The notes under the pieces: generated by a model
What the model was told of the DNA's origin: nothing
Database searches by the model: none
Seen by the model: only the letters and a program-made list of their open reading frames with translations
Assembly (NCBI GenBank): GCA_025765595.1
Contig: JAIVFH010000008.1
Span: 434,001-498,000 of the forward strand
Source: Obelidium mucronatum
Lineage: Eukaryota; Chytridiomycota; Chytridiomycetes; Chytridiales; Chytriomycetaceae
Length of the DNA stretch: 64,000 nucleotides
Direction of reading: 5' to 3'
Made by a program: the position numbers and the translations under genes
Shown: positions 1 to 64,000 of the stretch, one piece after another
Numbering within the stretch: position 1 is the stretch's first letter
Layout of the letters: every line of letters starts with the position of its first letter

Positions 1-2390
1 TGTTCTTGCAGCATTTCGCAAGTCAGAACCACGTTGAATTTGATAATACCTTTTCAAGATTTCGTTGGCGGGCTCAGTAAGCGCCGGCTTAAATCGCGCC
101 TTCACAAACGTTAGGTACGCTTGTAGTTTATCCACGTCCCAAAGCTTTTTTGAGCCCGGTTGCGGTTGTTGCTGTTGTTGATTGTTTGCTGCGGCTGATT
201 CATCGGGTAGACCAAGAATGAACGACGACACTTTCCTAAAGAGAAATCAATCAATCAACTTTTTGCTGCACGGTAATGGAAATTACCTGTCCCAATCATT
301 GTTTTGTGTGTCAAGAAGTGTTAAAATCAAGTCGAAACGCGACAAAAGGGGACTCCCTAAGGCCACGTTGACTTCCATTGACTGGTTTGGGTCGTATTTT
401 CCTTTTGGATTTGTGGCAGCCAGAATCGAGCAACGCGTATTGAGTTTGCAAACTAATCCTGCTTTTGCCACACTGATGGTCTTGGTTTGGATGAGTTTCT
501 AAAAAAAGCGTTGTTGAGAAATACAAAAGTACCTGTTGTTCCATAGCTTCGTGAATAGCTGTTTTATCATTCTCCTTAATGCTTCCAAACTCATCTATGC
601 AGCATAGCCCTTTGTCTGCTAAAACAAGAGCTCCAGCTTCAAGCTGCCACTCTCCTGAATCTTTAACCGCAGTAACCGTTAATCCAGCGTTTGTGGATCC
701 GATTCCCGTCGTCAAAACAGATCGCGGGCTGATTCGCGCTGCATACCGGAGGAACTGAGACTTTCCGGTACCTATCTTATTTCTGTTTAGTTTCTACATC
801 AAAATTAACATAAGTTCTCATGTTTGTTTTAACCTGGATCGCCGACCAAAAGAATATGACTATCTCCGCGCATCTTCATCCTGCAGCAACCACAAAAAAC
901 GGTTAAACTTAGAGTATAATTCGCAACACTTTTATCCATACCCAGACTTTTCCACTTTCGAAACACCACCAGAAAGAACCAGCATGACAGCTAGCTTTAC
1001 AAGAGACATGCCAACAATTTTGGGACAAAATGAGTTGATTATAAAGTTCCTTCCTTTGATGTAATAGTTAGATTTCAGGCAAAAAAAATGTGTCTGTGTT
1101 TTTAACATGTACCATCGATCAATCGACCCGAATATGAGTTCCAAAAAGACTGAAATTCTTGTTTCAATTCATCAGTTAATAAGAGATTGCTTCGCTGTTC
1201 GTTGTGCACTCGGACGTGGTTTGCAGCAATCACGATATCAATATCGGCGCGTTCTCCAGGCTGGAGATACTGCCAGCGGCGCGTCACTGCGCCTCTAAAA
1301 TATTTTTCAACACGAGGTAAAATTTGCTTATATGGCGTTGAACTTACACAATAGAGACATCGTCACCAGGTTTGCAGACATCGGCCAAGTCATCTTCAAG
1401 GAGAATCAGAATAGAACGCGGAATGGTTCCAAGAGCCAGTTTAGTCACTTGCTCCTGCACTTTGATTTCTTGATAGTCTCTGCATTCCATTGGATTGGAT
1501 CCTTCAAAAACAACGTCATCATTTATCTCAATCCGAATTCCGGTTTTTGGTACAATGTACCTGCATCGACAACGATTTCTTTGAATTTTTTTCCATCGCA
1601 TTCTCCTTTTCCGGTGACCAGTTGTCCGGCATCGCCAATAACCCTCACTCCACACCGTGTTGGCTTAATGACTTGGTACCCCAACTCTCTCTCCACATTG
1701 ACATAGAATCTTCCATTGCAGGACGCGCATTGGTATATTTTACGCGTTTCCATCATTTTGACCATTCCAGTCTAATTTTTTTAAAAAAAAGACCATCAGA
1801 TTCAGCTTTTCAAACACTTTCAAAGTCCGCTCAACTCGAATCACAGTGCCGACGAAATTGATAAGTTTTCCCACATGTTCAGAACGCGGAATCCGCTGGA
1901 ATTGTAGAGCGGGGACTTGAGGTAGTCTATTTTTAATTTAAGGGGGGTGATTAGTGTTTTTGAACGAGATCAAACAGACCCGCACCCTCGCACATCGTGT
2001 TCAAACCTTGTACACCTGACATGAACTAAATTCTTTACCGTAAGATTATGGTTATCCTGAATCAAATCCTTGAGATGTGTTTGTGCCATGACGAGAGCCT
2101 TGTCGAGCAACGGCAGTGTCTCCGATGGACGGGCAAGTATCTGAGAGCAAACATATGCATTGGTTTCGATATAGATTGACATGCTGGGTTATGATTTTTG
2201 GAGCCTTTTGGGTAAGGACGTGTGTGGCCAATACTATCCAGTTGGGACTCAACTCGACTTCAAGAGAGTAAAACACTGTTTCATCGCTTGCAAACAACAA
2301 CGCTTCAATCTGCTCTTTTTGCATTTCGATCAAATCGGCAGCCATTTGCGATGAGAGTTGCGCTTCTTGAGTTGGTGGTGGTTCGGACAT
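1..2390 (-). CDS. MCM9: MCM9-like DNA helicase (3' end outside window)
   Basis: AAA+ helicase of the MCM family, acting in DNA repair and recombination with MCM8 in the organisms where it has been studied. On the minus strand the start is the ATG at 2390, and at least eight exons are separated by short introns. Visible pieces: an N-terminal MCM segment (about 2183-2050), a cysteine cluster beginning CASC (about 1700), the segment ending in [13 protein letters not shown] (about 1360), Walker A GDPG|TGKS split by an intron near 780-840, Walker B with CCIDEF near 590-610, and the arginine-finger motif SPLLSRFD near 330. The motif order and wording match MCM9 better than MCM2-8, for example [16 protein letters not shown] followed by KDSGEW. 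After a short Gln-rich insert near 170 the reading continues to position 1, so the C-terminus is missing. MCM9 is absent from most Dikarya, which supports an early-diverging fungus. Confidence 0.88.
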
Positions 2391-2968
2391 TTGTTGGAAG
2401 ATTCTTAAAACTAACAAGGAAGATCATGTACAGATAACCTAATAATAAAAAATAGCGTTTCTTGACCCAATCGAACGTGTCCTTGAGAGCCTCTAGACGG
2501 GAAATATGACATGCTGGTCGTTACTTGAGCTTTATGAAACCCAGCAAGGAAAGGAGAAAATCCTAGCAGTGAATTCAATTGCCTTTGGTGGCGATAAATG
2601 GTCTGCAAGTGATGGGTGGCGTCTGCATTATTTGAATTTGTAATTTTACCAAGCCTTTGCATTCCCATCACCATGGGTGGCGTGTTGTTATCACTATTCA
2701 TAAACTCACCTTGCTGTCGATGCTACCCTCGACTTCCAGTGGACTTGCAACAAACTCTACACGCGCATCGCTGCTTTACTTCCAAGACTTTGCGGGTACA
2801 AAAAAATAGGCACAACTTTGTTTCTGATCGCCGCCGCGGTCACAGGAGCAGAAGTCACGTAGCGGTCACGCGAACCTTTGTCACGCGACCAAACAAAAGT
2901 CTTTAAAACTCGCGGGGATTCCACTCGCAATTTCGACCCATCTTCTAAGCTTTGTAGACTCTCCGGAA
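2391..2968. promoter_or_regulatory. Divergent intergenic region, MCM9 / fungalysin A
   Basis: This 578-bp gap lies between the divergent starts of the MCM9-like gene and fungalysin A, so it should hold both promoters. I see no clear TATA box, RNA gene or repeat in it. Open frames here are short and in no consistent frame. Confidence 0.4.
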
Positions 2969-5412
2969 ATGCACTCTCCACGCTTCTTTCTTGGTCTCTT
3001 GGCCATTGCTTCCTCTATGATTCCTGCTACCCAGGCTGGACCAGTTCAGAAGGTGAAGCCATCGTTGCCAGGATTCTACCAGCCCGCTTCTTCTTCCGTT
3101 GCTGTACCTCCAACAAACAGCTTTGGACCAGTTACATTGAATGCCAGTGACGCCGTTGATGCTGCCACCAGCCAGCTAGTGTCCAGCCTTAAAGTAGACA
3201 GTGACAGCGTCCAAGTGTACAACTCGTAAGCTTTTTCCTTCTTCCTTTTTTGTTGACAGCATCACTTAAAATACCCAAACACCAGCCTTTACTCCCGAGA
3301 CTCCAAAGTCTACCACATTCACTACACTGAAAAATTTCACGGTCTTCCAATCGCCAACGCCGTCTCCAACGTCAACATTGACGCTTCTGGAAACATCCTT
3401 TCTATGCATCAATCCTTTGTGCCAGTAGAAATCAAAAACAAGGCTGTTCCTGTTGGGAAACGCGATGCCCCTGTGATTCCACTTGAGCAGGCCGTCTTGA
3501 ACTTTGCGGAAGCCAAAGGCCTCAAGACTACCGATAAACTGACTGTTTCAAGTAATGGTGCAAACAGTTTTGTCGTTGAAGGAGCCTCGTTTGCGCTTTC
3601 TCCTATTCGTGCTTCGGAAAAGTACTACCAGACGGCTACGGGTCTTGTTCATGTGTGGGATATCAGTGTTGAGCAAAGTGATGTTTGGTAAGCTTCAAAT
3701 TCTTTTTCATTAATATGGAAAGAAGTTCTAATTTTGACATTAAATCTGACAGGGAAAACGCGTTTGTTGATTCGGCAAGCGGACAAATTGTTGGAGTCGC
3801 CAATTGGACTTCTGATTTCGGTGAGAAAGAAGACGCCATCAAGAAACCATCGTCCCTTGCCGCTCGTGCAGGCGCCGCCGTTCTCGATGCTGTCTACAAC
3901 GTTCTCCCAATTGGTTCCCGTAACCCACAGACCAACAACGGTCTCGTGCAAGTCAAGAACCCTTGGGACACCAACGCAAGTCCAAATGGCTGGCACAGTG
4001 CTGCCAAGGACCTTTCCGGAAACAACGTGTACGCTCAATCGAATCCAAACAATGTGCAGTCCGTTCAACAGTTGATTGGTCTCCCAAGACCAACAAACGC
4101 AGCCCAAACCTTCAACTACCCCTTCGACGCCTCCAAGGGATCTACCGACGCCAACAACCGTAACGCGGCCACGACCAACATGTTTTACATTACCAACGCG
4201 GTGCATGACATTTTCTACAATTACGGATTCACCGAAGTCGCTGGAAACTTCCAAAACGATAACTATGGAAAGGGTGGGCAAGGGAACGATGCTGTAGTTG
4301 CAAACTCGCAAGATGGTGCTGGGAAAAACAATGCCAACTTTGCTACGCCACCTGATGGCCAATACGGAAAAATGCGCATGTACGTATTTGATCTTGCTAC
4401 TCCAGATCGTGATGGAGCTTTGGAGAACGACATTATTGTGAGTGCTTGTTTCATTGTATATTGTACTCGCTTCTAAACGCGTTATTATCTACAGATCCAC
4501 GAATTGGGACATGGATTATCCAACCGTTTGACTGGTGGTCCCGCCAACTCCAACTGTTTGCAAACGACTAATAGTGCCGGTCTCGGTGAAGGTTGGTCCG
4601 ACGTGGTTGGATACATTCTCGCTCTTCCAGCTACATTTACTCGCTCCAATGATTACGCGATGGGGGCTTGGGCTTTGAATCGCGCTGGCGGTGTCAGAAA
4701 GTACCCATACTCCACCAGCTTGACCACCAACAAGCGAATGTTTGCAGACTTGAAAACCGAAACTGAAGTGCACAACATTGGAGAAGTCTGGGCTGAAGCT
4801 CTCTACGAAGTCATGTGGAACATGATTGATACTGCTGGATTCACTGCTCCCGCTGATATTGGTAAAAGCGCCGATTCTGGCACTGGAAACACTGCACTTC
4901 TCAAGATTCTTCTTGCGGCCATGAAGATCCAGCCATGTAACCCTGACTTTATTCAAGCCAGAAATGCAATCATTACTGCAGAGAAGACGTTATATAACGG
5001 AAAGTTTGCTTGTGACATTTGGAAGGGTTTTGCAAAGAGAGGTGCTGGTTCTGCCGCTACCACGAGCTACACCAACAACTTTGACCTTCCAGCTGAATGC
5101 AAGGGTGTCCAACCAACTACTACAAAAACAACTACCACCACCACCACTACTACTGCGACTACTACTAAGGCTGGTACCACTGCGGGTCCTACGACTGTCG
5201 TTCCAACAACTGTTGGAACTACTATCAGAACAACCACAACCACTACTACCACCACGTCTGCAAAGCCAACTACGACCGCTTCTGGCTCTATTGCTGGAAA
5301 GCCATGTACCACTTTCGGCGCAAGTCAATGTTCTGGTGGAATCACATACCAGTGCGCTTACTACAATTCTTCTAGCTTGACCTGGGGAGAATGGTACAAG
5401 GGAGGCTGTTGA
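2969..5412 (+). CDS. Fungalysin A, secreted M36 zinc metallopeptidase
   Basis: Extracellular metalloprotease of the fungalysin family. Exons 2969-3225, 3286-3687, 3753-4437 and 4495-5412 join in frame to 753 aa, each bounded by GT..AG introns of 57-65 nt. The N-terminus has a secretion signal (MHSPRFFLGLLAIASSM), then the FTP/PepSY-type propeptide. The catalytic motif HELGH is at residues 450-454 and the downstream glutamate ligand lies in GEGWSD (E480). An intron falls immediately before IHELGH. After a Thr-rich linker the protein ends in a small four-cysteine module (C-FGASQC-GGITYQC ... WYKGGC) that may bind carbohydrate; I cannot assign it to a named CBM. The C-terminal module is nearly the same as in fungalysin D at 42327-44815, so those two are the closest pair. 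Convergent with the 2OG oxygenase gene 98 bp downstream. Confidence 0.93.
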
Positions 5413-5510
5413 TAAACTTAGTCTTTCTTTTTTGTTGCGTTTTCGTTGTGCTGTGATATGTGAATACAAACAGAAGTCTATGTTTTCCAATACAGATAAT
5501 ATTTCCACTT

Positions 5511-6596
5511 TTAACGCTTTGTCACAAACTTGCCAACCTTTGCATCAAAATACGGCATCGTGTCATCTTTTTCTAGCTTTAAAATGGCAATCGCGTCCTT
5601 CAACTCCCTCTGGCCTTGTTCCAACACATCAACTAAATCTTCTCGCGCAGCATCAAAACCCATCTCCTCAATCTGCTTGAGTAAAGCAACAGTTCGCCAC
5701 ACCTTGTGCCTCGCAAACTCGGCAAAGCAGTATGGATCGCGATCTCCGATGTAAGTGCCGAGGCGAGTGCATTCCACGGATTTTGGGTTTCGCGACATGA
5801 AGGAAAACACGCATGTGATTCTGGCTTCGTTGTCTATAGTTTCGAGGACAGGGCGGACTCTGTGTAGGAATTGAGAGCCGCGCATAAACATTCCCTGTCC
5901 CTGTTGCGTGAAAGGAACAGAAATAACGTCCTCTGGGGTGAGTGCTCCGTTGCCAACAGCCTCCATGGCGGCAGAAAGAGGCTGGATGCGGACAGCCTCC
6001 AGTTCGCCACCTTTGAACTTGGACGGGTCTGAGAGCATCACGACCAGCACGTAGTCGACCGAGTCTGCATGCAGCGCATCGACTTCTTGGTTGTTATTAT
6101 TTTGCGCTGGCGTGCCAATGTTTGTGTGGGCGTAATTCTGAATCATTGTGTGGGGGGCCAGCGGCTCCCCCGCAAGCTGCGACACAAGATTAATTATCTG
6201 CGGCGAGTTGTTCAGCGCGCAAATAAACGGCGACAGGAAGCCAAGCCCGCGAAGGTACAGCTGCGCGCGGTTGCTCGAGCGGCAAATGCGGGGGTCTTGC
6301 TTGTGCGCAGCAATGATTCCCTTGACTGCCTGAGTGCCAGCGGCAGAAAAGACGGGAAAAGCCTGCGTGATTCCAAACGACGGCTTATTGCTTTGGTAGG
6401 GAAACTGCAGGGGGTCCATTGTCATACTGAACACCTGCGGGGGAGGCGTGATGGCAAGGTGGATTTGTTCGTCAAACGTGACAGTCTCAGGCTCGGGCTG
6501 CATTCCCACGGGGAAACTCTTTGGGGGCTCGGGCATGGGAGCTATGTAGCTTGAGTTGGAGTCCAAGGTGGCACTGGCGGGCGGGGTTTTCAGCAT
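5511..6596 (-). CDS. 2-oxoglutarate/Fe(II)-dependent oxygenase family protein
   Basis: Single-exon gene of 361 aa starting at the ATG at 6596. The double-stranded beta-helix motif is clear: HAD (H176, D178) as HxD, a distal H245 in GSQFLHRV, and R259 in EARITCVF as the expected co-substrate-binding arginine. The segment FKGGELE sits between them as in other family members. Chemistry would be oxidation of an unknown substrate coupled to 2-oxoglutarate decarboxylation. The first 70 residues are Pro-rich and not recognisable. No signal peptide or membrane segment is visible, so a soluble enzyme is likely. The stretch 6100-6400 is richer in GC than its surroundings. Confidence 0.75.
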   Translation of the reverse strand: MLKTPPASATLDSNSSYIAPMPEPPKSFPVGMQPEPETVTFDEQIHLAITPPPQVFSMTMDPLQFPYQSNKPSFGITQAFPVFSAAGTQAVKGIIAAHKQDPRICRSSNRAQLYLRGLGFLSPFICALNNSPQIINLVSQLAGEPLAPHTMIQNYAHTNIGTPAQNNNNQEVDALHADSVDYVLVVMLSDPSKFKGGELEAVRIQPLSAAMEAVGNGALTPEDVISVPFTQQGQGMFMRGSQFLHRVRPVLETIDNEARITCVFSFMSRNPKSVECTRLGTYIGDRDPYCFAEFARHKVWRTVALLKQIEEMGFDAAREDLVDVLEQGQRELKDAIAILKLEKDDTMPYFDAKVGKFVTKR

Positions 6597-6826
6597 TTGT
6601 TTTGTTGTTTCGGATTTAAATCGACTGTCAAACTAAACATGGATTATATCTATGACATAATAATTAACAAACTAGGTTTCTCGGACCCTGACTGGTGTTT
6701 CGTTTGTTGGAGAAAGAACAAGATTGGCGAGAAAAAAAACATATGCCACAAAAAACAATTCCCCAACCAATGGCAACACCAATGTCTCCGGTATGAGGAA
6801 TAGCGATGCCTTTTATTTAATAATCC

Positions 6827-8098
6827 ATGGATTTTCAGACAGCAGAGCCAGCCGGAAAACCACTTGATGAAAAGTGGAGTTTGACTACACATGTGCCGCA
6901 CGAGATAATTACTTCCATCTTCAGGTGGCTACCCCTAGACCAAGTCAGAACGTTCCAATCCGCCTGTCGCTTGCTTGGTCAAGTCCTCAGAGACCCTTAC
7001 TTTCACAGTCTCAACATTAGAACCATTTACGGAAAATTGAAACCAACTGAAGAAGTTGTTGGCATTCGATACTCCGTTTTCCCGCATCTAGATGAAGTTT
7101 CTACATCTTGGGAAATCGTCGAATTTTATGGCGCAACTAGAACGCTATCATATCCGGGTAATCAACGTGGCATTACACTTGTAGCTCGTCGAATGGCCGA
7201 AAGACTCAATTTGCCTGTTAATATCGCCAACCTCAATGTACGGACATTGATGCGTTACCGCCGCGGATATATATCCCATATGTACGATAAAAATATCAAT
7301 CGCAGAGGAGGATACTTTGATCCTGCATCAGAAACGCTTGTATTCTGGCCACCCGGCGTTCAACAGCCGCCTCAACAAACGACGGTTAATATATTTGTTC
7401 CAGCTTATCGAACACCGGACTCTTACCAGCCTGATCGAATTTGTGCTCGAATCCGGTTCTGGTTTACAGTACACCAATGCGAAAAACACGCCTGGTATAC
7501 CTGGAGGGACGTTTATCACCGGAAAGACTCGAAAATAGAAATTTACGAACTGGTTTCCATGCTGGCTGCTTTTATGCGAGACCATTCGTTTGCAAACCTT
7601 GTCGTCCGACGTCTTCCTGTCGATCAAAAGGAAACAAGTTCAGCTGCCAGTATCTTTGTGTACAATCCAGATGGAACCTGGATTCCCTTCGATCCTTCAA
7701 CAGAGCGTCTTTATTTTGTGCTTGTGGGTGTCAACGAAACACCTTCAACACAAGTTCAAGCTGAATGGGACAGGTTGTTAAGAGAGGGGAACCTGGCATT
7801 TGAAGAAAAAAATTGGTCAACTGCCATTGCCGCTTTTAGGGACCTGATTACGGCAAAGCTGGACGTTTATGGCTTCAAGGATCCTCGTGCATATGAAAAC
7901 CATCTGGAGATTGCAGAAGTGTACCTTGCGCAACAGCTCTACCGCAAAGCATCAGCCTCGCTTTGCACATACTTTGAACACGGTCCGCAAGGTAGCTCTG
8001 AACTTGCGTTCGAAAAAGCCACAAGAATCATGGAATCACTTGAAGCTTTCGGTAACTGTGATGCAAGGAATCAATACGATTTGGTGCAATCTGAGTAG
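6827..8098 (+). CDS. F-box protein with C-terminal TPR-like helices
   Basis: Intronless 423-aa protein. Residues about 20-65 (LTTHVPHEIITSIFRWLPLD and following) fit an F-box, which would dock on Skp1 in an SCF ubiquitin ligase. Residues about 310-400 contain paired helices of TPR character (LLREGNLAFEEKNWSTAIAA, then LEIAEVYLAQQLYRKA). The middle has no family I recognise. The TPR-like tail is a candidate substrate-binding region. Assignment of the F-box is by pattern only; the target is unknown. Confidence 0.6.
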   Translation: MDFQTAEPAGKPLDEKWSLTTHVPHEIITSIFRWLPLDQVRTFQSACRLLGQVLRDPYFHSLNIRTIYGKLKPTEEVVGIRYSVFPHLDEVSTSWEIVEFYGATRTLSYPGNQRGITLVARRMAERLNLPVNIANLNVRTLMRYRRGYISHMYDKNINRRGGYFDPASETLVFWPPGVQQPPQQTTVNIFVPAYRTPDSYQPDRICARIRFWFTVHQCEKHAWYTWRDVYHRKDSKIEIYELVSMLAAFMRDHSFANLVVRRLPVDQKETSSAASIFVYNPDGTWIPFDPSTERLYFVLVGVNETPSTQVQAEWDRLLREGNLAFEEKNWSTAIAAFRDLITAKLDVYGFKDPRAYENHLEIAEVYLAQQLYRKASASLCTYFEHGPQGSSELAFEKATRIMESLEAFGNCDARNQYDLVQSE

Positions 8099-8353
8099 AA
8101 TATCGCCCTTTAAAATAAAATATTACGTCCAATTTACTTCAAGACTGGTTATTCTACACGATTTTAGTCTGCAATTCTTAACATCTTATGGGGCAATATC
8201 TCTATGACCAAGCGGGATTTAAGGAAGTCTTCTCATTTTTTTGGGATCGAAGGATAACTTTGTATATTGTCATATTCAAGATAAAAAGTTGCAAAACAGT
8301 GTGTGTGGTACTATTGCTGTACTGGTCGCTCAAAGATTCAAATTCTGTGTTCA

Positions 8354-10897
8354 TCATGCCAAATCATCAGCCGTTATTCCGCCCTTCCAAGCATCGTCTT
8401 CATCCACAGCAATATCAGGATATTCGCCAAAGAGGTTCTTCAAATGCGGTAGAAAGAGATCCAGGGTACGTGAAACTTCTCTGACAGCTGCCGACGTGCC
8501 AAGAAGTCTCATCCAACGGTCAGAGTTCAATGTTTCCAGCATTCCCTCCTTATCCACTGGCATGATCCCAGTTAGTGGTAAGATTTCCTCCGTTTTATCT
8601 ATTCCAGAGATAATATCAGAGTCAAACGGCGTCTCTCCGACACTTAATCTCGCACATTCAAGTCGATCCAGTAATTGATACATGCATTGAATGAGTTGGT
8701 GATACGTCTCTGCTTGGAACTTAGATTCAAGGCGGGGTTCGGCAGACGCAAATATCATCAATGGCTCCAAGGCAACAAGCTGAGAAAATATTTTGTCACG
8801 AAGGTCTTTGATTTCAGATCCCTCAATTTGAACTTCTTGAAAAGGGCGGATACTACGGGACGTGATTTTACAGTAGAGCATATTGAGATCGTGGAATGCA
8901 ACGGATATTTTCAACCTCAGAATATGTCGGGCAAATGTTGGATACAACAGAAGTGTGAATATTACTGAAAACGTGAGCGCACAAGATAAAACAGTAATGA
9001 CTTTGTACAAGTAAATGTTTGGTGGATCAAACGTTAAACTTCCAGAATTTGCAAGTGATACGCAAACATACTTTGTATGTTGTGGAAAAAGCATTTTTAA
9101 CGATTATACGTACAAAAAAAAGCTTGACTTACATTTCCAAAAGCCAATAGGGCAAGCAATCCCAGCGAAGCCGTTTTTGGATTGAATAGCATCAAATATG
9201 AAAAGACAAGTCCCGGAAAAACGCTGAATCCAACATGTCCATAAGAGTCAGCCCCAAAAATGGATACACTGAGAAATCCAAGAAAAGCTCCCGCGGAGGT
9301 CCCTAAAATCGTAAGTGGCAGACTAAGATACGTTTGACCCAAAGAAGGACTGATTGCAACAACAATAGTAGAAACACAGCCGCCGAGGTACCATTCCTTG
9401 AAAAACTTGCTAATTTGTGAAAAACTTGAGAAACCCCACATTAAAAAAAGGGGAAGAAAGCTCATGGTTGTGAAAACATAATCAGTTGCAAGCACAGCAG
9501 AGCACTTGCCACCTTAATTCCATACACCGATGCACGCGAGAGAAGAAAGTTTTTGAATTTGAAGAGCGACTGTCTGACCATATCTCCCACACTCTTCTCC
9601 TTCTGATTAACAAGGGAAAAAGCCATTTGAGCTCTAGCGCCATTGCATAACTCTGCGACAAGCGTCAACCAGTTGAAATGAAGCTGAAATTGTTTCTTGC
9701 TCTTTATAAAAAGGTCGGCTTCATGATGAAGATCGGATAAATCTGAAATGAACTAGGAAAAGGTGCCAATAAGTATCCTTCCTAATTCTAAGAAAAAAAT
9801 CTTACTTCACGCATTGCAAGCTGATAAAAATTTATTTGCAGCAAGTTTTCCCAAGCTGTCTTAGTTTCAGGAGTTCTAGTACCGATCGTAGTTCCCTCGA
9901 CAGCTGTGTCAAATATACGTGTGAAAATCGGAGGCTGATGATTTTTGAAGATTAATAGAGCATTTGATCCTGTTTCTTGAAGCTTTGCAATAGTTTCAAG
10001 GTTTCCCAGGAGTTTTCCCCCAACCACTTGATTCCCAAGACTCTCGAAAATCTTTCTGCAAGCCAAGTCAAAGTCACCCCACGCCGCCTTCATTTCTTCA
10101 GATACACGCACTTGATAGTCTCTCGACATGAGTAGTGCGACTGACTCGGGCGCATTCAAAAATGTATTGATTGAAAACAAGACCGCAGCGGCACCCTTGC
10201 ACCCTTTGATGACTCTCGCATAATCGGTCAAAGAGAAATGAGAATACGTGATTTCAGAAGCCGCTTGACTTTGCTCGGAATCAATGGACGCAAACAGTGT
10301 TTGTATCTGAACAACAAGATTATTCCTCGCTCGAATCTCGTGCAAATGACCATCCATAGACGTTTCCGTCGTGTTATTAAGGAAAGCAATAATTGAGGTC
10401 GACAGGTCCCGTGTTTTTAGGAGCACAGTCTTGAGGTTTTCATTCAAATGCTGCTCAGCAAACTCGGGATAAACGAGGAGATTCACAGTCAAACTGATCC
10501 TAAATATGGGACGCTCAATAAGAAGCATATTTCCTAAGGCGACAGTAACTCACGTAATTCCAACAAGATACGAAATCACCACACTCCCAAAAAATGTGTC
10601 GTCAAAAGATGATGCCCCATTAGAAGAACTCTTTCCAGCAACCCCAGAAACTGAAGTGAATGCCATCATTATTCCAATCAACGTAGGTATGAAAAAGCGG
10701 GAATGAGAACCAGCCCGCAGAATCGACAAAAGATGCACGTAAAGAAAGATAACCACAGCCATGGCCACGCTTGAGCCTGAAGCCGCTTCTTGAGTAAAAA
10801 TCCATACGACAGCGGATGAGAAAATACAGAGAAGTAAGAGGACTGTTGAGTTGAGGAAGCTTCCGACTGTTTTTGCCCTTCGTGTTTTTTTTTGCAT
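8354..10897 (-). CDS. FUSC/aromatic-acid-exporter-like membrane protein (BRE4-type)
   Basis: Multi-span membrane protein with two hydrophobic blocks separated by cytosolic helical regions, the layout of fungal FUSC/ArAE-like proteins such as BRE4. Exons read from 10897: 10897-10554, 10499-9806, 9752-about 9490, about 9490-9133, then about 9079-8354. The intron 10553-10500 uses GTGAGT and TTTAG and removes an apparent in-frame TGA, giving LVGITISLTVNLLVYPEFA across the junction. At about 9485-9500 the frame shifts by one base inside a membrane segment (VASALL into VLATDYVF) with no room for an intron, so either the assembly has an indel there or the gene is broken. The start at 10897 is the first ATG in frame. 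The transported substrate is unknown. Confidence 0.6.
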
Positions 10898-11445
10898 CCA
10901 CTGTGTCAGCCCTTCAAACAAGGAGGATGCTCAGAGAGAGACAATAGAATTCTTACGGAGAGTGAACAGCAATTATGAACACGACGTTAGGAAAGGTTTG
11001 CGGTTGGAGGCAGGTATTCAGTGGAGAAAGTACAAACAAGAAACCTAGGAGATACTACAGTCTTCATGTTATTCTCAGAAATTCTAAGGTTTGCTAAATA
11101 CCGCAAACACCGCTTTGAACCAGTTTTGTGCTTGTCTGTTGTCCATTTTATACTGCTGATTTTATCAGTGATTTTATTTGCTCCAAAACTGACCACACCG
11201 ATTAACTGATTTCAATATCAGCATATTTTAAGGGGATTATTCTTATGAAACTTGCATTTTCTACAATTCAAGAGACACCAAAGTTGATTGAAATGTTATT
11301 TCAGGTGGAATAGTGAATCTATATTTAATTAGCAGACCATTAGCTCCCCTGCATGGCCCCTGCAACGGTACGAAAGCTGCTCTGCTGACCGTTTCAAGCC
11401 TTTCATAAAAATCACCCCCCAACAAACCCAAGAGGTCTCAAGTTC
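10898..11445. promoter_or_regulatory. Divergent intergenic region, FUSC-like / LicD-like genes
   Basis: This 548-bp stretch lies between divergent starts. It holds AT-rich sequence and no convincing coding frame, RNA gene or repeat. Promoters of both flanking genes are expected here, but I see no firm motif. Confidence 0.35.
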
Positions 11446-13921
11446 ATGCCTCCCCCGAAGCAAGCAACTCAGCTGTCTTTGATTCTCCTTGCTGGAGTTT
11501 CAATGTACCTGATGGTATTTGTGCAGCTGCCTTCTGTGACAGGGCCTTTGGCCTATCACAACTTATCTGATATCGATCAGCGTGCCGTCAATCCTTCCAC
11601 TTTCTCTGCCAGCAAAGCCTTAGACAGTCCCGTCAACTCCCCGAATGAATCCAGCACAACCACAGCAGCCCAGCGATTGCTGGTGATCAACCATCCAGTA
11701 AGGCCTGTGCCCCCTTCGTACGGTGGTTAGTATGCTCTCACGAATTTTCAAGTTTTTTGAAAACAAAATGTCGAAATCCGTTGAAGCACCCGCCTAATGA
11801 CTCACTGCCTACAACAACTGCCAACCTCCGCAATCCTGCTGAAGCTACATCGATGAGTAGGTAAGAAGTTGCAAACCTTGATACAGATGGGTTTACGGGC
11901 ACAGAGGGTTTAACACTCTTTTCTCTTTTCAGGAAGCAACAACTTCGGCATCACGACAAGACCGTCGAAATCACCCAATCGCCAATTGTTCTTACAGCTC
12001 TATCTATGTGAGCGACTCTTAACGAAACACAACGCCTATGGTAAGGGTCATTTATTACTTCAAACACCAACCTATCACTAACTCTCAACGAAGACAACCA
12101 TCACAAACCATCAAACCATCTCATGAACACAGGCCTCTGTGAGGTCAGCTGGCACGGCACGCAACGCTCGCTGTTCAAATCATGGATTTTATAACCATGT
12201 TACCGACAACACCATATTACCCCAATACAGCAAACGGTTGCGAGAGAAACGACATGTGATCCCAAAGTGTTGTTGACGCAGGGCTGGAAGCTATCAATAA
12301 GGCAAGAATGTTGTCAGCATTCTGCCGGCATCGCAGGAACGACGAAATCTTGGTTCGATAGCTGGAGGTACTCGCGCAGCCGCAAGACGTCAATTGAGGC
12401 ATTGATTGATGCTATCAGATATATGTTGTGTTGAAGGTTAGTTGCGGTATCCGTTGTCGAACACAGTGTCATCTTGGATTGTAGGTTTAACAAGGCATCC
12501 TGTCTTTTTACTCTTTTATTATTGACAGGCTTTGACTGTCGTTGCGTAGTTTTCCTTGCTGTTGCGTTTAACCATTGCAAGACTGCCATCAACTAAAGCT
12601 GCCAGATTCTTATGTAGCGATGGGGTCTGTTTCTGATATCTTGTTCAGAGAGAGACCCGAAAAATTCCTGGCACTCTCTTGTGGATTGTAGCAAGGCAGT
12701 CTATCATTTTATCTATTAATAAAGACTTCTTTGATTTCCTTTGTGTTGGTTTGTTTTTGCTGAATAGTATGATGGGGGTGCTTTTGTCGTTACACCGGGG
12801 TGCTTTTGTAGGTACACCGGGGTGCTTTTGTCAAAACACCAGGGTGCTTTAAGCTGGAAATCGAGAAGAGCATACTAACCACCGTACCTTCGGCATTAGA
12901 TCCAGATACCCCAGAACCCCCTCGATACATTCACTTTCAAGAACCGCTTCCAGCAGAGCCAGTTGTGATGTTTTCTCTGCCTCCGGATCGAAAAGAGGCA
13001 AGAATCATGCGTGAAAGCTTCCTAGAGGAGGATGTGATCGACCGATATTGGTCAATAACAAAGTACGACACTGGAAACTACACACGGATTCCAGCTTCAT
13101 ACTTTTCAATCTATCAGAGTGTTTTGCCCTCGTTTGACGTGGCGGCTTTGCAATATGCTGTCAGCCAAGACTACGAATACTTTAAAACTTGCACCACCAG
13201 TGCAAAAGTAGACGCTCGCTTCATTGAACCAATCACCTGCAAACAACATGAACCCAAAATATCTTTTGATATTCAAGTCGTCCATAAAAGCCTGGTGGGG
13301 ATTCTCAAAGCCTGGTCTGCGTTTGCATCGGCACGGCAACTATATTGGTGGATTTCACATGGGGAAATGATTGGTTGGTTTTGGAATTCTCATCTATTGC
13401 CATGGGATCAGGACTTGGACTTCCAACTGCCCCTGAAATCGCTGCTTGAATTGGTAAAACACAACGGCACCGTATTCGAGCATGAAGGTGGAAAATACTT
13501 GATTGATGTGAGCCCGAAAATTTATGATCGTGCAAAAGGGTTCGGGAATACCATCGATGGGCGGATGATTGATATGGCAACAGGTCATTTCGTTGATATT
13601 ACTGGGTTGACGCACTCTATTGAGGATGAACAAGTTGTTCGGTGCAAGTCTCCTCACTACTATCACATGGATCATTTGATGCCTTTGCACGAAACAACGC
13701 TGGAGGGTGTTGTTGTGTGGCGACCTCGCGCTGTATTGGCGATACTTTCGAAAGAGTACCACTCGTTTGCTTACAAGCGGAAAACATACGTTAAGGAAGG
13801 TGAAAAATGGCAGTATCACCCACGGCTATTGAAATGGGTAAAGATTGCACGGTCTGGGCGCAGCGTCAGTGTTACGTCAGTCAAAGCATTATTCGCATCC
13901 ATCCTTATTTTCTTTCTATAA
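11446..13921 (+). CDS. LicD/MNN4-like phosphotransferase gene interrupted by an inverted-repeat element
   Basis: Type II membrane protein of the LicD/fukutin/MNN4 group, which adds phospho-sugars or phosphocholine to glycans. The N-terminus (11446) has a signal-anchor segment near residues 10-30 and a Ser/Thr-rich stem. The right part holds the family core: WISHGEMIGWFWN followed by LPWDQDLDFQ. A final hydrophobic segment ends at 13921. The frame is cut after 91 codons by an element at 11719-12886. Joining 11446-11718 to 12893-13921 (element plus one CCTTCG copy removed) gives 434 codons with no stop, so the ancestral gene was intact and probably intronless. Splicing at GTTAGT (11726) and AG (12899) also gives an in-frame product, differing only at the junction. 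Whether the gene is still functional depends on that splicing. Confidence 0.8.
11861..11932 (+). other. Intron-like segment inside the inverted-repeat element
   Basis: A 72-nt stretch begins GTAAGA and ends with a pyrimidine-rich run and TTTTCAG, with TTTAACAC as a possible branch site. Size and signals match real introns in this window. Joining its flanks gives a short open frame from about 11809 to a TGA near 12010. That suggests the element carries a captured fragment of a host gene, as Pack-type elements do; the fragment is not recognised. Confidence 0.35.
12775..12850. repeat. 22-bp tandem repeat, about 3.5 copies
   Basis: Three full units at 12775-12796, 12797-12818 and 12819-12840 share GGGGTGCTTTTGT and an end in ACACC, with a variable middle. 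A partial fourth unit follows at 12841-12850. The array lies in the subterminal region of the element at 11719-12886, where transposase-binding repeats often lie. Confidence 0.8.
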
Positions 13922-14317
13922 GTTTTTATGAGTATGTAATAAATACTATATCCACGGAATGCCGCAATGCTGGCCTTAATGTCGTGTCTGGTCAGGACAT
14001 ACACTCATAAAAAATTCAATTGAGACATAAATTGAAATGGAGATGCACCCCAATTAGATTTTCTTATAAGCCACCGTATATGTTCAACAACCAGCTGTTT
14101 CCAGAGCCCAGAGTGTAGTCGTGGCGAATGAAGAATGCAGTTAGCTTCAAGAAGAAGCACGAATTGCACGTTTAATATTCAAGTCACTGATCAGTTTCAC
14201 GAATGATGTTGGTTTCAATTTCAGCTCATCACATGACAGCTTAGGAAAACATGCTGCAACTGTTTTAGTATTTAATCTCTATTGCGTTTTTCCCGCTACG
14301 AAAAAGGACACAGCCCT
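13922..14317. promoter_or_regulatory. Intergenic region upstream of fungalysin B
   Basis: This 396-bp gap follows the LicD-like gene and precedes fungalysin B on the same strand. It should contain the terminator of the first and the promoter of the second. I see no repeat, RNA gene or convincing core-promoter motif. Confidence 0.35.
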
Positions 14318-17300
14318 ATGCACCCCCCTAGATTCTTCCTTGGCCTGATGGCAGTCGCCACATCTATGATCCAAACTGCTCAGGCTGGTCCTGTTCAGAA
14401 GGTCAAGGCAACTCTCCCTGGATTCTACCAACCCACAGCTACAAGAATTGAGGTACCACAAACTGAGGCTTCGTTCGTCTCCCTCTCCTTGACACAAGAT
14501 GAGGCTTTTGCAGCAGCGACTGACTTCCTTTCTACCGGCACTGGGGTTGAAAACACAAGCATTGAGATTTCTCAATCGTAAGTTATTGCACTTTGAATTG
14601 TGATCTTGAATTAAGGATGTATGCAGTCTCTTTTCACCTGAGGCCAACTTGTACCACATTCACTACACTGAAATGTTTCACGGTCTCCCAATCGCAAACT
14701 CTGTGTCTAACGTGAACATTGACACAACCGGAAGCGTCCTATCGATCCACCAGAGTTTCGTTCCAACCGAAATCAAACGGTCTGCTGTGCCAGTCCAAAA
14801 ACGTGATGCCCCCGTGATTCCACTTGAGCAAGCGATTCTCAACTTTGCCGAAGCAAAGGGTTTCAAGACTACCGACAAGTTAACTGTCACCAGTAAAGGA
14901 GCCAACAAATTTGTTGTTGAAGGGGCTTCTTTCGCCCTTTCCCCAATCCATGCTTCCGAAAAGTACTACCAAACTGCAACTGGTCTCATTCACGTTTGGG
15001 ACATAAGTGTCGAGCAAGATGATGTGTGGTGAGTGAAAAAATCTCATTGTTTCTATTTTTGTTTTACATTCAGCTATTAACTGTACATACAAAGGGAAAA
15101 TGCCTTCATCAACTCTGAAACAGGAGAAATTGTTGGAGTTGCGAACTGGACTTCTGATTTCAGTGCCAAGGAAGAATCCCCCAAAGCGTCTACTCTCGCC
15201 GCTCGTGCTGGAGCCATTCTTGACGCCGTCTACAGCGTAATTCCAATCGGGCAGCGAAACCCAAAATCCAACAATGGTCTCACGCAAGTCAAGAGCCCAT
15301 GGGATACTGTAGCGAGTCCAAGCGGTTGGCACTATGCAAGCAAAGATCTTTCCGGAAACAACGTGTATGCACAGTCCAACCCAAACAACGTTCTCGACAT
15401 CAACAAGTTGATTAATCTGCCAAGACCATCAAGCGCGAACTTGGAATTCAACTACCGTTTCGATGCAACAAAAGGATCCGAAGATGCCGGTAACCGCGAT
15501 GTTGCTACAACAAACATGTTCTACGTCACAAACGCGATCCACGATGTTTTCTACAACTACGGTTTCGACGAAGTTTCTGGAAACTTCCAAGACGACAACT
15601 TTGGACGAGGTGGACAAGAATATGATCCTGTGGTTGCAACCGCACAAGATGGGGCGGGGAAAAACAACGCCAACTTCGCTACACCGCCTGATGGTTATCC
15701 TGGAAAAATGAGAATGTATGTTTTCACTTCGGCTACACCTGACCGTGATGGAGCCTTGGAGAATGACATCATTGTGAGTGTTTCACTAATTATTGATTCA
15801 TGACTACTTATCACAAACTCCCACGAACTATTAGATTCATGAACTTGGTCATGGTTTGTCCAACCGTTTGACTGGTGGACCTACCAACGCCAACTGCTTG
15901 CAGACTGTTGTTAGCGGAGGTTTGGGAGAAGGATGGAGTGACGTCGTTGGTTTTATAATGTCGGTTCCTGCCACATTTACTCGCAATAGTGACTACGCGA
16001 TGGGTTACTGGGCAGTCAACAGACCCAATGGAGTTAGAAAGTTCCCATACTCCACAAGTTTAATCACCAACAAGCGCATGTTTTCGGATTTGAAAACTCT
16101 TGTGGAAGTTCACGCGGTCGGAGAAGTTTGGGCGGAGGCCTTGTACGAAGTCATGTGGAACTTGATTGATGCCGCCGGATTCACGGCTCCGGCTGATATT
16201 GGCAAGAGCGCCAACTCTGGAACAGGAAACACTGTGCTTCTTAAAGTCCTTATTGCTGCTATGAAGATCCAGCCATGCAACCCAGACTTTATTCAAGCTA
16301 GAAACGCGATCATTCGTGCCGAGAAGGCTCTTTACAATGGAAAGTTTTCCTGTGAGATTTGGAAAGGGTTTGCCAAGCGTGGAGTGGGGTTGAACGCGGA
16401 CAACACGTACAATGACAACTTTGACGTCCCAACTGAATGCCAAGGGCAATCCGCGCCATCCACCACTTCCACCACTCCCACCACTTCCACCACTTCTACT
16501 ACGTCCACTACTACAACTACAACAACCACGAAGGCAACTACGACTACAACGACAACCACAACCACAACTCCAACAACAACAACAACAACTACCACGACAA
16601 CTACTTTGCCAACCACAACTACAACAAACACCACCTCCACAACAATTACTACCTCTACAACTGTCCCTACTACAACCACTACGACTACAACCACTGTTCC
16701 CACTACAACTTCGTCAACCACTACTACTACGACCCCAACCACAACCACCTCTTCAACTACAACTACAACTGTGCCCACTACAACGTCGACTGAAACGACC
16801 GCAACCACCACAACCACACCAAGCACCACCACCTCCGAACAAGCCCCCACTACCACCACAGCCCCTCCAACAACAACGACAGCATCTCCAACTACAACCT
16901 CAACAACAACAGAACCAATCCAAACCTGTGCTGAACCATGGAAGCCAACCACAATCTACAAGGACGGAAGCATCGTAAGCGACAAGGGGGTCAACTTCAA
17001 GCGTCAAACAAGCGCGGGAACTCCAGGTGGAAACGGTGAAAATGAAATTGCGTGGGTTTCTTTGGGCCCTTGTGTTCCAGCTACCACCACTGCAGTTGCC
17101 GTTTCTTCTACGATTGAGGCAATCGCCACTACAGCCGATCAAGTTACTACTGCATCGCCAGTGGTACCAACAACTACTACTGAAGAAAAAACCGTCCCAA
17201 CAATCGCACCCACCACGACCACCACCTCTGCAAACTGCTACCCCGAATGGAGCGCAACTCTCAACTACCCAAAAGGAAGCTTGGTAACTTACAAGGGTAT

Positions 17301-17610
17301 CAACTACAAATCCAAGTGGTGGAAGAATCCTGGATTCGGACCTGCCACGTCTGGAGATGGCGGATGGGTTTCCGTGGGTGCTTGTGATGGTAACGGTGGC
17401 GGTGTGGTGTTGACGGAGGTGCCGACTACTACCACTACCTCCACGACTACCACCACCACTGCTGCTGAAACCACTGATGCCCCGATTGAAGGAAATCCAT
17501 TGGGTAAACAATGTAGTAAGTTTGGTGCATCTCAATGCGTTGGTGGTGCCACCTACAATTGTGGAGGTTCTGCTCCTTTCACGTGGCAACTCTGGTACAA
17601 CTACTGCTAA
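14318..17610 (+). CDS. Fungalysin B, secreted M36 metallopeptidase with two CBM5/12-like chitin-binding modules
   Basis: Exons 14318-14577, 14627-15028, 15095-15773 and 15835-17610 join to 1038 aa. The start is the ATG at 14318 because it aligns with the signal peptides of the paralogues (MHPPRFFLGLMAVATSM); a GTG lies upstream in frame. Propeptide and M36 domain follow, with HELGH at residues 449-453 and the glutamate ligand in LGEGWSD. The C-terminal half differs from its paralogues. A long Thr-rich linker leads to two aromatic-rich modules (CAEPWKPTTIYKDGS and CYPEWSATLNYPKGS, each closing W-S-x-G-x-C) that fit CBM5/12 chitin-binding modules. A second Thr linker and a four-cysteine module at the very end follow. 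The design suits a protease held on chitin-containing material. The three intron positions match those of fungalysins A and D. Confidence 0.92.
16450..16911 (+). repeat. Thr-rich (ACN)n low-complexity coding repeat
   Basis: A 460-bp run of ACN codons encodes the Thr/Pro/Ser linker between the catalytic domain and the chitin-binding modules of fungalysin B. It is likely heavily O-glycosylated. Such runs change length easily. Long frames on the opposite strand here (Val-rich) are shadows. Confidence 0.85.
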
Positions 17611-17889
17611 AAACAGAAAGAGCGGCACTTGGAATAGAAGCGTCAGAGGTTAAAAATAAAAGACAAGTTTTAATTCAAACTTCCTTCCCAGTCATCAGGA
17701 TCCCCCCCACCTCAAAATAAAATTATATGAAAGAAAAAAACAAAACAAGGATGAGTGTGTAGTAAAGTGTAGGTAGTCTGAGTTTCAAACTAAGAAAATG
17801 GAAAGACAACAGAGCGACACCAAAAAAAAGAAACGAAGAACGAATAGAGAAATCAAAGTTCAGCATACGCCTTTTCTGATTCCCTTGCT

Positions 17890-20344
17890 TTACTTCTTCT
17901 TGTCGGCATCCTTGAACTCTGCATCTACAGTCTCAGAGGACTGGGAAGAGGAGCCAGAGTTCTCACTCTGCTTCTTCTTGTAGACCATCTCGAACAATTT
18001 CAAAGATCCAGCTTGCAAGTCTCCGTAAGTCTCCTTGATCTTTTCAGCTTCAGAAGTTTCAGGGTTGGCCAACAATTCACGCAACTCGGTAATCTTAGCC
18101 TTGATCTTGTCAGTTTCGGCAGCATCCAATTGGTCCTTGAACTCAGACATGGCCTTCTCGGTATCGTGGATAATGGATTCGGCCTTGTTGGATTCTTCAA
18201 TGACTTCCTTACGCTTCTTGTCAGCTTCGGCGTGGCTTTCGGCTTCAGTCACCATCTTGTCGATTTCAGCATCAGAGAGACCAGAGGAAGCGGCCAAAGT
18301 GATGGAGCAGTCCTTGTTGGTGGCCTTGTCCTTGGCACCAACGTTGACAATACCATCGGCGTCAATGTCAAAGGTGACTTCAATTTGTGGAATTCCACGT
18401 GGTGCCGGTGGGATTCCGGCCAAGTTGAATTGTCCGAGGAGCTTGTTGTCTTTGACGAGCTGTCTCTCTCCTTGGTAAACCTTGATTTCGACTTGGGTTT
18501 GACCATCAGCGGCGGTGGAGAAGACTTGGGACTTCTTGGTTGGGATGGTGGTGTTACGGTTGATCAATGGGGTGAAGACTCCTCCCAAAGTCTCAATTCC
18601 AAGGGAAAGTGGGGTGACGTCGAGCAACAAGATGGAGTTGACTTCTCCAGACAAGACTCCTCCCTGAACAGCGGCACCAATGGCGACAGCTTCGTCTGGG
18701 TTGACAGCCTTGGATGGCTCCTTTCCGAAGATTTGACGAACCATTTCCTGGACCTTGGGGACACGGGACATACCTCCAACGAGAATGACTTCGTTGATTT
18801 CGCTGGTGGTAACTCCGGCATCCTTGATGGCCTTCTTACATGGCTCAACAGTACGGTCCATCAAAGCCTTGGTCAATGACTCAAATTGAGAACGGGTGAG
18901 CTTAGTAGCAATGTGCTTTGGTCCACTGGCATCCACGGTAATGTATGGCAAGTTGATTTCAGTGCTAACAGAGGAAGAGAGTTCAATCTTGGCCTTTTCG
19001 GCAGCTTCACGGATACGCTGAAGAGCGGTACGGTCTTTGGAGAGATCGATACCAGATTCCTTTTTGAATGAGTCGGCAATGAATTGAACGAGAACGTTGT
19101 CGAAGTCTTCTCCTCCCAAGTGAGTGTCACCGTTGGTGGACTTGACTTCAAAGACTCCCTTTTGGATTTCGAGGAGGGAGACATCGAAAGTACCACCACC
19201 CAAGTCGTAGACGGCAATGATTCTGTCACCGTCCTTGTCCAAACCATAGGCAAGGGCAGCGGCGGTTGGCTCGTTGATGACACGAAGAACGTTGAGACCA
19301 GAAATGGTACCGGCGTCCTTGGTGGCTTGACGCTGAGCATCGTTGAAGTAAGCTGGGACAGTGACGACTTTTATGGGAAGAAAAACGAGTAAGAAACGAC
19401 GAAAAAAAAGGTGGTCACAACAACATCACATACCAGCATCCTTAACAGGCTTGTTCAAGAACGCCTCTGCAGTTTCCTTCATCTTCATCAACACGAAACC
19501 TCCAATCTGGGATGGAGAGTACTTTTTGCCACGAGCTTCAACCCAAGCATCTCCGTTGCTGTGCTTAATAATCTTGTACGAAACAGTTTTGGCGTCATCC
19601 TGGACAGCTTTGTCTTCGAAACGACGACCAATCAAACGCTTAGTGGCAAAGAGAGTGTTTTCTGGGTTCACAACAGCTTGACGCTTGGCTGGAGTACCAA
19701 CAATCAACTCTCCGTCTTTGGAGAAGGCAACAATAGATGGAGTTGTACGGCCTCCTTCTGAGTTTTCAATAACACGTGGAGTCTTTCCATCCATAACTTT
19801 TTAAATCGAGTTTCGGAAAACATTTGTAATTTGATCCAAGTCGGGTAAGGAACACAATCAAAGACGGTAACCAAGCAAATAGCAGCAAACAGAATATCAG
19901 AGACAGAATGATTTCAAGAAAGAACCGGGGAGGGAGGTAAAGAAGCAAAAGAGAACAAGTTTAGATTCCGAAGGAGAAAAAAGGCAAAATCTCAGAAAGG
20001 CAAGAACTCACCAGCAACACATGAGTTGGTTGTTCCCAAGTCAATTCCGATAACTTGTCCCTGGACCTTTTCGCTGTGAAAAAAGAGATACGCAGTTTTG
20101 ATGAATACGAATCCCACTTGCTCAGCAAACACAGCATTTGCTCACCTGTAGCTGCGAATGAAGGAGCGCGATGCAATTGGCTGGACGAGCTAAGGAAAAG
20201 CAAGGGGAAGGGACAAGGCAAGAGACAAGAACCGGTTAGATCACAAGCTCTGAAGTATTTCCAACCAAACAAAACAACACGTACTGAAGCACGAGCCAGG
20301 GGTCGAGCGTTAGCCGCAAGAGCAGTGATTCGAGAGAAGAACAT
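17890..20344 (-). CDS. SSC1: Mitochondrial Hsp70 chaperone
   Basis: DnaK-type chaperone of the mitochondrial matrix that pulls preproteins through the TIM23 channel and folds them. Exons from 20344: 20344-20285, 20189-20146, 20073-20012, 19796-19434 and 19367-17890, joining in frame to 668 aa, the usual size for the family. The N-terminus ([20 protein letters not shown], then Arg/Ser-rich) is a mitochondrial presequence. The nucleotide-binding domain begins [13 protein letters not shown] and contains [12 protein letters not shown]. The sequence [20 protein letters not shown] is diagnostic of the mitochondrial rather than the cytosolic or ER form. The C-terminal lid ends in a short charged tail (DADKKK), not EEVD or an ER-retention signal. 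The three first coding exons are very short. The transcript is co-oriented with fungalysin C upstream. Confidence 0.95.
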
Positions 20345-20591
20345 GATGCTAGTGATGCTGGAAGAGACTCTCCGTTAGTATTTCCGAGGGTTTTCGCTGG
20401 TGGGAGTTGTCTTTTTGCACCTGTTTTTATTTTTTTCTTTTTTCCAGTTTCCGATTCGTGAATCATTCCATCAGATTCTATCACTTCGTGGCTTTGAAAT
20501 CTATCGGAAGTTGGAACTGGAAAAACACATCAACACGAATCTTAATGTTTTAAATCTTTCTTTCTTCATTCTGGTTTTATCATTATAGCAA

Positions 20592-23052
20592 TTAACACCC
20601 ACCATCATACCACTTATACCACGTCAAGTCGTGGCTTGCCACATATGCACATTGATAAGTAACTCCATTCGCGCATGTTGTGCTTCCAAACTCAGTGCAT
20701 GGCTGCCCGTCTGTTCCAGTGTTTGGCGGCGTTGGTGGGTTTTCAGCCTTTGTGGGTTTCGGACTTGGTGGTTTGGATTTCTTGGTCGTCGCAGTAGTGG
20801 TTGTTGTAGAAATACGTTTAGTGGTTGAGGGTTTAGGTCGTGGACTCGGTTTTGGACTTGGTTTTGGACTCGGTTTTGGGGCTGGAGGGGAAGGCGATGG
20901 TGCCACAACCAAACTTGGGCTTGGCTTTGGACTTGGCTGATTTCCACCACCACCACCACTACCATTTGCACATTCTGAAGGAGTTTCAACGTTGTTTTGA
21001 AAGGATCGACTTGCTTTGACACCCATTCCTCGCTTGGCGAATCCAGCCCAAATGGCACACTTGTACTTTCCGTTAAAAAGAGCTTGATCTGCCTTGAGAA
21101 TTGCATCGCGCGCTTGTATGAAGGATGGATTGCATGGTGTCAGTTTCATTCCACTGATCAAGGCCTTCATAAAATCTGTATTTCCGGTTCCAGAATTGGC
21201 GCTAGACACAAGCTTTGATGGAGATGTAGCGCCTGAAAGATCGATAAAGTTCCACATAACTTCGCTACGATAAAGAAAGGGTTAGTTGGGAGATGATGAT
21301 GAATTTCAGTAAACAAACTTACTATAGCATAGTTGCCCAGACTTCACCAATACGATGGACCTCGGTCAAAGTAGTCAGATCCGAGTACATGTGAGGATTC
21401 GTTTTGGTGTTTGTTGAATACGGAAACTGCCGAATGCCCGCCGCGCTGTTGAAGACGTAGCTCCCTGTCGCAAAGTCGGTACTCCTCGTAGCACCCTCTG
21501 GCAGCGACATCAGAGTGCCGAACGCGTCACTCCAGCCCTCGCCCATGCCGCCTCCCTCGCCGCCCTGCAGACAGTTGGCGTTTGCCGCACCGCCAACCAG
21601 CCTCGATGAAAGTCCGTGAACCAACTCGTGGATCACCACGTCGTTATCCAGCGCGCCGTCGCGGCTTGGTGTTGATCGCGTGAACTGGTACATGCGCATT
21701 ACTCCGTTTTGTCCATCTGGCGGCGTCATGAAGTTGGCGTTGTTTGTTCCCGATCCGTCCTGTGCATTTGCAATAACTGCGTCACTGCCACGCCCGCCCT
21801 TTCCAAAGTTGTCTTCCTGGAAATTGCCTGATGCTTCGTCGAAACCGTAGTGATACAAAATATCGTGCACGCTGTTGGTAACGTAGAACATATTTGTGAC
21901 GGCAGCATCACGGTTGCTTGTAGACGACGAGGAAGACTGGGATGCATCGAATTTGTACTGAAAGGTCAGTGAATCTGACTGTGGGCGCGGGAGTTGAGTC
22001 AACTGGTTGGGGTCTCGAATGTTTTTTGGGTTTGACTGTGCGTATACATTGTTTCCAGAGAGATCGTTTTTGGAGTGCCAGCCTTGGGGACTCGCTTTTT
22101 TGTCTGCTGTGTTTGTCACTGTTTTGAGTCCGCTGTTTGGGTTTCGGAATCCAATTGGAATCACCGAGTATGTCCCATCACGGCTTGCCACTTCTTGCCG
22201 CTTTTCGACGTAATCCGAAGCCCAATTTGAAACTCCAATTACGTCTCCAGTAATAGAATCCACGAATGCATTGTCCCTGTTGATACAAACAATTTTGAAT
22301 ACACTTTGCTCTTAATTCCACTCACATTCTTTACCCACTCACCAAGTATCTTCGGTCTGAATACTCAAATCCCAAACAAGCGCAAGCCCCCTTTCGGTTT
22401 GATAGTACTTTTTAGAAGCCAGAATAGGTCGTTTCGCAAAAGGTGCACCCATGACAATGTATTCGTTATCACTACTACCATTTTGAGAAACAGTCAATTT
22501 CAGACCCGCTGCATTCCTGCTGGTAGAAATCCCTTTTGCAGATGCATACTGAAAAACAGCTTCTTCGACCAGAATCTCATGATTCGCTCTCTTGTTGATT
22601 AATTGAAGTTGCTGCTGCTGTTTCAGAATCGAATCTGGAACAAAGCTCTGGAACTGAGAAATCACAACTCCATCTGGTCCAATATGGGTGTTGGAAACGG
22701 CATTGACAATGGCCAGACCTTGGAATGTTTGGGTAGCATAAATGTGTTGGATGCCTGAAGTGGATGATATGTGGGCATGAGTAATGGCGATGCTGCCAGT
22801 TTTGAGACCCAACGATTCAGTGAGACTTGAGGTAGCAAATGATTTGGCTGATTGGAGTAGTTCAAACGAAGAGGAATCTCTTTTGCTGTTGTTCAAATGC
22901 TTAAGGAATGATATTGATGATGCCGGAATTTCTACTGGCGTTGCTGGTGGTTGATAGAATCCAGGCAGATTTCCACGTTTCGTGTGGTGGGATGTCAGTG
23001 GCGCAGCATCGGCTAACGCTACAAGTGCCAGAAAGAATGATGGTAGGTGCAT
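20592..23052 (-). CDS. Fungalysin C, divergent M36 metallopeptidase with Pro-rich tail
   Basis: Exons 23052-22343, 22276-21323 and 21264-20592 join to 778 aa. The ATG at 23052 is chosen (MHLPSFFLALVALADA, a signal peptide); an upstream GTG in frame is not used. The catalytic motif is HELVH with the glutamate ligand in MGEGWSD. It differs from A, B and D in three ways. It lacks the intron after the propeptide start and the one before the zinc motif. It has its own intron inside the motif LY|EVMWN. Its linker is rich in Pro-Ser-Pro-Lys repeats rather than Thr. The last 40 residues keep the four-cysteine module (C-EFGSTTC-NGVTYQC ... WYDGGC). GC content is raised around 21400-21700. Confidence 0.92.
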
Positions 23053-23279
23053 TCCCACTTGATTTTTTTCGAGGCTGTTTCAGCTCAGATTCAAACTTAA
23101 GAAATTTCGCAAGAAATTTTGTTTGTTTCACTGACTGTAAAATCTTGTTTGTTTTGTTTTGCGGTCAGTCGTTACAGGCGCGCTAGTCGGAATGACAGTT
23201 TGTGTCTCGGCCTTGAACCACCATCAAATTATTATTTTAACACAAGGTTCCAAAACAAAAATACTTGACACATTTATAA

Positions 23280-25097
23280 TTAATCAAAAAAGGATTCGCG
23301 ACAAACAACTCCACAACCTTCCGCCAGGCCCCACACCTCAACAATAGCGTCATCCGGAAGCCCTTGCATACGCACCCACCCAACTCCACCAATAGCCACG
23401 TCAAACATCCCCTGCCGCTTCCACTCCTTCTGGTCCTTCCAAACAATCCGCTTTATCAACGTCAACTTGCCCCCCAACTCCATCAACCGCTTCTTTCCCA
23501 TCGGTGGGAACAAAATATCCGTATGTTTATCAATCTTTTCAAGAAGTCCGTCACTTCGATTCGTCCGACATTGATGAATCGGCAACGCATTGTTTGTAAA
23601 CGCAAACACTTTCGGCCGCGTCCTGAATTCATGTGTCCCCGCAACGAAATCAATACGAACGAGGCCACCAACAAACACGGAGGTTCCCGTGCGTAGAGTG
23701 ATTGCTTTGCGGACGGGAAGTGGGTGTTGGGGCACTACGAATTTCAGCTCTTGTGGGGTGAGGAGGGTTGTGAGTTGGGCAATGGACTCGGAGAATACAC
23801 CTGGTGTGTCGTATAGACATGGGGTTTTCGATGGTGCTGGTGATGTTGCTGGTGTTGCCTGTGGCATTGGTTGTATCCAAAGCGCTGGTTTCGGCTGCGT
23901 CCACAACTACATCTTTTTCCACTGTTTCGGTTTCCAACCCAAGTACTGGCGACGGCAAGATTGGGGAACAGTAGCCCAAAAGTAGAAAGCGGACTCGAAA
24001 CAACATTGATTGTAGTCCCCGGATAAATGGACGATGTGGGTGCGTTTTTGGGATTCTCTCCATTCCCAAGGGCCCTGATTGCTTGAATCAGCCTAGATTT
24101 CCCCGCATTAGGTCGTCCAATCAACGAAACATGATCAGTAGGCTCCACACGAAGTTTGTTGACGGCATCCAAAAGTTCAAAAACCCCATCGCCCGTTTTG
24201 GAACTGATTGGAATCACCTCCACCACGGATGTGTCCACGTCGTTTTGAATATGCTTTTTGATGTATGTTATCATTTTAACAACACCATCTTCTTTGTTCA
24301 ATTTGACCTGGTTCAGGAGATCCATTTTGGTCAACGCAATAACAATTCCTCGCGTCTTTGCCAGTTCTGGGATCCCGCGGGACACTATACTTGCGGGGAT
24401 GTCCATTGCGTCTACGACTAGAACTCCTACTGTATTTGGGTGTTCATTCAGATGCTTTTGAAGAATTTTCTTTGTTTCTGGGCGATGTGGGATAACGGTT
24501 TTGTTGTAGTGTCTGAGGTTGTGACAGTATTGACAAACTAATCCGCCTGTAAAACGAAGAATCAATAAAATATATAAAATTGAAGATAGGGATAATGAAA
24601 TATAAGTTACTTGGCATCTTTTTGTGCTTAATTCTTTCTAATCGAATGACTTTCTTTGCCTGATCGGGAGATAAGCCCTGTGCGAGTTCCTTGTCTGGAT
24701 CCAAATGCTGAATCGGAATCGAACTATCGAGCTTATGCACAGAAGGAGGAGGTTGTTTGCTCTTTGGGTCAGGAAGGAATCCAGGAGTTCCAGGCGAAGT
24801 GCGTTGGAACAAGGCGCCGCATCCTGATTGAATTCAAACGTTAACAAAAAAGAATACGCGTATGATTAGGAATAACCCTTACCTGCACAGTTGAATCCTT
24901 TTTCTTTGCTGACGAGTGGTTTTAAAGAAGCGAATCTGCTCCCGACTGGAGCACAACATTTCAGATGCTGGGGCCTTGGAGCGCCTCGAAGAGTTTCTGG
25001 CTGCAGAGAAAGCCGTGTGGTCCATGCTGATATAGATGATATGGTTGATGACCGAGTTGATCGAAAACACCTCAGTGTAGACTAGTGTAGACAGCAT
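23280..25097 (-). CDS. NOA1: NOA1/YqeH-like circularly permuted mitochondrial GTPase
   Basis: GTPase with permuted motifs, a mitochondrial ribosome-assembly factor in related organisms. A split zinc finger, CAGC (ending exon 1 and starting exon 2 near 24830) and CQYC (24530), precedes the GTPase. G4 is TKMD, G5 SSKTG, then G1 GRPNAGKS, G2 in YPGTT, and G3 DTPG near 23815, the YqeH order. The C-terminal domain runs to 23280. Two frame problems exist. First, the ATG at 25097 is in a different frame from the zinc finger; dropping a near-duplicated 10 nt (TCTACACTAG) would give an Arg/Ser-rich presequence in the right frame. Second, between G2 and G3 (about 23830-24000) the frame changes. Either introns or indels are missed, or the gene is damaged. 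Confidence 0.75.
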
Positions 25098-25179
25098 TTT
25101 TCAAAAAGAAAAAAACTAAAATAGCAAATAAATACAAAGAACATTTAATAGCAAAAAAGATCAATTTCTTTAGAGTTCC

Positions 25180-26183
25180 TTAAGTTATAAAGTGGCTGTT
25201 TTCTGTTGCATCCACAGTATCCTTTTTTTCTGCATCTTTGTTTCCTTCACCGCAAAACCTGGACATCAAAAGCAGCCGCAGATCCCGCCAGAAATAAAGA
25301 ACAAGCGTCGGTGTTATTGTAGAGTCAAGTGTTAGAATCAGGGCCGCTGAAAGATCCGAAATCCGAGTCTCTCGAATCGTCTGTCGTGTCGTGTGGGCAC
25401 CAATAAAAACCATCAATAAAGAAGGCACATAGCAGATGAAGAAACTGCCTGCCATTAGAAAGCAGGATGTTCGAACTGCCTTAATTTTCGCTGAAACATT
25501 TGGAATTCCTTGGCTTGTAAGAAGCTGTTTCCGTACGTGGAGGAACGTTGTTGTATACAAGGCAATTGTGGCCAGCACTACGCCAAGAATATACGCTCCC
25601 ATTGTAATTGACCAGGATATGTGTTTTGCATAGCATAGACTTTCTTGCTCCTGAAACATAAAAGAAAATGATGAGTGTTTTCTACGCCGACAGACCACAA
25701 CAAGCCCCAATAAAACTACTCACGCAAGGAAGATTCGAAAGACCTTGAACAGCACAATTCACAGCCGTTACCCCCAGGAACCAATCAAAGTACTTTTTGG
25801 ATTCACGCTCCGTCAGCTCTGGATACCGAATGCTCACAAACCGCTCCAGACCAAGCAGAAAGTTTACGCCAAACAGAAGCAATACGCATTCGTATTCGAT
25901 AAATAAAAAGACAGAGTAGGAAGCAAGGTAGACATTGTCCAAGTTCAACCACTCTGAGTTCCCCCAGGTGACTGCAATGCTGCTGATGAAGTGCACAAAC
26001 ACTAGGAGAGCCATGATCCGCTCCAGCCGGGACCCTAACAGCTGCCTCCGGAAGCAGGATGATAGAGCCCAGAAGAAGTCCGTTGTAGAGGGTATTGAAG
26101 GAGGTGATTGCAATCATTGTCAAGACCAGCGACCAGTTGACTACTGGCACTGAGTCCGCTGGCGGTGTCGGATCAGAGGCCAT
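25180..26183 (-). CDS. Seven-transmembrane receptor-like protein (class A GPCR-like), frame broken once
   Basis: The ATG at 26183 opens a protein with a first membrane helix (WSLVLTMIAITSFNTLYNGL). At about 26050 the frame shifts by one base in the first intracellular loop, from SIILLPE to RRQLLGSRLERIM. There is no space for an intron, so an indel or pseudogene is likely. After helices 2-4 an intron (about 25722-25653, GTGAGT..TTTCAG) leads to helices 5-7. Helix 3 ends FLLGLERFVSIRYPE, where ERF stands in the place of the DRY motif. The C-terminal tail is short and charged. The ligand is unknown. A receptor here sits beside a cyclic nucleotide phosphodiesterase gene. Confidence 0.55.
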
Positions 26184-26505
26184 TGCGAAAAGCTTCTGGC
26201 TTGAAGAGGTTGCAGTCAATTTAAGTAAAACAAAGAAGAAAAATTATGAACACAACTCAAGTTATCACATGTTTTGGTTTCAACCGCAAGGATACTTTAT
26301 CAACTAAAAACCAGCAAGGACTCCGGTGTTCTTGTTTCTCATGCATAATGTATTAAAGAAAAATAAAGAAAACAATAGAGAGACCAAAATATGTAGAGCA
26401 CGAACCACAGGTTTAAAGAAGTCGAAAAGGTATAAAAATAGTAACTAGGCGAAAAAAAGCGTCTATCGCACACCCCACTCTTCCACTTTCCCAACCCCAA
26501 ATGCC

Positions 26506-28542
26506 TTACTGCGTCTTGGTTTTTTCCAACATCTCTTTGTAGTAAGTCAGGGAGTCTCGAATCGGTTTAATGACAGCCTCATCCATATTGGGTAGAACTT
26601 TTGAAGCTAGTTCATATAGCGGGATCATGACGTATCCAATGAACCTGAATAATTAGGGTAACATGACAATTGAGTAATCTGGTAAACCCCCCCCAAAAAA
26701 AAGTTATTCACCCGACTTGAGCTCCCGCTTTTGTCACTTTATCACGATCCATAAATGGAGCTGTTGGAAGACCTTGCGCCTTCTCTGTATCTGATTGAGC
26801 AAAGAATTCATTCAATAGCGCTTCCACCCAAGGTTCAGCGACATCAGTCGGTCGAACTATATTGTATTCTTTAATGATTTACACACAAGATTGAGTTTAA
26901 AGACAAGCAGTTCCTTTTTTCTTACCTTCATTCGAAATATCTGAACACTTAACAATAATCTGCAACAACAAACTCTTATGTTCCGCGTCAGTCGTAATTG
27001 AAGTTCTCGCTCGCCTTCTTGAAGGCAGCCATAATCTCTCCATGTTTTGCCATGTCGGTTGCAAGAATACATCGGATAATATTTTTTCGGGCTTCCCGAT
27101 AGACGGGATCGGATACGTTTGCAAGGAGATTAGTTTCTTGGTGGGAAAGAAGTGTAAAGAGGACAGCGGCGTGGTGATTTTCGAGCGGGGATATGTCGTT
27201 GTAGATTATCGCCAAATCAGTTGCAGCTGTGTGTTGTTGGGTTTTTAGTGTTGGTCAATTGTGTTGGAAGTGTTTTTAGCTGCTTTTAGTACCGTTGATT
27301 TGGTATGTGTTGCTGAACCCAGGATGATCCAAATCATGGACCAATCGTTGATAACAGCAGAACCAATTTATCGATTGGTTTCAGTTTTTCAATGACTTTG
27401 CTTGTGTTTAGGATTCCAAACATCTTGTTGATCAAATTGTTTAGAAAAACAAAACCACGGATAATAATGAAAGATGGTACTCACCATTTGGGAGACACAG
27501 AAACAAGTGCTTGAAATTGTGGAATGGCTGTGTTTTTGGAGTCATTAGTAATTAACCCTCAAATTGTATCAGAAAAACCACAAACGTTATTGTTATAACT
27601 GTCCCGCACAGAAACCAAAAACTTTCTCAAAGTCTGCACATCCATCTTGAATGCTTCAATCAACCCCAAATCCTCAAACATGAATTCAAACAATCCAAAC
27701 AGTTCGTTTTCATCCCACGCCCAGTTATCGAAACTCGGGCTACGCAGGTATTCCTTGGTTTCTTCAGTGAGAATGTATTTTGGCTTTGTTGCGTAGTGGC
27801 TGTTGAGGGAGATTGGCTTCCTTGCTGGTTTTGTGGCGGGTTCGTGAACGATGGGGGCGGCGAGGGAAGGTCTTCGTGCAGCGGCTGCTAGAGTGGCTGC
27901 TGGAGCCAGACTTTTTTGATGTCGCTGGCCCCTTGTCATTGTTTGCTGTGATTCCTGCTTCCATTTCCTGTATTTCATTTTTTTTTAAAAAACAGGATCA
28001 TAGTTGGTAAAGAAAAATGCCATCGAAATGAGGACATGTATTTTTGTTCTTCTTTTTTTGTTACCTCTAATTTCTTTTTCAAGGCAATGATCCCATTCTT
28101 CAAGTCTTGGACATCTGTTGGTGATGCTTGCTGCGCCGATTCAGAGACTTCATTCAATGCGCTTTGCATCAATCCGAAATTCATGAGGTTATCTGAATTA
28201 ATAGGTGAATATTTTTTGGTTATGAAGATGCCCATGTCACGGACTTGAAAAAATAAAAAATCAATCTATCTCAGCAAACACAAACCTCCAATCACTTTCA
28301 AACAATACATATCATCCTTAGTATTCCCATCCAGTCCATGTCCAATCGGAATAATAGCGCCTTCACTATCGGTAAGTTTCAAAACAATTCCAGTTTGACA
28401 CAGAATCTTCGGGGATCTCTGCTGCAGCGTAAAACACGCTCTTGATTTCTTCCAGCGTGCAATTGGGTGGGATTTCAATTGTTTCGACCCGCGAGGAGGG
28501 TTCAATTCGGATATGAATTGCGGTTGTTGATTGGGTGGCCAT
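26506..28542 (-). CDS. PDE9-like cyclic nucleotide phosphodiesterase
   Basis: Class I 3',5'-cyclic nucleotide phosphodiesterase; the closest family member by eye is PDE9, which prefers cGMP. Reading from the ATG at 28542: an N-terminal region resembling the PDE9 regulatory head, a coiled region (about 28230-28060), then the catalytic domain from [12 protein letters not shown] (27790). Signature pieces are FHNFKH (about 27510), [14 protein letters not shown] (about 27320), [11 protein letters not shown] (about 27190), ILATDMAKH (about 27065) and, near the end, [18 protein letters not shown]. The stop is at 26506. At least six introns interrupt the gene. One frame break lies near 28400-28414: one surplus base in a CCCC or AAA run would explain the shift from EIPE to TGIVLKLTD. 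The metal-binding His and Asp residues are present. Confidence 0.8.
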
Positions 28543-29329
28543 TATGGGGAGGGTCGTTGTGCTTGTAGAGGTTGTGGAGGTTTTTGAGAGGGAGGCTGGT
28601 TTTGGTTGCTGTTGCTGATTTGCTAGAATAGGGTCGAGTGCTTTAAGTGGTGGTTTAGAAGTGACTAAAGATTCCTGGGATGAGTGCGGTGATGAATGGG
28701 TTGGTAACGCTGGAGCAACTGTTGTTGAAGGGCGACGATAACCACCAACGAGAGAATTTCTTTTTGAATAAGAAGTTGTGGTTGTTGGAGCAGTAGAATA
28801 ACTAGTATTGCTTCTGCTTGCAAGAACCGGACGTGACTGTTTTGAAAGAGCTTCGAGAGAAACTTGCTTTGATGTGGTGCTGTTTTTATTGGCTGCTGGT
28901 TCTTGGGTGCTAGGATTCCTGCTATTTACAGGAGCAACAGGTAGAGAGTGCCCTGTTCGTGCTTTGACTGTTGGAAGGAGGGTTTGAAGATAGATCTGAG
29001 CCGTATCCTCAAGAGTTTTTTGTTCGCGTTCTGAAAGAGAGTTGTAACTTTTTCTTTGAAGAGGACGCGTTGTTTTGAACGAGAGTTGTTGATGATGACG
29101 AGGTGGCGGCTGCTTTCTGCTGCGATGTTGTTATGATTCCAGTTGATCCAGAGCCTTGCGTTGCTGCAAGTGATGGTAACGTTGTGCAAATAGTTTAGTC
29201 AGCTGCAATCGACAGGTGTAGACTGCAACTGTTATATTGCTCAGCTGGCTTTCTTTTTGTTGGTGATTCAAAAGACGCGTTTCTTTGTCTTGTGCAAGAT
29301 TTACTCGCTTCCACAAAAAAAGGGGCCAT
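28543..29329 (-). other. Possible N-terminal extension of the PDE9-like gene
   Basis: Upstream of the phosphodiesterase ATG one frame stays open for more than 190 codons, rich in Ser, Thr, Pro and Gln. Beyond a single TAA near 29131 it continues upstream as a Gln/Leu-rich, coiled-coil-like segment. An ATG at 29329 would enter that frame if the run of seven T was one base shorter. Either this is an in-frame extension with sequence errors or a separate decayed gene. I cannot decide. Confidence 0.35.
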
Positions 29330-29429
29330 TGTTTGTGAGTGCCAATCGGTAGAATGAGACGAATATTCTTGTTTTAAATTATTTAACTATTTTTAATTAT
29401 ACTTTAAAATAAATAAATAACACAATAAA

Positions 29430-30652
29430 ATGAGCACACCATCGCAACCACAGCAAGACACTCCACCTTCGGCCGCCCCGCAAGCGGCTGCCACAGCAAA
29501 ACCAGTCCAGGTCAAACTGGTTCTTCTTGGTGAAGCGGCAGTGGGAAAGTCATCACTGGTTCTCCGCTTTGTCAACAACGAGTTTCAGGAAAACAAAGAA
29601 CCAACAATCGGCGCGGCTTTCTTGACGCAAAAGTGCCGCTTGGAAGACAAAATCATCAAGTTTGAGATTTGGGACACGGTTGGTTCTTTTTGGGTGTTTT
29701 TGTTTTGTTTTATGGTGTGTTGTGGGGTCTAACGGAAACAAAAACAACACAGGCTGGTCAGGAACGATTTGCGTCTCTTGCCCCAATGTACTATCGCAAT
29801 GCCCAGGCGGCGGTGGTTGCGTATGATATCACAAAGCAGGTGTGTTGGTCGGCGGTGTCTATTGTGTGTTTGATCTCAAGAAGCTTGAGGGAAGGAGGGT
29901 GATCAATCGCGTTACACATTGGAACTAATTATTTCGACTGGCTGGGTTGTGTGTGTGTGTCAATGTGTGTGTGGTCGACAGCGGACCCAAGCGGCTGATA
30001 CCCTTCAAGAGAAATCACTGAAATCATGTTCCACGAAAGAATCAACGAAACTTCAAAATGAATCAAACCCCTCTTCACTGCTCGCAATTCAAATTCACGT
30101 CTTTCTAACTGAAAAAAAAAACAAAATAACAAATAATCAAAGGCGTCCTTGGAAAAAGCCAAATCGTGGGTGAAGGAATTACAACGTCAAGCAAACCCAA
30201 ACATTATCATTGCTTTGGTTGGAAACAAACTGGATTTGGAAAGGGAGCGTGCAGTGCCTACAGAAGAAGCTCAGGTTCGAATTACTGAACAAAGAATATC
30301 CCATTTCGTCAACTCAGCAAGAAATATAAAATCAAAATCAAAAAACAGGCGTATGCCACGGAGCAGGGTCTGCTGTTTACAGAGGCTTCAGCAAAAACCG
30401 GTGACTTTGTGATGGAAGTGTTCACTGAGATTGGTAAAGTTCTCATTTCTTGAAAAAGTCCAGGCTCTGTTTTTTAAACATTTCGGTGCAGCTAAAAAGA
30501 TTCCGTTGGAGCACTTGCTGGCATCTAGGGCTCGTGGCGGTGGAGCCGGAGCCAGTGGGCAGGGCGGTGCTGGTGCTAATGGAGGATCTGGCAATGGACG
30601 AGTAGACTTGAACCAAAATGCTGCGCCAGCTACCAACGGGGGTTGTTGTTAA
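29430..30652 (+). CDS. RAB5: Rab5-type small GTPase
   Basis: Early-endosome Rab GTPase (yeast Vps21/Ypt5 group). Exons 29430-29678, 29753-29839, 30143-30274, 30349-30433 and 30492-30652 join to 237 aa. G1 is GEAAVGKS, the switch I region has PTIGAAF, the G3 motif WDT|AGQE is split by intron 1, G4 is NKLDLERER and G5 EASAKTG. The effector-facing stretch [18 protein letters not shown] is Rab5-like. The tail is Gly/Ala-rich and ends CC, the site for double geranylgeranylation. Intron 2 is 303 nt, unusually long for this window, and contains GT-rich sequence. Confidence 0.92.
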
Positions 30653-31082
30653 ATGACAAGGGGGGATTGCGTCATAACCACATTGATGTTTTTTTTTGAT
30701 CATGCTTTTATTAAATACGATTTTTTGCACCTATATGAGAGTTGATTGATTTATTTGAGTTTTTGTTTTATTATTATTATTTATTGTTTGTTTTGTTGTT
30801 TTTGGATTTGTTTTGACTTTTTAACAAACAAACAAACAAACGGTGAGAAGAATGGCCAAGAGCAACACAAAGGGCGCAAGGAAGAGGCGAAAGATGAGTC
30901 GAAGCGATGCGGACTAAAGCACCAGAGACCGGACAGTGAGACTGGGAACACTCACAGTGGACAATGAGACAATATTCCCACTCACTCAGACTCTCAAACA
31001 GAACCCAAACACCAACCATCACAGTAACTTACTACTCTTTTCTCTCTTAAAAAACAACAATGAAAACAAAACAGATCGGAAG
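30653..31082. promoter_or_regulatory. Intergenic region upstream of the FHA-forkhead gene
   Basis: A 430-bp gap between Rab5 and the forkhead gene on the same strand. It starts AT-rich with short TTTA/TTG runs and an (ACAA)n-like run near 30825-30841, then turns purine-rich. No RNA gene or clear promoter motif is seen. In-frame codons upstream of 31083 lack an ATG. Confidence 0.35.
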
Positions 31083-32743
31083 ATGCTCCAGCAACACTGT
31101 GACTCTCACCCTCACCCTCACTCTGACACTGCCGCTGAAGCGCTTCCAACCCACACAGAGGTGTCTGCTTTGTCTTCAGAGTCTGTCTTTGATGAAACAG
31201 CAAATGCAATCTTTGAGGATTTACTCAAGTTGACCAACACCAACAACAACTCAACCAACCCCAACAGCTCAAACAACACCTCGGATGCTGCGAATGGCCA
31301 AACAGACAACAGTCTGCTCTTTACCCCCACAACCACCACTGCGGTTGCATCTACCCCCTCCACTTCCACTGCCCATTCAGTTATTCCCCAAGGCAACCCA
31401 GAACCCGTGCAGGCATATGCTAAAATCGAAGGCCGCGATTTCACCTATTTTATGAGGAAGCTCCAAGTGGTGCTGGGGAGAAAAGTGGCTCAGAACGATC
31501 AAGTGGACGTGCATCTGGGGAATGTAAAGAGCATCTCCAGGAATGTGAGTTTGTTGCTTTTTTTTTGAGTGACTTTTTCGTGTTAAACACACCATTTTTT
31601 GATCCCAAACCAGCATGCCAAAATTCAATTCAACTTTCGAATTCAAAACTTTGAGATTGTTGTTTCAGGCAAGAACGGTGCTGTTATTGATGGAAACTTT
31701 GTTGGTGTAAATGATCATCCTGTCCCATTATACAACAAGTTGAGCCATTTTTTTAAGCTTCGTGTGTTTTATTGAGGGTTTACGGTCTCATCTGAATGAA
31801 TATTCTAATACTATAGATCAAAAATAACAATCGGAGAAGTCGAGTGTCAATTTCTTCTCCCAAAATCAGAAAGCCTTAACGAAGAAGAATCTGTTCCTCA
31901 ACACCATCAACACCAATTCAACTTGAACACGTATGATACGCCACTGGGAATCGGACCACGTACCGACTTGGCTGCAATTGAAAACCAACTTCGAAATTTG
32001 CATCCAGATGTATACCAAACTCCCTCTGCTGACTTTCTTTTGAAAGCACAGCATCAGCATCAGCAGCATCTGCAGCAGCAGCAGCAGCAACTTCAGCAGC
32101 AGCAACAGCAACAGTCTGCTTCTTCCACGTCTCGACCGAAAAGCGCATCTGGACGGAAACCAAAGGGAATACGGGGGCGATCGGGGTCTATATATGATGA
32201 CGATGGAACTAACTCTCCTGGCAGTGGCAGCGGTGGTGGCAGCAGCGGTGGCGGTGTGGCAGTGGATGGCCTTGAACACCCGCGACCAACAATCTCATAC
32301 GCAGCAATGATTAGTCAAGCAATCTTGAGTTCGAGTGAGGGGAAATTAACACTGGCGGAAATCTATGCGTGGATTATGGAAACGTATCCGTATTACCGAG
32401 GAACGACGACAGGGTGGCAGGTACAATTGTCATTATTTTTGAAGCGTCTTGTCTTAATGATTTTTTTTATTTAGAATTCTATTCGCCAGTTTCGTACATC
32501 TTATAATTCTCTCAATCTTTTTTTACTAATTTTTAGTTTACCATGCAACCAGTAATCTGTCCCTGAATAAAGCATTCAAGAAAGTTGCCCGTGAAGAACC
32601 AGGAGGTAAAGGGGGCTGGTGGACCGTCGGTAAGCTCTGTTTTTTGTGCTTTAGGATGTATGCATTCTCAAGAAACGAAACTGATAGACCCTGATTTTGG
32701 AGTCGATATTCCATCAACACGACGAAGCCGTGATTCAAAGTGA
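31083..32743 (+). CDS. FHA-domain forkhead transcription factor (Fkh/FOXK type)
   Basis: Nuclear transcription factor with an FHA phosphopeptide-binding domain followed by a forkhead DNA-binding domain, as in Fkh1/Fkh2 and FOXK. Exons 31083-31544, 31614-31738, 31817-32420, 32475-32488, 32553-32629 and 32688-32743 join to 445 aa. The FHA domain (from YAKIEGRDFTYFMRKLQ) has GR, SRNHAKI and GKNG. A Gln-rich and basic linker leads to the forkhead, RPTISYAAMISQAIL to GWWTVDPDFG. The recognition helix NSIRHNLSLN is split by two introns around a 14-nt exon. The protein ends 15 residues after the forkhead. Family members control cell-cycle gene expression; that role here is inference. Confidence 0.9.
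32475..32488 (+). other. 14-nt microexon in the forkhead recognition helix
   Basis: The exon AATTCTATTCGCCA encodes N-S-I-R and two bases of the next His codon. It is bounded by TTTAG and GTTTCG. Without it the invariant NSIRHNLSLN helix cannot be made, and both neighbours join it in frame (604 + 14 + 77 nt). Confidence 0.85.
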
Positions 32744-33230
32744 AAAAGGCAGCAGAACTGACTCCTCCATATATCTATTTTGCATTGTTTTGTGTGTTTG
32801 CCCCACCTCCTCTCTCCTCCGACTCAACTATTTGCGGCGCACTGCTATATTCTCTTCTTTGTTTGGTTTCTTTTAATTGCTTGTTTTCTGTTTGTTTTTT
32901 TGTCTTTTGATGTTGTTTTTTTTTTCGTTGGAGGGTTTTTGGGGTCAATGGGAGTTTTTTGTATAAATTAAAAGTGATTGATAATTGTGAATGTGGCGGT
33001 ATCGTTTTAAGCAACATGACTGCTATTTCGTGCGGCTTGCGTGGTGGGAGTGGTGGAGGAAACAAAAGATTTCCAAAAAAGAAAAAGAAAAACGCGTTTG
33101 AAATTGTCAATCACACCTTGCAACCTTCATCAAACCCGTTACAATCTATCAAAGAGATCTCAAGCAGCTTTCTATTCCATCGAAATCGATTTAGCAATCA
33201 CAAAACGGGGAGGATATACTATCTATCAAA
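32744..33230. promoter_or_regulatory. Intergenic region upstream of PACRG
   Basis: A 487-bp gap after the forkhead gene, T-rich at 32860-32960. Open frames here do not join PACRG in frame. The PACRG promoter is expected here but no firm motif is visible. Confidence 0.35.
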
Positions 33231-34397
33231 ATGGAAGGGTAAGGCCTTCCTTCAAGCCACCCCAAGTTACCCAACTGACACTTTGACTTACTCTGCTTTT
33301 TGTTTTTTTCCCCCTTGATCTTTTAGTTTACATGTGACAAACGCGGCACCGATTAGCGGAGCAGGAGGATACTTTGCCCCTCGTGGATCGCAGCCACCTA
33401 AAGCAGGAGCATTTGCCCCACGAAAAACAGGAGGAAAACAAGAAATCGCAGGTTTGGAATTGGAAATAAAGCAAGAGGATTCAGTACTGATAATAATTTA
33501 TCATTCCTGGTAAAAAAAATAACAGCTGTCTCGTCATCTTCTGGATTCAGAAAGTTGTATGATCGTGGAGATTTCCCGATGGCTGTCAACCATGACGCAA
33601 AAGGAAATAAAATCAATTGGAAGGTACGAACAACAAACCAAACCGCCTCGTTTTTGGATTCGGTTTGATTCTGAAATGTCTCTGGCAAAAAAACAGGTGG
33701 ATATTGAGAAACTCGATTACCACCACTACCTCCCACTCTTTTTCTCTGGACTCTGTGAAACTGAAGAGCCGTATGCGTTTTTGGCGAGACAAGGGATTCA
33801 CGATTTATTGGACAAGGGAGGGAACAAGATTTTGCCTGTTGTTCCACAATTGATTATTCCCATCAAGAGTAAGAAAAAATAAGAATTCCGAATTCCGAGA
33901 ATGAGTTTGTTTTTTAACAAAGTCTTGTTTTTTTTTGCAATTTTTTAGAGGCCTTGAACACAAGGAACGCACACGTCATCACAACAACATTAAAGGTGCT
34001 TCAACACTTGGTAGAAAGTGCGGATATGGTTGGAGAAGCCCTTGTTCCGTATTACAGACAGATTCTTCCAATCTTTAATCTATTCAAGAACAAAAATGGT
34101 GAGATGGTCCTTTTATTTTTTTGACTCCTCATGTTTTGTAACACTCGTGTCTTAAAAAAATAGTGAATCTTGGTGATGGTATCTATTATTCTCAACAAAA
34201 GCGAGAGAATATCGGGGACTTGATTCAGGAAACGCTTGAAAAGTTTGAACTTACTGGTGGAGAAGATGCATTCATCAACATCAAATACATGGTAAAATAG
34301 TTAACAACATCCCGAAGAAATTTGCGACCCTAATTCCGCAATGTATCTTTTTTTTTTCAAGGTGCCTACCTATGAGTCTGTACTTTCGAGAGTGTGA
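33231..34397 (+). CDS. PACRG: PACRG, parkin co-regulated protein (axonemal inner junction)
   Basis: Structural protein that links the A and B tubules of ciliary doublet microtubules. Exons 33231-33238, 33327-33451, 33526-33623, 33697-33868, 33949-34098, 34164-34291 and 34362-34397 join to 238 aa. The first coding exon holds only 8 coding bases (ATG GAA GG); it is chosen because the next exon then reads [20 protein letters not shown] in frame. Diagnostic blocks: [59 protein letters not shown] and [14 protein letters not shown]. The ARM/HEAT-like fold is complete to [11 protein letters not shown]. The gene is expected only in organisms with motile cilia, so it argues for flagellated zoospores. 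Confidence 0.93.
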
Positions 34398-34599
34398 TTT
34401 ACAATATCTCTGGGAGGGAGGACTGTCGACCCTTTATTTTCTTGCTGCTTTTTCTTCATTGAGATCTATAGAATAATGTTAAATGATCCTTTCCCCGCCC
34501 CCCTCATCCATTCTGAAGCACAATAAACAAAAACGATTATGTAAAACAAATCATTTTTATTTTTGTTACTTTTTTATATACGTAATTTTTTTTTTTTTG

Positions 34600-36002
34600 T
34601 TACTTGCGAAACCACTGCTTCTTTTTGTTGGCTATGCTACTCGAATTTGGTATGAAGATACAAGGTGTTGAACCAATCACGACGGGCGGTACGTGTCCCT
34701 TGGCAATAAGAGCCGTCGCGCCGGGGAGTATGATAAGTTTGTTGATACAAACGGCTTTAGTTCCTTGTGATATTTCGGCAGATGATGCAATATTAATTAC
34801 TGGCTCAATCGACAAGGGCTTTGGAGATCAAAATGGTTCAGTGAATTCTGGAAAAAAAACAAGAAAAAAAAAAAGACTGTACCACAGGCCGTCGTAGGTT
34901 TCCCGTTTCTTGAATATTTAACCGGGCGGACGCCAAAATTCTCGTTGATCTACCAGTAATCCTCCGAACGCTTGTTACTGACTCTGCACTCTCTGAATGA
35001 ACTACCCCTCTTCCAGCACCAGCCGCAGCACCACCAGCAGCACCGCCAACAACACTACTCCTTGCAACCCCTCGCTTCTTCATAATCTGCTGCACAACTT
35101 CCTCAGGTACACTCATTTCAACTTTGTAGAAGGGCGGCGGCAGTTTTGGAAGCGGTTGCGTCTCACTGCTGGCGAGATTCCTTCGCAGCCGGGCAACGTT
35201 TTCGCGTGTTCGATGAATCAAGTACAGAATCAAACTTGTGAGAAGTAAAGAGAGGCCAGTGATTGTCATGATTGAGTTTTCATCGAATCCAGGTTTGAGG
35301 TTTGGAATGAAACCACCCCCACCACCGCCGCCGCCGCCGCCTCCATTGCCGCTGCCCCCGCCTCCAACACCGCTTCCAACGAGAGATGAAAATACAGGCG
35401 ACGGAGTGAGAAGAACTGTGAGGCTGAATGTGATTGGGCCGTCAATGGATTGATTTGGATTCGATATCCTCAGTGTGTAAGGGCCAGAGTATCTGTTTCG
35501 ATCCGTGGCGGGGATAAAAATGTACGGAGAATTTGATTCGTTTGAATAGATGGAGGAGGGACGGACTGAGAGCATTGAGATATTCAACGGCGCGTATGGT
35601 GAGGTTGCTGTTGTGAGACTGATGAGGATATCGTATGTTGGGTAGTCGCATGTAAACTGATAGTCTTTGGAGTCGCCTGTTCCAATGAGGAGACTTGATA
35701 CGGTTTGGTTGACGCTGATGGATGAAACTGCTTCCAGGCGTTAGCGAGGGATAACTATCATATGATGGTGCCAAAAAAATTGTATTCATCATACCTGCCG
35801 AGCATTTAGATAGTGAACTGGTTGAATTTTTGAGTGATGATGGGCACTGCGAGGATGTTGCATCTTTGAAGGCACATGAATCTCCACACCAGGAGCAGTA
35901 AGGCCGTGAAATACAATCCTGGCACCAATAGAACGAGTTTTTGCACCAGTTTTTAGCTATTGAAAAGTGGTGTGACGTGTTACAAACAGAATCAAAGTAA
36001 AG

Positions 36003-36079
<77 letters not shown>

Positions 36080-37058
36080 CGACACTCGTCTCGCAACTGA
36101 TCCGAAGGCCCCGTAACAGACGGTATATCAAGAGTAACCATATCATTCAGAAAGACTCCATTCATGCCACCAAAGACAACAACCTGGTTTCCCCGAACAA
36201 TCAGACTATGGCCCTTCCTTCGAACAAACAGACTCGACGGAACGTCAACGTATGACCACGTCTGACAAGACAAGTCGTAAAACTGAAACTGTTGTGAAAA
36301 GCATGGGATGTTGTTGTCGCTTGTGCTTGTGAGTGTTGTGGGGTACCCGCCCCAAATAACCATCGTATCCGAGTTTAATGGAGATGGAAAAGATTGCGCG
36401 TAGGACATGGATTGTTCGAAAGGTTGAGGTGGTCCGTTGTACCAAATATTGGCGTCGATTTGGAATTGTAGTGTTGGTTGAAATGGCGATTCTGCAAATC
36501 TGTATCCACCAGTGAAGAAAAGCGAGTTGGTGGCGTTATGGTATACTCCAGTGGGTCCCCATGAAGGAAATGGAGAATTTGGTAAGATTTTCCATGCAAA
36601 GGTATCTAATTTGTTGTCGTTTGTTTTGAGTGTGCGATAGTTCAAAACACCGTCTTTTCAATTGAACTCAACTCAAATCCAAGACAAACAGCATCCTCGA
36701 AAGTTCAAATGATTGCGCCAACGGAATATACCCACCATAAACATACAACCTAGGTTTTTTGGGCGTATTCACAAAAACATAGGCGGCGCCTTCAAACATT
36801 GGGGGATATTCTCCTGTTGTTTGTATAACGTTCCATTTGTTGCTATCTACCAGAACAGATAAGTGTTGCATACGAAAGGGATGAACAAAAAAAATCTGTA
36901 TAAAAGTAAAATCACGTTGGGTAGCTACCAATATTATAAGTCCACAGCATATCCGAGTCTTCGGCGGTTGTTACGCCGCCATACAAGTACATGGTTGTGT
37001 TCATCATGAACGTTGTATGCGCAAATCTGAATGTATCGTTATGAAATCAACATAAATC

Positions 37059-37105
<47 letters not shown>

Positions 37106-38266
37106 GCACCTTTCTGCTGGCGCCAAAGTTCCGCGCTCTGGTTGACGAAAAGTCCATTTCAACGATGCTGTATTTTGGAAAAATCCAGGGTGATGAAAAA
37201 AAAAAAAAAAAAAAAGAATTGCCCAACCCGCGATTCAAACGAAATCACTTACTAAAGTTATAAATTAAAATGTCATTGAGCATCTCAGAATACGAGTTGA
37301 GAGTATGACCGGCTGTGATTATCATAAGATCTCGCGTTGAATCGTAAACAGCGGAATGTAGCTCTCGCGGTACGAATCGAGTTCTATTGAAGCGACCTAT
37401 ATGAATACATTGTTACTATAAGTGCCGAGGTGATTTAAGAAGAAAAAAAAATCAAGTGTTATACTTTGTTGACAAAATGGACCGCTGTGGAATTCATCGC
37501 AATCACAAGTCCCCTTGACACAGGAACCACCGCCATTGCAATCGGAATTTTCCTTGCAGACTTCATTTGCAGCTATTTTTAATAATAAAAAATCAACCAG
37601 TTGGTGAGAGCTTTGTGTATAATTCATTCCTGGAGGGAGGGAGGGGGGAAACTCACGAACAAAGTTGAACACGGCCAAAAACCCTCTCCTCGTCACAGCA
37701 CCATCGCTCTTGAACTGAATCACAAAGTTATTCAAAGACGACACAAAGACATCCGAGTATCCGAAAACAGCGCTTCGATTCCCACAAAACTGGCCCACAA
37801 GATTTGTGGCTGTGACTGTGCCATCAAACACGAAAACAAAGTCCCAACCACATTCGGTATCAATGAATGCAAAGTCAACCTTTGAAAGTAATATTTATAA
37901 TGATGAGGGGGGGGGGTTTTGGGGGGTGTGTGGGTTGATCGTTTGATCTTTGGAAAAACTCACCACCGACACGTAACCAGGAGGCCCTCGAAACACCCAC
38001 TGACACGCCATATTATTCTGATACGTCATATTAAGCCGCGATAGCGATCCATCGTCGTTTGAATTTGCCGCAATCACTCCATTCAACTGTGCCGATGGAA
38101 TCGTGTAGCTTCCGCGACAGTGTCCTGTTCCTTGCGGTGGGGCCCATTGCAGATTTTTGATTGAGTTTGCATCAGTTTGGAGTTGCATTGTTTGTGTCGT
38201 TGATAGAATCAGAATCAAAAAGATCCGACAGAGTATTCTTCTTGAGGAGCATTGAAATGTTGCCAT
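34600..38266 (-). CDS. Attractin-like single-pass receptor (CUB, EGF, Kelch, PSI, TM)
   Basis: Large membrane protein read from the ATG at 38266. In order: a signal peptide (ILCRIFLILILSTT), a CUB domain (38120-37650), an EGF-like module CKENSDCNGGGSCVKGTCDC (37545-37480), Kelch repeats with FTGGYRF and VVFGGMNGVFLNDMV (about 37000-36100), a PSI-like cysteine-rich stretch (CSWCGDSC, 35900), a beta-rich region, then one membrane helix (IMTITGLSLLLTSLILYLI, about 35250) and a cytosolic tail. The final exon (about 34817-34600) reads PLSIEPVIN, like the SIEP motif in the attractin tail. About ten short introns are inferred; one holds a long CA repeat and another a 44-base A run. The architecture is that of attractin/MEGF8 relatives. 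The ligand is unknown. The extracellular Gly-rich run is near 35330. Confidence 0.8.
36004..36078. repeat. (CA)n microsatellite, about 37 units
   Basis: An uninterrupted CA dinucleotide run lies in an intron of the attractin-like gene, close to the 3' splice site of that intron on the minus strand, where it reads as GT repeats. It should be length-variable. Confidence 0.95.
37060..37103. repeat. Homopolymer A run of 44 bases
   Basis: An unbroken run of A at 37060-37103 in an intron of the attractin-like gene (poly-T on the coding strand). A second run of about 20 A lies at 37197-37215. Lengths from sequencing are unreliable in such runs. Confidence 0.9.
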
Positions 38267-38449
38267 AGGAATGTTTTTTTTTCCAAAATAGGTTTGTCAC
38301 CATGAAATAAAAACAACAATAACAAGATGTGATATACACAATATTTTGGTAGATATACACGCAATTTTATATATATAAAGTTGTTAAAGCAAATGATGTG
38401 GAAAATATATAAATTAAGTATAACAAGTAGTTGTGGGTGTTCTTTCGAC

Positions 38450-38763
38450 TCAAAAGTCAATAACTGCTGCATTGAATGGCGCCGTTCTGGCTGGTGTAGG
38501 GGTAGGCGTGATGCAATCAAAGGCAAAAGTTTGCGTTACAGTCACAGTTACTGTTGGCAACGTAGTCACGATAGTGGTAGCCTCATTGATAATTGTCGTC
38601 GTGACGACAGTTGTAACAACTGGGAAAAAAAAAAGAATAGGAATGAGTTAAAAAAATAAATATAATGAAATTGAATCCAATTGATCCTACCAGCATTTCC
38701 TCCTGGGAGGGCATTGACAGTAGAAGTCGCAGCAAGGATGACAGCAAGGATTGGAGCAATCAT
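38450..38763 (-). CDS. Small secreted Thr/Val-rich protein, unknown function
   Basis: Exons 38763-38691 and 38619-38450 join in frame to 80 aa. Residues 1-18 (MIAPILAVILAATSTVNA) form a clear secretion signal. The mature part alternates Val and Thr (VVTTVVTTTII, TVTVTVTQTF), has one cysteine and ends PARTAPFNAAVIDF. I recognise no family. Size, signal and composition fit a wall-associated or adhesive small secreted protein, but that is inference. It is 183 bp upstream of the attractin-like start and on the same strand. Confidence 0.55.
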
Positions 38764-39122
38764 TTTCTTGGAGTTTTTTTTTTTTTTTTTTCTTTTTAAA
38801 CGACAGCGATAGGTCTTCATTTTTAACGTGTTTAGGTTGTTTGGCGGGAATAAGGGTTTTGGTGGCGGGGTTTAAGCGGGAACAGCTCAAAGAACCAAAT
38901 CCCGCCAAAAAAAAAAATTGAATTCCGAGTCCAGACGCCAATCAAATGTATTGAACTTATATATGGGGGACACATGATTTAAAATGATGCTCTCTAGTTT
39001 TATCCTCTCGTCTTTGTGATAAGACTTTTAACAATTTAAAGACCAAGATGAATTTGTGAGAATCGCGATTTGAGAAGACTCTGCAATTAAAAAAACCAGA
39101 TATTCTTTTAAACCCCCGCCCT
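38764..39122. promoter_or_regulatory. Intergenic region with A/T runs
   Basis: 359 bp between the small secreted protein gene and the end of the MFSD5-like gene, both minus strand. It has a 20-base T run at 38776-38790 and an imperfect inverted pair around GCGGGA/TCCCGC (38837-38907). No RNA gene or coding frame is supported. Confidence 0.35.
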
Positions 39123-40812
39123 TTATTGATCTTTTGCTACAGCAACATAATCACCCTTCACAGCACCCATCTGAACACCACCCCCTTCCTCATCACCATC
39201 CTCCTCATTCCTCGCCGGACTACCACCCCCCGCACCACCACCACCACCAACACGCCCACTCAACGACAACTGCAACACCAAACAAACCCAAACCAACCCC
39301 ACACAAACACTAAACACGACCGAATGCGACAAATTATGCGTCTCAAACAAAATAACACAAACAATCAAGTTCAACGGGATCCGGAAGATATTCATGACGC
39401 TGGAGCGGACTGCTTCGGGGATGTAATTGGACCGGACTGTTGACATGGCGGGGAAGTAGAGGCCGACGCAGAATTCGTAGAGGTTGAAGGAGAGGAAGAG
39501 GTGGTGTTCGTTGTGCTTTGAGTTAAGAGATAGAGAGTGTGGGAGAAAGAGAGAGAAGAAGAAGAAGAAGAGTGTGAGGTTGTGTGTTTGTATACGTAAA
39601 AAAAAAAAATTTGATCAAAGGAAAGCTTACTTGGAAAGCAATAATACACAAAAAGGCCACAGCCGCGATCCCCAAACACAAATGCAAAATCGCATCCGCC
39701 TTCCATTTCAACCCCCCAATCAAGAAACTAAAAACAATACTTCCCATCATGGTTGAAACCATGAAGGAAGCAAAAATGATTCCGTAAGGGATCACGCTTC
39801 CCTTCTTGACAACCGCTTCTACAGCCACGCTCCACATGAATATGAAAATGTACATTCCGCCTTCAAAGAGGGATTGTGTCATTCCTGTGGCAAACATTGC
39901 AAAGTCGTTGCGGATGACTGTGAAGCCGTCGATTAGGGAGCCGAATGTTCCGTTGTCGTTTGTGTGCTGGAGTTTGTGTAAAGAAGATTTAAAACAAAAA
40001 GAATACAATAGAATAAAAAAAAAAGAATACATACACTTTGAGATCCATAGTTTTCATTCCAAGTACCCATCACAACCACAGCCGACAAGACAAACACCAT
40101 GATGGCCATCACAAAAGGAGAAACAAGACCAAACTTGTCGACAGTATGATTTGCAATGACACCACTCAGGATAGCGACGAACCCATTTCCAAAGGTTGTA
40201 TAGGCAAATGTGTCTGAAAGTTCAGCGTCGGAGAAACCTCTGGAAAAGTGTTCGCTGATCATCCAGGATTCAAAGACTGAGAATAAAAGAGATGTTGCGA
40301 TTCCACCGAGAATTCTTCCGAAAGCGAGAATGGCGAAATTGGGACTGAGTTTTGTTGCGCATGACAGGGAGTAGGTGATTGCAAACACATAGGACAAGTT
40401 ACGTCTGCCGCTGCAATTATTATTTTGAATAAGAGTTAGTGGACGATGACTCGAGATCATGAGAATGAGTCAATGCACCACTCAACTATTTATCTGCCAT
40501 GGAGCCAATCAAAGTCCCAAATACGGCCGATGACAGGAAGCCAAACACAAACAGCTGGCCAATGGCACCAACCGAGTATCCGTACGATCGATACAGAGCA
40601 TAGAGGTAGGGGCCCTGCAGCCAGTCTCCAAACATGTTGAGCAGGTAAACGACAAGAAAGTTGCGTCTGAAGGAAGCCAGTCTGGCCTCGGTCTTTGTGT
40701 CTGCGGGAGAATTGCGGGACAGTTGCTTCAGCAGCCAAGAGCGGTTCTGGAGGACAACCGCCACTGCACAGGAGACACAGAGAATGGCCAGCGTGTCATT
40801 GTAGAAAGACAT
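39123..40812 (-). CDS. MFSD5/MOT2-like molybdate-type transporter of the MFS
   Basis: Exons 40812-40487, 40410-40035, 39966-39631 and 39515-39123 join to 476 aa with about 12 membrane segments. The family signatures are NMFGDWLQGPYLYALY in the first helices, ADK|YGRRNLSY across intron 1 at the MFS loop 2-3 motif, and RSNYIPEAVRSSVMNIFRIP late in the protein. These fit the MFSD5/MOT2 group, whose algal member carries molybdate. The C-terminal tail is Gly- and acid-rich and not conserved. The start is 18 bp from the end of the upstream squalene-cyclase-like gene on the same strand, which is unusually tight. Confidence 0.85.
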
Positions 40813-40830
40813 TTTTTATTGAGTGTTTCA

Positions 40831-41829
40831 TCAGTGCAATTTATTCTCGGCCACCACTGCCACTGGCAAACCAAACCACTTGAGCACACGCAGGGCACGC
40901 AGGGTAACAGCCGCCGATGGCATCCCTGCTCCCTCGTGGGTTGTGAGCCACGTGCGACCCGGGAGCTCAAAGTCCAGCGGCCACTTTCCGTCCAACTGCC
41001 GCTTGCCAGCGACCAGATCGACCGCTTCGCGCAGGCGGCAGTCGGGCCGCACAGCGTCAAACAGCGACGCGTCGCGGAAGTAGTCGAGGGCGCGCAGCAC
41101 GCTGTAGCGCCAGCGGCTGGGCGCCGAAAACTGAAGAAAATTTGCACTTGCGGCTTCGCCTGTTGACAGCCGCTTGAACAAATGCCGCGCGAGGAGAAAT
41201 TCCTGCGCCGCCGCGCGCGCCGCCCTGGACTCGGGCGTGCCGCCAGTGGCTTTTTCGAACTGCAGAAGACCCTCGAGGACGTTGATGGTCGAGTCGAACG
41301 ACGCGCGGGTCGACCCGTGGTGTCGCTCGCAGTTCCAGCCGCCTTCCGTCTGCTGCTCGCCAACAAGTCTTTCCACGAGCAGAGACACGTCTACGCCAAA
41401 GTACGCGCCGTCCGCAACAACCCGGCCATTGATGCATTCCTCTGTCTCTCCCTCAAAGTACACTCGTCCGCCATTCTCTTGGTCCCATCGGCAGTTGACT
41501 GCCAGCTTCTGGATCCTCTCTTGAACTGTGGGGGATGCTGGATCTAACCCCATTTCCCGTAGCTCGGAGAGTACGGAAAAAGTCGCAGTGTATGGCTGTC
41601 CTTCTGCTTTCCAGTCCGCTGCAGTGAATCCTTTTGGGACAAAGGCGCCTCCTGCCCATTGGCCGTCCTCGTCTTGGTAAGACAGCAACTTGCTTCCCCA
41701 TCCTTCAAACTCTACTTTGCTACGCTCCTTCTGCCACTCGGATTCCGGCAAGTCCAGTAAATCTCGTTGTACTTGCCAGCGAATGGATGGATCGGCAGCA
41801 AGCAGCCATTCAATGATCGGATCTTTCAT
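40831..41829 (-). CDS. Squalene-cyclase-like (terpenoid-cyclase toroid) protein of bacterial type
   Basis: Intronless, 332 aa, ATG at 41829. Repeated aromatic turns of QxxDGxW type (YQDEDGQWAGG, EQQTEGGWNCE, RQLDGKWPLD) mark an alpha/alpha toroid as in squalene-hopene cyclases and prenyltransferases. It has only one toroid and I see no DXDD motif, so classical cyclase activity is doubtful. Similar 300-350-aa proteins are annotated in bacteria as squalene cyclase or hypothetical. The GC content is visibly higher than in flanking genes, there is no intron, and the predicted protein starts near MKDPIIEWLLAADPSIRWQ. Together these suggest transfer from a bacterium. The function is unknown. Confidence 0.65.
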   Translation of the reverse strand: MKDPIIEWLLAADPSIRWQVQRDLLDLPESEWQKERSKVEFEGWGSKLLSYQDEDGQWAGGAFVPKGFTAADWKAEGQPYTATFSVLSELREMGLDPASPTVQERIQKLAVNCRWDQENGGRVYFEGETEECINGRVVADGAYFGVDVSLLVERLVGEQQTEGGWNCERHHGSTRASFDSTINVLEGLLQFEKATGGTPESRAARAAAQEFLLARHLFKRLSTGEAASANFLQFSAPSRWRYSVLRALDYFRDASLFDAVRPDCRLREAVDLVAGKRQLDGKWPLDFELPGRTWLTTHEGAGMPSAAVTLRALRVLKWFGLPVAVVAENKLH

Positions 41830-42326
41830 TTCTATTTTTTTTTATTTCGTTTTTTATTTCGTATTATTCACAATAACTCTTCCTTCTCATACGTACTTTG
41901 TGACTGCTCTACTTACATGCCATTAGACGAAAATAGATTCAGATGAATGCAGTAAAGACAGCGTGTGGCATGTTCAAAATTCAATTAAAGTGGCGTTCGA
42001 CCGAAAATAAGCCACCAAATTCATCAATCACCAGATCACCAACCCATCACCACACTGACAAATGCCTTCGGATGCTTGATAACTGACTCCCTTCAACCAA
42101 AAACAATGGGAATCGCATGGTACAAGCCAGAAACTCGGTCCGCCGACGGAACTCCTTCGATGCGGAACAAGGAGGTGCCTCTCAATCACGTTTATGTCAC
42201 AAGACCAGAGTCACGAGATGGCATCAGAAAATAATTCCATCAAACGGCTATATAACCGAGAGACTCCGGCCCTTCCCCCAACATCAAATCAGTTTCTTCT
42301 TTCAAACCTTTTCCCCTTGTTTCTCT
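41830..42326. promoter_or_regulatory. Divergent promoter region, squalene-cyclase-like / fungalysin D
   Basis: 497 bp between divergent starts. A TATATAA box at 42249-42255 lies about 75 bp upstream of the fungalysin D ATG. A frame open from 42117 runs into fungalysin D, but homology of the signal peptide sets the start at 42327. Nothing else is visible. Confidence 0.45.
42249..42255 (+). promoter_or_regulatory. TATA box of fungalysin D
   Basis: TATATAA, 72-78 bp upstream of the ATG at 42327, correctly placed for transcription start about 30 bp later. Pattern evidence only. Confidence 0.45.
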
Positions 42327-44815
42327 ATGCACTCCCCAAGCTTCTTCCTCGGTCTCTTGGCCATTGCCTCAACCGTCCAGGCTGGACCTGTGCAAAAGAC
42401 CAAGCCTTCCTTGCCAGGGTTCTATCAACCAGTTGCTTCCACTGTGGACGTTCCACCAACCCAGTCTTTCATTTCCACCACTTTGAATGCAAATGAAGCT
42501 GTTACCGCTGCCACAAACTTCCTCGTCTCGAGTCTCAACGTTGACAGCAGCGACGTTAAAGTCTCCAACTCGTAAGTCCAACCAAAAAAAAAAAAGCCCC
42601 TCTCTATTCTTGATTTCCCCTAACAATAATAACATAGTGTTTACTCTGCCGATGCCAAGACGTACCACATCCACTACACCGAAACCTTCCACGGCCTCCC
42701 CATCGCCAACGCAAACTCCAACGTCAACATTGACGCTTCCGGAAACATTCTCTCCATCCACCAATCGTTTGTGCCCGCCGAAATCAAGAACAAGGCTGTC
42801 CCCGTTGGAAAGCGTGATGCTCCCGTGATTCCCGTTCAACAGGCCGTTCTCAACTTTGCGGAAGCAAAAGGTTTAAAGACTACGGATAAGTTGACGGTTT
42901 CGAATAAGGGTGACAATAGCTTTACTGTTTCGGGGGCTTCGTTTGCATTGTCTCCGATCCGGGCTTCTGAAAAGTATTATCAGACTGCTTCGGGGTTGGT
43001 TCACGTTTGGGATATTAGTGTCGAGCAGAAGGATGTCTGGTAAAAAGTTTTCTCTTTGGTTGTGCCTTTTTGGGTTACTAATACTTACAAACAAAAAAAC
43101 AGGCAAAACGTGTTTGTCAACACTGAAAACGGAGAAATCGTTGGAGTTTCCAACTGGACCGCCGACTTCCAGGAAGGAACCGCCTCATCAGAAGCCCCCA
43201 TCCAACGCCGCGATGCCACCTCCGACTCCTCAAAAGCACCCACCCTCGTCGCCCGTGCCGCCAACGCCATCTACAACGCCATCCCCATTGGAAAACGCAA
43301 CCCTTCCCAAGACCAACTGGTTCAAATCAGCAACCCATCGAACCCAAACGCAAGTCCCAACGGCTGGCACAATGCCCGAAACGACTTGTCCGGAAACAAC
43401 GTCTACGTCCAATCGAACCCATCTTCGATTTCAAATGTGAATCAGCTCAAGAACTTGCCCAGACCTTCGAACGCGAATTTGGTCTTCAACTACCAGTTTG
43501 ATGCTGCCAAAGGTACAACTGACCAGCAGAACCGCGATGCCGCGTCGACCAATTTGTTTTACGTCAATAATGCTGTTCACGATATCTTTTACAACTTTGG
43601 GTTTACGGAGGCTGCTGGAAACTTCCAGGATGATAACTATGGGAAGGGCGGTGCTGGGAACGACGCTGTCGTTGCCACTTCGCAGGATGGATCTGGAACC
43701 AACAATGCGGATATGACTACTCCTCCAGATGGTCAGAACGGAAAGATGAGAATGTTTTTGATGACCTTGTCGACTCCAGGACGTGATGGAAGTTTGGAGA
43801 ATGATATCATCGTGAGTTTTTTTTTTTTTTTTTTTTTTTTGTTTTCTGATTTTAAAGCTGTTTTAACAACATATCAATATCTAAAAAGATTCACGAATAC
43901 GGTCACGGTCTTTCCAACCGTTTGACCGGCGGCCCAGCCAACTCCAACTGCCTACAAACCACAATCAGTGGAGGAATGGGTGAAGGATGGAGTGACGTTG
44001 TCGGATTCCTTTTATCCATGCCAGCCACCTACACCCGTAACAGCGATTACACCATGGGAGCCTGGGCCTTCAACAGACCCAACGGAATCCGTCAATACCC
44101 ATACTCCACCAGCTTAACCCGAAACAGACACCTCCTCTCTGACTTGAAGACACTCACTGAAGTACACGCAGTAGGTGAAATCTGGGCCACCGCACTGTAC
44201 GAAGTCCTCTGGAACATGGTGGACACCGCCGGGTTCACGGCCCCCGCGGATTTCATCAACAGCAGCAACGCTGGCACCGGTAACACGGCACTCCTCAAGC
44301 TTCTCATTGCGGCCATGAAGATCCAGCCATGTAACCCAGACATGTTCCAAGCCAGAAACGCTATTATTACGGCGGATAAGCAGTTGTATGCTGGGAAGTT
44401 TACTTGCGATATTTGGAAGGGTTTCGCAAAGAGAGGGTTGGGTGTTTCGGCGACGAGTAGTTATGTTGATAACTTTGATGTTCCGGCGGAGTGTAAGGGG
44501 GTTCAGCCAACTACTGTGAGAACAACTACCACTACTACGACTACTACTACTGCTGCTGCCACTACTACTAAGGCCGCTACTACTACTACTAAGGCTGGTA
44601 CCACTGTGGTTCCAACGACTGTCGTTCCAACCACCACCACCACTACTACCACCACCACGTCTGCTAAGCCAACCACGACCGCTTCTGGCTCTCTTGCTGG
44701 AAAGCCATGTACCAGTTTCGGTGCTAGTCAATGTTCTGGTGGAATCACTTACCAGTGCGCTTACTACAACTCTTCTAGCTTGACTTGGGGAGAATGGTAC
44801 AAGGGTGGATGCTGA
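42327..44815 (+). CDS. Fungalysin D, secreted M36 zinc metallopeptidase
   Basis: Exons 42327-42571, 42638-43039, 43103-43811 and 43889-44815 join to 760 aa. The signal peptide is MHSPSFFLGLLAIASTV. The propeptide and catalytic domain follow, with HEYGH at residues 454-458 and the glutamate ligand in MGEGWSD. A potential basic cleavage or processing region (RRDATSD, GKRNPS) lies before the mature enzyme. The linker is Thr-rich and the last 45 residues (GKPC-SFGASQC ... WYKGGC) are almost identical to fungalysin A, while the catalytic halves differ more. All three intron positions match A and B. The gene is followed after 175 bp by an MFSD1-like transporter on the same strand. Confidence 0.93.
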
Positions 44816-44990
44816 AGAGAAAAAGAGCCGCCTTTTCTTTTTTGAATGAACTGAAAAAAAAATTGAAGTAAAAAATAAAGATACTATGAGTTTTGAAGTA
44901 ACTATTATTGTGCTTTTACTTGAATGGGAATTTATTTTAGTATTTATTTTATTACTTATTTTATTATTTTATTATTTTTGGTTACATATT

Positions 44991-46656
44991 ATGAATGTTG
45001 TAATTCTCCTACTCGTCTGTCTCCTTCAATTCGGCAACTACTTTGCCTACGACGCTCCAGCGTCTTTGAATCTTCAACTCCAGAAACATCTTCATATGGA
45101 CTATAATGAGTGGCAGTACTGCTTGAACCTTTTGTTTGTGTTTTACTCGCTGCCAAACACGATTTTGCCGTTTTGGGGCGGGAAATTCACGGACCGGTTT
45201 GGATGCAGAGGTATGCTTGTTGTTTGTGGGGCTTTGAATTTGGGCGGGCAGGTGTTGGTGAATGTGGGGTTGGTTGTACGGAACATTCCTCTGGTCATGT
45301 TGGTCTGAGTTTTTTTTTTTTTTTTTTTTTTTGCTTACTTTGTTCAACCCGTAACCCAAACTGCCCGAATTAATTCTTAATCTCTCTCTTTTTATTAATT
45401 TGTAGGGTCGTTTATTGTTTGGCATTGGCGGGGAGAGTGTGAGTGTTGCTCAGGCTGTCATGATATCACATTGTTTTGAGGGAAAGAGTCTCCTGCTGGC
45501 TACATCCATGAGTTGAGTTTGTGAGTAAAAAAAAAAAAAAAGCATGGAGGCTATGTTTTCTTCTGTTTTTTTTTTTTTTTTTTTTTTATGGTCTGTTCTG
45601 TTCTCGATTGACTTTTTCCTACTTTATATCACAAAAAGGTGCCTTCTTTTCCAAACTGGGTTCGATCGTGAATGCTATTTTATCTCCTCTGATTGATCGC
45701 TATTTTGGAATCGAAACTGCAATCTTTGGAGCTACTCTTGCTTGCGCTCTCTCCTTCGCGGCGTCGGTTGTGCTGTTTGGAATGACTGGAGCATCAGTAC
45801 CATTGATCACAGCTCCAAGTCTTGCAGTTATTCCCGACGAAACTACGCCACTTCAAACGGGCGATACGATACCAAACCACCCCGCAGAGGAGGCAGAGAG
45901 TCTTGGAATACGTGAAACACTGTCACATTTGCCTGTCGCGTTTTGGGTGGTTTGCTTGGTATATACAATGTTCTGCGGCCCGTATTATTGCTTCAACAAT
46001 ACAGCGCTGGATTTCTTGGTTAGTAAATGGTATTTGAATGATACAGTTACAGCGGGACTCGCGATGAGGTTTGATCCTGCCTTTTTTTTATTTATTTATT
46101 TATTGCAACAGAAATACTTGGCATCGATACTTAAAAAAAATGATCTTCCAGCATTCCAGGAACCGTATCCACCGGCTTCCTAACAATCTGTGGATCTCTT
46201 TTGAACGCTGATTACCACGGATCAGTCATTCTACTCCTCAGTCTGATTACAATCACGGTTATCCACCTCCTTCTTGGATTCACACCAATCTCCCCAATTA
46301 TTCCATTCATTGGCCTTGGCGTGATGGGCGCCATTAATCTGACGCTGACGTACCCATTCGTCAACCGCATCATCAAGCGCCATGAACATACGCTGCGTAA
46401 TCCTGGATCTCGCGTGGCCGTGAAAATGTTGGGCGCCGCGTATGGAATCTGTGGATGTGCAATGAATTTGTCGTTGACATTGATTCCGCTCTGTGTGGCG
46501 TGGATATTAACGGCTAGTGCGGATGCGGGAGGAGGAGGAGTAGATGGGGATGGGTTGGTCAAGTGGAGTGTTTTGGAGGTTTTTTATTCGGTTTTGTCAG
46601 GGGTTGGGGTGGGTGGTGCTGTTTGGTTGGTTTTTGATGGAGTACAAGGAACATAG
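44991..46656 (+). CDS. MFSD1-like major facilitator transporter 1
   Basis: Multi-pass MFS protein related to MFSD1, a lysosomal dipeptide exporter in animals. The start is the ATG at 44991 (MNVVILLLVCLLQFGNYFAY) because it aligns with the paralogue at 50805. Exons run 44991-45294, 45406-45500, 45646-46071 and about 46157-46656. Joins read PLVM|LGRLLFGIGGES, S|AFFSKLGSIVNAI and M|SIPGTVSTG. Shared hallmarks of the pair are LSPLIDRYFGIE, CFNNTALDFLVSKWY and AAYGICGCAMNLSLTLIPLC. The acidic loop with TTPLQ is cytosolic or luminal. Intron 3 holds TTTA repeats. Confidence 0.72.
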
Positions 46657-46751
46657 ATAATGCGACATGATGACACTGTTTTCCTGATTATGATTTCTCT
46701 TTGTGGTACTGTCAAGCATTCATTTGGTGCGGTATGAACGTTACAAGTTAC

Positions 46752-47317
46752 TATTGTGAGCGCAGCGCAAAATCCAATTTTGGAGCAAATCATTTGCGCA
46801 CATTTTTATTTGCGCCCGGTTGTTCCGATTGCGCTATCCACTACCATCGCTGATCCATGCATCGCCGCCGCACCAGACCCTTGCCAACATAGAGGAAAAA
46901 ATACAAGCTTCGTATTGATCTGTGACTTCGATCCATATTTGTTGTGTTTGGGTGTTTCTATTTATAGACTTCAACTTCCGCCGGTAGTTATTTAATAAAT
47001 ACAATGTAATTCTGTCAATCTTCATCTTTATTTTAGCACTCCATTTCCCAATTATTAGTTGCATTGTGGGTTCAATTATTTAGCAAGCAGGAATTGCCCT
47101 TGCCTAATAAAACTCATCGTCTTCAGCAGATAATCCAGGGATTCAGACAAGAATTATTATTGTAAGACAATGTTATGACAATTCAGCACGATTTGGCGTT
47201 GATTGAATGATGGGGGGTGGGCTGGGAAGCGAGCGCGCAAATGGTGGGCAAGATTTCGGAATAATCGGAGCGCAAATGATTTGCTCCAAAATTGGATTTT
47301 GCGCTGCACTCACAATA
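46752..47317. mobile_element. MITE-like element with 48-bp terminal inverted repeats
   Basis: Left repeat 46752-46799 and right repeat 47270-47317 are reverse complements over 48 bp with one mismatch (shared core GCGCAAAATCCAATTTTGGA). The 470-bp interior has no coding frame. It lies between the 3' ends of two convergent transporter genes. ACGTT occurs near both ends but not flush with them, so I cannot define a target duplication. Confidence 0.8.
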
Positions 47318-47570
47318 CACGTTCTGAAAGATTGAGTCTCTTCAATTTTTTTTTCCCTTGGAGAAATGCAATATCGAAAAATCTTGCCAAGAACTCTTTC
47401 ACGCACGCGCCACAGCTTTCACAAAGCACAAATTGAATATTTTTTACTCACAAACGACTTCCATCCTTTTCATTTCGCTCAATGTGTAGAGATATACATT
47501 CGCATCAAAAAGTAATAAATGAGGTCATATTTTAATGAACTATATAAAAAACGAATTTGGCCTTTTTTGT

Positions 47571-49062
47571 TCAGGCATCAGTCTTTTCCTTTTCCGAGCC
47601 AACAATTTGTCCCTTTCCATCACGCATTTCCATTCCTTGAATATCCGTACCAACAGTTTCCTTCATAACCACAAGAGCAATCAAGAAGCAAACAGCAGCA
47701 GTACCAATTGGGTAGAACAAACCCCCGAAAATGTTTCCAGTGTTGGTAGCAATGGTAACACCGATAACTGGAACAAGTCCACCAAAGATACCGTTTCCAA
47801 TGTGGTATGGAAGAGAAAGGGAAGTGCAACGAATCGGAGTTGGGAAGAGTTCAACGAGGTACGCGGCAATTGGACCGTAAACGAGAGCAACAAGGTTCAC
47901 CATCAACCACGTAATGAAAGTGAGCATGGCGGGGGAGTAAGCATCACGGTAAGGCTCGGAGGTTTTGTTGTTTTCGAAGGGACGGAACGCGTGCAATCCC
48001 ATGTAGAAGGGGTAGAACAGGGCAGCTCCAAGGAACATTCCAGCAAGAATGAAGGGTTTACGCCCGAACTTGTCACTGAGGTGACCAACAGCAATAAAGC
48101 TTGGAAGAGCAAGAAGAGCAGCGATGAGGACAATAACGTATGAGGTTACAAGTGGGACTTTGAGAGTGGACTGGATGAAAGTCAAGGTGTAGAACTGGGC
48201 AGTGTACCAAACGACACCTTGACCCATGGTGGCACCAAAGAGCGCAATGGAGACAAAGTAGAGGTTGTAAGGACGCATGAAAGACTCAACGAATGGGTTT
48301 CCGACCATCTTGTTTTGGGCTTTGGATTCGGCGTACATTGGAGATTCGGCCATCTTGAGACGAATGTAAAGCGAGGCACCGACCAAGACGATCGAGAGAA
48401 TGAAGGGGAATCTCCAGCCGTATTGGACCCAGTTGGCATCACCCAAAGCGGTACGGAAGATGAGAATGACAGCGAGGGACAGGATCAAACCTCCAGTGGC
48501 GGTGGCTTGGAGGAACGAAGTCCAGAATCCACGGTGCTCCTGTGGACAGTGTTCGGCAATGTAGGTAGCGGCTCCACCGTATTCACCTCCAATGGCAAGA
48601 CCTTGGATGATACGCAGGATGATCAGGAGGACACCAGCAGCAACACCAATGTCGTTATAGGTGGGGAGACAACCACACAGGAACGTGGATACTCCCATCA
48701 AAACAAGACAGAAAGTGAAAGTGAATTTGCGCCCAACTCGGTCTCCAATGTATCCAAAGACAACAGCACCAAAAGGACGGAACATGAATCCCACAGCAAA
48801 GGCAGCCAACCAAGCGATCAAGTCACCGGCTGGAGTTCCCGTCTTGTAGAAGAGAGAGGCAGTGGTGGAAGCCATGGATCCAAACACGAAGAAGTCGTAC
48901 CACTCTGTTGAAGAGTGATATGGTTGCAAATTAGTTGCGCCTTACTAAGTCTGATCTTAGTTTACCGATCAGGGTTCCCGCACAGGAGGCGATAACGATC
49001 TTGCGCAATTGCTCAATGGTAACATCAGCGTATGCGGGAGTGACAACAGCCGGGGTAGACAT
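47571..49062 (-). CDS. MHS-family (ProP/ShiA-like) metabolite:H+ symporter
   Basis: Twelve-helix MFS transporter of the metabolite:H+ symporter group, which in bacteria carries proline/betaine, citrate, ketoglutarate or shikimate. Exons 49062-48966 and 48904-47571 join to 476 aa; the single intron is 61 nt and falls inside LI|EWYDFFVFG, the family's first-helix signature. Loop 2-3 holds GYIGDRVGRK; helix 4-5 has GLAIGGEYGGAATYIAEH; loop 8-9 holds GHLSDKFGRK. The C-terminus is charged (GSEKEKTDA). The best-known members are bacterial, so an old transfer with later gain of one intron is possible. The substrate cannot be told. Confidence 0.85.
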
Positions 49063-49817
49063 TTTCAGGTGCTTTCTGGGACTTGTTTTGTGAGTGCGTC
49101 TAATCTATTTATAGCCATCTCTCCACCCATAAAAATTTTCTAATTATGAAAGGAAGTTTCACGATTAATTTTTAGGCGAAATTCCCAAGTGTGGGATTGC
49201 TACTATGGCTTTCCGCCATCTTGCAGACCCTCGAGCAGTAATATATGCTGTTGGTGGGATGTAGAGCGCACTAGAAACCATGTCCATGAATTGAAGTTGC
49301 TCACCTGACAAGGCACGCTCATTTCGAATCAATTTTTTCCTGAATTTTTCATAAATTTTTGTTGTTCGCCAATAAGTTTAGTACCAGCCATGATTCTAAC
49401 TTAAAAACAGTGGGGTAGATAAACTATTTCTTGTTGCTGTACATCAATAACACGGTCAGGTGCAACTTTTGGTGTTTGGCTTGTTCAGACTGTTCAGCCA
49501 CCCGATTTGTCGTCCTTCGTGAGGGCTATGTATCACCAGATTACTCTCTGATAATAAGCACTATCGCTTCATAACAATGAAATCGTTATTATTTTGGTCG
49601 TTCAAAGCTGGCGAAATGTTCTGTGAGCAGGAGCCGCCGTATGTTAAAACGGTATCAGAATTCAATTGCATATTTGTCTTTATTTAATCAGTAAAGCGTA
49701 TATAATGAATAAATCCTGTTTAAGTTTTTTCGAAGATGCGGGAATATTCTGGAATCTTTGCACCAAGAAATTTTGTTGTACTCAACCACAACTGCGCATA
49801 ATTCGTAAACTATAAAA
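49063..49817. promoter_or_regulatory. Divergent intergenic region, MHS transporter / acidic protein
   Basis: 755 bp without a gene. Apart from the TATA box of the MHS gene I see no repeat, RNA gene or conserved-looking frame. The ends are AT-rich. Confidence 0.4.
49106..49113 (-). promoter_or_regulatory. TATA box of the MHS transporter gene
   Basis: TATAAATA on the minus strand, 44-51 bp upstream of the ATG at 49062. Placement suits a short leader. Confidence 0.5.
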
Positions 49818-50609
49818 ATGGCCTTTACCAAACACCTAAAAATATCAACCCAAAGCCAATTAGCGAAACGAAATATGTCACCACAATTCATTGTTATCCA
49901 GAACCCAAGACTGTTTAAGCGAAGTGTCAACAAGACACGCTTGCCAGCCTCGATCACCCAGAAGCGATTGACAAAAGAGCCAAACTTCAAGTCATACTAC
50001 CGCAAGCACTGCTCTAGAACTCAAGACCTCTTGGAGGAGGAGGACAGCGACAGCGATCAAGAGTTTGAATTGGAACTTGCAGTCCCTTCCAGAAAATACC
50101 GACACTACCCGCGACGCGACTTCCACAGATACGATGACGAAGAGATCACGTCTGAGTCCGATGATGATCATACCGATGAGGGCGAGGCTTCTGATTCAGA
50201 TGATACAGACTCGAATGCTGATTCTGTTGAATATTTGTTCGAGCCAGCTGTCTTGGATCGGTTCAAGTCTCACAAGGGGCTTCGATCGAATGCGAAGAAA
50301 GGATCTTTTGGGCAAGGGTATGGCGTCTTAAAGCGATCTACCCATGTTGATTCTTCAAGTGATTCATCCGACAGCTCTTCGGACGAAGACGAAGACGACA
50401 TCCAGTTTTCTGATTTAGAATCAGAGCCGGAGAGTGAAGACGAAGAGGGTATTTTCTACATGTCTGACGATGACAATGAAGATGTTGACTCGGGGGAGTC
50501 AGCGTCTGATGATTCCGATGTTGACTCTGAGCGCCTTTTGTACTCACGCTCGTTGTCTTCAGAATCTGAAGACAGTGATTCGGAATCGGAAGTGGTGTTC
50601 CTGATGTAG
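49818..50609 (+). CDS. Acidic Ser/Asp/Glu-rich protein, unknown
   Basis: Intronless, 263 aa. The first 65 residues are basic (LKISTQSQLAKRN, SYYRKHCSRTQ) and the rest alternates acidic-serine tracts (DSSSDSSDSSSDEDEDD) with short conserved-looking islands such as EYLFEPAVLDRFKSHKGLRS. The serine-acidic tracts are typical casein kinase 2 targets. The architecture resembles nucleolar or histone-binding acidic proteins, but I recognise no family. Confidence 0.55.
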   Translation: MAFTKHLKISTQSQLAKRNMSPQFIVIQNPRLFKRSVNKTRLPASITQKRLTKEPNFKSYYRKHCSRTQDLLEEEDSDSDQEFELELAVPSRKYRHYPRRDFHRYDDEEITSESDDDHTDEGEASDSDDTDSNADSVEYLFEPAVLDRFKSHKGLRSNAKKGSFGQGYGVLKRSTHVDSSSDSSDSSSDEDEDDIQFSDLESEPESEDEEGIFYMSDDDNEDVDSGESASDDSDVDSERLLYSRSLSSESEDSDSESEVVFLM

Positions 50610-50804
50610 TTCTCTTTTTTCTTTCACCGTGACATTTGTTTTGCATATAATCTCATGTAGACACCAAATAAACACTGAACTTTATTTAAGACAACACATA
50701 TTGAGATCATTCTCTCTCTTCACTTTTATACGTATTGAGTGATATCAAACTCAGTGAACGAAAGAAACAAAGAAAATTGTGCCACAGAAGATTTTGGGTG
50801 GTGC

Positions 50805-52556
50805 ATGGAAGGTGGTCGGCTTCTGATTCTCTGCCTCAGCTGCCTCCTCCTGTTTGGTAATTACTACTCCTATGACAACCCAGCGGCACTTAACCGCCAG
50901 CTGATGGTTCACATGGGCCGGGACTATGAATCGTGGCAGGTGGGGGAACATCGCCATTGTTTGAGCCATCTGTCTAGGCGACGAAGCTGACCGTGTCTTT
51001 ATCTTCTGCCTAGTACGAACTAAATCTGCTCTATGTCGTGTACTCGTTTCCCAACATGTTCTTGCCGTACTTTGGCGGGCTCCTCGTGGACCGCCTTGGG
51101 ATGCAAGTGTTTATAATTTACTCCAGCCTTGGGTGCCTCGGACAGATCGTATTTTCCCTCGGAATCCATTTGAAAAGCATCGGAATCGCGTTGGTCGGCC
51201 GGTTTTTATTTGGTGTTGGTGGCGAGTCATTGGTGGTTGTCCAGGGGTGCCTTATGGCTGCGACATTTGAAGGAGACGAGCTTGCATTTGCGCTTGGATT
51301 GAGTAAGTTTTCTTGCTTCTACCAAGTCAGCGCTGAAGATTCTGTTCGTATTTATAGATTTATGTGTATCGAGACTTGGATCTGTCGTAAACGCTATTCT
51401 TTCTCCTATTTTGGACAAATACTTTGGGGTTGAAGCCGCAATACTTGGAGGAACAACCGCGTGCATTATTTCCTTCATTTCCTCCTTGATTCTGTACTGG
51501 ATTCTTCCAGAGAGCGCAAAGCGGCGGGCTTCTGTTCGAGCAGTTATATCCAGCGAAGTCGCTTCTCCTGAAACTCTGTTTCCAGTAGAAGCGCAGCGGG
51601 TGTCTTGGGAAGCCGATCCAGAAGACGCAAGTGAAGACTCGGACGATACTGCTCACAACCAGTTTCAGCAGCGGCCTCGATCTATTCTTCATCACCGCCA
51701 CAGCTCAGAAGTCTTGTCAGCAATTCCTACCGAATCTACACCGCTCCTTTTTGTCCCCCCTGAGCCGCCTCACACATATGGCTTCTGCAATGCATTTTCA
51801 GCTTTTCCTATTGCTTTCTGGATTCTATGTCTGATGTATGTTGTGTTCTACGGTACAGCGTGGTGCTTCAACAACACGGCGTCGGATTTTTTACAAAGCA
51901 AGTGGTATCCAAATGATACAATTACAGCAGGGCTGGTTATGAGGTGATTATATTCATTTATTTATTTATTCTATCGGGCTTTGAATATGATGGCAACATA
52001 TAGTATCCCCGACTCCACATCGTCTATCCTTGTTGTCGTTTGTGGTTACTTCCTAGACACCTCCCGCTTCGGAACAACTCTCCTCATGTTTTCATTCATG
52101 GCGATTACCGGAGTGCACTTCTTGCTGGGGTTCACTTCACTTAACCCAGTACCATCGCTTATTGCGCTGGGAGTTGCCTACAGCATCAACCCCGTCGTAA
52201 TTTGGCCGTCTATAGCGATGGTGATCCAACGACAACAACGGAAACTGTTACTGTCTCGAGAATCTGCGCGGCAGTCTCTTTACGGAAGCACGTATGCGAA
52301 TCATGATCTAGAACAAGGGGAGCAGATACTCGGAGCAGCGTATGGGGTTTGCACTGCAGCTCTCAATATGGCTTTGACTGTGATTCCGCTTTGTGCAGCG
52401 TGGATCCGGGTTGACAGTGGTGGCGGTTGGGAGGGCCTCGAGACGTTTTATGGAAGCCTGGCGGGCATAGGGTTTTGTGGGGCGTGTTTGCTATATTGTA
52501 TGGATGGATTGAGGGAGGGTAAAGAATGTGACGATGAAGAGATTGTAGCTGTGTAA
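50805..52556 (+). CDS. MFSD1-like major facilitator transporter 2
   Basis: Paralogue of the transporter at 44991. Exons 50805-50939, 51014-51302, 51358-51943 and 52004-52556 join to 520 aa. The start is the ATG at 50805 (MEGGRLLILCLSCLLLFGNY); an upstream frame from 50739 lacks an ATG. Intron 1 is extra relative to the first copy; the other two fall at the same places. Shared blocks are SPILDKYFGVEAAILGG, CFNNTASDFLQSKWYPND and AAYGVCTAALNMALTVIPLC. The central loop is longer and acidic (EADPEDASEDSDD). The copies differ clearly, so the duplication is not recent. Confidence 0.72.
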
Positions 52557-52612
52557 CTTGGTGGTCAAGTCGACAAGAATCATTCGACGAATTCAGACAA
52601 ATTCATATTTAA

Positions 52613-53209
52613 ATGCGCAACCAAAACCCTCCTAATAAATCGATGTTCACTATTTCTGCGCGCAAAGCTCATCTATCAGACGCAGCCGCCATTGCCGCAG
52701 TTCATATCAAGAGTTGGAATGAATCAATGAGACCGTTGAAGGTGTACTCAGACGCCCACATTGACATGGTTAATGCAAGAAGACTTGCTCAATACAAGGA
52801 AGGACTCAGGAGCGTTGAAAACGGGGAGAGCGATCGATTGTATGTTGTTGCAACAGCAGTAACGGCTGAAGGAGTGTCGAAAGTTATTGGGATATGTATC
52901 ATGGGGACAAGCCGTCTTATGGAGGCTTACCCAGACTACCCACTCGAGCTGATGGCTCTATACTTGGGCTCTGAATATTATGGCAGCGGTGCGGCCACTA
53001 AAATGATTGAAGAGGGTATTCGGTTGCTTGGATGGACAAAAGAAAGTGGAAAGATGCTTTGCGAGGCTTTGGAGGTCAACGAACGTGCAGTCAAATTCTA
53101 CAAGAAGATTGGAGGAGCAATAATCGGAAGGGAAGTAACAACGAAATATGGCGGTTTTGCCGTCCCAATGGTTACATTCGGTTGGGATCAAGTGCCAATA
53201 TTCAGATGA
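52613..53209 (+). CDS. GNAT-family N-acetyltransferase
   Basis: Intronless, 198 aa. It begins MFTISARKAHLSDAAAIAAV from the second Met (52643) or from 52613; typical GNAT N-termini start ~IRxA...D, so both are possible. The acetyl-CoA region is LELMALYLGSEYYGSGAATK followed by MIEEGIRLL; the helix-loop ends VKFYKKIGGAIIGRE. The substrate is unknown. The style is that of bacterial acetyltransferases and the gene has no intron. A decayed copy follows 17 bp downstream. Confidence 0.8.
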   Translation: MRNQNPPNKSMFTISARKAHLSDAAAIAAVHIKSWNESMRPLKVYSDAHIDMVNARRLAQYKEGLRSVENGESDRLYVVATAVTAEGVSKVIGICIMGTSRLMEAYPDYPLELMALYLGSEYYGSGAATKMIEEGIRLLGWTKESGKMLCEALEVNERAVKFYKKIGGAIIGREVTTKYGGFAVPMVTFGWDQVPIFR

Positions 53210-53226
53210 ACAATCAAATAAAAGAA

Positions 53227-53590
53227 ATGATAACATACCGACACGCCATTCCATCGGACTCGGAGCAATGTGGCCGGGTATATAATGAGGGCTACCCGCA
53301 GAGCTTATTGAAAAGGAAAATGGCAATCGCATGCCGCCTGGAGTGATTCACGCCTTTGAAACAATTCTGATTGTAGCCGTCGTATTAGGCGAGACGTCTA
53401 GTGAGGTGATTGACCCGGATATCAATTGGAGTTGCAGTCAATGTATATTGATGCCAACTACATGGGCGGGGAAATGATCCGGGAAGGGATCCGATTGTCT
53501 CCGGAAAGCGGCAAATTTTTCGTTAGGGTTTTTGAAAAGAACGTTGCTTTTTAGACTAAAAAATTGGGCGGAAGGGTAGTTAAAACGTAA
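53227..53590 (+). pseudogene. Decayed copy of the GNAT acetyltransferase
   Basis: After an ATG at 53227 the start (MITYRHAIPSD) resembles a GNAT N-terminus. A frame change and stop follow near 53346. Further on, LELQSMYIDANYMGGEMIRE, GIRLSPESGKFF and TKKLGGRVVKT align with LELMALYLGSEYYGSG, GIRLLGWTKESGK and YKKIGGAIIGRE of the intact gene. A TAG at 53552 and missing segments make it non-functional. It arose by tandem duplication. Confidence 0.75.
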
Positions 53591-54159
53591 ATGAGCAAAG
53601 GATGGACATTCCCAGAGTTAATTCTCTGTTAGTTGGGATTCAGTAACTGAGGTTCTTGTAATGTTTCGGATCTTGTTTGGACAACCTCGGAGCGCCACCG
53701 GCGGTGCCACACAAAACCATTTGCACAATTAAGTAAACGCGAGTGATTGTAGTGTTCTGCTGCTGGTTCTATTGCCAGAAAATCAAACTTCTATGCGCAC
53801 CAGCGACCCATTCAAAAAAGATAGGATTTAATGGAATAAGGAGTTGTGGAGAACGGAAATGAATTGTATCGCCACCATTTTTCATTACGAAAATGAAAAG
53901 CCCCATAATCAACCCCCGAAACAGAAATTAATGGATGTCCTTTGATGGACCTGACAACAACCGCCGGGATTCTTCCTTCCATTAAACGCTGCCCGATTCA
54001 TATGGAAATGCTTATTTTTCAGTATGGATCCTTCTGGGTGGCGCCCTTGTGTAACAGCTTTGTTTTCAGAATGGTGCAATTTCCTGACAAAAATTTCATT
54101 CTTCTTCAAGCGGCCATATAAATTGACGACCGGCACAGAAGAACGAAAGAAAAAACACG
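53591..54159. promoter_or_regulatory. Intergenic region upstream of the OPT transporter
   Basis: 569 bp with no supported coding frame. A TATAAA lies at 54117-54122. Nothing else stands out. Confidence 0.4.
54117..54122 (+). promoter_or_regulatory. TATA box of the OPT transporter gene
   Basis: TATAAA, 38-43 bp upstream of the ATG at 54160, implying a very short 5' leader. Confidence 0.45.
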
Positions 54160-56467
54160 ATGTCTTCCCAAGAGTTGGACGAAAAGAAAGAAGACGAGAA
54201 GATTGAGCTCGAAACCGGAACTTTCCTTGTCGCCACTGAAGGAAAGGAGGAACTGAATCTGGCCCAGGAAACTCTCCTTGTCGATGGTTGGGGGCACGAC
54301 ATCATTAAAGCCATTGTTTCCACCGATGATGACCCAACGGAGCCAGTCCTTACATTCCGCTTCTGGTTGCTTGCTACTCTTCTCGGAACGTTCTCCGGAT
54401 CGCTTGGTCAGTTGTACACCTTCAAGCCGCAAACGGTCCCGGTCTCGTCCCTCATGCTGGCTGTTTTTGCGTACGTCTTTGGTATGCTGTTATCCAAGGC
54501 GCTCCCGCAAGGAATTCTGAACCCTGGGAAGTTCACCAAGAAAGAACTGGCATTGATTGTCATTGCAGCTGCTACTGCCGGTAACGGTGTCGCCTCCACT
54601 TACATCATTGGAGCCAAAGACCTTTTCTTCAACCAGAAGTTTTCATACGTGGATGGTATCATCTTGGTTCTTACCACGCAGTTCATCGGTTACGGTGCCG
54701 TTGGTATCTTCCGTTCCGTCCTTGTCTACCCTCGCCGTGTCTTTTTCCCAACTGCCCTTGCCGGAGTGTCTCTCTACGAAACACTCTTTTCTAGAACTGT
54801 CAATGACAACGCCTTCAAGCTTTTCTGGGCTGCTTGCGGTGGTCTCTTTGTGTGGACTTTCTTGCCACAATACTTGGCCCCGACTTTGATTGGTGTGTCT
54901 GTCTTCTGTCTTGCAAACCAAAACAGCCCACTCTTTACCCAACTGTTTGGTGGCGTTAACAATAACGAAGGTCTTGGAATTGGGTCTATCTCCTTTGACT
55001 GGAACAACATTGGTGATGCTGGAATGTGAGTTTCACTGCCGCCTTTGCTATATTCCATGTTTTTCTAAATTGCAAAATGCTTATAGGACTTATCCATGGG
55101 TTACTCAAGTCAACCAGATGCTCGGAATGGTTGGCTGTGTTGTTGTCATTCCTATTCTCTACTACAACAACGTTTGGAACGCCAAGACTTTCCCATTCAT
55201 GGCTCAAGGTCTCTACACCATTGAAGGCAAGAAATACAACCAAACGAAGATCCTCACTGCCACGAATTCTTTGGATGAAGCTGCCTACGCCAAGTATGGA
55301 CAACCATACTACTCGACTTCTTGGGCCTTCAACACAATGATGCAAAACATGTCTGTAACTGCCGGTATTGTGCACGTCCTTCTTTGGCACGGAGCCGATA
55401 TTATTGCAGCTGTGAAGCAGGTTTTTGCAAAGAAGAACGAGGCGGCCACCAGTACCACTGAATCGGGAGTTATTGGCGATGTAGACGTGTCTTATCGTTT
55501 GACTTCAGTTCATCCCGAAGTTCCACAATGGTGGTACTTGACCATGATGACAATTGCTTTTGGTCTCGGTTTCTACATTTGTGTCAAGGACGATATTCTT
55601 CCATGGTGGGCTTATATTGTTACAATCTTGATGGCCTTCTGTTTTATCATCATCTCTGGTCTGCTTGCTGGTATCACGGGATTTTCGCCCCCATTCAAGA
55701 CTTTCATCCAGCTCATCGGAGGTTTCCTTGTCCCAGGAAAGCCAATCGCCAACATGTACTTCACTACCTTTGGTGCCAACACTATTGCTGAAGCCATTGC
55801 CATGACTGTTGACTTGAAAATCGGTCAATACATGAAAGTTCCACCAAGAGCCGTTTTTGTGGCTCAATTGTATGGAGGATTTGTTGGTGCTTTGATCCAC
55901 TACATTATCAACCAAATCGTTTTGGAAACCAAGCACGACATTCTCCTTGATCCCAACGGTGATAACAATTGGTCTGGACAGAACATTATCGGATTCAACA
56001 CCAAGGCTATTACTTTCGGAACTTTAGCTCCCAAGATCCTCGTCGCCGGTGGAACTTATGAATGGTTGTCTTACGCGTTTATTCTTGGTGCATTCTTGCC
56101 GATTCCATTCTGGCTCGCCCACAGATTTGCGCCAAAGGTTGGTTTCAACATGGTCAACACTGCTATTTTGTCTTGGTACTTTTGTATCTTCACTGTCGGT
56201 GTCAACTCTGGTTGGTGGTCCCGCAACATTCTTGGTTTTGTATTCCAGTACTACTTGAGAAAGTACAAGCCAGAATGGTTCAACAAGTACAACTACATTC
56301 TTGCGGCGGGTTTGAATGCAGGTACTCAGCTGGCTGTCTTTGTGATGTCTTTCGCGTTGCAGGGTGCCGGTGGAGTTACCATTGACCCACCATTCTGGGC
56401 GCTGAATCCAGATCCAGCCAAGGGAGTTTTCTCTGACTACTGTACCAGAAAGAAGCCAACATTTTAA
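54160..56467 (+). CDS. Oligopeptide transporter of the OPT family
   Basis: Proton-coupled importer of small peptides. Exons 54160-55025 and 55087-56467 join to 748 aa; the intron sits at A|M..TYPWVTQVNQM. The N-terminal acidic tail leads to DDPTEPVLTFRFWLLATLLG, a standard OPT opening, then about 14-16 membrane helices. Further family blocks are GSISFDWNNIG, TGFSPPFKTFIQLIGG and NMYFTTFGANTIAEA. The tail ends SDYCTRKKPTF. The frame is clean. A peptide transporter near fungalysin D and two MFSD1-like genes suggests a local interest in peptide use, though gene order alone does not prove co-regulation. Confidence 0.92.
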
Positions 56468-56968
56468 ATGATGAGATTGAATAATTTATCTGTGTATTCA
56501 AACGTAAAAATAAAAAAGCGTATTCTTTTGATCACTGTTGTTGTTCACGTACTGTTATAGTGTTGTATCGGTTTTAATTATAGATTATCAAAGTGTACCG
56601 GCGTTGTTAACACTGCTCGGTGAGAGATTTTTAGCCACGAGCTAAAGTACCGTAAGTCTAGTGAAAGGCGTTGAATATTCTTGATAAAGGCCCTCGATTC
56701 CATAATTATGTAAAGGAGGAAGGATGCCGAATTGACAGGGAAATGAAGAGAAGAAATGAGACACAGTTTATTCCTTCATTGAACAAACGAGTTCTCCGGT
56801 TAGCCAACCAGAAAATCAACAACCACAACCACGGTATCCGACTTTGGGGGTAATTGTGCGCTAATTTCTCATCAACTCTGAGTAAGTTAACCACTTCAGA
56901 ATTTTGATTTCTTTATTTTCTGCACAGATTGTTTTTCTTTATTATTCGTTAATACATTATTTTCTTAA
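56468..56968. other. Intergenic region between convergent genes
   Basis: 501 bp between the ends of the OPT and WOPR genes. It is AT-rich. A short open frame at 56671-56853 has no recognisable product. I see no RNA gene. Confidence 0.35.
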
Positions 56969-58477
56969 TCAAGTTTGAGTCTTCCACAACGGAGCAAGAA
57001 CTATAGGCTGCGTCAAGTGCCGTGGATTGAGCCATTGGAACTCCCAAGACTTCAAAGGGACAATTCCCCCACAAGGACACTGATTCCCAAAAGTGTAAAA
57101 GGAGGTTTGTTTTTGGATGTGATACAGAACAGTTTCAGATTCGACGGAGGGGGCAACGGCAGCTTCAGCGCCAGAACCAAGAATTATCAAATCTTCCTCA
57201 TGCGAAAACAAGGAGACTGACCGACCGCGAACTTTTTGTTGACTGCAGAAAAGTCCAGGATCTTGTTTATTCGGGGGTATTGGAGCGCGTATTCGATGTA
57301 GATATCGCTGCAGGCGGGAGTCTTTAGAAGGAAGTGTAAGAGCTGAAGTCTCGGTTGTTTTACTGTCAAAGAAATGCTCAACGTCGGCTGGGTAAAAGTA
57401 GTTTATGACACGGTATCGGTTATAATCACTGCCAATCAGTGATACTGTTCGTTTTGCAAGACCATTCAACGCCATTCTCGTATTGGGGCGAAAGGACGTC
57501 GTGTCGAAGCGGGAATAGGATGATTCTGTTTTTGGAGTGACTTTGCGTGTTCCCAGGTTCGATGGTTCGATCTCTCGATCTATCGCGCAACAATTTTGTT
57601 AAGAACATGTGTGTGTTTTGGTGGAAAGAGATTATCATACATAATAGGAAAGGGCCGTTGATACGACTGGCCGACCAGCTGTTAAGACACACCAAAAGCG
57701 TAAGGACTCTTGATAACGAAGTAGTGAATCGAGCCTTACCGTTTACCGTCACGCCATCTGCTCTGATTATGCGTCACGTCTTCGGCGAAAACGATACATG
57801 TTCCGGAACGAATGTTGATATGAAGCGGCACACTTACGGGAAAGATTTTTTTTAGTCACCAACTTTTATGGATATCATTTAAAAACAATATGTTTTTTTT
57901 TCGTTTACCTTTGTAGAGGCTTGAGTTCGCCTGCAATACATGCCTCAATCAGCAGAAATCCATCCAGTCTAAAAGTAATCAGCTGTCAACCATTTGTGCG
58001 GCATAAAAAATGTGAGCGGCTGCACCTGTCTTTGATGAAGCCAAAGAAGGTTTCGATGCTACTATGATGCGGGGCTGTATTGTTGTTTGAATGCCTCGGC
58101 AAAGGATGAACTGGGTGTTGAAGAGCAGCAGGATGACTACAATCGTAAGTTTGGTTGTAATGAGCTGCTTGTGACATGAACCAGTGGGCTGGTGGTGGCA
58201 GCTGACGGTCCATGGAAGGGTATATTCCTGAAGAAGGAGTATGTGGCTGAAAGTTGGTTGGGGGATGCCAGGCGGTGGTGACTGGGTTGTTGATAAGCAC
58301 CGCATTCAACTGCCCCCTTGAACGACTCTCAACGGCTTCGTCTTCTTGGTCAGTCGAATCAGAATAGACTCTCTTCACCGATCCACTGCTTTCCATTTGT
58401 GCCCTGCTTGCCAAAAAAACACTATCTTTTTTTTGGTTGCGCGTGCGATTTTCTCCAGAAAACTTATCACTCATCAT
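56969..58477 (-). CDS. WOPR-domain (Gti1/Pac2 type) transcription factor
   Basis: Regulator of the Gti1/Pac2 (Wor1/Ryp1) group, which in other fungi controls morphogenesis and gluconate uptake. The start is an ATG at 58477. An N-terminal Pro/His-rich region leads to ETFFGFIKDR, then an intron (about 58027-57971). The WOPR N-box follows: LDGFLLIEACIAGELKPLQR, a second intron, then NIRSGTCIVFAEDVTHNQ and RWRDGKR. A third intron precedes WSASRINGPFLLC. After a basic linker the C-box reads GLAKRTVSLI and YRVINYFYPADVEHFF. The tail to 56969 is not conserved. At least five exons are needed; boundaries in the middle are approximate. Confidence 0.75.
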
Positions 58478-58698
58478 CAATCAAGTACATCTACAAACTT
58501 GGATGCGCAATTAATCGACCCAAAGTAGACACACTTTCCTTTCTGATGCGACTGTGACATCATGAACATTGAGATTTCGGCGAAGGCAAATTGAATCAGA
58601 AATGCCCAGAAATCAAGGGCGACAAGAAAATATATAATATTGAAATATCAATAGTGCGAAAAGGTAAAATCTATCCACTATGGCTTTGGACAACAAAC

Positions 58699-58742
58699 TA
58701 CCAATAAAATCACTAGGTTCAGTAATGTGAGAACCGACGCTC
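58699..58742. repeat. Terminal 44-bp direct repeat, copy B2
   Basis: Identical over 44 bp to 59097-59140; it begins TACCAATAAAATCACTAGG and ends ACCGACGCTC. It marks the outer 3' end of the retrotransposon; host DNA lies to the left. Confidence 0.85.
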
Positions 58743-58770
58743 CCGGGAGGAGTCCCCGCGGGAGCGTCGG
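58734..58770. repeat. Hairpin at the inner edge of repeat B2
   Basis: CCGACGCTCCCG (58734-58745) and its exact complement CGGGAGCGTCGG (58759-58770) can pair around a 13-base loop. Only the first 9 bases of the left arm belong to the 44-bp repeat, so the second repeat copy lacks the full stem. Confidence 0.8.
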
Positions 58771-59096
58771 CGGCCTGCACTGAACGGCAGTCCAAACTTT
58801 ATTTCTCTTTGGGTTTTTTTTTTTTTTTTTTTTTTTTTGAATAAAGGATAGTTTGTTGTTAGATGGTGTTGTTGTCTGTGCGGGAACGCCTGGGTTGCCG
58901 CGAGGAAGAAAGTTTAGGTTGCCGTTGAGTGCAGGACGGCGGAATAGGGTGGATGAGGGTGGGTCGCTCGAACGAGCTCCGTGGTTTGGAAAAGGGAAAA
59001 GTGTCCTAAATTGGACACCACACGGCTTGACAAGGCTTGCCTGGTGGGATCTCTCAATATATCGATCCCACACAGCCAACCCTTAAACGCGTATTA

Positions 59097-59140
59097 TACC
59101 AATAAAATCACTAGGTTCAGTAATGTGAGAACCGACGCTC
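59097..59140. repeat. Terminal 44-bp direct repeat, copy B1
   Basis: Identical to 58699-58742. Its first 27 bases also pair imperfectly with 59166-59191 in inverted orientation (ATTACTGAATAGAGGG side), forming a small palindromic end next to the recombinase gene. Confidence 0.85.
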
Positions 59141-59199
59141 TGGGTCGGAGCCCTTACTAAAGGCCATTACTGAATAGAGGGTTTTATTGGTGTTAGGTG

Positions 59200-60615
59200 T
59201 TATTGGAAGTAGGAATATCGTGAGATATTAGTGAGCCATTCATGCGCTGTGGTGATAGGGTTCTGGCCTTCGCCGACGTGCGCGGCTGCTATGGCAAACT
59301 GGCTGTAGTGTTTCGCTGAGTCGGCTGTGCGCCAGCCGCCTGCGGCCATGATCACCGCGTCGCTCTCGCGTTTCGAGGGCTGCGGAGATGGCGTTTTCGA
59401 CGCGGAAGCCGTAGAGGGTTTCACCGTGGAACATGTCGAGTTCCTTGAGGCAGTTCTGGAATTCTCGGACAAACACGTCCGAATCCGCGTGTGGGCGAGG
59501 GGTTGCGGTTCCATGACGTAGGTTGAAGAATACAAATGGGCGGCCAAACGCGAGGTTTGCGCCGCAGAGGGCGCAGTCCCTGGTGTACAGGCGTAGCGCC
59601 TCTAAGCAGTCGGTGTCCTGGATGGTGAAGCGGTCGGGGGTCTTCGCCGCCGCCGTCTTCCCCGTGATCATGGTGATAAGGATGCCGGAGCGGTCTGGGA
59701 GCCAGAGGAAACACGATGTGCGTAACCTAGTCAGGTCGCCTGGGCGGCGGCCTGAGGCTTGGCACATGAGCAGGAAGCACCAGAACTGGCGCCAGCGTAG
59801 GCGATCCCATGGGGGGGAGTCTGTGTTTGACCAGCGGGGTCTGACGAGGGTGAGGATTGACCCTAGGAAGTGTGGTGGGACCGGGATGGCCTGAAGCGGG
59901 GTTACGCCGTGGGCATCCGCTTCCTTGTGGAGCCTCTCGACGTGGTGGCGAACAAGTTTCGCGTCGGCTGGGTTGCCCGTACCAGAGCGTGGGTCCCATG
60001 GGCCCGGGAGGCCTGCTTCAGCCATGCCGGAGCGGAGTTTACTGGCTGCTGTCTGGATGGAGGAGGGCGCCGCCTTGATGCGGCAGACGGTGGGGTCGCA
60101 TTCTTTGCTGACCCGGTTGCCAAGGCGCGCTGCGTTTTGTTTGCCGCAGGCGTCGCTGTGGTATTGGGTGCGGCCGTTGAGCTCCTTGGAGATAAGGTAG
60201 TCGACGACGTCTATTGGTGTCGAGTTGTAGATGGTTGCGGAGCGTGTTGCCATGAACGACGTGAAGTGGTTGAGCTCGGCGGTGGCGGCCGTTGGGATGG
60301 AGGGTAGGGCGGCGTGCAGTGCTTGTCTGCGGGCGGCGATGTAGGGTTCGTTCACCTCTACGATCGGTATGTCGCCCACGTCCCTGACAAATCGGGCGCC
60401 GCACTGCATACAGAAGCGAGCGGTGCGGGGGTTATTGAGACCGCAATTGCGGCAACCGATGTTACCGTTTGGGGGGAGGGCGCAGCGGGCGCAGAGGTTG
60501 GGGCCGCTGTCGGGCTGGTGGGGTAATGGCGTTAGTGCTGTGTGTTTATTGTATGATGAAGCACCAGAAGTTGTGGGAGTTTGGGAGGGGGGAGATAGCT
60601 TTGGAGGGTTTGTGG
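59200..60615 (-). pseudogene. Tyrosine recombinase of the retrotransposon, frame broken
   Basis: Integrase-like recombinase that would insert circular cDNA. The frame overlaps the end of the reverse transcriptase gene in another frame and has no ATG before 60409. It opens with a double zinc ribbon (CARC, CRNC, CMQC; 60500-60400). The box A arginine is in SGRRPGDLTRL (about 59740). Box B reads ETLYGFRVENAISA; relatives have HGFR, so the conserved His is replaced by Tyr. At 59361-59378 the frame shifts by one, after which GGWRTADSAKHYSQFA supplies the nucleophilic Tyr. The frame shift, and perhaps the His change, should inactivate this copy. Confidence 0.75.
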
Positions 60616-62693
60616 TACCCTAAGATGGTGTCGGTCTGACCCGCGTACGCTAAGCGTGTCACGTGGGCCGCGGCTTGGTGGAGTTGCGGCCACCAGCTCT
60701 CCATGATCTCGGGTACCACAATGACTGCGGTTGCCTTTGATTCGATGGCGTACTGGATGGTGGCGGCAATCATGGCGAACAGTGGGAAGTAGTAGGCGGT
60801 GTCTTCGGCTTTTAGGGTTACCGACAGGATGTTGGTGCCGGCAGCACCTGGGGTTTCGTAGCGGCTGTAGAAGCGCGGGAGCTTTGTGTTCATGGATGAC
60901 GCCATGGCGTCGACGTTGCAGAGACGGCCGATGGAGGCTTGGGTGAAAGCCTGGACCTTGGCAAAAGCCGCGGCGGTGAGGCGGTAGTCATTGCGCGTGT
61001 CTTCGCGGGTGATGCCGTCGGCGATGTCGTTCTCCTCGGACCGGAGGTGGTGTATGATGAGGTGGCAGTTGATGTGGCGGCAGAGTCGCCAGATCAGGGC
61101 GAGGTAGCCGTTGATGAGGGGGGAGGTGGACGAGCCTTTGTTGAGGCAGTGGACGGCGACCATGCTGTCGAGCCACACGTCGACCCACTTGTTGCGGAGT
61201 TGGTCGGAGAACTGGCAGAGGGCGGCGAAGAGCGCGAACACCTCGCGTGCGTTGATGGACACGCCGGCGCTGGGAAGGAGGTGGTCGGGGACCTCCTCTC
61301 CCTCGTGGCGGGTTCCGCCTTCGGTGACAAGGACGCCGCCGTGGCGGTTGTCGTTGGCGTCGGTGTTGAGCTTGGGTCGGGTGTCGATTGCGACGTGTAC
61401 GGGGGACAGCCATTCGGCTCCCTTCCAGTGCTCGGGGTGGCTCGTGTCGACGCAGAGCCATTCACGGAGTTCCTCGCGCAGGGCGGGGGAGATGGCGATC
61501 GCATGACCACGGGCTTGTGTGGCAAGCCCTTCGTACTGGAGCCGAGTGAATGCCATGCCGCCTTGGAGGGCGAATGACAGGTGGACGCACTTGCCGACGA
61601 AGGATTCGAGGGCTGCGTATGGGGCAGTGTCCTCATTGATGAAGGACCGGAGCAGCGCTAGGAAGCGCTCCCGCTTGTCGTCTGGGAGCTCGAGGCGTCT
61701 CTTGAGCAGTATGAGGATGAAGCCGAGGTAGCGCGGTGTGGTGGAGGGGTTGACTTGGGACTTGCGTCCGAAGAACAAGCCCAACTCGGTGCCTAAAACA
61801 AGCAATACGTATACCGAGTTGCTGACGCGGGCGGGGGCGGTGAGCGCGCCTTGGAGTTCTCCGAGACCGAAGTCGTCGAAGAAGACCATGAGCGGTAGCT
61901 GGTGGGCGCGGAGGTAGCGCGCGATCGCGTCGGTGAGGATGAAGCACACAAAAGACGCGCTGTTCCATCCGAACACAAGTACCGTGGACACGAAGAAGGT
62001 CCAGCGGCCTTTGTGTTTCCAACGGAAGCCGAAGTATTTCCTGGAGGTGGGTGCAAGGCGGAAGTTGTAGTAGCAGGCCTTGACGTCGATGACGGCCATG
62101 TGGGTGCCGATCCATCGGCTGAGCTGCCGGAGTGATTCTGGGTGGTGTGGGGGTGCGGCGGTGTACTCGTTGAGTCGCCGGAGGTCGGCGATGCGGCGCG
62201 GCTTGGTGGGTTCGACTCCGATCGGGTAGACCACGTGGGGTGGGGCTGTGCTGTCGCACGGGCCTAGCGGTATGCATGCGCCCGAGCGGAGGTCGTTCTC
62301 CAACTCCTTGTTGAGGAAGGTGGTGAGGTGTGGCGGTGTGCCGCTGTGGTTGTCCTGGTAGAGCGGTGGTGGTCGGGCGTCCGACTTCCAGAAATCGTCG
62401 ATGTCGACGCCGTGTTCGACGATGCGGAGGATGAGACTCTCATGTGGGGAGAAAGCCGCCACTTTGCGCCAGGCGTGGAGCCGGGTGGCGTTGACATTGC
62501 CCGCGCGGAATGCGTCGGGGCTTGGGAGGAACAGGGTCGCCGGGTCGCCGCTGGTGCGACCGGCCAGTACCTCTTCGGCCGGTGGGTTCGGCTGGACTGG
62601 TGTGGTGGATACGGCGTTGTCGCCAAATATCCGCTGGTAGACGATGTGGGCGTCGTGCTGTGAAGGTGGTGTTAGTGTCACGTGATGAGTCAT
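60546..62693 (-). CDS. Reverse transcriptase-RNase H of the DIRS-order element
   Basis: 715 aa, open throughout. The RT fingers read RRIADLRRLNEYT, the palm has VIDVKACYYNFRLAP, FGWNSASFVCFI and the active-site FFDDFG in place of YxDD. The RNase H region follows with VAIDTRPKLNTDAND, WVDVWLDSMVAVHCL and HLRSEENDIADGITR. A C-terminal domain of DIRS type (NVDAMASSMNTKLPRFYSR, then PEIMESWWPQL) ends at 60546. No protease is present, as expected for this order. Confidence 0.88.
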   Translation of the reverse strand: MTHHVTLTPPSQHDAHIVYQRIFGDNAVSTTPVQPNPPAEEVLAGRTSGDPATLFLPSPDAFRAGNVNATRLHAWRKVAAFSPHESLILRIVEHGVDIDDFWKSDARPPPLYQDNHSGTPPHLTTFLNKELENDLRSGACIPLGPCDSTAPPHVVYPIGVEPTKPRRIADLRRLNEYTAAPPHHPESLRQLSRWIGTHMAVIDVKACYYNFRLAPTSRKYFGFRWKHKGRWTFFVSTVLVFGWNSASFVCFILTDAIARYLRAHQLPLMVFFDDFGLGELQGALTAPARVSNSVYVLLVLGTELGLFFGRKSQVNPSTTPRYLGFILILLKRRLELPDDKRERFLALLRSFINEDTAPYAALESFVGKCVHLSFALQGGMAFTRLQYEGLATQARGHAIAISPALREELREWLCVDTSHPEHWKGAEWLSPVHVAIDTRPKLNTDANDNRHGGVLVTEGGTRHEGEEVPDHLLPSAGVSINAREVFALFAALCQFSDQLRNKWVDVWLDSMVAVHCLNKGSSTSPLINGYLALIWRLCRHINCHLIIHHLRSEENDIADGITREDTRNDYRLTAAAFAKVQAFTQASIGRLCNVDAMASSMNTKLPRFYSRYETPGAAGTNILSVTLKAEDTAYYFPLFAMIAATIQYAIESKATAVIVVPEIMESWWPQLHQAAAHVTRLAYAGQTDTILGYHKPSKAISPLPNSHNFWCFIIQ

Positions 62694-62744
62694 GTGGGGG
62701 GGTGTTTATTGGAGTGGGCGGTCGCGGTGCGGCCGGTCGGTGGG

Positions 62745-63284
62745 TTAGCGACGTTCGTCGCGGTTGCCGCTGCTGCCGCCGCTGTTGCTGCTGGCACCGG
62801 AGGGTGGGGTGCGGTTGTTTCTGCAGCGGGAGCGGGTGCAGGTGGTGGAGTCGCAGTAGCTGCGGCAGTCCGATGGGGAGTGGGGCGGGATGCCGTTCCG
62901 CTTGCAGTGGGAACATCCGCTGCCACCGCGGGAGGAGCTGCCTCCGGCGGTGCTGCTGGTGCCGCGCTTGTTGCGGGTGGCGTCGGCGACCTTCGACTGC
63001 TGGATGGCGTGTTTGTCGATCCTGGCGAGCCACGCCTCATCGAGACCGTTGTGGGCGGGCGTCTCCTTGAGGTGGGTCATGAGGAACCGCTGGACCGCCT
63101 GTGGGGTGCAGCCCTTTTGCGCGGCTGTGTCGGCGATGAGCGCCGCCTTGCTGTAGTTGTTGAAGGCCGCCATGTCGCCCGCGTGGGATGCTGCTCCCGT
63201 GACAGCGGCGATGGCGGTGCGGATGTCTGGGTTACTGGTGTAACCCAGGGTCGTGATTGTCGCACGGAACGACTCGTCCAGCAT
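62745..63284 (-). CDS. Gag-like protein with CCHC-type knuckle
   Basis: 179 aa from the first ATG at 63284, though a longer frame may start upstream. The helical N-terminal part is followed by a Ser/Gly-rich stretch with CSHCKRNGIPPHSPSDC, a zinc-knuckle-like motif (CX2CX7HX4C), and another cysteine pair. The position before the RT gene fits Gag. It ends 51 bp before the RT ATG. Confidence 0.55.
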   Translation of the reverse strand: MLDESFRATITTLGYTSNPDIRTAIAAVTGAASHAGDMAAFNNYSKAALIADTAAQKGCTPQAVQRFLMTHLKETPAHNGLDEAWLARIDKHAIQQSKVADATRNKRGTSSTAGGSSSRGGSGCSHCKRNGIPPHSPSDCRSYCDSTTCTRSRCRNNRTPPSGASSNSGGSSGNRDERR

Positions 63285-64000
63285 CTCGGAAGCGCCCCTG
63301 TTGACAACTGGTCAGTACGGGGTGAGAGACGTGGTAGGCTGCCGAGGTAGGGTCGCGGTGTTGGAGACCCCTGAGAGTGGGGCCATGGTTCCTCACGCAT
63401 GCCGCCGGGTGCCTACCCCGACGGTGCCTCTTACGGCGAGAGGGCTTAAGAGCGCGAAGCTCACCGACCTGTGGCGTTGCGCTCGACAGGGATGTGGGGC
63501 TCGCACGAGTGTGGTGCTCGTTGGGGGACTTTCACCCCCGCGCGTTGGCATCGCCACGACGTGCACGGCTTCGCCGAAAAGTGCGCGACTTCGCCGCGAA
63601 AAGCCTGGGGCGGTTGCCGTTCCGCTAACGCCAGGACACGAAGGAGAGAAAGGCAGGGGGGTTTTAAACGAAAGGTGAACCAACCTGGAGTCTGTGGGCG
63701 GAGAGACCGTCTGCGGGAGCGTCCGGGGCAGCGTCGGCGTCTTGGTTGTCGGCGTCGTCTGAGTCGGAGTCGTAGCGGGGGGGGTGGTGGTGGTTGTTGC
63801 TGCTGCTGTTGTTGCTGTAGCTGTTGTTGTTGCTGTTGTTGTTGTTGCTGTCGCTGCTGGTGTTGGACGGCACGGGCAGGCTTCGGCTGCAGCACGGAAG
63901 CCCCGGAAGCGGCGCGGTGGTGGTGGGGGTGGGGGGATGATGGCGTTGGCCAGGTTGTCATTGCGGAGGGCAACGTAGTCCTCCCACTCCGGGTCCTCGG
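63285..64000 (-). other. 5' part of the retrotransposon: leader and partial N-terminal frame
   Basis: High-GC sequence upstream of the Gag-like ATG. From the right edge a frame reads EDPEWEDYVALRNDNLANAI and then Pro, low-complexity CAR-repeat and Asp/Ser-rich sequence. A frame ending DGLSAHRLQVGSPFV stops at 63664. The low-complexity repeats make all three frames look open, so I cannot say which is used. The 5' terminal repeat is not in the window. Confidence 0.4.

Follow-up and report, generated by a model that had tools for sequence, protein, structure and literature searches.

A probable non-autonomous IS3EU-type transposon in one allele of a LicD-family gene of Obelidium mucronatum, with splice-like letters in its inverted repeats

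The LicD-family gene in the window (the whole 64,000-nt stretch analysed, G000:C8:434001-498000, from the chytrid Obelidium mucronatum) is interrupted by an element that is, with high probability, an ordinary non-autonomous cut-and-paste transposon of the IS3EU type. It has its ends in common with a longer relative on contig C240 and would have been inserted into the LicD coding exon, on one haplotype, by a DDE transposase supplied from elsewhere, with duplication of 6 bp. The insertion would break the allele that bears it, and the intact second allele would cover for the loss. The letters GTTAGT and TACTAAC would then be there as terminal inverted repeat (TIR) sequence that resembles splice signals, and not for splicing. 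The coordinates of the features are collected in Table 1.

Table 1. Features of the interrupted gene and of the element, in window positions
Feature	Position	Strand	Basis or remark
LicD-family gene, 5′ part, 91 codons before the element	11446..11718	+	ends in first CCTTCG copy; frame intact in allele L066
Target site duplication, left copy, CCTTCG	11713..11718	.	single copy in empty allele
Non-autonomous element, most likely IS3EU-type, family A, 1168 bp	11719..12886	.	ends match C240 relative
Left TIR, TACGGTGGTTAGTATGCTCT	11719..11738	+	20 bp, perfect
Donor-like GTTAGT in left TIR, judged incidental	11726..11731	+	
Three overlapping direct repeats, 22 nt apart, subterminal	12775..12850	+	
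Right TIR	12867..12886	-	20 bp, perfect
Branch-like TACTAAC in right TIR, judged incidental	12873..12879	+	
Target site duplication, right copy, CCTTCG	12887..12892	.	window sequence
LicD-family gene, 3′ part (PF04991)	12893..13921	+	profile match and empty allele

An earlier note on this DNA had described a TIR transposon inside a coding exon, flanked by a CCTTCG duplication, whose precise removal restores a LicD frame of 433 aa. All of this is borne out by a natural empty allele. When the element and one CCTTCG are left out of the window sequence, an open frame of 452 aa results (433 aa when counted from the start codon, ATG, at 11446), and the 3′ part of the gene matches LicD in a Pfam search (PF04991, E 6.6e-18). 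When the LicD 3′ flank was searched against the assembly, a further place, 99% identical, came up on contig C214 (L066). The site there reads CCCCCTTCGGCATTAG, with one CCTTCG and an intact 452-aa frame, and the element search of the assembly gave no copy on C214. The flanks of the two alleles are 98.3% and 99.3% identical on the two sides of the site, and collinearity continues for 6 kb further downstream at 98%. An exact empty site, which the note had proposed looking for in related strains, is thus present in the same assembly. As several matches are paired or tripled with near-equal scores, both haplotypes seem to be partly represented in the assembly; given the exact empty site, the insertion lies on one haplotype and is probably recent. 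The element-bearing LicD frame stops just inside the left TIR, with Tyr-Gly-Gly and then TAG. Since the other allele carries the intact 433-aa frame, no splicing is needed for the insertion to be tolerated, and the intact allele would account for its tolerance.

In protein searches, the LicD-family protein of the window has relatives in other Chytridiales, and a LicD paralogue is deposited for O. mucronatum itself; no near-identical deposited protein was found for either Obelidium LicD allele within a search range of 188-598 aa. Homology between the window and C214 ends upstream near window position 11192, although the two are 98-99% identical downstream of about that point, a break which suggests that the alleles differ in structure here as well. 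The window also contains two stretches of about 1.87 kb, at 14644-16513 and 3303-5167, that are 73% identical to each other; a further copy, at 66%, lies at 42651-44442, and there are others elsewhere, which makes this a local gene family.

The structure of the element is that of a cut-and-paste transposon. Its TIRs are 100% complementary over 20 bp, as the note had it, or over 21 nt when the matching flanking base is included, and imperfect complementarity, with gaps, reaches out to about 37 nt. Its open frames, as listed, reach 92 aa at most, and the subterminal direct repeats are possible transposase binding sites. IS3EU elements are described as having TA..TA ends and 6-bp target site duplications, with TAYGG..CCRTA in the fungal TET+ families (PMC12730594, PMC10045372). 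The ends of the window element, TACGG..CCGTA, fit both forms, and the 6-bp duplications of its own family (family A) and of two related families (B and C) fit the superfamily. Membership in IS3EU is most likely on these sequence features. KDZ was the assignment considered first, but the end sequence and the 6-bp duplication spoke against it.

The relative on C240 (C240:884-11737, or L051:884 to L052:4838) is 10,854 bp long. Its two ends are matched by the first 665 bp (84%) and the last 117 bp (92%) of the window element, which makes the window copy either a deletion derivative or a closely related non-autonomous element. Nothing convincing came from Pfam for the transposase pieces of C240, and homology to family B (29-65% identity over the exons) was used instead to recognise a candidate IS3EU-type transposase. 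One C240 exon also matches an rva_4 region of the same genome (E 2e-5). Family B has PF24764 matches (E 7e-4 and 1e-3) that fall short of the curated cut-off, and no match to this profile was seen in C240 at 1e-3. Integrase-like segments with D, D and E could be read by eye in the relatives. C240 further encodes a Tet_JBP domain (PF12851, E 1.1e-8, exactly at the cut-off) and, on the opposite strand, an alpha-kinase (PF02816, E 1.5e-12). Seven other Tet_JBP places were seen in the genome, all under the cut-off.

The element search of the assembly returned 21 separate places, 20 of which were examined (two are halves of one copy; the place on C9 was left out). With the window copy, ten complete copies of family A were found, and the 6-bp duplication is perfect in nine of them and has one mismatch in the tenth, on C125. 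One recognisable end, with up to five mismatches allowed, is present at L042, L043, L044, L047, L053-L056 and L058, and none at L057. At five of these places (L053, L054, L055, L056 and L058), a diverged TIR has nearly identical flanking letters, which would fit an old end of a transposon that is carried within another repeat. Families B and C gave nine end pairs, every one with a perfect 6-bp duplication, and two more single B-like ends lack partners. Their TIRs are identical over 45 bp in seven pairs, with one mismatch in the eighth and divergence after about 28 bp in the ninth. Family B has its first 16 bases in common with family A, with one mismatch at the right end of the C81 copy. The family C end, TACGGTGGTCCGTATG, contains neither GTTAGT nor TACTAAC, and in five of the ten complete family-A copies the splice-like motif is altered to TTAAT at one end.

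The motifs that had suggested splicing are all where they were reported: the left TIR carries G|GTTAGT, the right one TACTAAC, and an AG stands at 12898-12899. This AG is the first after TACTAAC, 21 nt past the branch A, and belongs to ordinary host coding sequence that is also present in the empty allele. Joining 11725 to 12900, that is, removing 11726-12899 (1174 nt), does keep the frame as claimed, and changes Ser-Ala-Leu-Asp to Ser-Tyr-Gly-Asp. On the other strand of the window copy, the first AG lies 13 nt after the branch and shifts the frame. Among 200,000 random 20-mers starting with TACGG, GTTAGTA occurs in 0.11%, and looser donor-plus-branch pairs in 0.6% or 2.3%. As the 16-bp core is common to families A and B, the copies of the motif are not independent, and an AG in frame is about a one-in-three event. 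The case for splicing rests on one TIR motif shared by descent and an in-frame AG.

Three of the ten complete family-A copies lie in open frames of at least 290 aa: the window copy, one on C93 (L046:3001-3887, in a 327-aa frame) and one on C112, in an ion-channel gene (PF07885 twice). Random sites fall in such frames in 35% (window) and 18% (flanks of ten other loci) of cases, so that no exon bias is seen in these small numbers; the flank control was made on pieces of about 3 kb, a size that truncates frames. The 290-aa threshold was chosen after the three cases had been seen. At 200 aa, the copies number four of ten, against 56% and 37% of random sites; the added one, on C125, has its junction 7 residues into its frame, perhaps in a 5′ UTR. 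Read in the sense of its gene, the C93 copy has a GTTAAT donor, TACTAAC and a first AG at 33 nt, in frame, whereas the C112 copy has GTTAGT, TATTAAC and four first AGs that are all out of frame. The deposited C93 protein (P0020, a model) runs straight through the TIR and ends within the element in transposon-encoded residues. An exact empty allele of the C112 site, with a 396-aa frame, is present on C188, so that two of the three in-gene copies have an intact empty allele; for the C93 site, a search of the assembly with one flank found none.

Host introns offer a measure for the proposed one. An unbiased look for enriched motifs that might be host splice signals, made on 197 kb, was swamped by repeats and yielded no clear consensus, and GT..CTAAC..YAG showed no excess on the same 197 kb (400 observed, 442 expected). 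As this enrichment was unclear, we used a small set of introns inferred in chaperonin genes, where 14 of 16 gaps were resolved, with a median of 66 nt. Thirteen of the 14 are 47-123 nt long, and one, doubtful, is 197 nt. Their donors are loose, TACTAAC occurs in one of the 14, and another has a GTTAGC donor; the boundaries were picked by frame and donor score and are hence biased to the usual consensus, and two or more of them match the profile badly. With such loose donors and one TACTAAC, the element's signals could be readable by the host spliceosome, yet an intron of 1174 nt would be exceptionally long against those inferred in the host, some 6 times their maximum and 18 times their median.

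The earlier note had proposed that the element splices itself out, with a donor in one TIR and a branch site in the other, and this part of it finds no support. Removal from the LicD pre-mRNA as one intron with the host AG as acceptor agrees with the donor and branch, with a first AG in frame at the cost of two residues, with the C93 copy (in frame at its first AG, no empty allele found with one flank) and with the single host occurrences of TACTAAC and GTTAGC; introns derived from transposable elements, with one splice site of their own and one borrowed, have also been described (PMC9860276). We nevertheless consider it quite improbable. The motifs are gone in family C and altered at one end in half of the complete family-A copies, the C112 copy would shift its frame, the C93 model reads through, and the intact second allele removes the need; together with the absence of an exon bias and the intron length, these observations disfavour splicing. 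If the element really spliced, the donor-branch palindrome in its TIR could render exonic insertions harmless in either orientation. That the core of the family A and B TIRs supplies donor and branch on its two strands, so that exonic insertions in either orientation leave the transcript as kilobase-long introns ending at a host AG and are hence tolerated, with the window and C93 copies as working examples, is a proposal to which we give very little credence. The splice-like letters are judged incidental.

Transposable elements in exons are often mis-spliced, and in maize Ds the donor is reportedly used with internal or downstream acceptors, with low-level aberrant transcripts as a result. The TIR donor of the window element might occasionally be used in the same manner, as intron-like stretches are present on the element's sense strand (e.g., GTAAG..TTTTCAG at 11861-11932). 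This is unlikely; such splicing would be a side effect rather than something the element is built for, and the deposited C93 model makes no use of the TIR donor. An old intron grown transposon-like would share the splice-like ends, and this has next to no chance of being right, contradicted as it is by the sister allele, whose empty site is exact and holds CCTTCG once, by the 21 similar places in the genome and by the 6-bp duplications throughout the family. The element, on the preferred reading a recent insertion of a non-autonomous IS3EU-type transposon, is a clean one-haplotype insertion whose empty counterpart is found in the same assembly, which is useful for dating the activity of this transposon in chytrids.

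Several known systems invite comparison. Maize Ds and dSpm are said to be DNA transposons that sit in exons with a donor near their end and an acceptor in the host, with splicing shown experimentally; they belong to a different superfamily from the window element. Introners carry or borrow splice sites, and some have TIRs (Gozashti 2022, PMC9860276). The window element resembles them as a TIR element with a target duplication in a coding exon, where one splice signal could be the element's and one the host's. In the families described there, however, the copies are introns, with family median lengths of 30-654 nt, whereas the window element has 1168 bp. Introner copies would be expected to sit in genes as introns and to keep their splice sites from copy to copy; here, seven of the ten complete copies lie outside open frames of at least 290 aa and three within, and five of ten have the motif changed at one end. 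Nearest to the design proposed in the earlier note are the symmetrical stwintrons and sister introns of Hypoxylaceae, which are spliced and have terminal inverted repeats of 45-55 nt, with the donor G, branch A and acceptor G lying, frequently unpaired, in the predicted TIR hairpin (PMC8469720). As described there, these differ in their seamless insertion without flanking duplications, in their length (examples of 93 and 207 nt) and in their support from SRA data and RT-PCR. No paper with that exact branch-site-in-TIR design was found by title or abstract among the open-access papers searched.

The closest likeness is to the TET+ subgroup of IS3EU, in which a TET/JBP gene stands between the transposase and an opposed alpha-kinase (Kojima 2025, PMC12730594). 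The window family shares with it the 6-bp duplications and the TAYGG..CCRTA ends, and the gene order is found in the C240 relative only. The window copy differs in lacking those genes and in its TIRs, perfect over 20-21 bp only; TIRs longer than 30 bp are stated for the Pucciniales TET+ families only. The host, a chytrid, is also different: Pucciniomycetes, Agaricomycetes and Pezizomycetes are the only groups named in the abstract of the 2025 survey, and the words "chytrid" and "Obelidium" do not occur in its main text (PMC12730594). With the C240 relative, the range of TET-carrying IS3EU elements would reach into Chytridiomycota.
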